Shown here piece by piece: positions 1 through 64,000 of a DNA stretch of 64,000 nucleotides. The position numbers were made by a program, and so were the translations under genes. Under the pieces are notes generated by a model. It worked only from the letters and a program-made list of their open reading frames with translations. It ran no database searches and was not told the origin of the DNA. This DNA is from Saccharopolyspora galaxeae (GTDB lineage: Bacteria; Actinomycetota; Actinomycetes; Mycobacteriales; Pseudonocardiaceae): assembly GCF_016526145.1 (NCBI RefSeq), contig NZ_JADDUE010000004.1:62001-126000 (forward strand), in the 5' to 3' direction. Position 1 is the first letter of the stretch. The number at the start of each line of letters is the position of its first letter.

Positions 1-1359
1 TCCCGCGATTCCCGCAGCGGCCTCCAGGTGCCCGAGGTTCGTCTTGACCGATCCCAGCAGCAGCGGCCGCTGCGCGGGCCGCCCGCGGGCCAGCACCGAG
101 CGCAGGCCCTCCGCTTCGATCGGGTCGCCGAGCAACGTGCCCGTCCCGTGCGCTTCGACGTAGTCCACAACGGACGGATCGAGGTCCGCACCTGCGTAAG
201 CACTACGCAGCAAGTCCGCCTGCGCCACCGGATTCGGCGCCATCAGGCCGTTGGACCTGCCGTCCGAGTTGACCGCCGAGCCCCGCACGACCGCCAGGAT
301 CCGGTCGCCGTCGCGGTTCGCATCGGAGAGTCGTTTGAGCACGACGACACCGCAGCCTTCACCGCGCACGATGCCATCGGCGGAAGCGTCGAAAGCCTTG
401 CACCGACCGTCGTCCGACAACGCTCCGGCACGATCGAAGTTCGCCGTGATCGCCGGCGACAGCAGCAGGTTCACACCGCCGGCCAGCGCGACCCGGCTCT
501 CGCCCGACCGCAGGCTCGCGCACGCCTGGTGCACCGCCACCAGCGAGGACGAGCACGCCGTGTCGATCGCGGAACTCGGCCCCCGCAGGTCCAGGAAGTA
601 CGACAACCTGTTGGCCACAATGGACAGTGCTGCGCCGGTTCCGGTCCACGCGTCCACCGCTCGCAGATCGCGCGTGGTCAACGCGCCGTACTCGGTGGAC
701 GAAACCCCGACGAACACGCCGGTCGCGCTGCCGCGCAACGCCGAAGGCACCACGCCCGCGTGTTCCAGGGCCTCCCACGCAACCTCCAGCAGCAGCCGCT
801 GCTGCGGGTCCATGACCGCGGCTTCGGTGGGCGAGATCTCGAAGAACTCCGCGTCGAACTCGTCCACTCCGTCCAGGAACCCGCCTGCCTTGGGCAGTTT
901 GGACAGCGCGGGGTCCGCCCCGGAGAACCTCTCCCAGCGCCCCTCGGGGACCACGCCGACACCGCTGGCACCGGACTCCAGCAGCTCCCAGTAGCGGCGC
1001 GGTCCCCGGGCTCCCCCTGGGAAGCGGCAGCCCACGCCTACCACCGCAACGGGTTCGTCCGGCTCCGATTTTCGCGGGCGGGGGAACGGATCCGGCGACT
1101 CGTCGGCGCCGTCGGACCCGTCCGGTTGCGCCGCCAACGCCGCGGAAAGCCGGTCGATGGTCGGGTGCTCCCACAGCAGCGTCGGAGGCAACCGCTGCCC
1201 GACGATGTCCTGCACCCGCCCGGCCAGCTCCACCGCGTCCCGCGAGGACAACCCGAACTCCTGGAACGGGCGCCCGGTGTCCACCGAACCCGGGGGCAGC
1301 CCGAGCCGTCCGGCGACGTGCTGCGCCAACCAGTCCGCCCACTCCGCGCGATCACGCAT
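1..1359 (-). CDS. Pks13-like type I polyketide synthase, N-terminal ACP-KS part (cut by left edge)
   Basis: The gene starts at ATG 1359 and is open to base 1, giving 453 codons without a stop. Residues 1-60 are an acyl carrier domain in which the phosphopantetheine serine lies in GLSSRDAV (about Ser39). From about residue 100 a ketosynthase begins with [13 protein letters not shown]; its catalytic Cys269 lies in DTACSSSL, and the two histidines are His404 (VEAHGTG) and His444 (TNLGHLEA). An ACP at the very N terminus followed by KS, directly after a fatty acyl-AMP ligase, is the arrangement of mycobacterial FadD32-Pks13, and GLSSRDAV resembles the Pks13 N-terminal ACP. The start overlaps the ligase stop by 8 bp, so the two are probably co-translated. 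The rest (AT, further ACP, thioesterase) lies outside the window. Because the wall type suggests an organism without mycolic acids, the product may be another branched or long-chain lipid; that is inference. Confidence 0.93.
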
Positions 1360-3100
1360 GATCGGCCTCCAAGTAGCGCTCGCGGCACAACCGGCGGGCG
1401 ACCTTGCCGCTCGACGTGCGCGGAACGGTGTCCGGTTCCACCAGCACGAGATCGCTGAGCAGCACACCGTGCTCGGCCGAGACCGCCGAGCGCACCGCAC
1501 TGGTGATCTCCGCGGGGTCGCGGTCGGACGCGGCGACGCGCCTGCCGTACTCGGCCACGACGACCAACCGCTCACCTTCGGCCGCGCTGATCGCGAAAGC
1601 GGCGGTGTGGTGCTTGCGCACCGCCGGGTGCGCCTGCTCCACGGTCAGCTCCACGTCCTGCGGGTAGTGGTTGCGGCCGTCGATGATGATCACGTCCTTC
1701 ATCCGGCCGGTGACGAACAGCTCGCCGCCGTCCAGCACACCGAGGTCGCCGGTGCGCAGCCAGCCGTCCGCGGGCAGCTCACCCGCGCCTACCGGTTCGG
1801 CGTCTGCCAGCTCGACGCCAAAGGTGTCCTGCTCGTCCCGGCCCCAGTAGCCCTGGCCGGTGTTCGGGCCGTGCACCCAGATCTCGCCCACGCCGCCGTC
1901 GGGCAGCACGGTGTGCGAGTCCGGGTCGACCACCGCGACCCGCTGTCCCACCGGGCGGCCGCAGGAGACCAGGTCGCTGACCGCCTCAGTCCCCTGCGGT
2001 GGTCGTGCTCGGCCCAGGGCGAGCTGCTCTCGGCTGAAACCGGCCACCCGCGGTTCGCTGCCCGAATCGGTCACCGAGACGAAAACCGTCGCCTCCGCCA
2101 AGCCGTACGAACAGCGGTGCGTCTCCGGGCGCAGACCGCAATCCGCGAACGCCTCGTTGAACCGGTGCAGCGTCTCCGGGCGCACCGGTTCGCTGCCGTT
2201 GATCAGTGAAACAACTTCGTCGAGCTGCAACCACGCCTTCTCCTCGTCGCTGACGCGCGCCGCGCAGAAGTCGTAGGCGAAGTTCGGTGCGGCGCTGATC
2301 GAACCCGGGTGGTCCGAGAGCAGCCGCAACCACCTGCCCGGACGCTGCAGGAACGCCACCGGGTCCATCAGCACCGACGGCAGGCCACCGACCAGCGGCG
2401 CGGCCACGGACAGCACCAGACCCATGTCGTGGAACAACGGCAACCAGCTCACCGAAACCGCACCCGGCTCGTTGCCGCCGTAGGCCCGCAGAGCCTGGTC
2501 CGCGTTGGCGAGCACGTTCGCGTGGGTCAGCTCCACACCGGCCGGGACACGGGTCGAGCCCGAGGTGTACTGCAGGTACGCCAGATCGTGCGGGCCCGTC
2601 GACGGTGGCCGGTACTCGTCCGCCAGCGTCGCGGGCAGCGTGTCGACGGCCGCGCAATGCCGCGGAGAACCGTCCCGGATCTGCTCCCGCACCTGATCGA
2701 ACGAGCTCTTGCCGGTCAACGCGCAGCTCGGCGCGCAACTGTCCAGCACCCGCGCCAGACGGTCGCCGTGGCCGGGCAGGTCCGGGGTGAACAGCGGCAC
2801 GGCGATCAGGCCCGCGTGCACCGCGCCGAGGAAACCGGTCACGTACTCCAGGCCCTGCGGAGCCATGATCGCCACCCGCTCACCCGGTTCGCAGCGCTGC
2901 TGCAGCCAGGCGGCGACGGTCCGCACGCGCTCGTGCAACTCGGCCCAGGACAGCGACCAGGCCACACCGTCCGGGCTGGCGTCGTGGTCGACGAAGGTGA
3001 CGGCGAGGTCCTCGCCCGCTTCGCGGGCCGCGGTCACCAGCGGGTCGGTGAGCAGTCGCGCCGGACGCTCGGCGAGCGGTTCGTCCGTGCTCGGCACCAT
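1352..3100 (-). CDS. Fatty acyl-AMP ligase (FadD32-like)
   Basis: This 582-residue adenylate-forming enzyme should activate a fatty acid as acyl-AMP and load it on the N-terminal ACP of the downstream synthase. Visible motifs are the core P-loop YTSGSTRVPAGV (residues 178-188), SWLPLFHDMGLVL, and the C-terminal GRMKDVIIIDGRNHYPQD hinge typical of FAALs. The start at 3100 is preferred because GGAGGG lies 7 bases before it; an in-frame ATG at 3115 would put that ribosome site inside the gene. FAALs differ from acyl-CoA ligases by an inserted segment that favours transfer to ACP instead of CoA; length and motifs fit this class, but the insertion itself was not aligned. The gene is the first of a probable two-gene operon transcribed away from the lipase at 3556. 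Confidence 0.93.
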   Translation of the reverse strand: MVPSTDEPLAERPARLLTDPLVTAAREAGEDLAVTFVDHDASPDGVAWSLSWAELHERVRTVAAWLQQRCEPGERVAIMAPQGLEYVTGFLGAVHAGLIAVPLFTPDLPGHGDRLARVLDSCAPSCALTGKSSFDQVREQIRDGSPRHCAAVDTLPATLADEYRPPSTGPHDLAYLQYTSGSTRVPAGVELTHANVLANADQALRAYGGNEPGAVSVSWLPLFHDMGLVLSVAAPLVGGLPSVLMDPVAFLQRPGRWLRLLSDHPGSISAAPNFAYDFCAARVSDEEKAWLQLDEVVSLINGSEPVRPETLHRFNEAFADCGLRPETHRCSYGLAEATVFVSVTDSGSEPRVAGFSREQLALGRARPPQGTEAVSDLVSCGRPVGQRVAVVDPDSHTVLPDGGVGEIWVHGPNTGQGYWGRDEQDTFGVELADAEPVGAGELPADGWLRTGDLGVLDGGELFVTGRMKDVIIIDGRNHYPQDVELTVEQAHPAVRKHHTAAFAISAAEGERLVVVAEYGRRVAASDRDPAEITSAVRSAVSAEHGVLLSDLVLVEPDTVPRTSSGKVARRLCRERYLEADHA

Positions 3101-3555
3101 GGGAACTCCCTCCACGCGAGCCCCGAGCGCAGCACGAGCACGACTCGTGGCTGATCGGGGCGGGAAGTGCCGGCGCGTCGGAGAATTGTCACCACTCGAC
3201 TACGCCGGCGAGCGGAGAAAAATTGTCACGGCGCGTTCGGGCATGTCAAGCGAGCCGCATCGGCAACGACGCTTCGCGCACCTAGTTGATCGCTTTTCCG
3301 GAGTTTTTTATCAGCACCGTGACAATCGCCGATGACATCGGTTGATCAGTCCGACACCTCTGGAAGGACCACCGGGCAAGTACGCTGAGCTGGCACTAAA
3401 GCTACTCCACCCGGAAAGCGCACGACATTCGATTCACTCGCACGGAGCATTGCCAAACGGTCCGCGATGTTCCATCTTCAGCATCCCGGACACGGCCGAA
3501 TGCCTGCCCGTAACCCGCTTTCCCCGGAAATCCTCGACTTTTTCCCGGAGCAGCA
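3101..3555. other. 455-bp divergent intergenic region
   Basis: This stretch separates the minus-strand acyl-AMP ligase from the plus-strand lipase and is clearly lower in GC than its surroundings, as expected for promoter DNA. No convincing gene was seen. It contains three copies of ATTGTCAC (listed separately). The lipase ribosome site GGAG lies 5 bases before its ATG at 3556. Confidence 0.7.
3185..3326. promoter_or_regulatory. Three copies of an ATTGTCAC motif, candidate operators
   Basis: ATTGTCAC occurs at 3185-3192, again as ATTGTCACGG at 3222-3231, and in inverse orientation as CCGTGACAAT at 3317-3326. The last two form a 10-bp perfect inverted repeat about 85 bp apart. All lie in the promoter region shared by the acyl-AMP ligase and the lipase. 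TTGTCA also resembles a -35 hexamer, so some copies could be promoter elements instead of operators. Confidence 0.4.
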
Positions 3556-4803
3556 ATGAAGATCGCCTCATCACGTGCGGCAAATGCCGTTTCCATCGGT
3601 CTCACCGCAGCGGTTCTGACGGTTCTGACCGCTGCGCCCGTGCAGGCGGCGGATCCCGCGGCGCCGCAGGCACCGAGCGCCGCGGCGGAGCAACCGCCCG
3701 GCCCGTTCGACGACTCCTTCTACCGGCCGCCCGCCGAGCCCCCGGCAGGCGAGCCGGGTGACGTCATCCGCTGGCGCCCGGTCTTCCCCGCGCTCAACGG
3801 CGCCAATGCCGACGCCTGGCAAGTGATGTACCTGTCCACCGACGCCCGCGGCGAACGGAACACGGTCGTCGGCACGATCCTCGTGCCCAAGGGCGCCGAT
3901 CCCGCCAAGACGCCCATCGTGGGTTTCGGACCGGGAACGCAAGGGCCCGCGTTCAAGTGCGCGCCGTCGAAAGCGGTCGAGCGCGGCACGCTCTACGACC
4001 AACCCGCGGTGAACGACGCGCTGTCGAACGGCTACGCCGTCGCGCTGACCGACTACGAGGGTTACGCACCGGGCGAGGACAACAAGCCGACCTACATCGT
4101 CGGCCGCTCCGAGGGGCCCGCGCTGATCGACAGCGTCCGCGCGGCGCAACGGCTCCCGCAGGCCGGGCTCTCCGCTGAGTCCAAAGTGGCCTTCCAGGGC
4201 TATTCGCAGGGCGGCGGGGCCGTGATGTGGGCGGGTGAGATGCAGCCCGAGTACGCGCCGGAGCTGAACCTGGTGGGCGTCGCAGGCGGCGGCGTGCCCG
4301 CCGACCTCAACGAAGTCGCGAAAGGACTGGACGGCTACGTCGGGTTCGGCTTCCTCGCCTTCGCCGCCGCAGGACTGGACTTCGCCTACCCGGATCTGAA
4401 ACTGGACTCCTACCTGAACGAAACCGGCCGCGAAGACCTCGCCGACGCGCGGCAGAACGACTGCGTCGTGGAGCTGCTGACCAAGTACCCGTTCAAGCGG
4501 ATCAGCGACTACACCCACACCGACCCGCTGGGCACACCGCAATGGCAGGAACGGCTGGCGGAGAACAAGCTGGGGCAGGGCAGGATCAACGCTCCAGTCT
4601 TCCAGTACCACGCCACCACCGACGAGATCGTGAACACGCCGCAGGCCGAGGCGCTGCACGAGACCTACTGCGCCAAAGGCATGGACGTGACCTGGCGGAC
4701 CTACCCGAGCGACCACTTGAGCGGGATCTTCGCGGGCAACCCGGACGCGCAGCAGTTCATCAAGGACCGGTTCGAAGGCAAGCCCACCACGCCCAACTGC
4801 TGA
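3556..4803 (+). CDS. Secreted triacylglycerol lipase/esterase, LIP family
   Basis: This 415-residue protein begins with a Sec signal peptide: KIASSR, a hydrophobic run from about residue 10, and a probable cut after PVQA near residue 31. It is followed by a Pro/Ala-rich segment. It has an alpha/beta-hydrolase fold with the nucleophile Ser217 in GYSQGGG; Asp356 (TTDEIV) and His387 (PSDHLSG) are the likely acid and base. The motif GFGPGTQGP and the overall pattern match the secretory lipase (LIP) family of actinobacteria and fungi. It probably hydrolyses lipid esters outside the cell. The gene is monocistronic, with a GC-rich hairpin directly after the stop. The natural substrate cannot be told from sequence. 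Confidence 0.88.
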   Translation: MKIASSRAANAVSIGLTAAVLTVLTAAPVQAADPAAPQAPSAAAEQPPGPFDDSFYRPPAEPPAGEPGDVIRWRPVFPALNGANADAWQVMYLSTDARGERNTVVGTILVPKGADPAKTPIVGFGPGTQGPAFKCAPSKAVERGTLYDQPAVNDALSNGYAVALTDYEGYAPGEDNKPTYIVGRSEGPALIDSVRAAQRLPQAGLSAESKVAFQGYSQGGGAVMWAGEMQPEYAPELNLVGVAGGGVPADLNEVAKGLDGYVGFGFLAFAAAGLDFAYPDLKLDSYLNETGREDLADARQNDCVVELLTKYPFKRISDYTHTDPLGTPQWQERLAENKLGQGRINAPVFQYHATTDEIVNTPQAEALHETYCAKGMDVTWRTYPSDHLSGIFAGNPDAQQFIKDRFEGKPTTPNC

Positions 4804-4809
4804 ACAGCA

Positions 4810-4848
4810 CGGGCGCGCGGACCGCGGCGATCCCGGTTCGCGCGCCCG
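4810..4848. terminator. Hairpin after the lipase gene
   Basis: Arms CGGGCGCGCG (4810-4819) and CGCGCGCCCG (4839-4848) pair perfectly, and the next five positions (GACCG with CGGTT) extend the stem with one G-T pair. It starts 7 bp after the lipase stop. There is no T-tract, which is common in actinobacteria. Confidence 0.6.
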
Positions 4849-4884
4849 GCATGGCCGGAAGGCCGGCCCGCCCCGACGTCCGGA

Positions 4885-4926
4885 AACTTAGATTTAACGT
4901 GAAGTCCAAGTTACTGTGGACGCATG
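4885..4926 (+). promoter_or_regulatory. MerR-type promoter of soxR with 19-bp spacer, probably leaderless
   Basis: A -35-like CTTAGA (4887-4892) and a -10-like TACTGT (4912-4917) are separated by 19 bp, the overlong spacing that MerR-family proteins correct by bending DNA. An AACTT/AAGTT inverted pair (4885-4889 and 4908-4912) flanks the spacer. The -10 lies 6 bp before ATG 4924 with no ribosome site, so the transcript is probably leaderless. Confidence 0.5.
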
Positions 4927-5385
4927 TCGAAACCGCCGCACACGTTGACCATCGGCGAAGTCGCGCACCGCAGCGGCGTCGCGCAGACCGCGCTGCGCTT
5001 CTACGAACAACGCGGCCTGATCACCTCCAGCCGCACCAGCGGCAACCAACGCCGCTACGAACGCGCCGTGCTGCGCAGGCTGGCGTTCATCCGCGCGGCG
5101 CAACGCGTCGGACTGAGCCTGGAACAGGTGACCGAAGCGCTGTCCACGCTGCCGACCGACCACGCCCCCACCAAGAGCGACTGGACCCGGCTGTCCCGTT
5201 CCTGGCGCGACGAACTGGACGCGCGCATCGACGGCCTGCAACGGCTGCGGGACCGGCTCACCGGCTGCATCGGCTGCGGTTGCCTGTCGTTGCGCACCTG
5301 CGCGCTGAACAACCCCGACGACGAGATGGCCGAGCAAGGCCCCGGATCACCGCTGCTGGAACCCGCTGCCGATCGGTCGCACTGA
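4924..5385 (+). CDS. soxR: Redox-sensitive MerR-family regulator SoxR
   Basis: This 153-residue protein has an N-terminal MerR helix-turn-helix (LTIGEVAHRSGVAQTALRFYE, residues 8-28), a dimerisation helix, and the SoxR iron-sulfur signature with Cys115, Cys118, Cys120 and Cys126 (CIGCGC, then CALNNPDD). In SoxR these four cysteines hold a [2Fe-2S] cluster whose oxidation by redox-cycling compounds activates transcription. The adjacent promoter has the spacing expected for autoregulation. No obvious SoxR target such as a quinone reductase lies beside it. It converges with the response regulator at 5389, only 3 bp away. Confidence 0.92.
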   Translation: MSKPPHTLTIGEVAHRSGVAQTALRFYEQRGLITSSRTSGNQRRYERAVLRRLAFIRAAQRVGLSLEQVTEALSTLPTDHAPTKSDWTRLSRSWRDELDARIDGLQRLRDRLTGCIGCGCLSLRTCALNNPDDEMAEQGPGSPLLEPAADRSH

Positions 5386-5388
5386 GCT

Positions 5389-6069
5389 TCACCCCTGCTC
5401 GCGCCAGCGGTAGAACATCTCGGGACGTCCCACGCCCCCGTACCGCGGGTCGCGCCTGGCCATGCCGTTGTCGACCAGGTACTCCAAATAGCGCCGAGCC
5501 GTCACCCGCGACACCCCGGCTTGCTCCCCCACCGCGCCCGCGGAGGCGCCTTCGCGGTGCGCGCGCAGCGCCGACACGACGGCCGCCAGCGTCTCCTCGC
5601 CCATGCCCTTCGGCAACGACGCGCGATCCACACCGCGCAAGGTGGAGAACGCGCGGTCGATCTCGCTCTGCCCGCTGGCCTCCCGATCGTGCCCGAGGCT
5701 CTGCCGGAACAGCGCGTAGTGCTCCAGCTTCTCCCGCATCGCCGCGAACGTGAACGGCTTCAACAAGTACTGCACGACACCGCTGGCGACCGAAGCGCGC
5801 ACCACCTTCAGGTCCCGCGCCGAAGTCACCGCGATCACGTCGGCGGAGCTGCCCGCGTTGCGCAACGCCCGCGCGACCGCGAGACCGTCCATGTCCGGCA
5901 ACCGCAGATCCAGCAGCACCAGGTCGACCTGCGTGCGCTCCAAGAACCGCAGCGCCTCCTGCCCGGTGCGGACGCGCCCGGCGACCTGGAACTCGTCCAG
6001 CCGGGACACGTACATCTCGTGCGCCTCACCGGCGACCGGGTCGTCCTCCACGACCAGCACGGAGATCAC
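5389..6069 (-). CDS. CitB/DcuR-type response regulator
   Basis: This 226-residue regulator has a receiver domain beginning MISVLVVEDDPVAGEAH and a phospho-acceptor Asp54 in LLDLRLPDMDG. The C-terminal DNA-binding domain includes AGVSRVTARRYLEYLV and ends with GVGRPEMFYRW, the form found with CitA/DcuS sensor kinases. The start is GTG 6069, whose GTGA overlaps the kinase stop by 4 bp; a longer upstream reading would only run through kinase code in another frame. Together with the kinase it probably activates the dicarboxylate carrier gene at 7913. The pairing with a C4-dicarboxylate or citrate signal is inferred from family and context. Confidence 0.92.
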   Translation of the reverse strand: MISVLVVEDDPVAGEAHEMYVSRLDEFQVAGRVRTGQEALRFLERTQVDLVLLDLRLPDMDGLAVARALRNAGSSADVIAVTSARDLKVVRASVASGVVQYLLKPFTFAAMREKLEHYALFRQSLGHDREASGQSEIDRAFSTLRGVDRASLPKGMGEETLAAVVSALRAHREGASAGAVGEQAGVSRVTARRYLEYLVDNGMARRDPRYGGVGRPEMFYRWREQG

Positions 6070-7754
6070 GAACTCACCTCCGGCAGCGGGATCCGCACGG
6101 TGAACACGGCTCCAGCGTCCCGCTGCACATCGACGTTTCCGCCGTAGCGGCGCACGCTCTGGCCCACCAGCGCCAGCCCCAAGCCGCGGCCGGAGTTCGC
6201 CGGGCCGCCCCCGCCGGAGCTCTCCGGGCCCCCGCCGGGGTCTTTGGTGGACCAACCGCGCCGGAACACATCCCGCGCAGTGTCCGGGTCCAGCCCCGGG
6301 CCGTTGTCCGCCACGCGGATGACCAGCGCGTCCGGCTCGGCACGCACGCTCACCTCGACCCGCGGCGACGGCGCCTCCTGCGTCGCGTCCACCGCGTTGT
6401 CGATCAGATTGCCGAGGATCGTCACCAAGTCGCGGGAACGCACGTTCCGCAGCACGCCGTCGTCGACGTCGCTGTCCTCCGACAGCACCACCTCGACACC
6501 GCGTTCCCGGGCCTCCGCGCTCTTGCCGAGCAGAACCGCCGCCAGCACCGGCTCCCCCACCGCGGTCACCACGCGATCGGTGAGCTGCTGGGCCAACTCC
6601 AGCTCAGCAGTGGCGAACGCGACGGCTTCCTCGGTGCGGCCGAGCTCGATCAACGACACCACCGCGTGCAGCCGGTTCGCCGACTCGTGCGCCTGCGAAC
6701 GCAGCGACTCCGAGAATCCGCGCATCGAGTCCAGCTCCCCGGTCAACGCCTGCAGCTCCGTGTGATCGCGAAGCGTGACCACGCTGCCCAGATCACGCTC
6801 ACCGCTGCGCACCGGCGAGACGTTGACCAGCACCACGCGGTCAGCGGTCAGATGCACCTCGTCGCGGACCTCCCGGTGCGCGATCAGCGTCTCGACCAAC
6901 GAGCCGGGCAGCCCGAGATCGGCGGGACGGGAGCCCTCGGCCTCGGCGGGATCCACGGAAAGCAGCACAGCCGCACCATCGTTGCACAGCGTCACCGCGC
7001 CCGACGGGGAGACCAGCAGCAGCCCCTCGCGGACCGCGTGCAAGATCGCGTCGTGGTACTCGTACATCCGGCTCAGCTCCGCCGGGCGCAATCCGTGCGT
7101 GTGCCTGCGCAGCCGGCTCGCGACCAAGTAGCTGGCCAGCCCGCCGAACAGCAGCGCCGCGGCCGCCACACCGGCCAGCAGAAAGATCTGCCCGCGGAGC
7201 TCGGCGGTCAGGACCCGCACCGTGATCCCCACTGCCACCAGCGCGCGCACCCGCCCCGACTCGTCGAACACGGGAGTCACCGCGCGCACCGATGGCCCCA
7301 ACGTGCCGGTGTAGGTCTCGGTGAGCAGTTCGCCACGCTGCGCAGGTGCGATGTTGCCGATGAACGGCTGCCCGATCAGCGCCGTGTTCGGGTGCGTGTA
7401 GCGGATGCCGGCCGGATCCATGATCGTGATGAACGCGACGCCCGTGTCCGCGCGCACGCGCTCAGCCAGCGGTTCCAACGTGGCCGACGGGTTCGGCGCG
7501 CCGAGCGCTCGCAGCAAGTCAGGACTCGCCGCGAGGGTGCGGGCCACCCCGGTCACCTCCTCGGCGGCCGACTGAGTGCTGCGGCGCTGCGCGTTCACGT
7601 AACCCAGCACGGCGATGACCAGCACTATCGCGGCCACCACGACCACTTGCAGCAAGAACAGCTGCGCGGCGAGGCTGGCTCCCCGCGCACCGCGCCGAGC
7701 CGCCCGATTGCTCAGCAGCGCGCGCAGGCGCCCGAGCAGAGGGAAATGCGACAT
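6066..7754 (-). CDS. CitA/DcuS-type sensor histidine kinase
   Basis: This is a 562-residue membrane kinase. A first transmembrane helix (about residues 22-47) is followed by a periplasmic sensor domain with ITIMDPAGIRYTHPN, which in this family binds citrate or C4-dicarboxylates. A second helix around LLAGVAAAALLFGGLASYLV is followed by a PAS domain, a phospho-acceptor His356 in SQAHESANRLH, and an ATPase with GNLIDNAVDA and ADNGPGLDP. A Gly/Pro-rich insert (GGGPESSGGGGPAN) sits inside the ATP lid. ATG 7754 is chosen because family members start with short cytoplasmic tails; ATG 7793 is also possible. It is translationally coupled to the response regulator and divergent from dctA. Confidence 0.9.
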   Translation of the reverse strand: MSHFPLLGRLRALLSNRAARRGARGASLAAQLFLLQVVVVAAIVLVIAVLGYVNAQRRSTQSAAEEVTGVARTLAASPDLLRALGAPNPSATLEPLAERVRADTGVAFITIMDPAGIRYTHPNTALIGQPFIGNIAPAQRGELLTETYTGTLGPSVRAVTPVFDESGRVRALVAVGITVRVLTAELRGQIFLLAGVAAAALLFGGLASYLVASRLRRHTHGLRPAELSRMYEYHDAILHAVREGLLLVSPSGAVTLCNDGAAVLLSVDPAEAEGSRPADLGLPGSLVETLIAHREVRDEVHLTADRVVLVNVSPVRSGERDLGSVVTLRDHTELQALTGELDSMRGFSESLRSQAHESANRLHAVVSLIELGRTEEAVAFATAELELAQQLTDRVVTAVGEPVLAAVLLGKSAEARERGVEVVLSEDSDVDDGVLRNVRSRDLVTILGNLIDNAVDATQEAPSPRVEVSVRAEPDALVIRVADNGPGLDPDTARDVFRRGWSTKDPGGGPESSGGGGPANSGRGLGLALVGQSVRRYGGNVDVQRDAGAVFTVRIPLPEVSS

Positions 7755-7912
7755 GACTGAATCGTTGCTCCCGCATGAACACAATGAACGCAACGGTGAC
7801 GGTCACGGCCCGTGAGTCCGATAGTCTCCCCCGATGCGCTCGTGACCCAAGACACGACCGAATGAGTGACCGCCTACCACAGTGACAGGTACATCCCGTA
7901 GGAGTTTCACCC

Positions 7913-9295
7913 GTGCCAAGCAAAGACGCTGCGCCCGAGGCCGCCGGTGCACCGCCGAAGAAGCGGGACCGCACGCACTACCTCTACATCTTCGTCATCG
8001 TGGCGGTGCTGGCCGGCATCGCGGTCGGGTTCGCCTTCCCCGACTTCGCGACCTCGCTGAAACCACTGGGCACCGGCTTCGTCAACCTGATCAAGATGAT
8101 GATCTCGCCGGTCATCTTCTGCACCATCGTGCTCGGCGTCGGCGGAGTCCGGCAGGCCGCGAAGGTCGGCAAGGTCGGCGGCCTCGCGCTGGGCTACTTC
8201 CTCGTGATGTCCCTGGTCGCCCTCGTGATCGGGCTGCTGGTCGGCAACGTGCTGCACCCCGGTGAAGGTCTGCAGCTCACCGAGGAGATGCGCACCAGCG
8301 GCCAAGGCCAGCTCTCCGGCGGCGGTGAAGCCGAAGGACTCAGCGGCTTCCTGCTCGGCATCATCCCGAACACGCTGGTCTCCTCCCTCACCGAAGGTGA
8401 AGTGCTGCAGACGCTGCTGGTGGCGCTGCTCGCCGGGTTCGCCCTGCAAGCCCTCGGGGACAAGGGCACCCCGATCCTGAACGGCATCGAGCACATCCAG
8501 CGGCTCGTGTTCAAGATCCTCGCGATGGTGATGTGGGTCGCGCCGATCGGCGCGTTCGGCGCCATCGCCGCCGTGGTCGGCGCCACCGGCGTGGACGCGC
8601 TCAAAGGCCTCGGCATCATCATGCTCGGCTTCTACACGACCTGCGTGCTGTTCGTGTTCGTCGTCCTCGGCCCGCTGCTGTGGGCGTTCGCGCGGGTCAA
8701 CGTGTTCCGGCTGCTCGCCTACCTGGGCCGGGAGTTCCTGCTGATCCTGTCCACCTCCTCCTCGGAGGCGGCGCTGCCGCGGCTGATCGCGAAGCTGGAA
8801 CACCTCGGCGTGAGCAAGCCCGTCGTCGGCATCACCGTGCCCACCGGGTACTCGTTCAACCTCGACGGCACCGCGATCTACCTGACGATGGCCTCGCTGT
8901 TCATCGCCTCCGCGATGGGCGAACCGCTGGCGCTCGGCGAGCAGGTCTCGCTGCTGATCTTCATGGTCATCGCCTCGAAGGGCGCGGCAGGCGTCAGCGG
9001 CGCCGGCCTGGCCACGCTCGCGGGCGGGCTGCAGTCGCACCGGCCCGAACTGGTCGACGGCGTCGGCCTCATCGTCGGCATCGACCGGTTCATGTCGGAA
9101 GCCCGCGCGCTGACCAACTTCGCGGGCAACGCGATCGCCACCGTGATCATCGGCTCCTGGACCAAGGAGATCGACCGGGAGCAGATGCAGCGGGTGTTCG
9201 CCAAGGAAGACCCGTTCAACGAGCAGAGCTTCGTCGACGAGGAGGAGTCGACCGAGCAGGCAGCGGACAAGCAGCCCGCCACCACCGCACGCTGA
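7913..9295 (+). CDS. dctA: C4-dicarboxylate:cation symporter DctA
   Basis: This 460-residue carrier of the DAACS/SLC1 family takes up succinate, fumarate or malate with protons or sodium. It shows the serine-rich re-entrant loop STSSSEAALPRL, the conserved PTGYSFNLDGTAIYLT motif and the NFAGNAIAT substrate-site segment in TM8. About eight membrane segments plus two hairpin loops fit the fold. The start is GTG 7913 with AGGAG 8 bases before it. The C terminus carries an extra acidic tail (DEEESTEQAADKQ). It is divergent from the CitA/CitB-type genes, which are its probable activators. Confidence 0.93.
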   Translation: MPSKDAAPEAAGAPPKKRDRTHYLYIFVIVAVLAGIAVGFAFPDFATSLKPLGTGFVNLIKMMISPVIFCTIVLGVGGVRQAAKVGKVGGLALGYFLVMSLVALVIGLLVGNVLHPGEGLQLTEEMRTSGQGQLSGGGEAEGLSGFLLGIIPNTLVSSLTEGEVLQTLLVALLAGFALQALGDKGTPILNGIEHIQRLVFKILAMVMWVAPIGAFGAIAAVVGATGVDALKGLGIIMLGFYTTCVLFVFVVLGPLLWAFARVNVFRLLAYLGREFLLILSTSSSEAALPRLIAKLEHLGVSKPVVGITVPTGYSFNLDGTAIYLTMASLFIASAMGEPLALGEQVSLLIFMVIASKGAAGVSGAGLATLAGGLQSHRPELVDGVGLIVGIDRFMSEARALTNFAGNAIATVIIGSWTKEIDREQMQRVFAKEDPFNEQSFVDEEESTEQAADKQPATTAR

Positions 9296-9338
9296 TGCGC
9301 GCGCGGTGCGGTACCGCGCCGGGACAGATGGGAAGAAG

Positions 9339-10265
9339 ATGCACCGAGCAGTGCTGAGCTTGCTGATCGTTCTCGGCGCGGTCACCGCCACCGCCGCGCC
9401 CGCGCACGCGCACGCGCAACCGGATCGCCCGCCGCGCACCGGATGCGGCAGCGCATCCCCGGTCGAACCGGGCGTCACCACGAGCCGGACGGTCTTATCC
9501 GGCGGGCGGACCCGCGAATACCTGGTGCACGTACCGGAGGACTACCACCCGGACCGTCCGCTGCCGGTCGTGCTGTCCTTCCACGGGCACACTCGCAGCG
9601 CCGAATACCAAGAAGCGCTGACCGGGTTCTCCGAGCTGGACACCATCGCGGTCTACCCGCAGGGCCTGGTCGGCACCGACGGGGAAACGGCGTGGCAGGG
9701 CGCTCCCTACTCGGCCGACGCCGACGACGTGCGGTTCACCGGCGACGTGCTGGACCAAGTGGAACGCGGACTGTGCGTCGATTCGAGGCGGATCTACGCC
9801 GCCGGGAAGTCCAACGGCGGCGGATTCACCGAAATGCTCGCTTGCCGCCTCGGGCACCGCATCGCCGCGTTCGCGCCCGTCGCCGGCGCCTACTACCCGC
9901 AGAGCGGCAAGTGCGCGCCGACCGAACCGGTACCGATGATCTCGTTCCACGGCACGGCCGACGACACCATCCCCTACGAAGGAGATCCATCGCGGGGACT
10001 GCCATCGATCCCCGACTGGCTCGCCGAGTGGGCAGAGCGGGACGAATGCTTCTCGGAGCCGATCACGGATCGACCGCGGCAGGAAGTGTCCAGGCAGCGC
10101 TGGATCGGATGCGCCGGGCGAGGCGCACTCGAGCACTACCGCATCGACGGCCTCGGGCACGACTGGCCGAGCCGATCCGCGAACCCGGACTCCGAACGTC
10201 CCACGGTGCTCGAGGCGACCCCGATCATCTGGAAGTTCTTCCAGCGGCACCCGCTGCACACCTGA
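9339..10265 (+). CDS. Secreted PHB-depolymerase/feruloyl-esterase-like hydrolase (LpqC family)
   Basis: This 308-residue hydrolase starts at ATG 9339, giving a clean signal peptide (HRAVLSLLIVLGAV to about PAHAHA). An upstream ATG/GTG would only add unrelated residues. The nucleophile Ser158 lies in GKSNGGG; YPQGL, PVAGAYYP and SFHGTADDTIPYEG (acid Asp) and GHDWPS (His) complete the triad region. The layout matches the poly(3-hydroxyalkanoate) depolymerase-like esterases (COG3509), which also include feruloyl and acetylxylan esterases, so the substrate is uncertain. Cysteines near both ends could form disulfides. It lies 43 bp after dctA and may share its transcript. Confidence 0.85.
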   Translation: MHRAVLSLLIVLGAVTATAAPAHAHAQPDRPPRTGCGSASPVEPGVTTSRTVLSGGRTREYLVHVPEDYHPDRPLPVVLSFHGHTRSAEYQEALTGFSELDTIAVYPQGLVGTDGETAWQGAPYSADADDVRFTGDVLDQVERGLCVDSRRIYAAGKSNGGGFTEMLACRLGHRIAAFAPVAGAYYPQSGKCAPTEPVPMISFHGTADDTIPYEGDPSRGLPSIPDWLAEWAERDECFSEPITDRPRQEVSRQRWIGCAGRGALEHYRIDGLGHDWPSRSANPDSERPTVLEATPIIWKFFQRHPLHT

Positions 10266-10270
10266 AACTT

Positions 10271-10312
10271 CGCCTGGCAGTAACAGCAGCTGGCAGTCAC
10301 AGCAGCCAGGCG
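10271..10312. terminator. Convergent hairpin containing a 16-bp tandem duplication
   Basis: Arms CGCCTGGC (10271-10278) and GCCAGGCG (10305-10312) flank two near-identical 16-mers (10274-10289 and 10290-10305, one mismatch). It lies between the esterase and the minus-strand his operon and overlaps the last codons of the small membrane gene, so it may stop transcription from both sides. Confidence 0.4.
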
Positions 10313-10442
10313 ACCCCACCTGCGGCGGCGAGCACGGCCAGCACAGCCAGCACCGCCGCCATCACCTTGGCCGTCTTCCACATCGCGGCGACACCGCCGG
10401 CGAGGAAACCCGCCACGGCGAACAGGACCAGCGGTGCGAAGT

Positions 10443-10446
<4 letters not shown>
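10297..10446 (-). CDS. 49-residue membrane protein coupled to hisB
   Basis: Translation from GTG 10446 gives [18 protein letters not shown], then [15 protein letters not shown] and a hydrophobic end [10 protein letters not shown] before TGA at 10297. Two hydrophobic helices are joined by a short basic turn (WKTAK). The start GTGA overlaps the hisB stop by 4 bp, the same coupling used between the other his genes, which is good evidence that it is translated. Its role is unknown. Nothing links it chemically to histidine synthesis. Confidence 0.72.
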
Positions 10447-12214
<1,768 letters not shown>

Positions 12215-13543
12215 TCAGCGGTCGAGTCCGGACGGGAAGCGGGCCGCGACGGCCTGCCCGTGCGCGGGCAGGTCCTCGGCGTCGGCGAGCGCGACGACCT
12301 TGCCCGCGACGTCCCGCAACGCCTGCTCGCTGTAGGAGACCACGTGGATGCCGCGCAGAAAGCTCTGCACGCTTAGCCCCGAGGAATGCCGTGCGCACCC
12401 ACCGGTCGGCAGCACGTGGTTGGAACCCGCGCAGTAGTCGCCCAGCGACACCGGCGCGTGCGGTCCGACGAAGATCGCCCCGGCGTTGCGCACCCGCGCG
12501 GCCACCGCATCCGCGTCGGCGGTCTGGACCTCCAAGTGCTCGGCGGCGTAAGCGTCCACCACCCGCACGCCGTCTCCCAGCGTGCTCACCAGCACGCATC
12601 CCGACTGGTCACCGGTGAGCGCGGTGCGGATGCGCTCTTGATGCCGGGTCATCGGCACCTGGCCGTCCAGCTCGGCGTCGACGGCGTCCGCGAGTTCCGC
12701 CGAGGTCGTGACCAGCACGCTGGCCGCGAGCGTGTCGTGCTCGGCCTGGCTGATCAGGTCGGCGGCCACGTGCGCCGGGTCGGCGGTGTCGTCGGCCAGC
12801 ACCGCGATCTCGGTCGGGCCGGCTTCGGCGTCGATGCCGATGATGCTGCGCAGGTGCCTCTTGGCGGCGGTGACGTAGACGTTGCCGGGGCCGGTGACCA
12901 GATCCGCTGGGGCGAGTTCGGCACCGTCGGTGTCCGCTGCGCCGTACGCCAGCAGCGCCACGGCCTGCGCGCCACCGACCGCCCACACCTCGTCGACCCC
13001 GAGCAGTTCCGCGGCCGCCAGGATCGTCGGGTGCGGCAGGCCGTCGAAAGCCTCCTGCGGCGGTGAGCAGACCACCAGCGACTCCACGCCGGCGGTCTGC
13101 GCGGGCACCACGTTCATCACAACGCTCGACGGGTACACCGCCAGCCCACCCGGCGCGTACAGCCCGACCCGGGACACCGGAACCCACCGCTCGGTGACCG
13201 TGCCGCCCGGCACGACCTGCGTCGTCACGTCGGTGCGACGCTGATCGTGGTGCACTCGGCGAGCGCGGTCGATGGACTCCTCGAGCGCCACCCGCACCTC
13301 GGGGTCCAGCTCGTCGAGCGCCCTGGTGAGTTCGGCTGCGGGTACCCGGACCTGCTTGGGCCGGACCGAGTCGAAGCGCTCCGTGTGCTCCAGCACCGCC
13401 TCCACACCGCGGTCCCGCACCGATTCGATCACCGGCCGCACCCGGTGCAGCACGTGCTCCACGTCCGTCTCCGCGCGCGGCAGCTTGGTGCGCAATTCGG
13501 CGGTGGACGGAACTCGACCGCGCAGGTCGGTACGGGTGAGCAT
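12215..13543 (-). CDS. hisD: Histidinol dehydrogenase
   Basis: This 442-residue zinc- and NAD-dependent enzyme performs the last two oxidations from histidinol to histidine. Characteristic stretches are [23 protein letters not shown], the NAD site [29 protein letters not shown] and [24 protein letters not shown] 13543 is chosen because AAGGA lies 6-7 bases upstream and the protein then starts [10 protein letters not shown] as in relatives; a longer in-frame reading exists without support. It is the first gene of the his operon, divergent from the carboxypeptidase at 13727. Confidence 0.96.
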
Positions 13544-13726
13544 GAGCGTCCTTTCGACTCGGGTGACGCTGCCACCAGGGTAATCGGCCCGGACCGGGGC
13601 GTCCGATGCGCATGGTGCGGCGAATGGGAAAACGGTGAGCAACTCCTTGCGACGTAAGTCGGTTGCCAACCGGTCCGCTACTCGGGGAACCTCATTGATC
13701 ACAATCAGTGCTCGATCGGAGGCCCG

Positions 13727-14980
13727 ATGTCCAGCGCACGGCGCAGAGCAGCAGCGGTGGCGGCCACCGCATCCCTGGTACTGCTACTACCGGCCCAGGC
13801 GGGGGTGGCCGCGCCAGGCGGCACCGCCCAGCCCGGCGGAGCGGCCGTTTACACGGTGCCCGACACCGACAGCCGCATCCGCACCGACCTGAACGCCTCC
13901 GGAGCCCAAGTGCTCGGGGTGCAGGACGGTGTGGCCACCATCGAGGCCACCGGCGAAGAGGCTGCGCAGCTGCGCGAACGCGGCCTGGCACTGCACCTGC
14001 AGGCCGCCAACGCCGAAGTGCTCGCGCAGCGCAACGCCAAGGCGGGGGCGCGGGACTTCCCACCCGGCGACGAGGCGTACCACAACTACGACGAGATGGT
14101 CGCCGAGCTGGGCAAGGCCGCCGCCGATCATCCCGACCTGGCCGCTCAGTCGAGCATCGGCAAGAGCTTCGAGGGCCGGGACATCCCCGTGCTCAAGATC
14201 AGCGACAACGTGGCGCAGGACGAGGACGAGCCCGAGGTCCTGTTCGACTGCAACCAGCACGCGCGCGAACACCTGACCACCGAGATGTGCCTGCGCGTGG
14301 TCAACCGGCTCACCGACAACTACGACGACCCGGCCGTCAAGGACATGGTGGACAACCGGGAGATCTGGGTGATCCCGTCGGTGAACGTCGACGGCTCGAC
14401 CTACGACGTGGAGTCCGGGCAGTACCAGGGCTGGCGGAAGAACCGCCAGGACACCGGTACCGACCTCAACCGCAACTGGGGTTACAAGTGGGGTTGCTGC
14501 GGCGGCGCCAGCGACGATCCGCAGGACGAGACCTACCGGGGCAGCGCCCCGTTCTCCGCGCCGGAAACGGCCGCGATCGCCGAGTTCATCGATTCCCGCG
14601 TGGTCGGGGGCGAGCAGCAGATCAAGTCCGCGATCGATTTCCACACCTTCTCGGAGCTGGTGCTCTGGCCGTTCGGGCACACCCCGGACGACGTCACCGA
14701 GGGCATGACCCAGCAGGAGCACGACCGCTTCGAGCGGGTCGGCAAGGAGATCGCCGGGACGAACGGTTACACCCCGCAGCAGTCCAGCGATCTGTACACC
14801 ACCGACGGCGACAGCCTGGATTGGATGTGGGGCAAGCACAAGATCCTCGCGTTCACGTTGGAGATGTACCCCTCCAGCGGTGGCATCGACGGGTTCTACC
14901 CCCCGGGTGACGTGATCGATCGGGAAACGGCCCGCAACGACGCGGCCGTGGACATCGTGATCCGGGAAGCCGGCGCCTGA
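13727..14980 (+). CDS. Secreted M14 zinc carboxypeptidase
   Basis: This is a 417-residue exported metallopeptidase. The signal peptide [20 protein letters not shown] ends near AGVAA. A propeptide-like domain (residues 35-115) precedes the catalytic part. Zinc ligands are His178 and Glu181 (NQHAREH) and His306 (IDFHTFSE); the general base is Glu379 ([10 protein letters not shown]). The substrate-binding segment is [17 protein letters not shown], with a CC pair just after it. It resembles carboxypeptidase T and other bacterial M14A enzymes that remove C-terminal residues from peptides. A strong hairpin follows the stop. Confidence 0.93.
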
Positions 14981-14999
14981 GCTGTTCCCACCCCCGACC

Positions 15000-15032
15000 G
15001 GCGGGCCGTTCGCCAGTTGCGCACGGCCCGCC
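15000..15032. terminator. Hairpin after the carboxypeptidase gene
   Basis: Perfect 10-bp arms GGCGGGCCGT (15000-15009) and ACGGCCCGCC (15023-15032) with a 13-nt loop lie 19 bp after the stop. No T-tract follows. Confidence 0.6.
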
Positions 15033-15084
15033 CTCGGCCGTCGCCGGGTCGCTACGATCGCCGGGTTCGCGCCCGCGGTAGGCG

Positions 15085-15090
15085 AGGAGG
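15085..15090 (+). promoter_or_regulatory. AGGAGG ribosome site upstream of an ATC codon
   Basis: A perfect Shine-Dalgarno sequence lies 6 bases before ATC 15097 in the methyltransferase frame. It is too far from ATG 15178 to serve it and decides in favour of the longer, non-canonical start. Confidence 0.55.
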
Positions 15091-15096
15091 CCGGCG

Positions 15097-15933
15097 ATCG
15101 GCAGCGATGACGAGATTCTCGAGAGGCTGGCCGACATCCAGGGCGAACCTGATCTGCAGCGGCCGAACGCGGCGCGCATGTACGACTACTTCCTCGGCGG
15201 AACGCAGAACTTCCCCGCTGACCGGGTCGCCGCGCAGCGACAGCTGGGTCTGCTGCCCGCCACTCGCGTCGGGGTCCGCGAGAACCGCGCTTTCCTGCGA
15301 CGGGTGGTGCGGCATTGCATCGGACGCGGAATCCGCCAGTTCCTCGACTTGGGTTCCGGCATCCCCACTGCGGGGAACGTGCACGAGGTGGCGCTTCGCG
15401 ACGCACCGGATTCCGTGATCGCCTACGTGGACCACGAACCCGTGGCCGTGGCGCACGGGCTTCGGCTGCTGCATGGCGAACCGAACGTCACCGTCACCCA
15501 GGCCGATCTGGCCGAGCCGCGGGACGTGCTGTCCGCCGCCGGCGTGCGCGGATTGCTGGACTTCGACCGGCCGATCGCCGTACTCGCGCTCTCGGTGCTG
15601 CATTTCGTGCCGGACGAGTCGGATCCTGCCGGGATTCTCGCGACTTACCGGCGTTCCTGCGCCCCGGGCAGCGTGCTGGCGATCAGCCACGCTTCCGGCG
15701 CGGGCCTGACGACCACCCAGGTCACCGAGGGACTGCGCATCTACGACGAAACGCCGACTCCGCTGACGCTGCGCCCCGCCGACCGCGTGGACGAGTTGCT
15801 GGCCGGCTGGTCGGTCGTTTCGCCTGGCGTGGTCCCGGTCGTGGACTGGCGACCGGAGCACCAGGTCGACCCGGACGTTCGCGAGGCCGTCGGCAACGGC
15901 TGGGCCGCGGTGGCGGTGGCGACGGAGGCGTGA
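15097..15933 (+). CDS. SAM-dependent methyltransferase of the DUF574 type, possible ATC start
   Basis: The conserved part ARMYDYFLGG, FLDLGSGIPTAGNVHEVA (SAM loop), VDHEPVAVAHG and LSVLHFVPDES identifies the actinobacterial family of PF04672, whose substrates are mostly unknown. The first ATG in frame (15178) would begin at MYDYFLGG with no ribosome site and would remove the residues that normally precede this motif. The reading frame stays open upstream to a TAG before 15081 and contains no ATG, GTG or TTG, but an ATC at 15097 has a perfect AGGAGG 6 bases before it. That start gives 278 residues (GSDDEILERLAD, then PNAARMYDY). A nearby ATG at 15107 is out of frame. A sequencing error is the main alternative. 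Confidence 0.8.
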   Translation: MGSDDEILERLADIQGEPDLQRPNAARMYDYFLGGTQNFPADRVAAQRQLGLLPATRVGVRENRAFLRRVVRHCIGRGIRQFLDLGSGIPTAGNVHEVALRDAPDSVIAYVDHEPVAVAHGLRLLHGEPNVTVTQADLAEPRDVLSAAGVRGLLDFDRPIAVLALSVLHFVPDESDPAGILATYRRSCAPGSVLAISHASGAGLTTTQVTEGLRIYDETPTPLTLRPADRVDELLAGWSVVSPGVVPVVDWRPEHQVDPDVREAVGNGWAAVAVATEA

Positions 15934-15968
15934 CCGGGCGCGGGCGCGCCTCGGTGCCCTGGCCACTG

Positions 15969-17423
15969 TCAGTCGGTGGTCAGGTGAGGTGGTTCGTGGT
16001 GTGCCCGGTTGCCGGGCCTCGGTGTTCGCGCGGGGTCGACCCATGCGGGTGGGGTGAAGACCGGGCGTCCTTGGTGGAGCTGGATGTTCCAGTGCTGCGC
16101 GTGGATGACCGTGTGGTGATGGGCGCAGAGCATGACGAGGTTGGTCAGTGCTGTGTGGCCTCCGTCGGCCCAGTGGCGGATGTGGTGTGCTTGCGCGGTT
16201 CCGGGTGGGTGGTCGCAGCCGGGGAAAGCGCAGCTGCCGTCGCGGGCGAGCAGGGCCGCACGCAGGTGTGGTGGGGCGGAGCGCTGTGCCCGGCCGACGT
16301 CGAGAGGGCGGCTTTCGCCGTCCAGCAGGACCGGCAGGATCTCGGCGTCGCAGGCGATGCGCCTGGCGTTGTCCGCGGTGATCGGCTGGCCGGTGGTGTC
16401 GATGGTGCCGCCGAATCGCGCGGCGGCGGCGTCCTCGGCGGTGCCGCGCAGCTGGTCGACGTTGATGGTCACGGCCATGTGCGGACGCTGCCCGCCGGAG
16501 CGCGGCAGGGCATCCGAGCCCAGGGAGGTCTCGAGCAGTTCGGCGAACGCGTCGGCACGGCGTTTGCTTGCCGAACGCATGTCGCGTTCGCCGGTGTTCT
16601 GTGCTCGCTCGCCGGTGTTCTGTGCTCGTGGGCCGGTGAGCGGTTCGAGCGCGGCTCGCAGCTTCGCGCCGGTTTCCCGGTCCAGTCGTCCTTTCAGCAC
16701 GGTCATGCCGTCGCGTCCGGTGGTCAGCTGCAGCTCGCGGCGTTCGATCTGGTTCTGCTCCTCGCGCAGGGCACCGTCCTGGTCGAGCAGGTACCGGATG
16801 CGACGGGCCAGTACTTCCAGCTCACGTGGTGAGAGCTTCTTCGCCTCGTCGGCGAGTAGTTCTTCGGCCTCGGCGCGCCGCTCGGCGCTGGTCCACGGCG
16901 GCAGTGCCGCGATGCCGTCCACGATCACTTTCGCGTGGGCCAAGCTCATCTCCCGCGCCCGGAGCACGCCCGCCGTGGCAGGCAGCGACGGGGCCTGCTG
17001 GAGCCCTCCGGGCTCGGTGCGGTCGGTTACGGCTCGTGCCACGACCACTCGGGACGTCGCGTCCCCGGCATGGATGTTGAGCATCTCCCGCAGCCACACC
17101 GGCATCGAGCGCGTCCCGGCCGCGGTGTGCAGGCCGCGCTGCTCCGACTCGGCGATCTGCTCCGCCTGCCACACCAGGGCGGCGCGGATCACCGATTCGC
17201 AGTCGGCGATCCCGGCGACGAGTTCCTCGTCCGAGCGCGCGGCCGCCGCCCGATCGCGGCAACCGAGAAGTTCCTCCACAGCGGCTGCGACATCGAGGAC
17301 GTCCTCCGCCTGCTGCCTTCGACCCGCGCGTGCACCGGCATCGCCGGACGACAGCACACGCCGCGGCTCGGGCACGGACTGCTCCGAGTCGCGAGGGGGC
17401 GGCACATCGACGAACGAATCCAC
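15969..17423 (-). CDS. DUF222 / HNH endonuclease-domain protein (13E12-type)
   Basis: This 484-residue protein has an all-helical DUF222 region (about 50-330) and a C-terminal HNH nuclease motif: CAFPGCDHPP, then AHHIRHWADGGHT and NLVMLCAHHHTVIH, with a cysteine pair and His residues able to bind a metal. Such genes are abundant in Mycobacterium and Pseudonocardiales, sometimes beside REP13E12 repeats; their role is unsettled. An in-frame duplication encodes TGERAQNTGERD near residue 270 (DNA about 16590-16640). The gene converges with the methyltransferase. No terminal inverted repeats or transposase were seen, so there is no direct sign of mobility. Confidence 0.88.
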   Translation of the reverse strand: MDSFVDVPPPRDSEQSVPEPRRVLSSGDAGARAGRRQQAEDVLDVAAAVEELLGCRDRAAAARSDEELVAGIADCESVIRAALVWQAEQIAESEQRGLHTAAGTRSMPVWLREMLNIHAGDATSRVVVARAVTDRTEPGGLQQAPSLPATAGVLRAREMSLAHAKVIVDGIAALPPWTSAERRAEAEELLADEAKKLSPRELEVLARRIRYLLDQDGALREEQNQIERRELQLTTGRDGMTVLKGRLDRETGAKLRAALEPLTGPRAQNTGERAQNTGERDMRSASKRRADAFAELLETSLGSDALPRSGGQRPHMAVTINVDQLRGTAEDAAAARFGGTIDTTGQPITADNARRIACDAEILPVLLDGESRPLDVGRAQRSAPPHLRAALLARDGSCAFPGCDHPPGTAQAHHIRHWADGGHTALTNLVMLCAHHHTVIHAQHWNIQLHQGRPVFTPPAWVDPARTPRPGNRAHHEPPHLTTD

Positions 17424-17662
17424 GCCATCGAGCGTTCCAGCTCGAACACGGGTTCGTCATCACTTGATCAGGGTGTATCCACCGCAAAAAACCAAGCACA
17501 CCGCAAAACCGACATCAGCGGCCGCGGAGCACTGCGACGCACTTCTCGCTCAGCGCTGCAGGCCACTCAGCGCTGCAAGGGCCTACTCAGCACTACGTCA
17601 GTAACGGCGAGGGCGAGCCCGGAGCCTCGCCCGCGCCGGCTCGTGCGTCCGGAGGGAGCGGC
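17424..17662. other. Intergenic region with degenerate CTCAGC repeats
   Basis: No gene was seen in these 239 bp. CTCAGCGCTGCA occurs at 17549-17560 and 17566-17577, followed by CTCAGC at 17586, a decaying direct repeat of 17 to 20 bp. The hairpin at 17611-17632 lies at its upstream end relative to the minus-strand HNH gene. Confidence 0.4.
17611..17632 (-). terminator. Hairpin after the 53-residue membrane protein gene
   Basis: Arms GGGCGAG (17611-17617) and CTCGCCC (17626-17632) with an 8-nt loop lie 31 bp downstream of the stop of the minus-strand small gene. Confidence 0.45.
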
Positions 17663-17824
17663 TCAGGACAGCAGCAGAACGATCACGCCCACCACGATGC
17701 CGATCAGGACCACGACCGCCGCCGTGATCATGACGGCCCGAAGCTGCGGCTGCTGCTCCTTGGCCTCCGTCTGCGCTCGCTCGCGCCACTGCATGAACGT
17801 GGTGCCCTCGCCGCTGTCGCTCAC
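17663..17824 (-). CDS. 53-residue single-span membrane protein
   Basis: From GTG 17824 the frame reads MSDSGEGTTFMQWRERAQ, then a charged/Gln-rich stretch EAKEQQPQLR, and a single hydrophobic helix AVMITAAVVVLIGIVVG-VIVLLLS before TGA. A GGGAG ribosome site lies 6 bases before the start. Codon use has strong third-position GC, and a hairpin follows the stop. It is a tail-anchored type of small protein of unknown role. Its neighbours give no functional hint. Confidence 0.6.
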   Translation of the reverse strand: MSDSGEGTTFMQWRERAQTEAKEQQPQLRAVMITAAVVVLIGIVVGVIVLLLS

Positions 17825-18186
17825 GTCTGTCTCCCACTCGTCGTGTGCTGCTTATGGCACCGCCCGCGGCCGTTCCGCGAACTTGTGGGCAATCACGATG
17901 CCACATCGGCGAGATCACATTAGGACCACGTGCCCGGCGGGCGGATCCAGGCAGCTCCGGCTGGTGCCCGATCGCAGCGCCGCGGCTCTGCCCGGCCGAG
18001 GCGCAGCCGGTGCTGCCGATCCGGCACGTGGTGGAGGCGTCGAGGATGGCGGTCACGTCGCAGCAGATCAACCCGCCGGAAGACGAACCCGATCGTGGCG
18101 CGCGACTCGGGCGTGGCGCCCTCCTGCGGTGCTCGCGGAGGCAGGTGATCGCGGGGGCGGCTGCGACGTGCTCTCCGCCGCCCGGC
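17825..18186. other. 362-bp region without a recognisable gene
   Basis: The frames open here are arginine/serine-rich and look like non-coding readings; a plus-strand frame from about 18046 (MAVTSQQINPPEDEP) runs on into the antisense of the DUF2848 gene and was not accepted. It could hold the remains of a decayed gene. The promoter of the 53-residue gene should lie near 17830-17900. Confidence 0.4.
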
Positions 18187-18864
18187 CTAAGCAACCGGCC
18201 GCGGCAGCACCTGCACGGCGTACTCGCAGCTCAGCGCATCGCCATTGGCGGGGTCACCGAGTTCGGCACGCCACGAGCCGGCGAACTGGTCGACGGCCGG
18301 GTCCATCGGAATCGTGCCCGACAGCAGCACCGTTCCCGGCTCGGCCAAACCCCACGCACGAAGCTCACCGAGCCAATACGCCGGAGTGAGCAGCTCCGCG
18401 AGGGTGCCGTGCTGGATGCGCCGCCCGCCCGCCCAGGCGGTGAGCGTTAGTTCGTCGATCCGGTCGGCCACGTCGACCAGCCGCCACGCACGACGTCCCA
18501 GCACGTCCGGTCCGGCCTGCTTGCTCCACGCCACGCCGTGCACTTCCAGTTCCCGGTCGGTGTGGTCGCAGGCCGCGGTCAGCAGCACGTCGCGTTCGTC
18601 CGCGCCTGCGATGACCAGTGCCCATTCCGCTTCACCGGAGGTGCGGGCGTGCTGCACCGGCACCTCGGCGACCTGCATCGCCAGGTACGGCGCGATCGGG
18701 TAGAGGCTGGGCGTGCGGGTGGGCGCGGGCACCCCCAGTTCGGCGAGTTCGGCGACGTGCGCGGCAACGTCGTCCTGGCGGCGCCCTGCGTAGCCGGCGT
18801 TGAGCAGGGTGCGGACCGGCACCTCGACGGACTCGCCGGCCACATCGAAACAAAGCGGAGACAT
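18187..18864 (-). CDS. DUF2848 protein (fumarylacetoacetate-hydrolase-like fold)
   Basis: This 225-residue protein begins MSPLCFDVAGE with GGAGGG 4-5 bases before ATG 18864; longer in-frame readings would cross the promoter. Segments such as LYPIAPYLAM, EVEWALVIAGADERDVLLTAACDHTDRELE-like HTDRELE and SKQAGPDVLGRRAW fit DUF2848, related to AraD1/FAH-type lyases and hydrolases. It stands divergent from an MHS transporter, with a GTATAC-type operator between, and close to a GntR regulator and a nitrilase-fold enzyme. That context suggests a step in the breakdown of an imported organic acid or amide. The reaction is not known. Confidence 0.8.
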   Translation of the reverse strand: MSPLCFDVAGESVEVPVRTLLNAGYAGRRQDDVAAHVAELAELGVPAPTRTPSLYPIAPYLAMQVAEVPVQHARTSGEAEWALVIAGADERDVLLTAACDHTDRELEVHGVAWSKQAGPDVLGRRAWRLVDVADRIDELTLTAWAGGRRIQHGTLAELLTPAYWLGELRAWGLAEPGTVLLSGTIPMDPAVDQFAGSWRAELGDPANGDALSCEYAVQVLPRPVA

Positions 18865-18889
18865 CGAGCCCTCCCAATCGGCATACTTC

Positions 18890-18899
18890 TTGTATACAG
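18890..18899. promoter_or_regulatory. GntR operator candidate in the DUF2848/MHS divergent promoter
   Basis: TTGTATACAG lies midway between the divergent starts at 18864 and 18964. Its core GTATAC recurs at the nitrilase/GntR divergent promoter (20897-20902), and no other function is obvious. FCD-type GntR proteins often bind short palindromes of this kind. Confidence 0.5.
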
Positions 18900-18963
18900 T
18901 TCGTATCACGCTTGCGGCCGCCCGCGCCGCCGATGTGACGAACCCCGTCGACAAGGAACCCGG

Positions 18964-20256
18964 ATGCAGCTCGCCGACACCCCGACCCGGCCGCCGCGGA
19001 AAGACCTGATCAAGGCGTTCACCGCCGCGCTGTCCGGCACCTCGCTGGAGTGGTACGACTTCGCCGCCTATTCGGTCGCCTCCGCCCTGGTCTTCGGCGA
19101 CCTGTTCTTCCCCAGCCAAGACCCGCTCTCCGGCACGTTGCTGGCGTTCTCCACCTACGCCGTCGGGTACCTGTCCCGGCCGTTGGGCGGTTTCGTGTTC
19201 GGCCGCCTCGGCGACGTGCTCGGGCGCAAGCAGGTTCTGGTGACGACGCTGCTGCTCACCGGGATCGCGACGGTGCTGATCGGCCTGCTGCCCACGCACG
19301 GACAGGTCGGTTCGCTCGGCGCGGTGCTGCTGGTGACGCTGCGGTTCGCGCAAGGCGTCGGCATCGGCGGCGAATGGGGCGGCGCGGTGCTGCTCTCCAG
19401 CGAGTTCGGCAGCGACAAGCAGCGCGGCTTCTGGGCCTCCGCCGCGCAGATCGGCCCGCCTGCGGGGAACCTGCTGGCCAACGGGGTGCTGGCAGCGCTG
19501 GCGGCGTTGTTGAGCACGCAGCAGTTCATGGCGTGGGGCTGGCGGATCGCGTTCCTGCTCTCGGCGGTGCTGGTGATCTTCGGACTCTGGATCCGGGTGC
19601 GGCTCGAGGAGACACCGGTCTTCCAGCAGCTCAAGCGCGAAGGCGAGCAGTCTTCCGCACCACTGCGCGAGGTGTTCACCCGCGAACCCCGCGCGCTGCT
19701 CGCGGCGATCCTTTCCCGGGTCGGGCCGGATGTGCTGTACGCGCTGTTCACGGTCTTCGTGCTCACCTACGCCACCAAGGAGCTCGGCCTGCCGCAGAGC
19801 TGGGCGGTCGCCGGCGTCATGCTCGGTTCCACTTGCCAGCTCGCGCTCATCCCGGCCGCCGGCTGGCTGTCCGACCGCTGGGGTCGCCGCCGGGTCTACG
19901 CGCTCGGGGCGGTCGGCGGCGCGGTGTGGCCGTTCCTGTTCTTCCCGCTGATCGGCGGTGGTTCAGCGCCGATGCTGGTGGTCGGCGTCGTCGTCGGGCT
20001 GCTGTGGCATTCGCTGATGTACGGGCCGCAGGGCGCTTTCGTCTCCGAGCAGTTCAGTCCGCGGCTGCGCTACACCGGTTGTTCGCTGGCCTACACGCTG
20101 GCCGGAGTGATCGGCGGCGCGTTGGCTCCGCTGCTGTTCACCTCGCTGTTCGCGTACTTCGACAGCTGGATCGCACCGGCCTGCTACCTGTTCGGGACCT
20201 GCGTGGTGACGCTGGCCGGACTGGCGATCAGCCCGCGAGCAGCACGTGCCGAGTAG
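18964..20256 (+). CDS. MHS-family (metabolite:H+ symporter) MFS transporter
   Basis: This 430-residue carrier shows the MHS hallmarks: GTSLEWYDFAAYSVA in the first helix, YLSRPLGGFVFGRLGDVLGRKQ (the MFS loop 2-3 signature), RFAQGVGIGGEWGGAVLL in helix 4-5 and LSDRWGRRRVY in loop 8-9. Relatives (ProP, KgtP, ShiA) import carboxylates, betaines or shikimate. The true start is ATG 18964 with AAGGA 6 bases upstream; an upstream in-frame opening is antisense to DUF2848. Its 3' end overlaps the convergent GntR gene by 29 bp. It is presumably the uptake system for the substrate handled by the neighbours. Confidence 0.92.
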   Translation: MQLADTPTRPPRKDLIKAFTAALSGTSLEWYDFAAYSVASALVFGDLFFPSQDPLSGTLLAFSTYAVGYLSRPLGGFVFGRLGDVLGRKQVLVTTLLLTGIATVLIGLLPTHGQVGSLGAVLLVTLRFAQGVGIGGEWGGAVLLSSEFGSDKQRGFWASAAQIGPPAGNLLANGVLAALAALLSTQQFMAWGWRIAFLLSAVLVIFGLWIRVRLEETPVFQQLKREGEQSSAPLREVFTREPRALLAAILSRVGPDVLYALFTVFVLTYATKELGLPQSWAVAGVMLGSTCQLALIPAAGWLSDRWGRRRVYALGAVGGAVWPFLFFPLIGGGSAPMLVVGVVVGLLWHSLMYGPQGAFVSEQFSPRLRYTGCSLAYTLAGVIGGALAPLLFTSLFAYFDSWIAPACYLFGTCVVTLAGLAISPRAARAE

Positions 20257-20872
20257 CTTCCAGGTGCGCGCTGATCGCCGCATCGGCCGCGGCGGCGTCG
20301 CCGGCGGTGAGCGCCTTGAGGATCGCGTCGTGCTCGTCGAGCACTGCATTGCGGCGGTTGGCGGCCGAGAACAGGGCGACGATGCCCGCGCGCACTTGGC
20401 GCGCCCGCAGCCCGTCGTAGCTCTTGTTCAGCATGTCGTTGCCGACCGCGTGGACCAGCGCGGTGTGGAACCGGTGGTCGAGGTCGATGAACCTCCGCGT
20501 GTCGGCATCGGCCGGTATCGCCCGCTGCTCGTCGAGTTCGGTGCGCATCGCCGCGAGCGGAACGGTGCCGAGCTCCAGGGCCCTGCGCGCGGAGTACTGC
20601 TCGATCATGCCGCGCAGCTCGAACAGCTCCCGGATCTCGCGCCCGCCCACCGGTGCGATGTAAGCGCCGCGTTTGGGCACCAGCTGCACGAGTTCCTCGG
20701 CGGCCAGCAGCAGCAGCGCTTCGCGGATCGGCGTGCGGGACACTCCGATGTCGTCGGCGAGCGCCTGCTCGTTCACGAACCGGCCCTGCATGGCGGGATC
20801 GCTGAGCACGGCGTCTTTGAGATGCTCGTAAGCGAGCTGGCGTCCCGAGGTCAACGGTGGCTCCTCGCGCAT
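20228..20872 (-). CDS. GntR-family (FCD domain) transcriptional regulator
   Basis: This 214-residue regulator has a winged helix with FVNEQALADDIGVSRTPIREALLLLAAEELVQLVPKRGAYI split over residues 31-72, followed by an FCD ligand domain containing ELRGMIEQYSARRA, DLDHRFHTALVHAVGN and LDEHDAILKAL with conserved Asp/His metal ligands. ATG 20872 is used; GTG 20878 is also in frame. It is divergent from the nitrilase gene with a GTATAC palindrome between them, and probably represses the whole 18187-21725 unit until the substrate is present. The effector is unknown. Confidence 0.9.
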   Translation of the reverse strand: MREEPPLTSGRQLAYEHLKDAVLSDPAMQGRFVNEQALADDIGVSRTPIREALLLLAAEELVQLVPKRGAYIAPVGGREIRELFELRGMIEQYSARRALELGTVPLAAMRTELDEQRAIPADADTRRFIDLDHRFHTALVHAVGNDMLNKSYDGLRARQVRAGIVALFSAANRRNAVLDEHDAILKALTAGDAAAADAAISAHLEATRHVLLAG

Positions 20873-20894
20873 GTTCACCGACGTTGCATATTGC

Positions 20895-20906
20895 TGGTAT
20901 ACAACA
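20895..20906. promoter_or_regulatory. GntR operator candidate in the GntR/nitrilase divergent promoter
   Basis: TGGTATACAACA shares the core GTATAC with the site at 18890. It sits 23 bp upstream of the GntR start and 28 bp upstream of the nitrilase start, where a repressor could block both promoters. Confidence 0.5.
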
Positions 20907-20933
20907 GTGTAGAGGCGAAGGAAGGCGGAACCC

Positions 20934-21725
20934 ATGCGCGTGGCGCTGTGCCAGATCGTGTCCACTCCCGAGCCGGCGGCGAACCTGGAACTCGTCGCAG
21001 ACGGCGTGCGCCGGGCCGCCGAGTCCGGCGCGGACCTCGCGGTGTTCCCGGAGGCCACGATGGCCTGCTTCGGCACGAAGCTGGGCCCGCTGGCCGAACC
21101 GCTGGACGGCCCGTGGGCGAGCGAGGTCCGGCGCATCGCCGACGACGCCGGGATCGCCGTCGTCGCGGGCATGTTCACCCCCGCCGATGAAGGCCGGGTG
21201 ACCAACACCCTGCTGGTCACCGGGCGCGGACTGGACGCGCACTACGACAAGATCCACCTCTACGACGCTTTCGGATTCGCGGAATCCCGCACCGTCGCAC
21301 CCGGCGCCGAACCGCTGGTGGTGGACCTCGCCGGCACTCGTTTCGGCGTAACGACCTGCTACGACGTGCGCTTCCCCGGACTGTTCACCGCGCTGGCCGA
21401 CCAGGGCGCTTCGGTGATCGTCACCGCGGCGTCCTGGGGCGCGGGCGAGGGCAAGCGGGACCAGTGGGAACTGCTCGTGCGCGCACGCGCGCTGGACAGC
21501 ACCTCGTGGATCGCGGCGTGCGGGCAGGCGGACCCGCGAACCCGGGGGATCGAGCCGAGCGGCAAGGCGCCCACCGGCATCGGCTACAGCACCGTCGCAG
21601 GCCCGCTCGGCGCGATCCACGCGCAGCTCGCCGATGCCCCGGACGTGCTGGTCGTCGATCTCGATGAGGAGCCCGTGCAGCAGGCGCGCGGCAGCGTCCC
21701 GGTGCTGGCGAACCGCAAGTTCTGA
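20934..21725 (+). CDS. Nitrilase-superfamily carbon-nitrogen hydrolase
   Basis: This 263-residue enzyme has the complete Glu-Lys-Cys triad: Glu40 (VFPEAT), Lys106 (HYDKIHLYD) and Cys142 (TTCYDVRFPGL). Length and motifs fit amidases and omega-amidases such as the branch that includes Nit2 and 2-oxoglutaramate amidase, not true nitrilases. It should cleave a non-peptide C-N bond, releasing ammonia from an amide. It has its own divergent promoter with the GntR gene and a probable link to the MHS transporter and DUF2848 protein. The stop is only 13 bp from the convergent nadC stop. Confidence 0.92.
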   Translation: MRVALCQIVSTPEPAANLELVADGVRRAAESGADLAVFPEATMACFGTKLGPLAEPLDGPWASEVRRIADDAGIAVVAGMFTPADEGRVTNTLLVTGRGLDAHYDKIHLYDAFGFAESRTVAPGAEPLVVDLAGTRFGVTTCYDVRFPGLFTALADQGASVIVTAASWGAGEGKRDQWELLVRARALDSTSWIAACGQADPRTRGIEPSGKAPTGIGYSTVAGPLGAIHAQLADAPDVLVVDLDEEPVQQARGSVPVLANRKF

Positions 21726-21738
21726 GCGCGGCGCGCGC

Positions 21739-22626
21739 TCACATGTCCAACCCGATGTCCAGCGCGGGCGACGAGTGGGTCAACGCACCTACAGCCAGGT
21801 AGTGCACCCCGGTGTCGGCGTAGCTGCGGGCGACGTCGAGGGTGAGTCCGCCGGATGCTTCCAGCTCGGTGCCGGGTGAGACCTCGCGGGTGCGGCGCAC
21901 CGCATCGGCGCAGTCCGCAGGGCCGAAGTTGTCCAGCAGGACCAGCTCGGCGCCCTCTTCCAGCACCTCGTCGAGCTCTTCCGGAGTGGACACTTCGATT
22001 TCGGCGGGCAGATCCGGCGCGTGTTCCCGGCAGGCGCGCAGCGCCGCGACGACCGAACCGGCCGCGACGACGTGGTTGTCCTTGATGAGCATGGCGTCGC
22101 CGAGCCCCATGCGGTGATTGACCCCGCCGCCGCTGCGCACCGCGTACTTCTGCAGCACCCGCAGGCCGGGCAGGGTTTTGCGGCTGTCCCGGATGCGGCA
22201 GCCGGTGCCTTCGACGGCACGCACCCATTCCGCGGTCGCGGTGGCGATGCCGGAGAGGTGGCAGAGCAGGTTCAGCGCGGTGCGTTCGGCGGTGAGCAGG
22301 CCGCGAACCGGCGCGTGCACGCTCAACGCGCTCTCCCCCGGCATGATCATGTCGCCGTCGGTTCGGCTGTGCAGCACCTTGTACCCGTCCGGGCCGAGGA
22401 CTTCGTCGAGCACCGCGCGGGCGACCGGGATTCCGGCCACGACGCCGGCCGGGCGCGATCGGAACTCGGCTTCGGCGATGGCGTCCACCTGCACCGTCGC
22501 CTCCGTGGTGGCGTCCAGCCCGTAGCGCAGGTCCTCGGCGAGCGCGGCCCGCACCAGCGCGCGCACTTCCTGCGGGTCCAGCCCTGCGGAGCGCAGTTGT
22601 GCCGTGGTCGCTTCGGACAGCGTCAT
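21739..22626 (-). CDS. nadC: Nicotinate-nucleotide pyrophosphorylase (quinolinate phosphoribosyltransferase)
   Basis: This 295-residue enzyme makes nicotinate mononucleotide from quinolinate and PRPP with loss of CO2. Family stretches are LAEDLRYGLDATTE, ALNLLCHLSGIAT, RDSRKTLPGLRVLQKYAVRSGGGVNHR split across about residues 140-165, LIKDNHV, and ELEASGGL. ATG 22626 is used because its ATGA overlaps the nadB stop by 4 bp; longer readings run through nadB in another frame. It is the last gene of nadA-nadB-nadC. Confidence 0.96.
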   Translation of the reverse strand: MTLSEATTAQLRSAGLDPQEVRALVRAALAEDLRYGLDATTEATVQVDAIAEAEFRSRPAGVVAGIPVARAVLDEVLGPDGYKVLHSRTDGDMIMPGESALSVHAPVRGLLTAERTALNLLCHLSGIATATAEWVRAVEGTGCRIRDSRKTLPGLRVLQKYAVRSGGGVNHRMGLGDAMLIKDNHVVAAGSVVAALRACREHAPDLPAEIEVSTPEELDEVLEEGAELVLLDNFGPADCADAVRRTREVSPGTELEASGGLTLDVARSYADTGVHYLAVGALTHSSPALDIGLDM

Positions 22627-24227
22627 GCCACGCTCCTCACGGGTTCGCGATCGGTGCCCAGCAGCCGGCCCGACACGTCCAGGCGCAGCGGAATGCTGCG
22701 CCGCCAGCGTACGTCGTCCGGGTTCGGGTGGTCGTTGCGCAAATGGCTGCCGCGGGATTCGGCGCGGGTGGCGGCGGCTGCCAGCATCGCGTGCGCGGTG
22801 AGTGTGAGCGCGGCGCCCTCGACGGCCTGCCTGCTCCGAAGTGGACGGACGATGCCCGCGCGGTCGAGCGCGGCCGCCGCCTCGGCGAGCCCTTCCGCGC
22901 TGCGCCCGATGCCCGCGTGCCTGCTCATGGTGCGCTGCAACAGGTCCCGGTCCACCACGGCCGCCGCGGGTATCGGCGAGTGGACCGGCTTGCGCGCACG
23001 TCCACCTGCCCGCAGGTCGCGCGCCACGGCGCGGGCTGCTCGTCCGCCGACGACCAGCCCTTCCAGCAGGCTGTTGGAGGCCAGCCGGTTCGCCCCGTGC
23101 AGGCCGGTGCGGGCGACCTCGCCCGCCGCGTACAGGCCGGCCACCCCGGTCCGTCCGTCCACATCGGACAGCACGCCGCCGCAGGAGTAGTGCGCGGCGC
23201 TGGTCACCGGAATCGGTTCGCGCGCCGGGTCGATCCCGGCTTCCCGGCAGGCCGCGAACACCGTCGGGAACCGGGCGGCGAAACCGCTCAGCCCGGTCGC
23301 GTCCAGGTACGCGCACTCCGCGCCGGTCTCGGTGATCCGCCGGTTGATCGCCGCGGAAACCACGTCGCGCGGCGCCAAGTCTGCGAGCGGGTGCTCCCCG
23401 GCCATCACGCGCCGCCCCTGCGCGTCCACCAGCACGGCGCCCTCGCCGCGCACCGCCTCGGTGACCAGCGGGCGCCTGCCCCGTGCGCCGTCCGCGGTGT
23501 GCAGCACCGTCGGATGGAACTGCACGAACTCCAGATCCGCCACCGAAGCACCCGCGCGCAGCGCGAGCGCGATCCCGTCGGCCGTGGCGACTTCCGGATT
23601 CGTGGTGGCCGCGAAGAGCTGTCCCAGCCCACCGGTGGCCAGCAGTACCGCCGGACTCCGCAGCGTGCCCGGATTCGCGGACCCGTCGAGCGCGAGCGCA
23701 CCCGCGATCGCGCCGCACTCGTCGCGGATCAGCTCGGCGACGCAATGCCCTTCCAGCACGGGGATTCCACCGGCGGCCACTGCGCTCGACAACGCCCGCT
23801 GCACCTCCGCGCCGGTCGCGTCCCCACCGGCGCGGATGACGCGGAAAGCGGTGTGCCCGCCCTCGCGGGTTCGCGCGAGCGGTCCCGCGCTACCGGAATC
23901 GGTGTCGAACCGAGCACCGGCCGCGCGCAGTTCGGCCACCGCCGCCGCACCGTCGGTGAGGATCGCGCGGACGGCGTCCTCGTCGCACAATCCCGCTCCG
24001 GCGGTCAGGGTGTCGTCGACGTGCCGCTGCAAGCTGTCGCCCACGTCGTGCTCGTCGGGCCGGACCACGGCGACGCCGCCCTGCGCCCATCCGGTGTTGC
24101 CCGCCGAAACCGAGTCCTTGGTGATCACCAGCACGCGCAACCCGAGCCGCCTGGCGCTCAGCGCCGCGGTGAGTCCGGCGACGCCGGAGCCGACGACGAC
24201 CAGGTCCGCACCGGCCTCCCAGCTCAT
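22623..24227 (-). CDS. nadB: L-aspartate oxidase
   Basis: This 534-residue FAD enzyme oxidises L-aspartate to iminosuccinate for quinolinate synthase. The N terminus has the dinucleotide loop [20 protein letters not shown]. The substrate and FAD region shows [44 protein letters not shown] and the C-terminal [20 protein letters not shown] and [16 protein letters not shown] 24227 overlaps the nadA stop by 4 bp. It is fused to nothing and of normal length. Confidence 0.96.
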
Positions 24228-25228
24228 TCGCCGCCCCCCGGCTTGCCGACGGAGATCATCCGCCGCACCGACTCGCGGGCGCGTTCGGCGACGTCGGCGG
24301 GCACCTCCACCTCGTCGGCCCGTTCGCGCAGGCAGCGCAGCAACGCCGCAGGCGTGATCATCTTCATGTACCGGCAGGAAGCGCGTTCGTTGACCGCCCG
24401 GAAGTCGATCTCCGGTGCGGCCCGCCGCAGCTGGTGCAGCATTCCGACCTCGGTGGCCACCAGCACCGAATCGGCCCCGGTCTCCCGCGCCGCATCGAGC
24501 ATCGCGCCGGTGGAGAGGATCTTGACCCGCTCCGGCGGCACCGTGCCCTCGCCCGCCAGGTACAGCGCGGAGGTCGCGCAACCGCACTCCGGGTGGATGA
24601 ACAGATCGGCGTCCGGGTTGGAAGCCGCGCGGCCCGCCAGCTCCGGCCCGTTGATCCCGGCGTGCACGTGGCATTCCCCCGCCCACACGAGAACGTTGTC
24701 CCGCCCGGTTTCGCGGCGGACGTGCGCGCCGAGGAATTGATCGGGGCAGAACAGCACTTCGCGCTCGGCGGGGATCGAGCGGACGACGTCGACGGCGTTG
24801 GACGAGGTGCAGCAGATGTCGGTCTCGGCCTTCACCTCCGCGGTGGTGTTCACGTACGAGACCACGACCGCGCCGGGGTGTTCGGCCTTCCAGGCGCGCA
24901 GCTGCTCGGCGGTGATGGAGTCGGCCAGCGAGCAGCCGGCGCGCTCGTCCGGGATCAGCACGGTCTTGCCGGGCGCGAGGATCTTCGCCGTCTCGGCCAT
25001 GAAGTGCACGCCGCAGAACACGATCGTCGATGCCGGGCTGTCCGCGGCGATCCGGCTCAGCGCCAGCGAGTCGCCGGTGTGGTCGGCGACGTCCTGGATC
25101 TCCGGCAGCTGGTAGTTGTGCGCGAGCAGCACCGCGTCGCGCTGCTCGGCCAGCCTGCGGATCTCCCGCGCCCATTCCGCGTCCGGTGCCACTCCCGCGT
25201 AGGCAGCCGGTGCGTCGGCAGCCACCAT
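24224..25228 (-). CDS. nadA: Quinolinate synthase A
   Basis: This 334-residue enzyme condenses iminosuccinate with dihydroxyacetone phosphate to quinolinate. Motifs include [22 protein letters not shown] across residues 33-54, [15 protein letters not shown], and cysteines in AGCSLAD, HPECGC and ERASCRYMK that can hold the [4Fe-4S] cluster. GAGGAGG precedes ATG 25228. It is the first gene of nadABC. Its promoter overlaps a palindrome shared with the divergent Nudix-type regulator, so the operon is probably repressed when NAD status is high. Confidence 0.96.
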
Positions 25229-25272
25229 CTCGTCCTCCTCACCACCGGAAACGCTGCGGTGCGCGCCCGGCG

Positions 25273-25309
25273 TTGCTCATCGAGCAGTTTTCGCCTTATA
25301 ATCGAAAAC
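25273..25309. promoter_or_regulatory. Divergent nadA/nrtR promoter with NrtR-type palindrome
   Basis: Arms GTTTTCG (25287-25293) and CGAAAAC (25303-25309) form a perfect 7-bp inverted repeat with a 9-bp spacer. Inside it lie a plus-strand -10 TATAAT (25297-25302, with TTGCTC at 25273-25278 as -35, 18-bp spacer) and a minus-strand -10-like TATAAG (25300-25295) for nadA. The palindrome ends directly at the regulator's GTG start. One bound protein would cover both promoters. Confidence 0.75.
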
Positions 25310-26023
25310 GTGCCCCATCGTAGCACCGGAGCCGACCCGGACAAGGGAGATGCAGGTCACGAAGTGCTCGCCGGAGTGCTCCGGGCGCACGAAGGCCGCC
25401 TGCAAGTCCTGCTGTGGCAACGCGCCAAACCGCCGCACGAAAACCGGTGGGCGCTGCCCGGCGGCAGGCTCGGCGACGACGAGGACGTGGAGCGCTCGAT
25501 CCGCCGCCAGCTCGCGGAAAAGGTCGACGTGCACAAGCTCAGCCACGTCGAGCAGCTCGCCGCGTTCAGCGATCCCGGCCGCGTGCCCGGCCGCCGCGTC
25601 GTGGCGACCGCGTTCCTCGGGCTGGTCCCGTCCGATGTGGACCCGGAGGTGCCCGCGGACACCGCTTGGCACGCGCTGGACGACCCGCCGCCCACCGCGT
25701 TCGACCACGAGCGGATCACGCACGCGGCGCGGGACCGGCTGCGCGCGAAGCTCTCCTACACGAACCTCGGTTTCGCACTGGCGCCCGCCGAATTCACCAT
25801 CTCCGAACTGCGCCGGATCTACTCGGCCGCGTTGGGCTACCAGGTGGCCGCGACGAATCTGCAACGAGTGCTGACCCGGCGCGGAGCGCTGCAACCGACC
25901 GGGCGCACGGTTCCCGCAGGCCCTTCCGGCGGGCGCCCACCCGCGCTGTTCCGGTTCACCAGCCCCGGCCTGGAGATCACCGACCCGTTCGCGGTGTTCC
26001 GCCCGCCACCGGGTGCTTCATGA
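25310..26023 (+). CDS. nrtR: NrtR-type Nudix-related transcriptional regulator of NAD synthesis
   Basis: This 237-residue protein joins an N-terminal Nudix fold (residues 18-155) to a C-terminal winged helix (about 170-225, FTISELRRIYSAALGY then NLQRVLTRRGAL). The Nudix box starting at Gly52 is degenerate: the REUxEExGU part reads R66-Q67-L-A-E70-K71-V-D73, so three of the conserved catalytic positions are lost. That is typical of NrtR repressors, which sense ADP-ribose or related nucleotides without needing hydrolysis. Adjacency to nadABC and the shared palindrome support the call. GTG 25310 follows a TATAAT by 7 bp with no ribosome site, so the mRNA is probably leaderless. Confidence 0.9.
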   Translation: MPHRSTGADPDKGDAGHEVLAGVLRAHEGRLQVLLWQRAKPPHENRWALPGGRLGDDEDVERSIRRQLAEKVDVHKLSHVEQLAAFSDPGRVPGRRVVATAFLGLVPSDVDPEVPADTAWHALDDPPPTAFDHERITHAARDRLRAKLSYTNLGFALAPAEFTISELRRIYSAALGYQVAATNLQRVLTRRGALQPTGRTVPAGPSGGRPPALFRFTSPGLEITDPFAVFRPPPGAS

Positions 26024-26093
26024 GCGCCGCGTGGCCGCCGTCCGGCGAATCGATGTTGGCCGCCGGGCCGGGAGTGCACGTAGGTTGGCAACC

Positions 26094-26771
26094 GTGACCG
26101 ACACGTTGCCCCTGTTCCCGCTGAGCACCGTGCTGCTGCCCGGTGCGGCGCTGCCGCTGCACATCTTCGAGTCGCGCTACCGGCAGCTCGTGCTCGACCT
26201 GGTCAACGACGTCGTCCCGGACCGCCGGTTCGGCGTGGTCGGCATCCGGCAGGGCTGGGAGGTCGGCGACGACAACGTCGACTCGATGTACGACGTCGGC
26301 TGCTCCGCGCGGTTGCAGCAGGTCCAGCAGCTCCCGCAGGGCCGCTACGACGTCTCCGCGGACGGTGCGCAGCGGTTCCGGCTGCTGCAGATCGACCGGG
26401 AGGCCGCGCCGTACCTGATGGCCCGGGTGGAATGGCTGCCGGACACCGAACCCGCCGAGGATCCGCGGATCGGCCCGCGGCTGGACGCCGCCGCCCGCGC
26501 AGCGCACGAGCGGTACCACGGGACGGGCCTGCGCGGGGACCACTACGACCCGCCCGCCGCGGACACCGAGCTCGCCGACCTCGCCTACGCGCTCGCCGAG
26601 GACTGCGTGCTCAGCACCGAGGACCGCCAAGAGCTGCTGGCCGAGACCGACCCGCTGGCGCGGCTGCGGCTGGTGCGACGACTGCTGGTGCGGGAGGCCG
26701 AGTTCCTGCGCGAGCTGCGGGCCATCCCGGCTCCGCTGGCCGAGTTCACCGAAGGCACCAGCGTGAACTGA
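26094..26771 (+). CDS. LON substrate-binding-domain protein
   Basis: The 225-residue protein starts at GTG 26094 with TDTLPLFPLSTVLLPGAALPL and LHIFESRYRQLV, the opening of the Lon N-terminal (PUA-like) domain. No AAA+ or protease domain follows, so it is one of the stand-alone LON-domain proteins found widely in actinobacteria. Helices with LVRRLLVREAEFLRELRAIP form the C-terminal part. Its role is unknown; relatives are often listed only as peptidase S16. It is co-oriented 70 bp after nrtR. Confidence 0.88.
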   Translation: MTDTLPLFPLSTVLLPGAALPLHIFESRYRQLVLDLVNDVVPDRRFGVVGIRQGWEVGDDNVDSMYDVGCSARLQQVQQLPQGRYDVSADGAQRFRLLQIDREAAPYLMARVEWLPDTEPAEDPRIGPRLDAAARAAHERYHGTGLRGDHYDPPAADTELADLAYALAEDCVLSTEDRQELLAETDPLARLRLVRRLLVREAEFLRELRAIPAPLAEFTEGTSVN

Positions 26772-26777
26772 ACCGGC

Positions 26778-27359
26778 TCAAGGCCGCCTGCCGAGGTCGT
26801 CGAAACCGTTCCAGGACGCCGCGAAGCCGTAACCGAGCGCGACCCCCAGCGGCTGCACCAGCACTGCCCACGGCGTCGAAATCTCCGGCGCCACGGTGAT
26901 CTGCCCGCCGGCCCGCGGCGCGGCAGGCAGCGGGTAGAGATCGCCCGCGAACGTCGCCCCCATCCGCATCGCCAGCCACGCCGCCACCAGCGAACCGAGC
27001 ACCGCGCCGATCAGCAGCACCGGCCCGCGCCGCCCGCGCACCGCCCACAGCACGCCCGCGGTCACCAGCCCGGCGGCGAACGTCAGCAGCAGGAACAGCC
27101 CGACCGCGTCGAACCGGTGGTAGCTCTCCGTGACCTGCGCCGGAACCGGGTTGCCGCTGCTGCTGAGCAAGGCCAGCTCCGGTGGCGCCAGCCGCGACCA
27201 CAGCCAGCCGAGCGGCAGCCCCAGCAACGCCACGAGGGACAGCGCGCTCAGCGCGGGCAGCAGGTCGGCGCGAACCACCACGCGCGGGATGCGCGCGGAT
27301 GGTTCCGGACCCGCCGCCCCTGCGGGCTCCGGTCCGGTTTCGACCGCGTCCGAAGGCAA
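26778..27359 (-). CDS. DUF2567-like four-helix membrane protein
   Basis: This 193-residue protein has hydrophobic helices around LLPALSALSLVALLGLPLGW, FLLLTFAAGLVTAGVLWAV, VLLIGAVLGSLVAAWLAMR and a weaker one at TPWAVLVQPLGVALGYG. The N terminus is Pro/Gly/Glu-rich and should be cytoplasmic. The start is TTG 27359, supported by AGGAGGGA 6-7 bases upstream. The pattern fits the actinobacterial DUF2567 family. It converges with the LON protein (6-bp gap) and is divergent from aftA. Confidence 0.75.
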   Translation of the reverse strand: MPSDAVETGPEPAGAAGPEPSARIPRVVVRADLLPALSALSLVALLGLPLGWLWSRLAPPELALLSSSGNPVPAQVTESYHRFDAVGLFLLLTFAAGLVTAGVLWAVRGRRGPVLLIGAVLGSLVAAWLAMRMGATFAGDLYPLPAAPRAGGQITVAPEISTPWAVLVQPLGVALGYGFAASWNGFDDLGRRP

Positions 27360-27584
27360 TCGCCGTCCCTCCTCGATGTGCGCTCAGGGTTGTCCGGATC
27401 CGCGGCGGCGCCGCGTACGGTGCGGAGGCGCCGGCCGACCCGCCGGTCTACCCGAGACGCGGGGCGCCTCTGAACACCTTTCAGCACCCTAGCGGGTGAT
27501 CACCGACAGCCGTGCGGCCGCGGCGCGAGCATCCTCTATTCTGCGCGGGCGCCCTGTCCCCCACCGCCGAAGGATCGAACTCAC

Positions 27585-29597
27585 GTGGCGGGAACCCTGC
27601 TGAGTCCGGCTCTGACCGGCCCCCGACCGATCGACGCACCGCGCCAGGATTCGGCCGTGCGGCTTCCGCTGCGCACCGCGGTGATCGAGCTGCTGGCGGG
27701 TTCCGCGGTGGCCGCGGTGGTCAGCCTCGTCCTGCAGTTCGCGGTGACCCGGCTGGGCATCAGCGAGCCCAGTTACGCGCCGGAGGCGCTGGCCTCGCTC
27801 GGCGCCGGCCTGGTGCTGTTGATCACGTTCGCGGTGCTGGCGTTCGCCCGAATCGGCGCGCCGCGGTGGCTGCGCGCGACGGGAACGTGGGTCGCGCTGT
27901 CGGCGTTCAGCACGCTGGCACTGGCGATCCCGTTGCAGGCCACCCGGTACTACTTCGGCGGTGCGTCCGTCGACAACGGGTTCCGGATGCAGTACATGAC
28001 GCGGATGGCCTCGACGCTGGGCCTGGCGGACATGAACTACGCGGACACCGCGCCGTACTACCCGGCAGGCTGGTTCTGGCTCGGCGGCCGGTTCGCGAAC
28101 CTGCTCGGCTGGGAAGGCTGGGCCGCCTACAAGCCGTACGCGCTGATCTGGGTCGCGGTGACCGCCGTGGTCACGTTCACGCTCTGGAGCGTGGTGGTGC
28201 GGCGCAAGCTGGCGCTGCTGGCGGCGGTGGCCACGACGCTGGCCGGGATGCTGCACGGCATCGAGGAGCCCTACGCCTGGCCGTCGGCGGCTTGGCTGGC
28301 GCCCATCGCGGTGCTGACCTGGCACGCGCTGCGCCGCGGGGATCGCGCGCCGCGCTGGACGCTGATCGGCATCGGCGGCTACGTCGGTTTCGCCGCGATC
28401 ACTTACACGCTGCACTTCGGATTCGCGGTCCTGCTGATCGTGGCCATGGCGGTGGTGATCGGCGTCTTCCGGGTGCGCCGCGGCGCGTCGCTGTGGCCGA
28501 CGGTGCGGGGGCTTTTCCTGCGGCTGCTGCCGATCGGCGTGCTCAGCGGGCTGATCGCGCTGCTGGTGTGGTTGCCGTACGTGCTGTCCACGCACGTGTT
28601 CACCGACAACCCGCGCAGCGCTGCGCTGCACTACCTGCCGGAGGACGGTTCGTTCCTGCCGGTGCCGATGACCGAGCCGACTCCGTTCGGCGCGCTGTGC
28701 CTGGCCGGGTTCTGCTGGCTGTTGCTGCGCGCCCGCCGCAGCGAGATCGCCGCGGCGATGCTGATGCTGGTGCTGTCCATCTACGTGTGGTTCGGACTCT
28801 CCACTTTGGCGTTGGTGGCGAAGACGACCTTGCTGTCGTTCCGGCTGAACGTGATCCTCGGCGCGGTGCTGGCCGTGGCGGGCGTGTTCGCGCTGCTGGA
28901 GTTCATCGGGTGGCTGCGGGAGCGCGTCGACCTGGCGTACGCCGCGCGGATCACCACGCTGTCCTGCGCGCTGGGCCTGATCGGCGCGATCACCCTCACC
29001 CAGGGGGCCATCGGCACCAAGCTGAAGGACTCCACCGAGCTGGCCTACGAGGACTACTACCCGACCGGGAACAACGCGATGGGCGCGCGGGACCCGCAGG
29101 AGACCGGGTCGTGGGCCGACGACGTCTACCGCGCGATCTCCGGTCTCACCGGCAAGCAGCCGCAGCAGAACATCCTGCTGACCACCGACTACAAGCTCAT
29201 GTCGTTCCGGCCGTACTGGGGTTTCCAGCAGGAGACGCCGCACTACGCGAACCCGCTGGCCGAGTACGACGAGCGGGCCGCCGAGATCGAGCGGTGGTCG
29301 AAGGCGCGCAGCGGACCGCAGCTGCTGGCCGAGATGAACCGCGGAAAGTTCGCGGCCCCGAACGTCTTCGTGCTGCGCAACCCGATGAGCCCGGTCGCGT
29401 CGGAGAGCGAGAAGGAACGCGCCGCCGACCCGTCCGACCCGAACGGCCGGAAGCTGGCGCTGACGTTGAAGGGCGACTCGTTCCCGCAGCTGCCGAACGT
29501 GCGCGACTACGACGTCCACTTCGATCCGGCGGTGTTCGACGGGCCCGGATTCTCCCGCCGCGACGTCGGCCCGTACACGATCATCGCGGTGCGCTGA
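27585..29597 (+). CDS. aftA: Galactan 5-O-arabinofuranosyltransferase, AftA-type
   Basis: This 670-residue GT-C enzyme is expected to put the first arabinofuranose from decaprenyl-phosphoryl-arabinose on the galactan of arabinogalactan. About eleven helices occupy residues 30-480 and a soluble C-terminal part follows. The early loop has VDNGFRMQYMTRMASTLGLADMNYAD (acidic catalytic region) and YYPAGWFWLGGRFANLLG with YKPYALIW, all familiar from AftA. The start is GTG 27585 with AAGGA about 10 bases upstream. It implies an arabinogalactan wall. Neighbours are not wall genes, so it is probably transcribed alone. Confidence 0.87.
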   Translation: MAGTLLSPALTGPRPIDAPRQDSAVRLPLRTAVIELLAGSAVAAVVSLVLQFAVTRLGISEPSYAPEALASLGAGLVLLITFAVLAFARIGAPRWLRATGTWVALSAFSTLALAIPLQATRYYFGGASVDNGFRMQYMTRMASTLGLADMNYADTAPYYPAGWFWLGGRFANLLGWEGWAAYKPYALIWVAVTAVVTFTLWSVVVRRKLALLAAVATTLAGMLHGIEEPYAWPSAAWLAPIAVLTWHALRRGDRAPRWTLIGIGGYVGFAAITYTLHFGFAVLLIVAMAVVIGVFRVRRGASLWPTVRGLFLRLLPIGVLSGLIALLVWLPYVLSTHVFTDNPRSAALHYLPEDGSFLPVPMTEPTPFGALCLAGFCWLLLRARRSEIAAAMLMLVLSIYVWFGLSTLALVAKTTLLSFRLNVILGAVLAVAGVFALLEFIGWLRERVDLAYAARITTLSCALGLIGAITLTQGAIGTKLKDSTELAYEDYYPTGNNAMGARDPQETGSWADDVYRAISGLTGKQPQQNILLTTDYKLMSFRPYWGFQQETPHYANPLAEYDERAAEIERWSKARSGPQLLAEMNRGKFAAPNVFVLRNPMSPVASESEKERAADPSDPNGRKLALTLKGDSFPQLPNVRDYDVHFDPAVFDGPGFSRRDVGPYTIIAVR

Positions 29598-29740
29598 CCG
29601 GTCGGCGGGCAGCCCGAGCGCTGCCCGCCCGGGATCGATCCCGAACCCCGCGAGCACCGGCGATCCACGTGCCGCCGAGGCGCGGCGAACTCGGCGCCCT
29701 TGCGTCCGGTGATCGGTTCGAGGGGGTAGCGTGGCCGGAC

Positions 29741-30664
29741 GTGACTGGCCCTGATCCCGTGGACGTACGTCTGCTCACCGCCGTCGCCGAGTCCGGCCGC
29801 GCCGCGGTGCACGAGATCGCGGGCAGGCTCGGCATGGACGTGCGCGAGGTCGCCGCCCGGCTCGCCGCGCTGTCGACCACGGGACTGCCGATGGTGGTCG
29901 GCGTCGAATGCGACCCGGCAGGCATCCGCAACGCGCTGGCCGCGGCGAACGCGTGGGTCCAGCAGCACAGCGGCGGCCAACAGGTGCACGGCGGCCCCAG
30001 TGGTGGTCACAGCGGCGGTCATCCCGGCACCGGTCCGAGCGGTCCGCAGCAGTTCGTCCCGCCGGCTCCGCCGTACGGCCCTCCGCAACAGCACGGTCCG
30101 CGGCCCGCCGAGCCGATGAACACGTGGGGCCCGCCCGGCTCTGCCGCGTGGACGCGCGGCGAGCAGTCCGGCCCGCGCGATCAGCAGGTCGTGGACGCGA
30201 ACGCGCGGACCGCGCAGACACCGCAGGCCCCGCCCACGCCCCGCACCGGCGAGGTCGGCAGCAAGCTCGACGTGGACGGGCCCGAGGGCGAGCGGATCAC
30301 CATCCAACTCGTCGAGGTCGTGGACCCCGCGGACTTCCTCTACACCGCCGCCGGCTACCAGCTCCAAGCAGGCGATCGCGCGATCGTGGTGCACACCGAG
30401 CTGACCAACCGCAGTGCCATGCCGTTCACCTCGCTGCCCGACCTGTACCTGGTGCTGGTCGCCGCCGACGGGTCCACGATCGGCAAAGCCCCGGTGTCGC
30501 TGTCCTCGCGCCCGCCGCACCGCATCGGAGTGCCGCCGGGCGAGACCGCGGGCGGGCACACCGTCTACGTGCTGCCGCAGGACACCGAGCTCTCCGCGGT
30601 CCGCTGGTCGCCGCGGCCCGGTGACGAGCAGCGCAGCCTCATCTGGGACATCACCGACCTCTGA
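29741..30664 (+). CDS. AsnC-type winged-helix protein with Ig-like C-terminal domain
   Basis: The 307-residue protein has three parts. Residues 5-55 (DVRLLTAVAESGRAAVHEIA, then GRLGMDVREVAARLAALS) form an AsnC/Lrp-like winged helix. Residues 75-180 are Gly/Pro/Gln/His-rich and surely disordered. Residues 185-305 form a beta-rich domain (ERITIQLVEVVDPAD, AIVVHTELTNRSAMPF) like DUF4352/Ig-like proteins that are usually extracellular. No transmembrane segment is seen, so export is doubtful. The start is GTG 29741, with a weak G-rich site upstream. Function unknown. Confidence 0.75.
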   Translation: MTGPDPVDVRLLTAVAESGRAAVHEIAGRLGMDVREVAARLAALSTTGLPMVVGVECDPAGIRNALAAANAWVQQHSGGQQVHGGPSGGHSGGHPGTGPSGPQQFVPPAPPYGPPQQHGPRPAEPMNTWGPPGSAAWTRGEQSGPRDQQVVDANARTAQTPQAPPTPRTGEVGSKLDVDGPEGERITIQLVEVVDPADFLYTAAGYQLQAGDRAIVVHTELTNRSAMPFTSLPDLYLVLVAADGSTIGKAPVSLSSRPPHRIGVPPGETAGGHTVYVLPQDTELSAVRWSPRPGDEQRSLIWDITDL

Positions 30665-30751
30665 CGGCGCGGATCTCCGGGTTCGACCGGGGGACGACCC
30701 GCAACTGCCACGCACCTCGGCGGCCTAGCGTCAACGGCATGAGGTCGAAGC

Positions 30752-30768
30752 GGAAGCGAGCCGCTTCC
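30752..30768 (+). promoter_or_regulatory. Tight hairpin before a ribosome site
   Basis: GGAAGCG (30752-30758) and CGCTTCC (30762-30768) pair perfectly around a 3-nt loop, 9 bp before AAGGAGG (30778-30784). It could terminate the preceding gene or affect translation of the short gene that follows. Confidence 0.35.
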
Positions 30769-30788
30769 CGGTGTCGCAAGGAGGAATG

Positions 30789-30935
30789 GTGTTGCCCGCA
30801 CTTCCGCTGCCCGCATTGCTGCTCGGCGTCGGATCGGCGCTGATGATGATCGGGATCGCCGAACTGGCCGGCCGGTCGGCCGCCGAGCGCGGCCGGGAGC
30901 CCGCGGTGACTACTGCCCGTCCCGGCGACGCTTGA
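30789..30935 (+). CDS. Candidate 48-residue hydrophobic peptide
   Basis: After AAGGAGG (30778-30784) an ATG (30786), GTG (30789) and TTG (30792) occur in one frame; TTG or GTG have the better spacing. The product VLPALPLPALLLGVGSALMM is hydrophobic, then GIAELAGRSAAERGRE is charged, ending ARPGDA. The N terminus could be one membrane helix. The 3' end overlaps the convergent gene by 26 bp. Support is the strong ribosome site and protein-like composition; no family is recognised. Confidence 0.42.
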   Translation: MLPALPLPALLLGVGSALMMIGIAELAGRSAAERGREPAVTTARPGDA

Positions 30936-31323
30936 TCCACCCGAGCGGCCCGCCGGAGCGCTCCTCGTCACGAGGTTCCTGCCGCTCCCGGCGTTGCAGC
31001 GTCGGCCAATCCCCGGCGTCGCCGTAGGAGTCGCCCGGTTCCGGCGGTGCGCCACCGAGAACGGCCGGACCACCCCGGCCGAAGTCCTCGGCCTGCACCA
31101 GCTCGGCGAGTCCGGTGTTCACCCGCTCGTCCGCATCCGCCTGCGGGCTCCGCTGCGGTCCGATTCCGGCAGCGACCGGCCCCGCGGCTGCGATCGGCCC
31201 GGTCGCGGTTTCCTCCGCAGGAGCAAGCGGTTGTTCCGGCTGCAACGTGCCGCCCCACGACAAACCCATCGGCGGGGTCGGGGTGTCCTCGACGTGCTCG
31301 TGCCGTTCACCCGCGTTCGACAT
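30910..31323 (-). CDS. Hypothetical disordered 137-residue protein
   Basis: The start ATG 31323 has GGGAGGGG 2-6 bases upstream. The sequence is rich in Ala, Glu, Pro and Gly, with MGLSWGGTLQPEQPL near the N terminus and a basic end GPLGWIKRRRDGQ. No fold or family is recognised. It probably is an actinobacterial low-complexity protein. It lies 76 bp downstream of rluD on the same strand and may be co-transcribed with lspA-rluD. Confidence 0.65.
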   Translation of the reverse strand: MSNAGERHEHVEDTPTPPMGLSWGGTLQPEQPLAPAEETATGPIAAAGPVAAGIGPQRSPQADADERVNTGLAELVQAEDFGRGGPAVLGGAPPEPGDSYGDAGDWPTLQRRERQEPRDEERSGGPLGWIKRRRDGQ

Positions 31324-31399
31324 CGCCCCTCCCAGCCCGCCCGATCTCGGCGGATTTCACCAGATTACGCGATGCGAGCCCCGGAGATCGCCGATTCAG

Positions 31400-32332
31400 C
31401 TAAGCGTCCTGCGCGCGCAGCACATCCAGCGCGTGCTGCAGGTCGGCCGGGTATTCGCTGGTGAACTCGACCCGAGTTCCGTCAGCAGGATGCTCGAACC
31501 CGAGCGAACGGGCGTGCAGCCACTGCCTGGTGAGCTCCAACCGCCGTCCCAGCACCGGATCGGCACCGTAGGTCAGGTCGCCAGCGCAAGGATGCCGCAA
31601 GGCCGCGAAGTGCACCCGGATCTGGTGCGTGCGCCCGGTTTCCAGCTTCACGTCCACCAGCGACGCCGCGCGGAACGCCTCCACCGTCTCGTAGTGGGTG
31701 ACGCTCGGTTTGCCGCCGGTGACCACCGCGAACTTGTAGTCGTGCCGCGGATGCCGGTCGATCGGCGCGTCGATGGTGCCGCGGCTCGGATCGGGATGGC
31801 CCTGCACCAGCGCGTGGTAGCGCTTTTCCACCGTGCGTTCCTTGAACGCCCGCTTCAGCGCCGTGTAGGCGTGTTCGCTCTTGGCCACGACCATCACGCC
31901 GGTGGTTCCCGCGTCGAGCCGGTGCACCACGCCCTGCCGTTCGGCGGCCCCCGATGTCGCGATCGGGACGCCGGCCGCGGCGAGCCCGCCCACCACGGTC
32001 GGGCCTTCCCAGCCGGGGCTGGGGTGCACGGCCACTCCGATCGGCTTGTCCACCACGACGATGTCCGCGTCCTGGTGCAGGATCTGCAAGCCCTCCACCG
32101 GCACCGCCACGACCTCCGGTTCGGGCCGGGCGGCCGGCAGGGTGACCTCCAGCAGCGACCCGGCGGGCAGCCGGTCGGACTTGCCGACCTGGGCGCCGTC
32201 CAGCAGCACGTCGCCTGCTTCGGCGAGCCCGGCGACGGTGTTGCGGGACAGGCCGAGCAGTTTGGACAGGCCCGCGTCGACCCGCATCCCTTCCAGCCCG
32301 TCCGGGACCGGCAGCATCCGCAGATCGCTCAC
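31400..32332 (-). CDS. rluD: RluA/RluD-family 23S rRNA pseudouridine synthase
   Basis: This 310-residue enzyme starts with an S4-like RNA-binding domain ([34 protein letters not shown]) and continues with the catalytic domain. The active-site aspartate lies in [14 protein letters not shown], and [19 protein letters not shown] is the second signature. GTG 32332 overlaps the lspA stop by 4 bp, and AAGGAG inside lspA serves as ribosome site. The lspA-rluD pair is conserved in actinobacteria. The exact uridine modified is not shown by sequence. Confidence 0.92.
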
Positions 32333-32964
32333 GACCGCTCCTTCTTCCGGTGCACCGTGCCGTCGTAGTCCCGGCCGAGCAGGGACATCAGCACCACGAG
32401 CACGCCGCCGCACACGATCGCCGAGTCCGCGACGTTGAACACCGGCCACACGCTGCCGTCCGGTGCGAACAGCGAGACGAAGTCGACGACGTGCCCGCGC
32501 AGGAACCCGGGTTCGCGGAACAACCGGTCCACGAGGTTCCCGCAGGCCCCGCCGAGCACGAGCCCGAGCCCGATGGCCCAGCCGGTGGAGCGCAGCTTCG
32601 GCGCGAGCCACAAGATCACGCCGACGACCACGATCGCCAGCAGCGCCAGCAGCCACGTCATGCCGGTGGCCAGCGAGAACGCAGCGCCGGGATTGCGCAC
32701 CAATACCAGGTAGACCGCACCGCCGAACAGCCGTGCGGGCGGCTGGTCCTCCAATGCGGCGACCGCGGCGACCTTGGTGAGCACGTCGGCCGCCAACAGC
32801 AGCGCGGCGACGCCGAACAGCAGCACCAGCAGCCTGCGCGGGCGCGGGGACTTCCCCGTGCTGCCGGAGTCACCAGCGCCGCTGGAATCCCCCGCGGCGG
32901 AGCCGCCCGGCGCGGCAGGTTCGGGCTGCTCGGGTTCGGATCGCTCGATGTTCACTCGTCCCAT
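32329..32964 (-). CDS. lspA: Lipoprotein signal peptidase
   Basis: This 211-residue membrane aspartic protease removes the signal peptide of prolipoproteins. Four helices are visible ([55 protein letters not shown] and [16 protein letters not shown]). The catalytic pair lies in GNLVDRLF and [17 protein letters not shown] is also conserved. An unusual Pro/Ser/Gly-rich tail of about 45 residues precedes the first helix. ATG 32964 is the first start; GTG 32955 is possible and would shorten the tail by three residues. Confidence 0.94.
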
Positions 32965-33008
32965 TCTCCCCGAGCCGGAGACCGCCCTCGCATCGGCTCG
33001 AACCCGGG

Positions 33009-34373
33009 TCAGTTCAGCGCCGCCGGGAAACCCCGCGGATCGTGCTCGGGCACCCAACCGCCTTCGACCAACGCGTACCTCGAGCTCGGCCCGTCCAGGA
33101 GAAGCCCGCGCAGCGCGTCGACGAACCTGTCCACGTGCTCGGTCGTCGTGCCGAGCCCGATGCTGACCCGCAGCGCGCGCTGCGCCCCGGAACCCGCCAG
33201 CAGGTGCCGCACCGCGCGGTGCGCGCAGAACAGCCCGTCCCGCACGCCGATGCCGTGCTCGGCGGACAGCGCGCTCGCGAGCAGTCCCGGGTCGCGAGCC
33301 TGCCCGGCATCGCCATTCTGCCCGGCATCGCGCTCCTGCACGGTCAGGCTGACCACTCCGACCCGCGCGTGCTCGGGCCCGAACAGGCTCAGCTCGCGCA
33401 ACCCGGGGATGTCGCGCAAGCCCGCGCGCAACCGGATCAGCAGCGCGTCCTCGTGCGCGATGATCGACTCGGCGTGCTCCGACCACACCCGGCAGGCGGT
33501 GGCCAGCGCGTGCACGCCCACCGTGTTCGGCGAACCCGCTTCGTGCCGTTCCGGCCCGGTGTTCCAGTCGATCACGCCGTCGTCCGGCACGGCGCGAGTC
33601 GCGCCGCCGCCGGCGAGGTAGGGCGGAGCCGCGTCGAGCCAGTCCGCACGGCCGATCAGCGCACCCGCCCCGAACGGCGCGTAGAGCTTGTGCCCGGACA
33701 GCACCACGTGGTCCACGCCCAGCTCGGCGATCCGCACCGGCCGGTGCGGGGCGAGCTGCGCCGCGTCCAGCAACGTGCGGGCACCGCGCCGCCGCGCGAC
33801 CCGCGCGAGTTCGGCGACCGGCCAGAGTTCACCGGTGACGTTGGAAGCACCGGTGAGCACCGCGAGCTTCGGCCCTTCCGGGCAATCCGCGAGCGCTTCG
33901 TCGAGCGCCCGCACGGCTTCGTCCGCGCTCGCCGGGATGCCGAGCCGCCGGACCTCGCTTCCCCAGGGCAGCAGCGCCGCGTGGTGCTCGGTGTCGAACA
34001 CCACCACGGACGTTCCGTCCGGCACGGCCGCCGCCAGCAGGTTCACCGCGTCGGTCGTGTTCCGCGTGAAGATCACGGAGTCATCGCGGCGCGCGCCGAC
34101 GAACCGGCGCAGAACGTCCCGGGCGCTTTCGTAAACCCGCGTGCAGACCTGGGAGGCGAATCCTGCGCCGCGGTGCACGCTGGCGTACCAGGGCAGCAAC
34201 GCGTCGACGGCGTCGCGGACCGCGGTCAGGCACGGCGCGCTGGCCCCGTGATCGAGGTTGGCGTACTCGGCGGTGCCACCGGTGATCAGCGGCACCCGCA
34301 GCCCGCTACCGACCACACCGGGCACTTCGACGTCCACATCGGACTGCTGCGGATGCTCGACGGCTGACGACAC
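33009..34373 (-). CDS. Class V aminotransferase, cysteine-desulfurase-like
   Basis: This 454-residue PLP enzyme has AEYANLDHGASAP near the N terminus, the cofactor aspartate in TLLDAAQLAPHRP, the Schiff-base lysine in LSGHKLYAPFGAGAL and DGLFCAHRAVRHLL toward the C terminus. It is closer to the SufS/CsdA and isopenicillin-epimerase-like branch than to IscS. A short internal duplication encodes DAGQNGDAGQ. The start is GTG 34373, with GAGGAG 5 bases before it. No suf genes are nearby, so the sulfur-transfer role is open. Confidence 0.85.
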   Translation of the reverse strand: MSSAVEHPQQSDVDVEVPGVVGSGLRVPLITGGTAEYANLDHGASAPCLTAVRDAVDALLPWYASVHRGAGFASQVCTRVYESARDVLRRFVGARRDDSVIFTRNTTDAVNLLAAAVPDGTSVVVFDTEHHAALLPWGSEVRRLGIPASADEAVRALDEALADCPEGPKLAVLTGASNVTGELWPVAELARVARRRGARTLLDAAQLAPHRPVRIAELGVDHVVLSGHKLYAPFGAGALIGRADWLDAAPPYLAGGGATRAVPDDGVIDWNTGPERHEAGSPNTVGVHALATACRVWSEHAESIIAHEDALLIRLRAGLRDIPGLRELSLFGPEHARVGVVSLTVQERDAGQNGDAGQARDPGLLASALSAEHGIGVRDGLFCAHRAVRHLLAGSGAQRALRVSIGLGTTTEHVDRFVDALRGLLLDGPSSRYALVEGGWVPEHDPRGFPAALN

Positions 34374-34495
34374 GACATCTCCTCGGGTCACTCCGGACCC
34401 GCCAGCGTCCGTGCCAAGCCCGCGCTTGCCGGATCGCCGCACGCGACCGGCCAGGTCCTCACCCGGGGCACCCCACCGCGGTCGGAGGGTTGCCG

Positions 34496-34522
34496 GCCAG
34501 CAAACCGGGGTTTACCGCTGGC
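34496..34522. promoter_or_regulatory. Inverted repeat upstream of the class V aminotransferase
   Basis: GCCAGC plus AAACC (34496-34506) pairs with GGTTT (34509-34513) and, after a 3-nt bulge, GCTGGC (34517-34522). It lies in the 245-bp gap before the aminotransferase and could be an operator. The gap holds no gene. Confidence 0.25.
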
Positions 34523-34618
34523 ACTCATGACCTTCGATCAAGAGGTTAGAACACGCTGTTAGGTCCGCCGCCACCGGGTATCGGTGTGCGCGGCAGCCAG
34601 CTGGCAGCCCGCGGTACG

Positions 34619-35110
34619 TCAGCCCGCGGTCCGCGCCTGCCCCGCCAGCACGGCGTCGGGCGTGCAGCGGGCGCAGGAGGTGAAGCCCAGTTCGCGGGCT
34701 TCGCGCACCGGCAGGCTCAGCACCTCGCGGTCGCCGAGCCAGCCGCACGCGGCCAAGTGGTATCGCGGGCGTTCGTCGACCACGACCACTTCTTCGTCCG
34801 ATTCGGACACCAGCAGCGCGTCCGCCGCGTCGGTGTCCTCCTCGGCCGGTTCGTCCCCCGAACCGTCCTCGGCCGTCGCGGACTGCGCGGACGTTCCCTC
34901 GCTGGAATCATCCGAGGGCACTGCGGGGCCGGGCCCCGACGGCGACGAGCTCGCCTCCCGTCGCCGTCGGAGCCGGTCCACCACGAGCAGGACCGCGCAC
35001 ACCGCGCACAACACGACCGACAGCCACGACCACGCGGGGCTGCCGATCACCACCGAGGTCACCAGGACACCGGCTGCGGCCAGGACCAGCGCCAGAACCA
35101 CCAACAACAC
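34619..35110 (-). CDS. Two-helix membrane protein with C-terminal CxxC domain
   Basis: This 163-residue protein has two N-terminal helices (LVVLALVLAAAGVLVTSVVI and SWLSVVLCAVCAVLLVVD), a basic stop RLRRRREA, an acidic Ser/Glu linker of about 45 residues, and a compact C-terminal part: VVVVDERPRYHLAACGWL, then EARELGFTSCARCTPDAVL. The Cys/His pattern (HLAAC and CARC) could bind a metal. GTG 35110 has GGGAG 6 bases upstream. It follows wag31 on the same strand, so a role in the polar growth zone is possible but unproven. Confidence 0.75.
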   Translation of the reverse strand: MLLVVLALVLAAAGVLVTSVVIGSPAWSWLSVVLCAVCAVLLVVDRLRRRREASSSPSGPGPAVPSDDSSEGTSAQSATAEDGSGDEPAEEDTDAADALLVSESDEEVVVVDERPRYHLAACGWLGDREVLSLPVREARELGFTSCARCTPDAVLAGQARTAG

Positions 35111-35191
35111 GTCGGACTCCCACTCACCGAACGACCGCCTGTGACGCCCTCGCCACGCTCACCGTGCACGGGCGGCGTCCGGGAACGCCGA

Positions 35192-36028
35192 CTAGCCCGC
35201 CTCTGCCGCGCGGGCGCCGAAGCTGTAGGTGTTCTGCTGGGCCGAGCTGCGACCGTTGCTCTCGGCAGGAGCCGCCGACCCGCGGTCCTGCAGTTCACGC
35301 AGCTGCGATTCCAGGTAGGTCTGCAACCTCGTGCGGTATTCGCGCTCGAAGGTGCGCAGCGTGTCGATCTTCTTCTCCAGCGCGTTCTTCTCCTGGGTGA
35401 TGTTGCCCATCACCTCGGCGTGCTTGCGCTGGGCATCGCGTTCCAGACCGGCGGCCTTCTCGCGGGCCTGCCGCTCCAGGGTCTCCGCGCGCGTGCGCGC
35501 GTCGTTGAGCATCGTCTCGGCCCGGGTGCGGGCCTCGTTGACCATGCTTTCGGACTTCGCCCGGGCGTCCGAGAGCAGTTGCTCGGACTTGGTGCGGGCC
35601 TCCGAGAGCATCCCGTCGGCCTCGGCCTTCGCCTCACCGGTCAGCCGGTCGGCCATCTCCTGCGCCAGGCCCAGCACCTTCGCGGCCTGCACGTGGTGAT
35701 CTCCACCCGGGGAGGTCTGCTCGGCAGCGGTCGGGGCCGGGACCGGCGCGAGCCGACGCGGTTCTTCCGCCGGAGCGGGGGCGGCGGGAGCGGCGGGGAC
35801 CGCGGACGCCTGGCTGCGGGCGTCGTCGAGGTCGACCTGCGCGGTCTGCAGCTGGTTCTCCAGCTGCTCAACCTGGCTGCGCAGGTCGTTGTTCTCCTCC
35901 ACCAACCGGGCGAGCTCGGCTTCGACGAGGTCGAGGAACGCGTCCACCTCGTCCTCGTTGTAGCCGCGCTTCCCGATCGGCGGTTTACTGAACGCGACGT
36001 TATGCACGTCGGCGGGGGTCAGGCCCAC
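35192..36028 (-). CDS. wag31: DivIVA/Wag31 polar growth protein
   Basis: This 278-residue protein starts [29 protein letters not shown], the conserved DivIVA lipid-binding head, followed by one coiled coil, an Ala/Pro-rich linker (about 90-120) and a long second coiled coil ([20 protein letters not shown]). It marks curved membrane at poles and septa and organises tip growth in actinobacteria. GTG 36028 is preceded by GAGGTGATCTT. It closes the ftsZ-side part of the dcw cluster, as in mycobacteria. Confidence 0.95.
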
Positions 36029-36090
36029 AAGATCACCTCACGCACTCTTCGGCTGCGGGTCACCCGGGTTCCCCGTTACCCGGACTTCGC

Positions 36091-36387
36091 TCAATGTCCC
36101 AGCAGCAACCTCAACAGCAGCTGCATCAGTATGTACACAACCAGCAGCAGCACCATAATGGATAGGTCCAGCCCCACTCCGCCGATCCGGACCGTCGGGA
36201 TCACCCGACGTAGCAGCCGGACGGGCGGGTCGGTCACTGTGTAGATGCTCTCCAACGCGATTGCAACCCCTCCAGCGGGGCGCCAGTCGCGGGCGAACAC
36301 CCGGACGAGTTCGATCACGATACGGGCCGTGAGCAGCAGCCAGAAGAAGAAGACCGCGTAGTAAAGGATGATCAGGAGCAGTTCCAC
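36091..36387 (-). CDS. YggT-family membrane protein
   Basis: This 98-residue protein has two hydrophobic hairpins: LLLIILYYAVFFFWLLLTARIV and LSIMVLLLVVYILMQLLLRLL. The loop TDPPVRLLRRVIPTVRIGG is the YggT signature. It starts at GTG 36387, 19 bp after sepF. Placement between sepF and divIVA is conserved in Gram-positive bacteria and suggests a part in division-site or membrane organisation; the function is not established. Confidence 0.92.
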   Translation of the reverse strand: MELLLIILYYAVFFFWLLLTARIVIELVRVFARDWRPAGGVAIALESIYTVTDPPVRLLRRVIPTVRIGGVGLDLSIMVLLLVVYILMQLLLRLLLGH

Positions 36388-36406
36388 GGTTCAACTCTGC
36401 CACCGG

Positions 36407-37042
36407 TCACCCGTAGTTGAAAAAGGCGCCCTCGGCGAGCTTGCGCTTGTCCTCGGCCGCGACGTCCACGTTCGGCGGTGAGAGCAAGAACACCCGGTTG
36501 GTGACCTTCTCGATCGAACCGCGCAGCGCGAAGGCCAGACCTGCGGCGAAGTCGACCAGCCGCTTGGCGTCCGCTTCGTCCATCTCGGTCAGGTTCATGA
36601 TCACCGGACTGCCGTCCCTGTACTGCTCGCCGATCGTGCGCGCCTCGCTGTAACTGCGCGGATGCAGCGTTGTGATCTTGCTCAAGTTGAACATGCTGCC
36701 GGTGTCGGTGACCGCGCGCAGCCGGGAGACCGACTCGCGTTCGCCGCCCGCCGGGCGGGACGGCGCCTCCGCGGGCCACTGCCTGCGGACCGGGGGATTC
36801 ACCTCCCGGTGATCGTCCGCGCGCGGCACGTCCTCGTAGGGTTCGCTCGCGGGTTCCGGCTGGTAACCGCCGCGCACGCCGACGCGGCGGCGCCCGCCGA
36901 TCCGGTCGGCCGGGGCGTCGTAGCCGTCGTCGACCGGGTGGCGGTCGTACTGGCGGTCGGCGTAGGCCTCGTCCTCGAATTCCTCGATCTCGTCGGCCGG
37001 GACCATGCCGAAATATGCCTTCAGCTTGTGCAGAGCGCTCAT
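36407..37042 (-). CDS. sepF: Cell division protein SepF
   Basis: This 211-residue FtsZ partner has an N-terminal membrane-binding helix (SALHKLKAYFGMVP), a charged, Arg/Asp-rich linker, and a C-terminal SepF core (IVTTLHPRSYSEARTIGEQ-like TTLHPRSYSEART, PVIMNLTEMDEADAKRLVDF and GLAFALRGSIEKVTNRVFLL). In actinobacteria SepF anchors FtsZ to the membrane because FtsA is absent, and none is found here. It is followed by yggT and wag31. Confidence 0.95.
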   Translation of the reverse strand: MSALHKLKAYFGMVPADEIEEFEDEAYADRQYDRHPVDDGYDAPADRIGGRRRVGVRGGYQPEPASEPYEDVPRADDHREVNPPVRRQWPAEAPSRPAGGERESVSRLRAVTDTGSMFNLSKITTLHPRSYSEARTIGEQYRDGSPVIMNLTEMDEADAKRLVDFAAGLAFALRGSIEKVTNRVFLLSPPNVDVAAEDKRKLAEGAFFNYG

Positions 37043-37112
37043 GGCATGACCTTCCTCCGCGACTCCTACGAGCCGAGCGCGGTACGACCGGCCGTCGACC
37101 CCCCGCCGCTGG

Positions 37113-37850
37113 CTACGGCGAGATTAGCCCGCGACCTCCTAGCAACGCTGTTCCGACACGCACTCGCGTGGACCCGTGCGCTACGGCACTCTCCAGATCT
37201 CCGCTCATGCCCGCCGAGATTTCTTCAGCCTCGGGGTGATCCTGGCGCAGCCGTGCGGCGATCTCGGAAAGTGTGTCGAACGCCACTTCCGGCCGGGCGT
37301 GCTGCGGAGCCACCGCCATCACTCCACGCAACCGCAGCTCACTCGTCGTCGTGATCACCTCTGCGAGTGACCTGACCTCCGCCGGTGGGCACCCGCCGCG
37401 GCCCCGCGCCTCGTCCAAGTTCACCTGAACGAGAACTTCGAGCGGGCGTGTCCGCTCCCCCGCTGCGAGCGCGTTCGCCGTCGCCCGGCCCAACGCCTCG
37501 ACCAGGCGCGGACTGTCCACCGACTCCACGACGTCCGCCCAGCGCACCACCGAACGCGCCTTGTTCCGCTGCAGCTGGCCGACCATGTGCCAGCGGGCGC
37601 CGGAGCGCGGGCGCAACTCGTCGAACTCGGCGACCTTGCCGCGCGCCTCCTGCTCGCGGTTCTCCGCGAACTCCCGCAATCCCAGGTCGGACAGCAGCGC
37701 AACGTCGCGCGCCGGGAACGTCTTGGTGACCGCCAGCAGCTCGACCTCAGCCGGCGCACGACCGGCGGCGTGGCACGCCGCGGCGAGGCGCTCGTGGACC
37801 TCTTTGAGCGACTCCGCCAGCTCCGCGCGGCGACAGTCGTCGTCGGTCAC
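37113..37850 (-). CDS. YggS/PROSC-family PLP homeostasis protein
   Basis: This 245-residue protein is a single-domain PLP-binding barrel. Near the N terminus VELLAVTKTFPARDVALL carries the cofactor lysine; WHMVGQLQRNKAR, LVQVNLDEARGRGGCPP, LRGVMAVAP and SAGMSGDLESAVAHGSTRVRVGTALLG complete the family pattern. Members buffer free PLP and affect amino-acid pools. GTG 37850 overlaps the pgeF stop by 4 bp, with GAGGAGG before it. Position between pgeF and sepF is conserved in actinobacteria. Confidence 0.94.
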   Translation of the reverse strand: MTDDDCRRAELAESLKEVHERLAAACHAAGRAPAEVELLAVTKTFPARDVALLSDLGLREFAENREQEARGKVAEFDELRPRSGARWHMVGQLQRNKARSVVRWADVVESVDSPRLVEALGRATANALAAGERTRPLEVLVQVNLDEARGRGGCPPAEVRSLAEVITTTSELRLRGVMAVAPQHARPEVAFDTLSEIAARLRQDHPEAEEISAGMSGDLESAVAHGSTRVRVGTALLGGRGLISP

Positions 37851-38566
37851 GGCCCCTCCTCGGGTTCGGCCCACACGACGGCCGCGAAGCGACCGGTGCG
37901 GGGTCCGTCGCGGCGATGGCTGAACAGTTCCCGGGTTTCCATCGTGCAGCGCGGATCAACCCCGATCTTGCCGATGCCCGCGCCCGCGAGCTGCTCCCAC
38001 AGCCCCGCGCGCAGGTCCAGGCCGGGAGTTCCCTTGCGGGTGCGGCAGGCGCTGCCCGGCAGGTGCTGCTCGACGTCGTCGCGCATCGCGGCGGGCACCT
38101 CGTAGCACTCGCCGCAGGCAGCGGGGCCGAGCAGTGCCTCGACGCGGTCAACGTGCGCTCCGGCCTGCTGCATCGTCTTGAGCGCGGCGACCAGCACGCC
38201 CACCCGGGCACCGACTCGTCCGGCGTGCACCGCGGAGACAACGCCGCTGACCGGATCACCGAGCAGCACCGGCACGCAGTCCGCGACCAGCGCCGCCAGC
38301 GCCAGGTTAGGCTGCGCGGTCACCAACCCGTCCGCGGCCTCCACCGGTTCCGACTGCGCACCGTCGACCAGCGCCGCGTGCCTGCCGTGGAGCTGCTCCA
38401 TCCACACCAGCCGTTCCCGGCCGAGCCCGATGCCCTCGGCGAGTTTGCGCTCGTTGGCAACCAGCGCGGCGGGGTCGTCACCGACGCGGCCGCCGAGGTT
38501 GAACGAGTCGAACGGCGGCCCGGAACTGCCGCCTTCCCGCGTGGTGATCACGCGCCGGATCCGCAC
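37847..38566 (-). CDS. pgeF: Multicopper-oxidase-like purine nucleoside phosphorylase (YfiH/PgeF family)
   Basis: This 239-residue protein shows the LACC1/YfiH layout: RVITTREGGSSGPPFDSFNLGG, VWMEQLHG, LVADCVPVLLGDP, VSAVHAGRVGARVGV, GPAACGECYEV and SACRTRKGTPGLDL. The His and Cys residues bind zinc at the active site. Relatives phosphorolyse or deaminate purine nucleosides; in some bacteria they act as peptidoglycan editing factors. The start is GTG 38566 with GGGAGG 6 bases upstream. A set of hairpins separates it from ftsZ. Confidence 0.9.
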   Translation of the reverse strand: MRIRRVITTREGGSSGPPFDSFNLGGRVGDDPAALVANERKLAEGIGLGRERLVWMEQLHGRHAALVDGAQSEPVEAADGLVTAQPNLALAALVADCVPVLLGDPVSGVVSAVHAGRVGARVGVLVAALKTMQQAGAHVDRVEALLGPAACGECYEVPAAMRDDVEQHLPGSACRTRKGTPGLDLRAGLWEQLAGAGIGKIGVDPRCTMETRELFSHRRDGPRTGRFAAVVWAEPEEGP

Positions 38567-38583
38567 CCTGTGCCTCCCTGCTC

Positions 38584-38654
38584 CGGGGCTGCGCCCCGCC
38601 CGACGAAGGGTGCCCGCACGAACGGGCACCGGGGCGAAACCTCGCCCCGGTGCC
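38584..38654 (-). terminator. Overlapping, mutually exclusive hairpins between ftsZ and pgeF
   Basis: Three stems are present. GGCACCGGGGCGA (38625-38637) pairs with TCGCCCCGGTGCC (38642-38654) across a 4-nt loop: 13 perfect pairs. GGTGCCCG (38609-38616) pairs with CGGGCACC (38623-38630) and shares 38625-38630 with the first, so only one can form. CGGGGC/GCCCCG (38584-38598) forms a third. In ftsZ transcription the 13-bp stem comes first. It could terminate most ftsZ transcripts or work as an attenuator. Confidence 0.65.
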
Positions 38655-38680
38655 GATTCTCGCCCATGCCGCTGCGGCGA

Positions 38681-40126
38681 TCACCGCCGCATGAAGGGGG
38701 GAATGTCCACGTCGTCGTCGTTGTCGTCGGCGACCGGCATCGGGCGTTGCGGCAGCGAACCGCTCATGCCCTGGTTGCCGGTGTGCGTCGGGTAGCCGCC
38801 GCTGGACCGGGTCGGCACCGAGACGCTGGGCGCCGCGCCTTCCCCGTAGGCCGGCCGCTGCTGCTCCTGGCCGGGCCGCTGCTCGTAGTCCGGCGCGGAC
38901 GGCTGCTCGCCCTGGTCGCGGCCGACCGGTTCGCGGCGCTCGGGCTGCGGCTGCGGGGCCGACGGCGGTTGCGGGGCCGGTGCCGACTGCGCGGTGGGAG
39001 CCGGTTGCGCGGGGGCCGGTTGCGCAGGCGCCTGCTGCTCGACCGGCTGCGGCCGGGCGGGTGGGGCCTGCGCGCTCGGCGTCGACTCGCCGTCCACGAC
39101 CTGGCCCTCGGTCACCTGGGTTTCGCCGGCTTCGTCGGTGCCGCCGATCTGCTGCGGGTCGAGCTTCTTGTGCGTCGGCGCGCCCGCGTCGAACCCGGCG
39201 GCGATCACGGTCACCCGCACCTCGTCCCCGAGCGAGTCGTCGATCACCGTGCCGAAGATGATGTTGGCTTCGGGGTGCGCGGACTCCTGCACCAGCGAGG
39301 CCGACTCGTTGATCTCGAACAGGCCGAGGTCGGAACCACCCGAGATGGCCAGCAGCACGCCGTGCGCGCCCTCCATCGAGGCTTCCAGCAGCGGCGAGTT
39401 GATCGCCTTCTGCGCGGCCTGCACGGCTCTGCCCTCGCCACGGGCCGATCCGATCCCCATCAGCGCGCTGCCCGCGCCGGACATCACGCTCTTGACGTCG
39501 GCGAAGTCCAGGTTGATCAGCCCGGGCGTGGTGATCAGGTCGGTGATGCCCTGCACACCGGACAGCAGCACCTCGTCCGCGGAGCGGAACGCGTCCATCA
39601 GGCTGACCCCGATGTCGCCGAGCTGCAGCAGCCGGTCGTTCGGGATCACGATCAGCGTGTCGCAGCAGTCGCGGAGTTCCTTGATGCCCTCTTCGGCCTG
39701 GTTCGCGCGCCGCTTGCCCTCGAAGGAGAACGGGCGGGTGACCACGCCGATGGTCAGTGCGCCGAGCTTGCGGGCGACGTCGGCGATCACCGGCGCGCCG
39801 CCGGTACCGGTGCCGCCGCCTTCGCCGGCGGTCACGAACACCATGTCGGCGCCCTTGAGGACCTCTTCGATCTCGTCCTTGTGGTCCTCGGCCGCCTTGT
39901 GCCCGACCTCGGGGGCGGCGCCCGCGCCGAGGCCGCGGGTCATCTCGCGGCCGATGTCCAGCTTGACGTCGGCATCGGACATCAGCAGGGCCTGCGCGTC
40001 GGTGTTCACCGCGATGAACTCGACGCCTTTGAGCCCGACCTCGATCATGCGGTTGACGGCGTTGACGCCGCCGCCACCGATGCCGACGACCTTGATCACC
40101 GCGAGGTAGTTGTGCGGGGGCGTCAT
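38681..40126 (-). CDS. ftsZ: Cell division protein FtsZ
   Basis: This 481-residue tubulin homologue polymerises at the division site. The GTPase core begins [20 protein letters not shown], with the tubulin signature [13 protein letters not shown] and the T7 loop [13 protein letters not shown]. The C-terminal linker (about 150 residues, Pro/Gln-rich with [11 protein letters not shown] repeats) is unusually long, and the tail [12 protein letters not shown] is the SepF-binding peptide. ATG 40126 has GGAAGG upstream; longer readings run into the promoter. Unlike most actinobacteria, ftsQ does not precede it directly. Confidence 0.98.
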
Positions 40127-40702
40127 CGGGTCCGCCTTCCTGATCGTGGCTGAGCGCTCTGCGTTGCTCGGACCGCCGCGTGCGCGGTCACCGGGGGTAC
40201 CGGCCGACTGTCCGGCCGTTGCCGGGGTGTTCCCGTGCAAGCACAAGATCGAAACGCGGTCAACCCTGTACCGGGTGCGGACGTTAGGCATGTCGGCGCG
40301 GCCGCGTCCAGCAGCCACGCCGGAAGATCTCCCAGGAGTGTCCCCACGTCACAGCTCCGCCTCGACCGTCGTTCTCGCCTGCCCGTAATCACCTGCTCGC
40401 CTCCGCAGGCAGTGCCGCGCTCGTCCGCAGCCGTGCCTTCGTCCGCAGCCGGGCCTTCGTTCTTTGCAGCCGGGTCTTCTTTTTGCAGCTATGTCTTCGT
40501 TTTGCAGCTGCACCTTCGTTCGCAGCCGACGCGGTGATCCGCGCGTTACGCGATCACCGCGTCCACCGTACCGCGCGTCCGGCGGCGCAAGGCGGGGCAT
40601 TCGGCAAAGCGCTCGCGGTGAATCGCGACAGCAGATGTCCGGTTGGGGGTCAGGCTCACCGCGTCGGCCGTTCTGAGCGGCCGTTCGACAGGGAGGAAAC
40701 GC
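40127..40702. other. 576-bp divergent region upstream of ftsZ
   Basis: No gene is seen. It holds the ftsZ promoter on the minus strand (a TTGACC -35-like box at 40263-40258 is the best candidate), a T-rich array of six GCAGC-headed units at 40427-40531, and the start region of the SDR gene with GGGAGG at 40691-40696. Confidence 0.6.
40427..40531. repeat. T-rich tandem array, period about 19 bp
   Basis: Units beginning GCAGC start at 40427, 40445, 40466, 40485, 40504 and 40522 (spacings 18, 21, 19, 19, 18). Each continues with a variable triplet and then a CTTCGT/CTTCTT block and a T-run. It lies in the ftsZ upstream region and is far richer in T than its surroundings. It does not code for a convincing protein. 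Confidence 0.6.
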
Positions 40703-41611
40703 ATGGCTGGACCGCTGCAGGGCAAGGTGGCGCTGGTGGCCGGAGCGACGCGCGGCGCGGGCCGCGGCATCGCCGTCGAACTGGGCGCGGCGGGCGCGAC
40801 GGTTTACGGGACCGGGCGCACCACCCGCGAACAGCAGTCGGACTACGGACGGGCGGAGACCATTGAGGACACTGCACGGCTGGTCGACGCGGCGGGCGGC
40901 GAGGGCATCGCGGTCCGCGCCGACCACACGCAGCCGGACGAGGTGCGCGAGGTGGTCGCACGGATCGAAAGCGAACGCGGCAGGCTGGACCTGCTGGTCA
41001 ACGATCTGGGCGGCGAGCACCTGACGGACTGGCACAAGCCGGTCTGGGAGCACTCGCTGCGGATCGGGATCGACCGGCTCCGCGTCGGCATCGAAGCGCA
41101 CCTGATCACGAGCCATTTCGCGCTCGGGCTGCTGTCGCGCACACCCGGCGGCCTGGTCGTGGAGCTGACCGACGGCACGGCGGAGTACAACCGGCGCTAC
41201 CGCGGCGACCTGGGCGCGTTCTTCGACGTGGCGAAGACCGCCGCGAGCCGGATGGCGTTCGGGCTGGCCGAGGAGCTGCGCCCGCACGGCGGCACCGCGG
41301 TCGCGGTGACGCCGGGCTGGCTGCGTTCGGAGATGATGCTGGACCTGTTCGGCGTGACCGAGCAGAACTGGCGGGAGGCGACCGAGCCGCACTTCGGCAT
41401 CTCGGAGTCACCGCGGTTCGTCGGGCGGGCGGTCGCGGCGCTGGCCGCCGATCCCGAGGTTGCCCGGTGGTCCGGGCGGACGCTGTCCAGCGCGCAGTTG
41501 GCGCAGGTCTACGGACTCACCGATGTGGACGGTTCCCGGCCGGACTGCTGGCGCTACATCGAGGAGGTCGTCGAGGCGGGAAAGCCGGAGGACGTCACCG
41601 GCTACCGCTGA
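40703..41611 (+). CDS. SDR-family oxidoreductase lacking the usual catalytic tyrosine
   Basis: This 302-residue protein has the cofactor loop VAGATRGAGRGIAVELG and a YGTGRTTRE segment suited to NADP(H). In the active site the lysine is Lys178 (DVAKTA), but the residue four before it, normally Tyr, is Phe174 (GAFFDVAK). Tyr162 and Tyr166 lie nearby and might substitute. ATG 40703 has GGGAGG 6 bases upstream. It converges with the WYL regulator (17-bp overlap). Either the enzyme is inactive or it works with another residue. Confidence 0.87.
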   Translation: MAGPLQGKVALVAGATRGAGRGIAVELGAAGATVYGTGRTTREQQSDYGRAETIEDTARLVDAAGGEGIAVRADHTQPDEVREVVARIESERGRLDLLVNDLGGEHLTDWHKPVWEHSLRIGIDRLRVGIEAHLITSHFALGLLSRTPGGLVVELTDGTAEYNRRYRGDLGAFFDVAKTAASRMAFGLAEELRPHGGTAVAVTPGWLRSEMMLDLFGVTEQNWREATEPHFGISESPRFVGRAVAALAADPEVARWSGRTLSSAQLAQVYGLTDVDGSRPDCWRYIEEVVEAGKPEDVTGYR

Positions 41612-42587
41612 GCTGCGCGAGTTCGCCCGCCTCCGCGTAGAGCCCGGCAAACCTGGCCGCGGCGCGCGCCATCCGCCCCCGCAGTTCCGGCGGTGCCAGC
41701 ACCTCCACCTCGGGGCCGAGCGCGAGCAGCTGATCGTAGGCGACGTCCAGGGATTCGACGGGCAGCGTGGCCGTGACCAGCCCCTGCTCGTCGGTCTCGC
41801 CGTGCTCGGCGTGCTCCGCGGCGAAGCGGTCGAGGTGCACCGGCAAGGCGCGCACGCCTGCGGGCGTGAGCCGGACGGTGACGCTGTCGCGCAGCAGGCT
41901 GCGGGCGAAGTCCTCGCTGCGCCGCTGCCAGAATCCGGGCAGGTCGAAGGACTCGTCGCGGTCGAACGGCCCGGCGAGCTCGACGTGCTGGAACCGGTCG
42001 GCGCGGTAGACCAGGAACCGCTGCCCGACCCGGCAGGCGACGTACCAGGCGCCCGCTTTGAGCACCAGCCCGTGCGGCTCGACGTCGCGCCGGACCTCCC
42101 GGTCACCGCGCCGGTACACCGCTCGCACCGACCGGTCCTGCCAGACGGCTTCGGCGAGTTCGCCCAGCAGCGGCGGAGTTCCGCAGCGGCGGAACCAGCC
42201 GGGCGCGTCGAGGTGGAACCGCCTGCTGACCCGCTCCGGCGCGTCCTGGGCGCCCGGGGCGAGCGCCGCGGAGATCTTGCGGCGCGCGCTGGCGACCTCG
42301 CCGGTCAGGCCCATTTCGGCCGCCGGGCCGGGGATCGCGGCCAGCAGCAGCGCCTCGGCTTCGCCCCGGTGCAGCCCGGTCAGCCGGGTCCGGTAGCCGC
42401 CGAGCAGCCGGTAGCCGCCGTGCCTGCCGCGTTCGGCGTAGACCGGCACGCCCGCTTCGGCCAGTGCGAGCACGTCGCGGGCCACGGTGCGTTCGGAGAC
42501 CTCGAGTTCGCCCGCGAGGTCGGGGCCGGTCATGCTGCCGCGCGACTGCAGCAGCAGCACCAGCGAGATCAGTCTTGCCGCGCGCAT
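41595..42587 (-). CDS. WYL-domain transcriptional regulator (DeoR-type HTH)
   Basis: This 330-residue protein has an N-terminal helix-turn-helix (LISLVLLLQSRGSMTGPDLA, then LEVSERTVARDVLAL) and a wing (ERGRHGGYRLLGGY), then a WYL domain near residues 140-215 with VRAVYRRGDREVRRDVEPHGLVL and GAWYVACRVGQRFLVYRADR in two blocks. Such proteins sense nucleic acids or small ligands. It lies 52 bp downstream of the sugar ABC genes and is probably co-transcribed with them. Its stop overlaps the convergent SDR gene. Confidence 0.9.
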   Translation of the reverse strand: MRAARLISLVLLLQSRGSMTGPDLAGELEVSERTVARDVLALAEAGVPVYAERGRHGGYRLLGGYRTRLTGLHRGEAEALLLAAIPGPAAEMGLTGEVASARRKISAALAPGAQDAPERVSRRFHLDAPGWFRRCGTPPLLGELAEAVWQDRSVRAVYRRGDREVRRDVEPHGLVLKAGAWYVACRVGQRFLVYRADRFQHVELAGPFDRDESFDLPGFWQRRSEDFARSLLRDSVTVRLTPAGVRALPVHLDRFAAEHAEHGETDEQGLVTATLPVESLDVAYDQLLALGPEVEVLAPPELRGRMARAAARFAGLYAEAGELAQLSGSR

Positions 42588-42639
42588 GGCTCCCCCTTCC
42601 GACCGGCACGCTACGGGCGAGCCCCGACAGACCGACCGA

Positions 42640-43461
42640 TCAGCGCAGCCCGCTGGTCTTCAGTGACGAGATCAGCCAGCGCTGCCCGAGCAGGAACACC
42701 AGCACGGTCGGGATCGCGGCGAGCATCGCGGCGGCGATTACGTAGTGCTGCTTGGAGGCGTACTGCCCTTGCAGCGAGGCGATGCCGACCTGCACGACGG
42801 TCAGCGACTCGTCCTGCGCCACCGCCAGCGGCCACAGGAAGGAGTTCCAGTTGGCCAGGAAGAACAGCACGGCCAGCGCGGCCAGCATCGGCCTGCTCAG
42901 CGGCAGCACCACGTGCCAGTAGATCCGCCAGTGCCCGCAGCCGTCGAGGTGCGCGGCCTCCTCCAGCTCGCGCGGTACGCCGAGGTAGAACTGCCGCAGC
43001 AGGAAGATCCCGAACGCGTTGAACACCCCGGGCACGATCAGGCCCGCGTAGGAGTCGACCAGCCCGAGCGAGCGCACGATCAGGAACAGCGGCACCAGGA
43101 TCACCGGCAGCGAGACGAGCAGCGTCGCCACCACGGAGGCGAACGCCATGCCGCGCCCGCGGAAGCTCATCCTGGCCAGCGCGTAGGCCGCCATCGAGTG
43201 CGCGGCCAGCGCGAGCACCGTGACCGCGGTGGCGACGAACGCGCTGTTGGCCAGGTACCGCAGGAAGGGCACCTCGGTGAGCACGTAGACCACATTGGAC
43301 AGCGTCAGCGTGCTCGGCCAGCTCGTCGAGAACAGCTCCGACTCCGGGCGGAACGCCGCCAGGGCCAGCCACAGCAGCGGGGCCACCGTCAGCAGCGCCG
43401 CCAGGTACGCCAGCACCGCCTTCACCCGCGGCTTCGTCGCGCGAAGCGCCTTATTGGGCAT
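42640..43461 (-). CDS. Carbohydrate ABC transporter permease (MalG-type)
   Basis: This 273-residue CUT1 permease has six helices and the EAA loop ELEEAAHLDGCGHWRIYWHVVLPLSRP split over residues 178-205. The first helix is LAYLAALLTVAPLLWLALAAF; the C terminus is short. It overlaps the preceding permease gene by 11 bp. No ATPase gene follows, which is usual for actinobacterial sugar systems served by a shared MsiK-type ATPase. Confidence 0.93.
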   Translation of the reverse strand: MPNKALRATKPRVKAVLAYLAALLTVAPLLWLALAAFRPESELFSTSWPSTLTLSNVVYVLTEVPFLRYLANSAFVATAVTVLALAAHSMAAYALARMSFRGRGMAFASVVATLLVSLPVILVPLFLIVRSLGLVDSYAGLIVPGVFNAFGIFLLRQFYLGVPRELEEAAHLDGCGHWRIYWHVVLPLSRPMLAALAVLFFLANWNSFLWPLAVAQDESLTVVQVGIASLQGQYASKQHYVIAAAMLAAIPTVLVFLLGQRWLISSLKTSGLR

Positions 43462-44347
43462 CGAACCGCCCTCCCCTGGTCGCCGCGAACAGCCCGCCGG
43501 TGATCGCGGCCAGCACCAGCACCAGCAACCCGCAGATCGCCGCCGCGTAGCCGAACCGGCCGAACTGGAACGCCTGCTGGTAGGCGTAGTAGACGACGGT
43601 GGAGGTGGCGTTGGCAGGCCCGCCGGAGGTGGTGACGAAGACCAGGTCGAAGGCCTGCAGCCCGGTGACCGCGTTGACCGTCGAGGTGACCAGCACGAAA
43701 AAGCTCGTCGGCCGCAGCATCGGCCAGGTCACGTGCCGGAACCGGTGCCACGTCCCCGCACCGTCCACGGTGGCCGCGTCGTAGAGGTCGCGCGGGATGT
43801 CGTGCAGCCCGCCGAGGAAGATCAGCATCTGGTAGCCCATCAGGAACCACGCGCTGATCAGCACCAGCGTCAGCAGCGCCAGGTCCGGGTCGCCGAGCCA
43901 GGACACCCCGCCGAGGCCGAACACCGCCGAGAGCTTGCTCAGCAGCCCGGTCTTGTCGGTGAGCAGGAACTGCCACAGCAGCCCGACCACCACCAGGCTC
44001 ACCGCGTTCGGCAGGAACAGCGCGGCCCGCACCGCCCCCACCCCGGGGAAGTGGTCCCGCACCAGCAGCGCAAGGCCGAGCCCGAGCGCGAACGCCAGCG
44101 GCACGAACAGCACCGCGTACAGCGCCGTCACGCCGAAGCTGCGCCACAGCAGCCCGTCCCCGGCCATCAGCCGGAAGTTGTCCAGCCCGGCCCACTCCAC
44201 GTTGCCGAAACCGTCCACATCGAACAGTCCGACCACCAGCGCCAGCACCGCGGGGATCGCCACGAACACCAGCAGGCCGATGCCGTCCGGCGCCAGGAAC
44301 GCCAGCGCCGTGCGGCCTTCGCGGCGCCGAGTCCGCGGGGCCGTCAT
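43451..44347 (-). CDS. Carbohydrate ABC transporter permease (MalF-type)
   Basis: This 298-residue permease has helices from LLVFVAIPAVLALVVGLF to LLVLVLAAITGGLFA and the EAA motif DLYDAATVDGAGTWHRFRHV. ATG 44347 overlaps the binding-protein stop by 4 bp (ATGA), so the three genes are coupled. Together with the MalG-type partner it forms the membrane channel of a CUT1 importer for an unidentified sugar or glycoside. Confidence 0.93.
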   Translation of the reverse strand: MTAPRTRRREGRTALAFLAPDGIGLLVFVAIPAVLALVVGLFDVDGFGNVEWAGLDNFRLMAGDGLLWRSFGVTALYAVLFVPLAFALGLGLALLVRDHFPGVGAVRAALFLPNAVSLVVVGLLWQFLLTDKTGLLSKLSAVFGLGGVSWLGDPDLALLTLVLISAWFLMGYQMLIFLGGLHDIPRDLYDAATVDGAGTWHRFRHVTWPMLRPTSFFVLVTSTVNAVTGLQAFDLVFVTTSGGPANATSTVVYYAYQQAFQFGRFGYAAAICGLLVLVLAAITGGLFAATRGGRFDAQ

Positions 44348-45711
44348 TGGATCGCTGCCCCGTCGTAGGTGCCGAGGAACGTGTCGATCTGCTCGGCGGC
44401 GCCCGCCACCGCCTGCGCCGGGTCGGCGCCGTCGAGCTGGCAGGCCTGCAGCGCGTCGGAGATCGCGCGGTAGACCTCCGGCGGATAGCGCGGTTCCGGT
44501 CGCGCTTCGGTCATCACCTCGTCGGCGAACACCCGCAGCGGTCCGCTCTCGAACGCCCCGTGCCGGTCGGCGGCCCGGCGCACCGAGTACCGCGCGGGCA
44601 GGTTCGTCTTGGCCTCGGTGTTCCACCGCCGCACCCGGTCCACGCAGGCCGGGTCGGACGAGCCCAGCGCCCACACCACGAACTCCGCCGCCGCTTCCGG
44701 GTTGTTGCCCTGGGCGTTGGCGACCATCGCCCAGCTGCCCAGCGCGGTGGTGTAGGAACCGCCCTGCGGCACCGGCATCGGCGTCACGCCGTAGCGGAAG
44801 CCGGGCGCCTGCTCGGCGATTTCGGCGATGCCCCAGATCCCGAGCTGCTGCATCGCGCAGTAGCCGTCCGCGAGGTTGGAGATCGAGTCGTTGCCGCCCT
44901 CACCCCGCACTCGGCGCGGAGCGGAACCGGCGCGCACGGCGTCCTGCCACCACTGCAACGCGCGGTGCGTGGCGGGTGAGTCCAGCGAGCAGCGGCGCTG
45001 GTCCGGGGTGAACACCTCGCCGCCCGCCATCCACATGCACTGGTACCAGGTGTAGTTCTGGTAGTAGCCGGGATTGGTCTCGAACAGCATCCCGAACCGC
45101 TCCGGCGTGGTCAGCCGTTCCGCCAGCGCGAGCAGGTCGTCCCAGGTGCGCGGCAGGTCCCCTTCGGACAGGTGCGCCTGCTCGAAGGCTTGCTCGCCGT
45201 AGAACAGGGCGAGCGGTTCGATCTCCATCGGCAGCCCGTACACCCGGTCGTCGACGACCCTGGTGGACAGCCCCTGCGGCAGGAAGTCCTCCCGCATCCC
45301 CGGTTCCAGGTGCGGGGTGAGGTCGGCGAGCGCGCCGCCGTTGTAGTAGCGCAGGAAGTCGCCGGGGCTGAGCAGGAACACGTCCGGTCCGGCGCCCGCG
45401 CTGAACGAGGTCTGCAGCGTCGGCCCGGACTTGTAGTCCTTGTTCGGCACGTACCGCAGGCGGACCTGCACGTCGTGGGTGGCGTTCCACTCCGCGGCCA
45501 GCTGCACGACCCAGTCGCTCTGGCTCTTGGTCTGCCCGCCCGGACCGTAGAAGTTCCAGAAGTTGATCTCGTTCGGAGTGCGCGCCGGTGCGCAGCCCGC
45601 CGCGGCGCCCGCGAGCACGGTCGCGCCGGCTCCGCGCAGCACGGCGCGGCGGCTGATCCCGGTGGTCCTGCTGATTTCGGTGGTTCTGCTGATCCCGTAG
45701 GCATCGCCCAT
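44344..45711 (-). CDS. Sugar-binding lipoprotein of a CUT1 ABC transporter
   Basis: This 455-residue protein starts at ATG 45711. A repeated N-terminal stretch (ISRTTEISRTTG) precedes a twin-arginine motif SRRAVLRG, a hydrophobic segment GATVLAGAAAG and a lipobox ending in AAGC, so it is probably exported by Tat and lipidated by Lgt/LspA. The mature part shows INFWNFYGPGG, DVFLLSPGDFLRYY, LPRTWDDLLALAERL and YCAMQQLGIWGI of the MalE-like family. The ligand is not predictable. A sigma-70-like promoter and a LacI-type palindrome lie just upstream. Confidence 0.9.
   Translation of the reverse strand: MGDAYGISRTTEISRTTGISRRAVLRGAGATVLAGAAAGCAPARTPNEINFWNFYGPGGQTKSQSDWVVQLAAEWNATHDVQVRLRYVPNKDYKSGPTLQTSFSAGAGPDVFLLSPGDFLRYYNGGALADLTPHLEPGMREDFLPQGLSTRVVDDRVYGLPMEIEPLALFYGEQAFEQAHLSEGDLPRTWDDLLALAERLTTPERFGMLFETNPGYYQNYTWYQCMWMAGGEVFTPDQRRCSLDSPATHRALQWWQDAVRAGSAPRRVRGEGGNDSISNLADGYCAMQQLGIWGIAEIAEQAPGFRYGVTPMPVPQGGSYTTALGSWAMVANAQGNNPEAAAEFVVWALGSSDPACVDRVRRWNTEAKTNLPARYSVRRAADRHGAFESGPLRVFADEVMTEARPEPRYPPEVYRAISDALQACQLDGADPAQAVAGAAEQIDTFLGTYDGAAIQ
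45658..45693 (-). repeat. Two 18-bp tandem units in the signal region of the binding protein
   Basis: Units 45658-45675 and 45676-45693 differ at four positions and encode ISRTTE and ISRTTG, just before the Tat motif. The duplication lengthens the cytoplasmic n-region of the signal peptide. Confidence 0.6.
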
Positions 45712-45722
45712 CCAGCACCCCC

Positions 45723-45768
45723 AGAAAACGATTGCTGAACGGTAGTCCGAGGCGTGGATCACGGTCAA
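45723..45768 (-). promoter_or_regulatory. Promoter and LacI-type operator of the sugar ABC operon
   Basis: On the minus strand TTGACC (45768-45763) and TACCGT (45744-45739) are 18 bp apart and fit a -35/-10 pair. Directly after the -10, over the expected start point, lies the imperfect palindrome AGCAATCGTTTTCT (45736-45723; 10 of 14 positions symmetric) with the central CG of LacI-family operators. No LacI gene is in the window. Confidence 0.5.
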
Positions 45769-45854
45769 TGCGCTGTTCGGGCCACGGCGCGGGCAGCGCG
45801 GGCGCCCGGTTCCCGCGGCGGCCGCGGCCACCTGCGAGATCAACTAGCGGGAGC

Positions 45855-46586
45855 TCAAGCCACCGTGGGCAGCGCCGGGCTCGTGACGTCGTAGATCCGG
45901 CCGGGCCGTCCCAGCAGCGGCGGCAGGATCCCGGCCTTGCGCGCAGCCTGCTCGTCGTCGCCCCAATGGACCTGGCGGTTCCCGGTCAGCACCAGGCTCA
46001 GGTCCTGCGGCCGCTGCGCGGACACAGCCTGGACCTGACCGCGCAGGTCGGGCGGCAGCGCGGTGAGCGCGTCCAGCGCCGCTCGCATACCTGCCGGGCG
46101 GTCGGCGCCGAGGCGCAGTTCCGGCAGACCGGGCGGCGGCTTCGGCGCGCTGCGGAACGCCACCCCGGCCGCGTCCACCAGCCGCATCCCGCCCGGCTCG
46201 GCCAGGTAGGCCACCGCGTGCCGCTCGGTCACCTGCAGCGCCACCGTCGACGGCCATTCCAGCCGGACCTGCACGGAAGCGATCTGCTGCAGTCCGCCCA
46301 GCCGGGCGCGGACCTCGTCGGCGTCGACGCGCATCATCGGCTGCCCGAGTTCGACCGCGGCGGTGTCCAGCACCGCCTGCTCCGGGGTCGCGGTGAGCCC
46401 GTCGACGCGCACCGAACGCACCCCGAGCAGCGGGGTGAAGTACAGCGCCAGCACCACGACGGTGATCACCGCCAGCCCCAGCGGCAGGATCCACCGGCGC
46501 GGCGGGCGCGGACGAGCCGCCCGCACCGGGCGGCCGCGGGTGCTGCGCGCACCCGGCCGGTTCGCCGCGCGCCCGGCGGGGCTCAC
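45855..46586 (-). CDS. ftsQ: Cell division protein FtsQ
   Basis: This 243-residue protein has a basic cytoplasmic tail, one membrane helix (WILPLGLAVITVVVLALYF) and a POTRA domain starting VRSVRVDGLTATPEQAVLDTAAV, followed by LEWPSTVALQVTERHAVAYL. It belongs to the FtsQLB complex that regulates septal wall synthesis. GTG 46586 overlaps the murC stop by 4 bp. It is the last gene of the mur block and is separated from ftsZ by the sugar-transport cassette. Confidence 0.93.
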   Translation of the reverse strand: MSPAGRAANRPGARSTRGRPVRAARPRPPRRWILPLGLAVITVVVLALYFTPLLGVRSVRVDGLTATPEQAVLDTAAVELGQPMMRVDADEVRARLGGLQQIASVQVRLEWPSTVALQVTERHAVAYLAEPGGMRLVDAAGVAFRSAPKPPPGLPELRLGADRPAGMRAALDALTALPPDLRGQVQAVSAQRPQDLSLVLTGNRQVHWGDDEQAARKAGILPPLLGRPGRIYDVTSPALPTVA

Positions 46587-48031
46587 ACCGCTTCCCCGGT
46601 GGCGGCGCGGTCCAGTTCGGTCAGGATCTCCGCTCCGAGCATGGTCACGTCGCCAGCGCCCATCGTCAGCACCAGATCGCCCGGTTTCGCCAAGCCCGCC
46701 ACCAGCGGCGCGGCCGCGGTCAGCGACGGCTCGTAGTGCACCCGCTCCGGAGCCGCCGGGATCGCGTCGGCGATCAGCGCGCCGGTCACGCCGGGCTCCG
46801 GGTCCTCCCGCGCGCCGTACACGTCGAGCACCACGATCTCGTCGGCCAGCGCCAGCGCGGTCGCGAACTCGCCCGCGAACGCGGCGGTGCGGGAGAACAG
46901 GTGCGGCTGGAACACCACGACCAGCCGCCCGTCCGCGGCGACCGGGCGGGCCGCGCGCAACTGCGCGTCCACTTCGGTCGGGTGGTGCGCGTAGTCGTCG
47001 TAGACCTGCACCCCGGCGGCCTGGCCCTTGAACTCGAAACGCCGCCGCACTCCGCCGAACGCGGCGAGACCGTCCAGCAGCCCTTCCAGCTCGGCACCGA
47101 GTTCCAGCCCCGCGAGCATGGCGGCGACCGCGTTGCCCGCCATGTGCTCGCCCGGCACCGAAACCTGCACGTCCACGCGGTGCGCCGGGTGGTCCGGCCC
47201 GGCGTGCAGCTCGACGGTGGCGACCCCGGCGCCGTGCTCGGGGCGGTAGCCGACCAGGCGGGCGTCGCCGTGCCCGGTGACCGAATGCCCGTAGCGGCGG
47301 ACCCGCAGCCCGGCGAGCTCGGCGCGTTCGGCCAGCGCCGCCGCGCCCGGGTCGTCGGCGTCGGCGATGAGCACTCCGCCGGGTTCGATGCGGCGCACGA
47401 ACTCCTCGAAGACCTCAGTGTAGGCCTCCGCGGTGCCGTGGTGGTCGAGGTGGTCCGGTTCCACGTTGGTGACCACCGCGACCGACGGCGCGAACACCAG
47501 GAACGAGCCGTCGCTCTCGTCGGCTTCGGCGACGAACACGCCGCCTTCCCCGTGGTGCGCGTTCGCGCCGGAGTCGTTGAGGTCGCCGCCGATCGCGAAC
47601 GACGGGTCCAGCCTGCAGTGCTGCAACGCCACGGTGAGCATCGACGTCGTGGACGTCTTGCCGTGCGTGCCCGCCACGCAGGCCACCCGGTGATCGGCCA
47701 TCAGCGCCGCGAGCGCTTCGGCGCGGCGCAGCACGGCGACTCCGCGCCGCTGCGCTTCGAGCAGCTCCGGGTTGTCCGGGCGGATCGCGGTGGAGACCAC
47801 GATCGCCGTCGGGTCGCGGTCGAACTGGTCCAGGTTCTCCGCCCGGTGCCCCAGCGCCACGTGCGCGCCCTGCGCGCGCAGTGCCAGCACGGTGCGCGAG
47901 TCGCGCGCGTCGGAACCGGACACCTGGCGGCCGCGGGCCAGCAGGATGCGGGCGATGCCGCTCATCCCGGCGCCGCCGATGCCGACCAAGTGCACTCGGG
48001 ACAGCAGGTCCTCGTCGGGTCGCTCGCTCAC
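46583..48031 (-). CDS. murC: UDP-N-acetylmuramate--L-alanine ligase
   Basis: This 482-residue Mur ligase adds L-alanine to UDP-MurNAc. It opens with [19 protein letters not shown] (nucleotide-substrate loop), has the ATP loop [24 protein letters not shown], the [12 protein letters not shown] stretch and the C-terminal [15 protein letters not shown] and [12 protein letters not shown] 48031 overlaps the murG stop by 4 bp. Confidence 0.97.
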
Positions 48032-49485
48032 TGCCCGGCCACCTCCAGCACGATCCGGGCGAGGACCTGGTCGGCCTCGCGGTGACCGCTGCCCAGCGTC
48101 GCACGGCTCATCATCTGCAGCCGCTGCGGGTCGCGGGCCATCGGCAGCAGCTCACCGGCGACCTTGTCCGGGGTCATGTCCTCGTCCGAGACCAGCACCG
48201 CGCCGCCCGCGGAAACCACCGGCTGCGCGTTGAGCGCCTGCTCGCCGTTGCCGTGCGGCAGCGGCACGAACACCGCGGGCAGGCCGACCGCGGAAACCTC
48301 GGCGACGGTCATCGCGCCGGACCGGCACACCACCAGATCGGCAGCGGCGTAGGCGAGGTCCATGCGCTCCAGGTACGGCACGGCCACGTAGTTCGGGGCG
48401 CCCGGAACCTGTTGCACCGCAAGGGTGTTCTTCGGCCCGTGCGCGTGCAGCACGCCGATCCCGGCGCGGCCGAGCGCTTGCGCTGCGCCGGAGAACGCGG
48501 TGTTCAGCGTCTGCGCGCCCTGCGAACCGCCGAAGACCAGGATCGTCGGGGCGTGCGGGTGCAGCCCGAAGAACTGCCGCGCCTGCGCGCGCAGCGCCAT
48601 CCGGTCCAGGCCGGTGATCGATTCGCGCAGCGGGATCCCGATCGGGCGGGCGCCGGCCAGGCCGCTGTCCGGGGTCGCCGAGAGCACCCGCTCGGCGTAG
48701 CGCGCGCCGATCTTGTTGGCGATCCCGGCGCGCGCGTTGGCTTCGTGCACCACGATCGGCGTCCGCCCGCGCGCGGCGAGGTAGGCGGGCAGCGAGACGT
48801 AGCCGCCGAAGCCGACGACGACGTCGGCCTGCACGCGCTCCAGGATCTCCTTGGTCTGGCGCACCGACTCGCGGACCTTCATCGGCAGCTTCAGCAGCTC
48901 GGTGCTGGGTTTGCGCGGCATCGGCACCGGCGGCACCAGCTCCAGCGGGTAGCCGCGGGCGGGAACCAGGCGGTTCTCCATGCCGCGTTCGGTGCCCAGC
49001 GCGGTGATTCGCGCGTCCGGACGCGCGCGGCGGACGGCGTCGGCCAGCGCCAGCGCGGGCTCGATGTGCCCGGCCGTGCCGCCGCCCGCGACGACGACCG
49101 AGAGCGGGCGCTGCGGCGGACCGGGTTGCCAGCCCGGGTACGGCTGGTTCGCCTGCTGACCGGGGAAGCCGGGCGGCGGGCCGGGTTGTCCCGGCTGCGG
49201 CGGTTGGCCCTGCTGAGGCTGGCCCTGCGGCGGTTGGCCCTGCTGAGGCTGGCCCGGATAGCCCGGGTAGCCCTGCTGCCCGGGATGGCCCTGCTGGCCC
49301 TGCTGCCCGGGGTAGCCCTGCTGCCCCGGATGACCCTGCTGACCCGGATGCCCCGGAAAACCGCCAACCGGTCCCGGCTGCCCCGGGAAACCGCCCTGCG
49401 GTCCGGGAGGGCCGGCCTGCCCGGGAGATCCGGGCCCGCCCGGAAAGCCGGGCTGGCCGCGGTAGCCGGGTTGCTGCCCGTTCAA
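48028..49485 (-). CDS. murG: MurG GlcNAc transferase with collagen-like N-terminal extension
   Basis: The core (residues about 129-485) makes lipid II from lipid I and UDP-GlcNAc: [70 protein letters not shown] and [11 protein letters not shown]. It is preceded by about 128 residues made almost wholly of Gly, Pro and Gln with GxP repeats ([20 protein letters not shown]), like collagen. Translation starts at TTG 49485, which has AGGAGG 6 bases upstream and overlaps the ftsW stop. The extension contains no ATG, GTG or TTG, so it must be translated. Normal MurG is about 360 residues. The role of the tail is unknown. Confidence 0.95.
49170..49485 (-). repeat. Low-complexity repeats coding the collagen-like MurG tail
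   Basis: Short units with CCCTGCTG and CCCGG cores are repeated throughout; for example, the stretch around 49199-49225 is copied almost exactly at 49226-49252. The repeats stay in frame, as in an expanding or contracting coding minisatellite. Confidence 0.75.
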
Positions 49486-50918
49486 CGGTTTCCTCCTCGT
49501 GTCGGTGCCCGGGAACCGGATTTGGCGCGCGGCGCCGTGCGCCCTCGCGCGTCCGAGGTTCCCCGGCGGGTCTGCGACGCCCCGGTGCTGCGCGAACCGG
49601 GGCGGTTGGACGGCGCTGGGCGCGCGGCCCGTCGTTTGGCGGGCGGGCGGTACGGCGCGGGCGTCGGCAGCCGCAGCAGCTTGCCGACGCGACCCGGCCC
49701 GAGCGAGCGCAGCGCGGCGATCGCCTCCGGCTCGTTGCGCGCGAAGTTCGCCAGCAGCCCGAACACCAGCATGCTGGTGACCACCGACGACCCGCCGGAA
49801 GAGATCAACGGCAGCGGCAACCCGGTGACCGGCAGCAGCCCCACCACGTAGCCGACGTTGATCGCGGCCTGCCCGGCCAGCCAGGTGGTCAGCGTCGCCG
49901 AGACCAGCCGGATCCACGGGTCGGTGTTGCGCGCCGCGATCCGCAGGCCCACGTAGGCGGTGGTGCCGAACAGGCCGAGCACCACCGCGCAGCCCACGAA
50001 GCCGAGTTCTTCCCCGATCACGGCGAAGATGAAGTCGTTGTGCGTGTTCGGCAGGTACTGCCACTTCGACCAGCCCTGCCCGAGCCCGCGCCCGAACAGG
50101 CCGCCGTCGGCGAGCGCGTACAGCGCCTGCTGCGCCTGGTAGCCCGCGCCGCTGGAGTTGGCCGAGGGGTTGAGGAACGAGGTGATCCGGTCCATCCGGT
50201 AGGTCGCCAGCGACGCCAGCACTATCGCCGCGGTCACCGCGCCGAGCACCCCCACGCCGAACAGCCGCAGCGGTGCCCCGGCGAACCACATCAGCGCCAG
50301 CAGCACGATGAACAGCGTGACCGTGGAGCCGAGGTCGGGCTGCAGCATCACCAGCGCGAACATCACCAGCCCGGCGGGCACCACCGGCACCAGCAGGTGC
50401 CGGTACTGCGCCAGCATTCCGCGCTTGGTGACCAGCACGTGCGCGCCCCACACGGCGAACGCGATCTTGGCGAACTCGACCGGCTGGAACGAGACCGGCC
50501 CGAAGTCGAACCAGCTGCGCGCGCCGCCGCGTTCCTCCCCGAGCGGGGTCAGCACCAGCACCAGCAGCAGCAGGCAACCGCCGAACACCGACAGGCTGTG
50601 CCTGCGCAGCAGCTTCACCGGCATCCGCAGCGCGCCGTAGAACAGCACCAGCCCCGCCGCGCAGTACGCGAGCTGCTTGACGAAGATCCCGTAGGACGAC
50701 CCGCCGCTGCTGAACGAGTCCACACTGGACGCGGACAGCACCATGACCAGTCCGAACACGGTCAGCAGCCCGAACACCGCCAGCAGCAGGTGGAACGAGG
50801 CCAGCGGCCGGGTCAGCCAGGCGGTCAGCGGCGTGGTCAGCGCGGCGAGCCCGGTGGGGCGTTGGTTCTCGCGCGAGCCCTGGTTCTTGCGCGGGCTCTG
50901 GGCGGTGGCGGTCGCCAT
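49482..50918 (-). CDS. ftsW: Septal peptidoglycan polymerase FtsW
   Basis: This 478-residue SEDS glycosyltransferase has about ten helices. Motifs include [40 protein letters not shown], the catalytic-loop region and [19 protein letters not shown], and [16 protein letters not shown]. The C terminus carries an Arg/Ser/Pro-rich tail of about 75 residues, likely disordered. ATG 50918 lies 6 bp after the murD stop. Its TGA overlaps the TTG of murG. Confidence 0.95.
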
Positions 50919-50924
50919 CGTCGC

Positions 50925-52331
50925 TCACCCGCCGGTCGTGGTCGCGACGGCGGGCAGGGCGCGCACCGCGTCGGCGAACGCCCGGCCGCGGTGCGCGTAG
51001 TCGGTGAACATGTCCATCGAGGCGGCCGCGGGCGCGAGCAGGACCGCCGCGCCAGGCCGGGCGTGCCCGGCCGCCAGCTGGACTGCTTGTGCCATGCCCG
51101 CATCGTCTCCCGCCGCGACCTGCTCGATCGGCACCCGGGGGGCGTGTCGGGCCAGTGCGTCGGCGAATTTGCCCCGGTCGCGTCCGATGAGCACCACCGC
51201 GTCCAGCCGTTCGGCGTTGCGCGCGACGACGTCGGTCACGTCGGCGTCTTTGAGCAGCCCACCCGCGATCCACACCACCCGCGGGTGCGCCCGCAGCGCG
51301 GCGTCCGCGGCGTGCGGGTTGGTCGCCTTGGAATCGTCCACATAGGTCACACCGGCGGCTTCGGCGATCACCACCGAGCGGTGCGCCCCGGGCTCGAATT
51401 CGCGCAGCCCGCGGGAAACCGCATCGGGTTCGACGCCGTGCGCGCGGGCGAGCGCGGCCGCGGCGAGCGCGTTGGCCTGGTTGTGCGGGCCCGCGGGATG
51501 CACGTCGGCGATCGAGGCGAGCCGCACGTCCTCGCCGAAGGCGTCGCCGACACCGCCGAAGGCCCGATCGACCAGCGCGCCGCCGGAGATGCCGAGCTGC
51601 CCGGCCCCCGGCTCGGACAGCGTGAACGACACCGCCCGCCGCGTCCCGCCGGCCAGCTTCGCGGACCACTCGTCGTCGGCGTTGTGCACCGCGACGGCGT
51701 TGCCCGCGTACACCTTCGCCTTCGCCGCCCCGTAGGCGTCCATCGACCCGTGCCAGTCGAGGTGGTCGTCGGCGAGGTTGAGCACGACACCGGCGTGCGC
51801 GGCCAGCGACCGCGACCAGTGCAGCTGGAAGCTGGACAGCTCCACCGCGAGCACCCGATGCCCGGCGCGCACCGCGTCCACCACGGGGAGTCCGACGTTG
51901 CCGCAGGCCACCGCGTCCGCACCGGCCGCGCGCAGCACCGACTCCAGCATCCCGACGGTGGTGGTCTTGCCGTTCGTGCCGGTCACCGCGAGCCACTCCG
52001 CCGGTTCGGGGCGTTGCCGGTCCAGCCACCAGGCGAGTTCGACCTCGCCGATGACTTCGACGCCGGCGGCTTCGGCGGCCGCCAGCAGCGGCACGCCGGG
52101 TCGCCAGCCGGGGCTGGTCACCACCAGGTCGGTACCTGCAGGCGGCTCCGCCAGGCCCGGCACCAGCTCGGCGCCTTCGGCGCGCAGCGAGGCCAGCTCG
52201 GCGAGCCGTTCCTCCGAGGCGTCGGTGAGCGTCACCCGGGCACCCGCGGCCAGCAACGCTTCCGCGGCCGACCGCCCGGACACCCCGGCCCCGGCGACCA
52301 GCACGTCCCGGTCCCGCAATGCTTGCGCCAC
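50925..52331 (-). CDS. murD: UDP-N-acetylmuramoylalanine--D-glutamate ligase
   Basis: This 468-residue ligase adds D-glutamate. It opens [21 protein letters not shown], then [15 protein letters not shown] (ATP loop), [51 protein letters not shown] over two blocks, and [12 protein letters not shown] near the end. GTG 52331 is chosen because GGGGAG lies 6 bases upstream; the region before contains a tandem 17-bp duplication. It lies between mraY and ftsW. Confidence 0.95.
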
Positions 52332-52342
52332 GCCGTGCTCCC

Positions 52343-52376
52343 CTGATTCCCCGACGATCCTGATTCCCCGACGATC
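52343..52376. repeat. Perfect 17-bp tandem duplication upstream of murD
   Basis: CTGATTCCCCGACGATC occurs at 52343-52359 and again at 52360-52376 without a mismatch. It lies in the 86-bp mraY-murD gap, just upstream of the murD ribosome site, and looks like a recent slippage event. Confidence 0.85.
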
Positions 52377-52417
52377 CTCCTGGCCTGCGGCCGCCCGGGC
52401 AGGCGGCCCCATCCCGC

Positions 52418-53500
52418 TCACGACCCGGACAGCGCCAGCCAGTCCGCGTAGAACAGCCCGAGGCCGAACAGCGCGCTGATCCCCGCCAGGATCCAGAACC
52501 GGATGATCACCGTGGTTTCCGCCCACCCCGCCAGCTCGAAGTGGTGGTGGAACGGCGCCATCCGGAACAGCCTTCGCCGCGTGCTGCGGAACACCACGAT
52601 CTGCAGCACCACCGACAGCGCCTCGACCACGAACAGCCCGCCCACGACGACCATCAGCAGCTCGGTGCGGGTCACCATGGACAACCCGGCGACCAGGCCG
52701 CCGATGGCCAGCGAACCGGTGTCGCCCATGAAGATCTTCGCCGGTGCCGCGTTCCACCACAGGAACCCGATGCACGCGGCCATCGCCGCGGCCGCCACCA
52801 CCGCGATGTCCAGCGGGTCGCGCACCGTGTAGCAGGCCGGCGTGGGCCCGCCGCCGGTGGGCGCGGTGCAGTCGTAGCGCAGCTGCCAGAACGAGATCAG
52901 CACGTAGCACGCCAGCACCATCGCCGCGGTGCCACCGGCAAGGCCGTCCATGCCGTCGGTGAAGTTGACCGCGTTGGACCAGCCGCTGATCGCGATGTAG
53001 GCGAAGATCACGAACCCGACCACGCCGAACGAGACGACCGTGATGTCCCGGATGAACGACAGGTGCTCGGAGGCGGGCGTGATGCCCGCCTCGTCCTGGA
53101 ACTGCATCGCCAGGATCGCGAACAGCACCGAGGCGACCAGCTGGCCCACCAGCTTCGCGGTCTTGTTCAGCCCCAGGTTGCGCTGCTTGCGGATCTTGAT
53201 GAAGTCGTCCAGGAACCCCACGATGCCCAGCGCGGTGGTCAGCCCGAGCACCAGCAGCCCGGACGCCGACGGCGCCTGGTCGGCCACCGTGAGGTGGGTG
53301 GCCAGGTACCCCGCCCACATCGCGACGAGGATCGCCATCCCGCCCATGGTGGGCGTTCCCCGCTTGGCCGAGTGCGACTTCTGCACCTCTTCGCGGATCT
53401 CCTGGCCGAAGCCCTGCTTCGAGAAGATCCGGATCAGGTACGGGGTGAACAGGATGGACACGACCAGCGCCACCGCGGCGGCGACGAGGATGCTCTTCAC
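52418..53500 (-). CDS. mraY: Phospho-N-acetylmuramoyl-pentapeptide transferase
   Basis: This 360-residue membrane enzyme makes lipid I. It shows [13 protein letters not shown], the aspartate-rich motif [43 protein letters not shown] and the C-terminal [21 protein letters not shown] region with HHH. GTG 53500 overlaps the murF stop by 4 bp. About ten helices are evident. Length is normal. Confidence 0.97.
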
Positions 53501-54975
53501 GCGGCACCCCCGGTCAGCGCCTCGGCGACCTGCCACAGCGCGGCCACTTTGGACGCCTTGGCCAGCACGACGTCACCGGGACGCAGCTCGTCGCGCAGCA
53601 GCGCGACGGCGGCATCGACGTCCGGCACCAGAACCGACTCCTCTCCCCACGACCCTTCCAGCGACGCACCCTGGTGCATCGCGCGCGCCTGGTCACCGAC
53701 GACCACGAGGCGGTCGATGTTGAGCCGGACGGCCAGCCGCCCGATCTCGTCGTGCGCGGCGACCCCGGACTCGCCGAGTTCGCCCATCACCCCGAGCACC
53801 GCCCAGGCGCGGCCGGGTTTTCCCCTGGTCATCGACGCGAGCGTTTTCAGCGCCGCGCGCACCGACTCCGGGTTGGCGTTGTAGGCGTCGTTGACGACGG
53901 TGACGCCGCCGGAGGTCTCGGCGACCTCCATCCGCCGCGCGGACACGCGCCGCACCGAACCGAGCCGTTCGGCGGTCTCGGCGAGCGTCGCGCCGAGTTC
54001 CAGCGAGATCGCGGCGGCGGTCAGCGCGTTGCCGACGTGGTGCTCGCCGTGCAGCGGCAGACTCACCCGCGCCGAGCCTTCGGCGGTGACCAGCGTGAAC
54101 GTGGGCCGCGCCCGCTCGTCGAGCTCGACGTCCTCGGCGCGGACTTGCGCCTTCGGGCTCTCGCCGACGAAGACCACGCGAGCCGCGGTCCGCTCGGCCA
54201 TCGCGGCCACCAGCGGGTCGTCGGCGTTGAGCACCGCGACTCCGCCGTCGGCAGCCGCGGGCAGCGCCGCGACGAGTTCGCCCTTGGCCTGCGCGATGGC
54301 TTCCGGCGAGCCGAATTCGCCGAGGTGCGCGCTGCCGACGTTGAGCACCGCACCGATCCGCGGCGGCGCCACCTCGCACAGCGCGGCGATGTGGCCGACG
54401 CCGCGCGCGGACAGCTCCAGCACGAGGTGCCTGGTGTGCTCGTCGGCGCGCAGCACCGTCCACGGGTGGCCGAGTTCGTTGTTGAACGAGCCGGGCGGCG
54501 CCACGGTCGGCCCGGCCGGTTCCAGCACCTGCGCGATGAGGTCCTTCGTGGAGGTCTTGCCGGACGATCCGGTCACCCCCACCACGGCCAGCTCCGGCAG
54601 CCGGTCCACCACGTGCCGGGCCAGCCGCGCCAGCCCGGCCAGCACCGCGGCACCGCTGCCGTCGGCGTCGCCCGCCAGCGCCATCGCGCGGGACGGGTGG
54701 TGCGCGGGCAGCTCAGGAACGATCACCGACGGGATCGGCGCGTCCGCTGTGGACACTTCGCGGGCGGCGAGCACCCCGGCGGCGCCGTCCGCGACGGCTC
54801 CGGCGGCGTAGTCGTGCCCGTCGACGCGTTCACCGGGCATCGCCACGAACAACCCGCCGGGGCCGATCTGCCGGGAGTCGAACTCGACGGGGCCGGTGAC
54901 GGTTTCGGTGCCGTCCGCGTGGTGGAGCCTGCCGCCGACCGCTCGCGCGATGTCAGCGAGGCTGAGCGGGATCAC
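53497..54975 (-). CDS. murF: UDP-MurNAc-tripeptide--D-alanyl-D-alanine ligase
   Basis: This 492-residue ligase adds the D-Ala-D-Ala dipeptide. It has [12 protein letters not shown] at the N terminus, [21 protein letters not shown] (ATP loop), [50 protein letters not shown] and [14 protein letters not shown] 54975 overlaps the murE stop by 4 bp. It is co-transcribed with murE and mraY. Confidence 0.97.
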
Positions 54976-56651
54976 CTTGCCTCCTCGTTGCTGCCCCGGC
55001 CTCCGGCCGGGGACGTGGGCTCCCCCAGATTTCCTTGCGCGGCTTGAAGTTCGTGCGCCGGCCTGCGCCGCAGCGCCGCGGCGACCTCGTCGCGGTCGGA
55101 GAACGGGTGCACCACCCCCGCGATCTCCTGCCCCGTCTCGTGGCCCTTGCCCGCGATCACGACCACGTCCCCGGTGCGCGCCCGCGACACCGCCTCGCCG
55201 ATGGCTTCGCGGCGATCGCCGACCTCGCGGACCTCGCCGCGTTCGCCCGCGGGCACTTCCAGCGCACCGGCGAACATGGCGGCGCGGATGTCGGCGGGGT
55301 CTTCGCTGCGCGGGTTGTCGTCGGTGACGATCAGCAGGTCGCTGCGGCGCGCGGCGGCCTCGCCCATCAGCGGCCGTTTGGCGATGTCCCGGTCGCCGCC
55401 GCAGCCGAGCACGACCAGCACGCGGGACTCGCCGGCCTGCGCGCGGGCGGCGTCGAGCACCGCGGCGACCGCGCCCGGTTTGTGCGAGTAGTCCACGACG
55501 GCGGTGAAGTCCTGGCCGAGCGCGACGCGCTCCATCCGGCCGGGAACGTCCACTTCGGCCAGTCCGCGCTCGACGGCCGCCGCCGGGACCCCGGCGGCGC
55601 GCAGCACTCCGGCGGCCAGCAGCGCGTTGGCCACGTTGAACGGGCCGGGCAGCCGCAGCCGCACCGCCAGGTCGCCGTCCGGGCCGTGCGCGGTGAAGCG
55701 CTGCTCACCGGTCGGAAACGCCTGCACCGGGCCGGGCGTCCAGGAGGCGTCGCCCGCGGTGGAGACGGTCGTGGTGTCCGCGGTGACCAGCCGGCGCCCC
55801 CACTCGGTGTCCACGCACACCACTTCGCGTTCCGAGCGGCCGTCGAACAGCAGCGCCTTGGCCTGGAAGTAGTCCTCCAGGTCGCGGTGGAAGTCCAGGT
55901 GGTCCTGGGACAGGTTGGTGAACGCGCCGACCGCGAACCGGGTGCCGCCGACGCGGCCGAGCGCGAGCGCGTGGCTGGAAACCTCCATCGGCACGTGCGT
56001 CACGCCGTGCTCGACCATCACCGCCAGCAGCGCCTGCAGGTCCGGGGCCTCCGGAGTGGTGAACGCGCTTTCCAGGCGCTCCCCCGCGATGCGGGTTTCC
56101 ACCGTGCCGACCAGGCCGGTGGTGTGCCCGGCCGCGCGCAGCGCGGACTCCAGCAGGTAGCAGGTGGTGGTCTTGCCGGAAGTGCCGGTGACGCCGAGGA
56201 CGGCGAGCTTGCCGGACGGGTCGCCGTAGATGCGGGCGGCAGCGGCACCGAGCACGTCGCGCGGATCGTCGTGCACCAGCAGCGCGACCTCGCCGGAACG
56301 CACCCGCGGGTCGTCGAGCAGCGCGACCCGGTCGATCCCGGCCTGGTCGGTGAGCACCGCGGCGGCACCCGCGCTCAGCGCTTCGCCCGCGAAGTCGGCG
56401 CCGTGCACCCGGGTGCCCGGGAGCGCGGCGAACAGATCGCCGTCGAGCACGTGCTGCGCCCGCAGCGTCGCACCGGTCACGACCCCCGCGCCGGGGGAAT
56501 GACCAGGAACGTCGATGACCCGCGCACCGATGTTCTCGGCGAGCTGCTGGATCCGCACCGGCTCGACGTGAGCGGGTCGAGGCGGGGCTGTCGCGACCGC
56601 GGAAGGCACGTCGCGCAAGGCTACCGGTACCACTTGACGGGTCATGCTCAT
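54972..56651 (-). CDS. murE: UDP-MurNAc-L-Ala-D-Glu--meso-diaminopimelate ligase
   Basis: This 559-residue ligase adds the third stem residue. The ATP loop is LGVTGTSGKTTTCYLL; FTNLSQDHLDFHRD and VDYSHKPGAVAAVLDAAR follow; the DNPRSEDP motif shows meso-diaminopimelate specificity. ATG 56651 (or 56645) starts MSMTRQVVPV; no clear ribosome site precedes it. It is the first gene after a 750-bp gap with a terminator, so it must have its own promoter. Confidence 0.95.
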   Translation of the reverse strand: MSMTRQVVPVALRDVPSAVATAPPRPAHVEPVRIQQLAENIGARVIDVPGHSPGAGVVTGATLRAQHVLDGDLFAALPGTRVHGADFAGEALSAGAAAVLTDQAGIDRVALLDDPRVRSGEVALLVHDDPRDVLGAAAARIYGDPSGKLAVLGVTGTSGKTTTCYLLESALRAAGHTTGLVGTVETRIAGERLESAFTTPEAPDLQALLAVMVEHGVTHVPMEVSSHALALGRVGGTRFAVGAFTNLSQDHLDFHRDLEDYFQAKALLFDGRSEREVVCVDTEWGRRLVTADTTTVSTAGDASWTPGPVQAFPTGEQRFTAHGPDGDLAVRLRLPGPFNVANALLAAGVLRAAGVPAAAVERGLAEVDVPGRMERVALGQDFTAVVDYSHKPGAVAAVLDAARAQAGESRVLVVLGCGGDRDIAKRPLMGEAAARRSDLLIVTDDNPRSEDPADIRAAMFAGALEVPAGERGEVREVGDRREAIGEAVSRARTGDVVVIAGKGHETGQEIAGVVHPFSDRDEVAAALRRRPAHELQAAQGNLGEPTSPAGGRGSNEEAR

Positions 56652-57201
56652 GGTCGGCTGTGCGCGCCGGGTACTCGCCCGCTGACGCGACCGGGACCAC
56701 TCGGTCGTTTTCGCGCGGCGCCGCGCAGGGGCCGCCGGAAGCGCCGCCCGCAATTCGCCGAAAACGCGGCGGAATCCCGCTCCGCGAATCGCCGCATCGC
56801 GGCCGTTGTCCGAACTCGGGCAGAAACCGCGAACAACGATTCCGACCTCCCGCATTCCTGAACGATCGGCGACACCGCCGATTCGGTGATATTCGATAAC
56901 TGCGTTCTGGAGCGGGTCGCGAACCGTCGCTCACACCACCGCCCGCGGACCGGCGCCGAGCAAGTTTCACCAGCTCATCGCCATGATCCAAAAACATCGG
57001 AGAACTGCGGTAATCCGCCGCTCAACCGCCCGAATATCCGGCGCCGCGCCCAATGTCGGCGGCAAGTGCTCTGAAGGGGTCACACACGTTCGGCAGAAAG
57101 CCGATGCCACCCCGTGGCCGGCCAGGCGAGGACCCGACGTACGGCCGGGGCCGTCCGTGCGAAGTTGTTGGTCCGTCTCGTGCAATTTTGTGGTGCCGCG
57201 G

Positions 57202-57342
57202 GTGCCCATTCGCTTAGCGTTGCATCCCGTCAGGTCGACGGTTCCGCTGGTTTTCGGGGAGGGCTCGTGGGAGCACGACCCGCGAGGTGCGCCGCGCTGC
57301 ACCGCCCGCACCGGCGGGACCGTCCTGCCCCGCCTGACGTGA
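57202..57342 (+). CDS. Candidate 46-residue protein opposite to the dcw genes
   Basis: From GTG 57202 (GTGs at 57190 and 57193 are also in frame) the frame reads MPIRLALHPVRSTVPLVFGE, then GSWEHDPRGAPRCTARTGG and TVLPRLT. Composition is protein-like and third positions are mostly G/C after the first 20 codons. The stop lies 3 bp before the strong hairpin at 57346. There is no clear ribosome site, and no family is recognised. It may be a chance frame. Confidence 0.3.
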   Translation: MPIRLALHPVRSTVPLVFGEGSWEHDPRGAPRCTARTGGTVLPRLT

Positions 57343-57345
57343 GCC

Positions 57346-57378
57346 GTGCACGGGCCGTGGCGCGAACGGCCCGTGCAC
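57346..57378. terminator. Strong hairpin after ftsI
   Basis: Arms GTGCACGGGCCGT (57346-57358) and ACGGCCCGTGCAC (57366-57378) are a perfect 13-bp match with a 7-nt loop. It lies 23 bp after the ftsI stop on the minus strand and directly after the candidate plus-strand gene, so it may act in both directions. It splits the dcw cluster into two transcription units. Confidence 0.75.
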
Positions 57379-57401
57379 GCGCTGGAACCGCGAGCACGCC
57401 G

Positions 57402-59258
57402 TTAGTGGACCTGCAAGGTCTGCACCGGCGCGGGTTCCGGGGAGAGCGGGATCTGGTAGCGCTGCGCGAGGTACGCGGCGATGTCGTGGAACAACGGAGC
57501 AGCCGAATCCGAGTCCGGCAGGCCCTTCTTCGGCGCGTCCAGCATCAGCCCGACCACGAACCGCGGATCGTCCGCGGGCATGATCCCCGCGAAGGTGATC
57601 CAGTTCGAGGACTGGCTGTAGCAGTTGCACGCCGGGTTGACCTGCTGCGCGGTACCGGTCTTGCCGGAGATCTGGAACCCCTCCAGCGCCGCGTCCTTGC
57701 CGGTGCCCTGCTGCTTCGGCGCGCCCTGCACCACGCCGCGCAACATGTCCTTCACCGTGTGCGCGGTCTGCGGGCTGACCACCCGCACCCCGTCCGGGGG
57801 CGGCTTTTCCACCCGCGTGCCGTCCGGGCGCACCTCCGAGGAGATGATCCGCGGCGGCACCCGCACCCCGTCGTTGGCGATGGTCTGGTACATCCCGGCC
57901 ATCTGCAGCACCGTCATCGAAAGGCCCTGCCCGATCGGCAGGTTCGCGAACGTGCTGCCGGACCATTCCTCCCGCGGCGGCACCGTGCCCCCGCTCTCGC
58001 CGGGCAGGCCGATGCCGGTGGGCTGGCCAAGGCCGAACTTGCGCACCAGCTCGTTGAACCGGTCCGGCCCGAGTTCCTGCGCGGTCATCAGCGTGCCCAC
58101 GTTGGACGACTTGCCGAGCACGCCGGTGAAGGTCAGCGGGATCGTGCCGTGCGACCAGGCGTCCCCGACGGTGCGGTCCGCGACCTTGATCGAACCCGGC
58201 ACCTGCATGACCGTCTCCGGGCGCTTGATCCCGTGCTCGATCGCCCCGGCCGCGGTGATCACCTTGTTCACCGAACCCGGTTCGAAGGGCGTGGTCACGG
58301 CCGGGTTGCCGAGCCCGTCCGGGCCCCACTTCGGCGAGTTCGGGTCGAACGACTTGTCGTTGGCCAGCGCGTACACCTCACCGGTGTGCGCGTCGAGCAC
58401 CACCGCGCTGGCGCTGCGCGCCTGGGTCTTGCGCGCGTACTTGGTCAGCTTGTCCTGGACCATGTACTGCACGTCGGAGTCCAGCGTCAGCCCGACGTCG
58501 GAGCCGGGCACGGCCGATTGGACCTGCCGCTCGGTGCCGGGGATGACCAGGTCGCTGCCCATCGCGGTGTCCGAGACCTTCTTGCCGTCGGTGCCCGCGA
58601 GCAGCTTGTCCAGCGAGCCCTCCAGCCCGATCCTGCCCAGCACCTTGCCCGCGTCCTCGCTCCACCGCGCACCGCCGAGCACCGCCGAACCGGTGTCGCC
58701 CGCCGGGTATTCGCGGGTGGCGCGGTACTCGGCGCCGATCTGCGAGTACTTCTCGGTGATCAGGCGCGCGGCGCCGGGGTCGATCACCGGCCCGATCTTG
58801 ACGTAGCTGGAGTCGCTGAACAGCGCCTCGGTGATCTGCCGCTCGTCGACCCGGTCGCCGAGCACCTGGTGGATGTAGCGGGCGACCTCGTGCTTGTACT
58901 GCTCGGCGGTCGGTTCCGCCGGGTTCTTCGCGTGTTCCTCGTTCTGGTCCTCGGTGAGCTTGTTCGGCGTCGCGTACAGCTGCCTGGCTTCGCTGCTGAA
59001 CGCCAGCACGTTGCCGCTGCGGTCGGTGATCGAACCGCGTTCGGCGGGGATCGCCGAGACGGTGTGGCGCTGCTTGGCGGCGTCCGCGGACAGCTGCTGC
59101 GCCTGCAAGCCCTGGACCTGGACCAGCTTCCCCCCGGTGAGCACCAGCGCCAGCACCAGCAGCAGGCGGCCGATCTTCAACCGCCGCGCGCTGCCGGCCA
59201 CGTCGGTGCGCGCGGTCCGCCGGCTCCCCCCGGCGGGCCGCGTCCCCCTGCGGACCAT
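57402..59258 (-). CDS. ftsI: Septal transpeptidase FtsI (class B penicillin-binding protein)
   Basis: This 618-residue class B PBP has a basic cytoplasmic tail, one helix (IGRLLLVLALVLTGGKLVQ), a dimerisation domain with RGSITDRSGNVLAFS, and a transpeptidase domain with the active Ser in FEPGSVNKV (SxxK), KSSNVGT (SxN) and SGKTGTAQQ (KTG). Two Cys near the C terminus (PACNCYSQ) are unusual but seen in actinobacterial PBPs. ATG 59258 overlaps the ftsL stop by one base (TGATG). It should crosslink septal peptidoglycan with FtsW. Confidence 0.95.
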   Translation of the reverse strand: MVRRGTRPAGGSRRTARTDVAGSARRLKIGRLLLVLALVLTGGKLVQVQGLQAQQLSADAAKQRHTVSAIPAERGSITDRSGNVLAFSSEARQLYATPNKLTEDQNEEHAKNPAEPTAEQYKHEVARYIHQVLGDRVDERQITEALFSDSSYVKIGPVIDPGAARLITEKYSQIGAEYRATREYPAGDTGSAVLGGARWSEDAGKVLGRIGLEGSLDKLLAGTDGKKVSDTAMGSDLVIPGTERQVQSAVPGSDVGLTLDSDVQYMVQDKLTKYARKTQARSASAVVLDAHTGEVYALANDKSFDPNSPKWGPDGLGNPAVTTPFEPGSVNKVITAAGAIEHGIKRPETVMQVPGSIKVADRTVGDAWSHGTIPLTFTGVLGKSSNVGTLMTAQELGPDRFNELVRKFGLGQPTGIGLPGESGGTVPPREEWSGSTFANLPIGQGLSMTVLQMAGMYQTIANDGVRVPPRIISSEVRPDGTRVEKPPPDGVRVVSPQTAHTVKDMLRGVVQGAPKQQGTGKDAALEGFQISGKTGTAQQVNPACNCYSQSSNWITFAGIMPADDPRFVVGLMLDAPKKGLPDSDSAAPLFHDIAAYLAQRYQIPLSPEPAPVQTLQVH

Positions 59259-60115
59259 CAGCGCCCCTCCACCGCCGGGATCGGCACGGCCTGCCGCTGC
59301 GGATCAGGCACCTGCTGCCCGTCCGGCGGCGGCTGCGGCGCCGGTGACTGCGGAGCCGGCGGCTGCGGGATCGACGGCGGGGAAACCGGCGGCGGGGGCG
59401 GCGGCGTCGCGGGTTCGGGCGCGGTCGCCGCCTGCGGATCACCGATCGTGCGGACACCGCCGTCCGGCTGCACCAGCAGGTGCGCCGGCGGCGAGTCCGG
59501 CGGCACCATGCCCAGCTCGGCGGCTTTGCGCTGCAAGGCGGGGGTGGAGTCCATGTTGCTGACCTCCCGCAGCAGCAGCTCGCGCTGCTCGTTGAGCGCG
59601 GTCAGTTCCGCACCAGAGCGCTGCAACCGGTAGGAACCACCGACGGTGGCGATGGACAGCGACAGCGAGGTCACCAGGCCCACCCCCAGCACGCCCATCA
59701 CCACGACGACCAGCGGCGCCCGCGAGGTCGCCACCTTGGCCTGCAACTGGCGGGCCGCCGGGCGCACCGCGCTGAGCCGCAGCAGCCGCGGCTGGCGCTG
59801 CTCGACCGCCGGGCGCTGCCCGCGCGGGCGGCGTTCCGGCGCTTCCCGGGCGGAGCGTTCCCGGCGTTCCTCCCGGCGGTTGTAGGCGCGTTCGGCGGCC
59901 GCGGACCGGCCGCGGGCCTTGGTGTCCTGTTTGGACTTCGTCGCCGAGTTCCGGCGGGTCGCCGTCTTCTGGGTCGCGGTCTTCTGCGTCGCCGTCTTCT
60001 GGGTCGCAGTCTTGTCCGCCCCGGACTGCTGCGACTTGCCCTTCTCGGTGGTGTTCTTCTTGCCCGCGGTGCCGGTGCGCGAAGCAGCCGTCTTGGCGCG
60101 AGTCGGTGCCGTCAT
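59258..60115 (-). CDS. ftsL: FtsL-like septum protein with basic repeat tail
   Basis: Position between rsmH and ftsI, one helix ([20 protein letters not shown]) and a following leucine-rich coiled coil ([20 protein letters not shown]) identify FtsL. At 285 residues it is far longer than usual (about 100-120). The N-terminal 140 residues are Lys/Ala/Thr/Arg-rich with four KTATQ-type pentads and resemble histone H1 tails; the C-terminal 65 are Pro/Gln-rich. ATG 60115 overlaps the rsmH stop by 4 bp. The tail may bind nucleic acid or acidic partners, an inference. Confidence 0.85.
59958..60017 (-). repeat. Four 15-bp tandem units encoding KTATQ repeats in FtsL
   Basis: Units at 59958-59972, 59973-59987, 59988-60002 and 60003-60017 differ at a few positions; units one and three are identical. 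They encode KTATQ three times and a flanking pentad in the cytoplasmic tail. Confidence 0.85.
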
Positions 60116-61092
60116 GCCGCCTCCTTGATCCGTTCGGCGGCGCGCAGCCGCACCGACGCGGCCCGCGGGTTCTCCGCCGCTTCCTGTTCGCCCGCGAGCT
60201 CGGCGCCCCGGGTCAGCAGCCGCAGCTGCGGACCGTGCCCGGGAAGTTCCACGGGCAGGTCGATCGGAGTGCGGGACCGGGCGAGTTCGGCCATCGCCCG
60301 CTTGACCAGGCGGTCCTCCAGCGAGTGGTAGGACAGCACGACGATCCGCCCGCCCCCGGCCAGCGAGTCCAGCGCCGCGGGCAGCGCCCGCCCGAGCACG
60401 TCGAGCTCGGCGTTGACCTCGATGCGCAATGCCTGGAAGGTGCGTTTCGCCGGGTGCCCGCCGGTGCGCCTGCTCGCCGCGGGCACCGCGTCGTAGACCA
60501 GTCGCACCAGCCGATCGCTGCGGTCGAACGGTTCCTTGCCGCGCTCCCGCACGATCGCGCCGGCGATCTTGGAGGCGAACCGCTCCTCGCCGTAGTCGCG
60601 CAGGATCCGGACCAGTTCGCCGGTCGAGTAGGTGTTGAGCACGTCGGCCGCGCTCTGCCCGGCGCCCGGGTCCATCCGCATGTCCAGCGGCGCGTCCCGG
60701 GCGTAGGCGAATCCGCGCTCGGCTTCGTCCAGCTGCAGCGACGAGACCCCGAGGTCGAACAGCACCGCGTCCACAGTGGGCAGTTGGAGGCGGTCGAGCA
60801 CTTCGGCCCACTCGTCGTAGACCGCGTGCACCAGGTGCAGCCGGTCGGCGAACTCCGCCAGCCGCAGGCCCGCGAGCCGCAGCGCTTCCGGATCGCGGTC
60901 CAGGCCGATCAGCGTGAGCTGCGGGTGCGCGCGCAGCAGCGCTTCCGCGTGCCCGCCCATGCCCAGCGTCGCGTCCACCGCGACCGCGGGGCGGTCGGCG
61001 AGCGCGGGCGCCAGCAGTTCCAGCGTGCGCGCCAGCGCCACCGGAACGTGCCGGTCGCGGGCGGAGCCGCCGGCTTCCGATGCGTCGGTCAC
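60112..61092 (-). CDS. rsmH: 16S rRNA (cytosine-1402-N4)-methyltransferase
   Basis: This 326-residue SAM enzyme modifies the decoding centre of 16S rRNA. It shows [33 protein letters not shown] (SAM loop), [33 protein letters not shown] in two blocks, [18 protein letters not shown] and [16 protein letters not shown] 61092 has GGGAGGGA about 7 bases upstream; an in-frame ATG at 61113 is an alternative. It is the second gene of the dcw cluster. Confidence 0.95.
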
Positions 61093-61254
61093 TGCGGTCC
61101 CTCCCTCCCGCATACCTGGTCCGCGCCACCGCCCCTGCGGCGGCGGCAGGCTCGTCCACCTGCACAGCTGTCTCACCAACGCGGCGCCGCAGCGGCCTCG
61201 CGGAAGTTCCCGCCCGGCGGCACCGATCACGCCTGGTCCCAGCCCGCCCGTGCC

Positions 61255-61282
61255 TCCTGGTGCCGGGGAAGGTGCACCAGGA
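61255..61282 (-). terminator. Hairpin between mraZ and rsmH
   Basis: TCCTGGTGC (61255-61263) pairs perfectly with GCACCAGGA (61274-61282) across a 10-nt loop. It lies in the 227-bp gap between mraZ and rsmH, 38 bp after the mraZ stop. It could attenuate transcription from the mraZ promoter. Confidence 0.4.
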
Positions 61283-61319
61283 CGCCGAGGCGGACCGAGG
61301 CCGGACGCCACCGGTCCCG

Positions 61320-61751
61320 CTAGAACAACCCGGGCAGGACCTCCTCCCTGGCTTGGGCGTAGCTCTCCTCGTGCTCGTCGAGGTAGGACTGCCACCGTTC
61401 GGCGTTCCAGATCTCCAGCCGGTTGATCGCGCCGATCACCACGCAGTCCTTGTCCAGTCCCGCGTAGCGGCGCAGTTCCGGTGCGATCGGGATCCGGCCC
61501 TGCCCGTCCGGGCGCTGCTCGTCGGTGCCCGCGAACAGGTACCGCTGGTAGGCGCGGACGGATTCGTTGGTGAGCGGGGCCTCGGCGACCTTGCGGGCCA
61601 GCTGCTCGAACTCGGCACGCGGGAAGACGTAGAGGCAGTGGTCCTGCCCTTTGGTGACCATCAGCCCCCCTGCCAGTGCGTCCCGGTACTTCGCAGGCAG
61701 CGTCAGACGCCCCTTGTCGTCGAGCTTGGGGCTGTAGGTACCGAGGAACAT
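61320..61751 (-). CDS. mraZ: Transcriptional regulator MraZ
   Basis: This 143-residue protein has two AbrB-like SpoVT/MraZ domains: [26 protein letters not shown] and [26 protein letters not shown], each containing the DxKGR/DxQGR-type motif. It binds direct repeats in its own promoter and represses the dcw cluster. ATG 61751 is preceded by GGGAGG. It is the first gene of the cluster; the predicted boxes lie at 61895-61929. Confidence 0.96.
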
Positions 61752-62326
61752 CCCGGGACCACCTCCCCCGCGGACCCGACGGTCCGACGACTCCGGCAAC
61801 GACGGGCGATCGGCGGTGCCTGCCGCTGCGCCACCAGCGGCGGTCGCACCGGGCCACCTCGGCGCTCCCCGGAGCCGGGCGGAGCCCCCGTTTGCCCCAC
61901 CGGGCGCCACAGTACCCCACTTCCCTCCACCGTCAACCGGGACCGGAGCCCGACACGCCGCGGCGAGTCGGGCGTTTGCCCAGCTAAACGGCCTCTTAAC
62001 GCAAGTGGTGCGGGGTGGGGGACGTGGTGCGGCACTCGGCACCGGACTGCGCCGAAACACCCGATCGGGATCTCCCCCGGCAACCCGGCCCGCCCGCCCG
62101 TGCGGATGCCGGGGGTCGGGCGTGGGGGAAGGTGGGGAACGGCCAGGCCACCGGCACCGGTACGGACTCCGACGCCGGTTTGGCACACTGCGGAGGCACG
62201 CTCAGCGCGCGATCAGCCGACGATCGCCGTGATCGCCCGCCTGCGGCGCCGGAACAGCGCCCGCGCGGAAGGGCCCACGCGGAAGGTGACTCGCCGCGGC
62301 GCCCGGAGCAGCACCTTGGAGGTTGC
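61752..62326. other. 575-bp divergent region between mraZ and the MoxR gene
   Basis: It contains the mraZ promoter with its box array and, at the far end, the ribosome site GGAGG (62318-62322) of the MoxR gene. Open frames here are Arg/Pro-rich and not accepted as genes. CGCGGAAGG occurs twice (near 62265 and 62280). Confidence 0.6.
61895..61936 (-). promoter_or_regulatory. mraZ promoter with four MraZ boxes at 10-bp spacing
   Basis: On the minus strand TGGAG (61929-61925), TGGGG (61919-61915), TGGCG (61909-61905) and TGGGG (61899-61895) are each separated by exactly 5 bp, the arrangement known for MraZ (TGGGN-N5 repeats). They overlap a promoter: TTGACG (61936-61931) and TACTGT (61914-61909), spacer 16 bp. 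MraZ binding there should repress the whole cluster. Confidence 0.75.
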
Positions 62327-63382
62327 GTGACGCCCAACATGCCCACATCCGGCACCGCTTACGCCGGTGGCGGGCAAGCCGAACCCGGCTCCGGCGACGG
62401 CGGCACGCAACAGCCGGCCGAACCCGGCACCATCGCCGGCCTGCACTCGACGCTGCAGCGGATCGCGGCGAACGTGGAACAGGTGCTGGTCGGCAAGCCC
62501 GAGGTCGTGCGGGTGGCACTGGTCACCCTGCTCGCCGAAGGCCACCTGCTGGTCGAGGACGTGCCGGGCGTCGGCAAGACCTCGCTGGCCAAGGCGCTGG
62601 CCCGGTCCATCGACTGCACCGTGAACCGCATCCAGTTCACCCCGGACCTGCTGCCCAGCGACATCACCGGCGTGGCGATGTACAACCGGCAGGCGGAGTC
62701 CTTCGAGTTCCGGCCCGGCCCGGTGTTCGCCAACATCGTGGTCGGCGACGAGATCAACCGCGCATCCCCGAAGACCCAGTCGGCGCTGCTGGAGTGCATG
62801 GAGGAGAACCAGGTCACCGTCGACGGCGAGACCTACCCGCTGGAAGCGCCGTTCATGGTCATCGCCACCCAGAACCCGGTGGAGATGGAGGGCACCTACG
62901 CGTTGCCGGAGGCGCAGCGGGACCGCTTCACCGCCCGCGTGTCGGTCGGCTACCCGGATCCGCAGGCCGAACTGGCCATGGTCGACGAGCACACCGGGCA
63001 CGAGCCGATGGACCAGCTGCGCCCGGTCGCCGACGGCGGCCGGATCCGCGCGCTGCTGCAGGCGGTGCGCGAGGTGCACGTGAGCACCGAGCTGCGCCGC
63101 TACGTGATCGAGATCGTCAGCGCCACCCGGTCGCTGCCGGAACTGCGACTGGGCGCCTCGCCGCGCTCGACGCTGCAGCTGATCCGCGCCGCGCGGGCGC
63201 AGGCCGCGCTGTCCGGCCGGGACTACGTGGTCCCGGACGACGTGCAGGAGGTCGCCGTGCCGGTGCTGGCGCACCGCCTGGTGCTGACCAGCGAGGCCCG
63301 CGCCACCAGGCGTTCCGCTTCGGACCTGGTGCGCTCGCTGCTGCGCCGCGTCGAGGTGCCGCGCGGCGACGCCGGGCGGTAG
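62327..63382 (+). CDS. MoxR-family AAA+ ATPase
   Basis: This 351-residue ATPase has Walker A in DVPGVGKTSLAKAL, FTPDLLPSDITGV, Walker B in NIVVGDEINRASPKTQ, the sensor ATQNPVEMEGTYALPEAQRDRF and the C-terminal SPRSTLQLIRAARAQA. MoxR proteins act as chaperones for partner proteins, often with DUF58 and von Willebrand domain proteins. GTG 62327 has GGAGG 4 bases upstream; ATG 62339 is also in frame. A Gly/Pro/Gln-rich tail of 35 residues precedes the core. It is followed after 3 bp by a DUF58 gene. Confidence 0.94.
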   Translation: MTPNMPTSGTAYAGGGQAEPGSGDGGTQQPAEPGTIAGLHSTLQRIAANVEQVLVGKPEVVRVALVTLLAEGHLLVEDVPGVGKTSLAKALARSIDCTVNRIQFTPDLLPSDITGVAMYNRQAESFEFRPGPVFANIVVGDEINRASPKTQSALLECMEENQVTVDGETYPLEAPFMVIATQNPVEMEGTYALPEAQRDRFTARVSVGYPDPQAELAMVDEHTGHEPMDQLRPVADGGRIRALLQAVREVHVSTELRRYVIEIVSATRSLPELRLGASPRSTLQLIRAARAQAALSGRDYVVPDDVQEVAVPVLAHRLVLTSEARATRRSASDLVRSLLRRVEVPRGDAGR

Positions 63383-63385
63383 CCG

Positions 63386-64000
63386 TTGCTGTCCGGCCTG
63401 ACCGTGCGCGGCCGCTGCCTGCTGGCGGCGGGCGTGGCCGCCGCAGTGTGCTCGGTGGCGCTCGACGAGCGGGACCTGCTGCGGATCGCCGCTTTCGTCG
63501 TAGTGCTGCCGCTGCTGGCGATGGTCGTCGCCGCCCGCGTCCGGCACGGGCTGCGGGTGCGGCGGGAGGTGCTGCCCGGCCGGGTCCAGGTCGGTGCGCA
63601 GGCGGAAGTCCGGCTGCACGTCACCGGCTCGGGTGCGGTGCCGCTGGGCGGGCTGCAGCTGGAGGACGAGGTGCCGCACGCGCTCAGTTCCCACCCGTAC
63701 TTCCGCGTCGAGCACGTCCGCCGCGCGGGCGCGGTGCTGGACTACCAGGTCACGCCGCAGCTGCGCGGCATCCACCAGATCGGGCCGCTGCGCACCCGGG
63801 TCGGCGATCCGTTCGGGCTGGCCGAGTTCGGCCACGAGCTCGGCGGCCGCAGCAGGCTGGTGGCGGTGCCGCGGGTGGTCCCGCTCGGCGGTCTGCCCGC
63901 CGGTTCGGGGCTGGGCACCGGCGAGGACGGCACCACGCGGCTGCGCGCCGGGCACGGCGACGACGACACGATGGTGCGGGAGTACCGGCACGGCGACGAC
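63386..64000 (+). CDS. DUF58 protein, 5' part (cut by right edge)
   Basis: The frame opens at TTG 63386, three bases after the MoxR stop, and stays open to base 64000 (205 codons). Two hydrophobic helices (LLAAGVAAAVCSVAL and LLRIAAFVVVLPLLAMVVAA) are followed by a beta-rich domain and the DUF58 signature beginning VREYRHGDD at the edge. MoxR-DUF58 pairs usually continue with transglutaminase-like membrane proteins, expected to the right of the window. Confidence 0.88.
   Translation, partial: MLSGLTVRGRCLLAAGVAAAVCSVALDERDLLRIAAFVVVLPLLAMVVAARVRHGLRVRREVLPGRVQVGAQAEVRLHVTGSGAVPLGGLQLEDEVPHALSSHPYFRVEHVRRAGAVLDYQVTPQLRGIHQIGPLRTRVGDPFGLAEFGHELGGRSRLVAVPRVVPLGGLPAGSGLGTGEDGTTRLRAGHGDDDTMVREYRHGDD

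Follow-up and report, generated by a model that had tools for sequence, protein, structure and literature searches.

The 750-bp gap between ftsI and murE in Saccharopolyspora galaxeae is probably the border of two transcription units of the dcw cluster, tolerant of insertion and breakage and carrying a conserved, hairpin-ended element on its murE side. The first unit would run from mraW to ftsI and the second through murE-murF-mraY-murD-ftsW-murG-murC-ftsQ, with murE at its head expressed from its own predicted promoter within the gap. Such a joint would tolerate insertions and breaks because nothing needs reading through it, and it has taken different gene blocks in different genera, among them an EACC1-like/caspase-FtsK pair in four sister species. 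Read in the plus-strand direction, the hairpin is the conserved end of an element that lies upstream of murE, and it is most likely a transcription terminator or insulator; because it lies 22 nt behind ftsI in this species, it probably also ends the ftsI transcript. Confidence in this reading was lowered slightly because other stretches of the cluster were found to have opened too. The features of the 64,000-nt stretch of DNA that was analysed (the window) are listed in Table 1.

Table 1. Features of the window discussed in the text
Feature	Position	Strand	Remarks
ftsI (pbpB)	57402-59258	-	Pfam Transpeptidase and PBP_dimer; final gene of the mraW-ftsI block upstream
murE	54972-56651	-	heads the downstream dcw block; starts at the conserved ATG
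ftsI-murE joint	56652-57401		site of inserted genes or of cluster breakage in relatives; any separate murE promoter would lie here
Perfect hairpin, 35 nt	57345-57379		14-bp arms, 7-nt loop; 22 nt past the ftsI stop
Conserved element ending in the hairpin	57135-57379	+	nhmmer 157 bits in the window; five-species alignment; candidate plus-strand RNA or murE regulatory region
Invariant 17-mer TGGTCCGTCTCGTGCAA	57169-57185	+	identical in 5/5 species; inside the element
Invariant TTAGCGTT	57214-57221	+	five-species alignment; contains TANNNT
46-residue frame	57202-57342	+	GTG start; not conserved, probably not a gene
ftsQ	45855-46586		5.7 kb from ftsZ; interval between them 40127-45854
ftsZ	38681-40126
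Solute-binding protein gene	44344-45843		between ftsQ and ftsZ

The gap between ftsI and murE

The start of murE was most likely the ATG at 56651, where the coding pattern stops: GC by codon position was 0.79/0.53/0.91 in the body of murE and 0.71/0.69/0.75 in the open extension upstream of it (56652-56855). The N-terminal sequence MSMTRQ was common to all five species aligned. Since the coding pattern ended at this ATG and the start was shared by the five species, the 750-bp gap reported in the initial annotation is real. The genus was represented by six genomes in the collection, one of which (G060) belonged to the species of the window, hence four other species (G001-G004). The same gap was present in G060, with 3 mismatches in the 781 bases compared.

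A simple scan of the gap recognised neither a promoter nor a terminator with a U-tract, and no consensus promoter was present in the window stretch. In positions 2500-3500 of the congener locus L029 there was likewise no consensus promoter, and one terminator-like site was seen at 3396-3408 (0.3 expected). No Rfam family matched positions 56400-57500 of the window up to an E-value of 1. At the gathering threshold, two matches were obtained in the window, both outside the gap: a SAM-IV riboswitch (34417-34532, minus strand, 107.7 bits) and an mraW RNA motif just upstream of mraW (61226-61310, minus strand), the latter at 51.7 bits barely over its cut-off of 50.

The hairpin and its flanking element

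The hairpin behind ftsI had been described as perfect with 13-bp arms; position and perfection were confirmed, and the arms are 14 bp. No other perfect 14-bp hairpin with a loop of 3-8 nt occurred in the window, and none in 25 dinucleotide shuffles. With the same loop sizes, two perfect hairpins of at least 12 bp were found versus a shuffle mean of 0.12, and three of at least 10 bp versus 1.92, the latter being at chance level. A perfect 13-bp hairpin with a 4-nt loop, possibly a terminator, was also present behind ftsZ (38625-38654). The 81 nt around the ftsI-proximal hairpin had a folding energy of -41.9 kcal/mol (z -2.2), matched by 5 of 200 shuffles, as expected for the stem-loop of an intrinsic terminator. 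No U-run followed it on either strand. Terminators without a U-tract are used by actinomycetes.

In all four congeners the hairpin was 94-97% identical, with a loop that was the same but for one base. Two stem positions varied among species, and both stayed paired (G-U) in the plus-strand RNA but became C-A in the minus-strand RNA, a pattern that weakly suggests transcription of the plus strand. In the congeners a gene pair separated the hairpin from ftsI, at a distance of 4.7-5.1 kb; the hairpin lay 104-151 nt upstream of a small EACC1-like gene and preceded the murE ATG by 674-750 nt. The 3' region of ftsI in these species was its own and unconserved. Arms and loop were near-invariant in these two different gene contexts. 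The earlier assignment of the hairpin as the terminator of ftsI was not upheld by its retention at such a distance in all four congeners, and fits only by position in the species of the window.

Within its own genome the hairpin was single-copy; besides the hairpin itself, the search gave only one weak match, of 38 bases, which concerned a different part of the query. In a DNA search of 60 relatives, matches at E-values up to 0.01 were obtained in 44 genomes, including the four congeners; those outside the genus were short (best E 9e-6) and were taken for GC-rich chance matches, except for the hairpin core in G014. This genome of another genus, on a contig other than that of its ftsI (L013:1493-1531), carried a 16-bp hairpin in which the loop and the inner 8 bp were the same and the outer arms differed; the core may therefore not be restricted to the genus.

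The hairpin terminated a longer conserved element, 245 nt in the window and about 310 nt in the congeners. Element and hairpin were kept in all five species of the genus although the neighbouring gene differs. Outside the genus, the best nhmmer score in loci L001-L149 was only 8.1 bits. Over the 483 nt between the element and murE, alignment with the window was poor, except just before the murE start. The TANNNT within TTAGCGTT is taken by us to be a possible plus-strand -10 box. Consensus folding (alifold) of the element with its hairpin gave z-scores of -2.8 for the plus and -2.4 for the minus strand relative to shuffled alignments; with the hairpin removed, the five sequences folded no better than shuffled alignments (z -1.1 and +0.3, respectively).

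Alternative readings of the hairpin and element

Were the hairpin merely an intrinsic terminator serving ftsI, in a gap that is otherwise neutral spacer, its place close behind the ftsI stop would be explained, and the other three perfect hairpins of at least 10 bp in the window also lay outside predicted genes. This reading is unlikely, given that the four congeners keep the sequence far from ftsI, which there has its own 3' region, and that conservation extends over some 200 nt next to the hairpin. The ending of the conserved element at the hairpin, the G-U pairing on the plus strand only and the plus-strand folding energy would suit a small RNA gene with the hairpin as its terminator, possibly acting on dcw transcripts. 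However, the pairing comprised only two G-U events, the minus strand with the hairpin folded almost as well as the plus strand, whose score fell on removal of the hairpin, and neither an Rfam match nor a promoter was recognised. A plus-strand RNA at the gap is possible, and a small RNA gene of this kind is less likely than not. It is rather improbable that the palindrome is active as DNA, as a protein-binding operator or chromosome-organising site. The near-invariance of arms and loop in two gene contexts and the related hairpin elsewhere in G014 would agree with such a site, but the palindrome was single-copy in its own genome and the G-U pattern is a better fit to RNA.

A short protein encoded on the plus strand is very unlikely. 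The 46-residue frame had been proposed as a possible small gene ending 3 bp before the hairpin; the frame exists, and its end lies 2 nt before the 14-bp stem. By tblastn of loci L001-L149 and the window (L150-L169 being outside this set) at E-values up to 0.01, it was matched in the same species only, the next best match having an E-value of 0.017, and it was rejected as a gene. The observation in favour of a protein was a frame of 42 residues with a GTG start, preceded by purine-rich sequence, that stopped just before the hairpin in G002, G003 and G004. This frame was absent from the window and broken in G001, where a G run in the element (L029:3007-3316) was, as sequenced, one base shorter than in G002-G004. 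Its changed codons were mostly nonsynonymous (4/5, 9/10 and 8/10 in three pairs), and it was rejected too. In the five-species alignment, no frame in the element was conserved.

The ftsI-murE joint across the family

The best ftsI and murE matches were collected from 120 genomes of the family (probably Pseudonocardiaceae), of which G015 (neither gene) and G123 (no murE match at threshold) were dropped. For the remaining 118, the distance, taken from match to match, which may add as much as about 280 nt of coding sequence from murE, was below 800 bp in 54, 0.8-2 kb in 7 and 2-10 kb in 22, and the two genes were not adjacent in 35. The joint was thus widened or broken in 64 of the 118. These are counts of genomes, which within a family are not independent, and not of events on a tree; two of the genomes belonged to the species of the window. 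The non-adjacent pairs were far apart on one contig in 10 genomes and on different contigs in 25, some of which perhaps reflect assembly gaps. By genus, the joint was short in every sampled genome for 18 of 45.

Other joints of the cluster served as controls. The murE-murF and murF-mraY distances were below 800 bp in 118/118 and 119/119 genomes, respectively. The mraW and ftsI matches were on one contig within 2.4 kb in 118/119 (1.7-2.4 kb in five of these), and murE and murC on one contig within 10.2 kb in 117/118 (median 6.6 kb, with three at 9.0-10.2 kb). Ten genomes with a split cluster were fetched, and murE, murF, mraY, murD and ftsW were together in all of them. About 9 kb behind ftsI contained no match to the other searched dcw proteins in nine; in the tenth (G010), the stretch reached the contig end.

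Among 57 named loci, mostly from mycobacteria, the joint was below 800 bp in 47 and 1.3-8.7 kb in 9, and murE was not found in L094. In six named Actinokineospora loci (L099, L101, L102, L103, L106 and L137) the best mraW match ended 2.0-5.5 kb before ftsI, so that this stretch had opened too. Between ftsQ and ftsZ, which were compared in 21 loci (20 fetched plus the window), 12 loci had 0.3-1.8 kb, and in the other 9 (from genera g1, g13, g14, g26 and g58) the distance exceeded 5 kb or ftsZ was not matched within the stretch. Insertions also occur outside the ftsI-murE and ftsQ-ftsZ joints.

Genes found at the joint

All 29 wide loci were fetched together with two further congeners, and the joint contained at least one gene, predicted from open frames and third-position GC only, in 30 of these 31. 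A perfect hairpin of at least 9 bp within 150 bp behind ftsI was present in 9/31 wide loci versus 0/13 short ones. From the 94 predicted proteins, 30 from outside g1 (the genus of the four congeners) and the 8 from g1 were scanned, and the cargo varied by genus. In g1 it was the EACC1-like/caspase-FtsK pair. Genus g8 had a GHL15 protein, to which two of four genomes added a protein of 1626-1681 residues; the one scanned (1681 residues, L034:2262-7307) matched NACHT N-terminal helical, WD40, Ras and TIR domains. A dehydratase and a transporter were found in g13 and g26; a transporter, a GGDEF protein and an oxidase in g20; and a hydrolase, a DUF6880 protein and a rhomboid protein in g32. The PPE, EspG and ceramidase-like proteins of g57 (L054 and L055) are reminiscent of M. 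tuberculosis, which has a PE_PGRS gene at the corresponding position. Among the other genera, those nearest by FtsI match (g14, g13 and g26) had other genes at the joint, or a short joint. Genes that by their domains resemble conflict systems were found at the joint in two genera.

In the four congeners, the antiparallel pair sits between ftsI and murE on the opposite strand. The large protein (1386-1392 residues) carried an N-terminal caspase domain, with Peptidase_C14 above its cut-off in all four, and four FtsK/SpoIIIE stretches. The small protein, of 121 residues (about 125 in G004 if the first ATG is the start), matched EACC1 weakly, scoring 24.0 bits in G002, 22.0 in G001 and 21.7 in G003 against the Pfam cut-off of 23.6; G004 gave no match at an E-value of 0.01. 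In a defence library, the caspase-FtsK protein P0004 matched the PADLOC mad8, SspH and caspase models, and the small protein matched none. The pair was absent from the window species and G060. In a search at E-values up to 1e-20, the matches to P0004 in these two genomes lay at other places and covered no more than its FtsK-type parts (from residue 536). A relict of the block in the gap was considered, and no scar was recognised. FtsI identity was 77-78% between the window and the four congeners and 87-98% among the four; because this sets the window apart, gain of the pair in the ancestor of the four appears to be the simpler history, the alternative being loss in the window lineage.

Comparison with known systems

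In the accessible part of its description (PMC7159879), the EACC1 two-gene conflict system has a small 5' gene followed by a caspase-domain gene. The congener block has the same order, a small gene with a weak EACC1 match and then a gene with an N-terminal caspase domain. It differs in that the rest of the large protein consists of FtsK/SpoIIIE stretches, and in that the pair is absent from the window.

For M. bovis BCG, the accessible part of a transcript study (PMC3605390) gives no RT-PCR product across Rv2159c-murE, ftsQ-ftsZ or PE_PGRS38-Rv2161c. It also describes murE as heading its transcript in this organism and the region before murE as driving a reporter in M. smegmatis. As RT-PCR gave no product across either joint, both interrupted joints of the window cluster correspond, by analogy, to transcript borders reported for M. 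bovis BCG. The initial annotation had the cluster divided and murE served by a separate promoter. A division here, with murE heading its own unit, is supported by the family comparison and, in mycobacteria, by these RT-PCR and reporter results; it is probable for the present organism, and the promoter in its gap is a predicted one. In the murE-headed dcw operon of M. bovis BCG and M. tuberculosis, PE_PGRS38 and Rv2161c-Rv2159c precede murE, likewise an insertion at the joint. The inserted genes differ, however, there is an extra transcript border inside them (PE_PGRS38-Rv2161c), and the accessible part of that report (PMC3605390) mentions no conserved hairpin element.

A terminator-ended RNA in a dcw upstream region is also known from Rhodobacter sphaeroides, where, according to the accessible part of the report (PMC5089854), UpsM is produced in sense orientation from the leader before mraZ, in Rhodobacteraceae. 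The candidate RNA described here would instead lie upstream of murE, in antisense orientation to the cluster. For bacteria at large, dcw gene order is treated in a paper (PMC8871954) whose accessible part does not mention the ftsI-murE joint, and among the matches listed from the open literature, no title or abstract opening dealt with recurrent insertion at ftsI-murE in actinomycetes.

Significance

A wider proposal, which we regard as doubtful in its full extent, is that the dcw cluster of the family consists of blocks whose joints, ftsI/murE and ftsQ/ftsZ, would be transcript borders and so recurrent landing sites for new genes, conflict systems included, and that in this genus the ftsI/murE joint would carry a plus-strand RNA, hitherto undescribed, which ends in a hairpin of unusual conservation and insulates or controls the murE unit.

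As a gap, the ftsI-murE stretch is ordinary; it is of moderate interest in that genes have been inserted there repeatedly although the cluster is essential. Conservation of gene order has a textbook example in the dcw cluster. The contrast between a joint so often widened or broken and the murE-murF and murF-mraY joints, which were close in all genomes where both genes were found, points to where selection for co-transcription may or may not act. The testable rule suggested is that insertions prefer transcript borders, and with conflict-like genes at the joint in two genera, the ftsI-murE joint would be a place to look for more.
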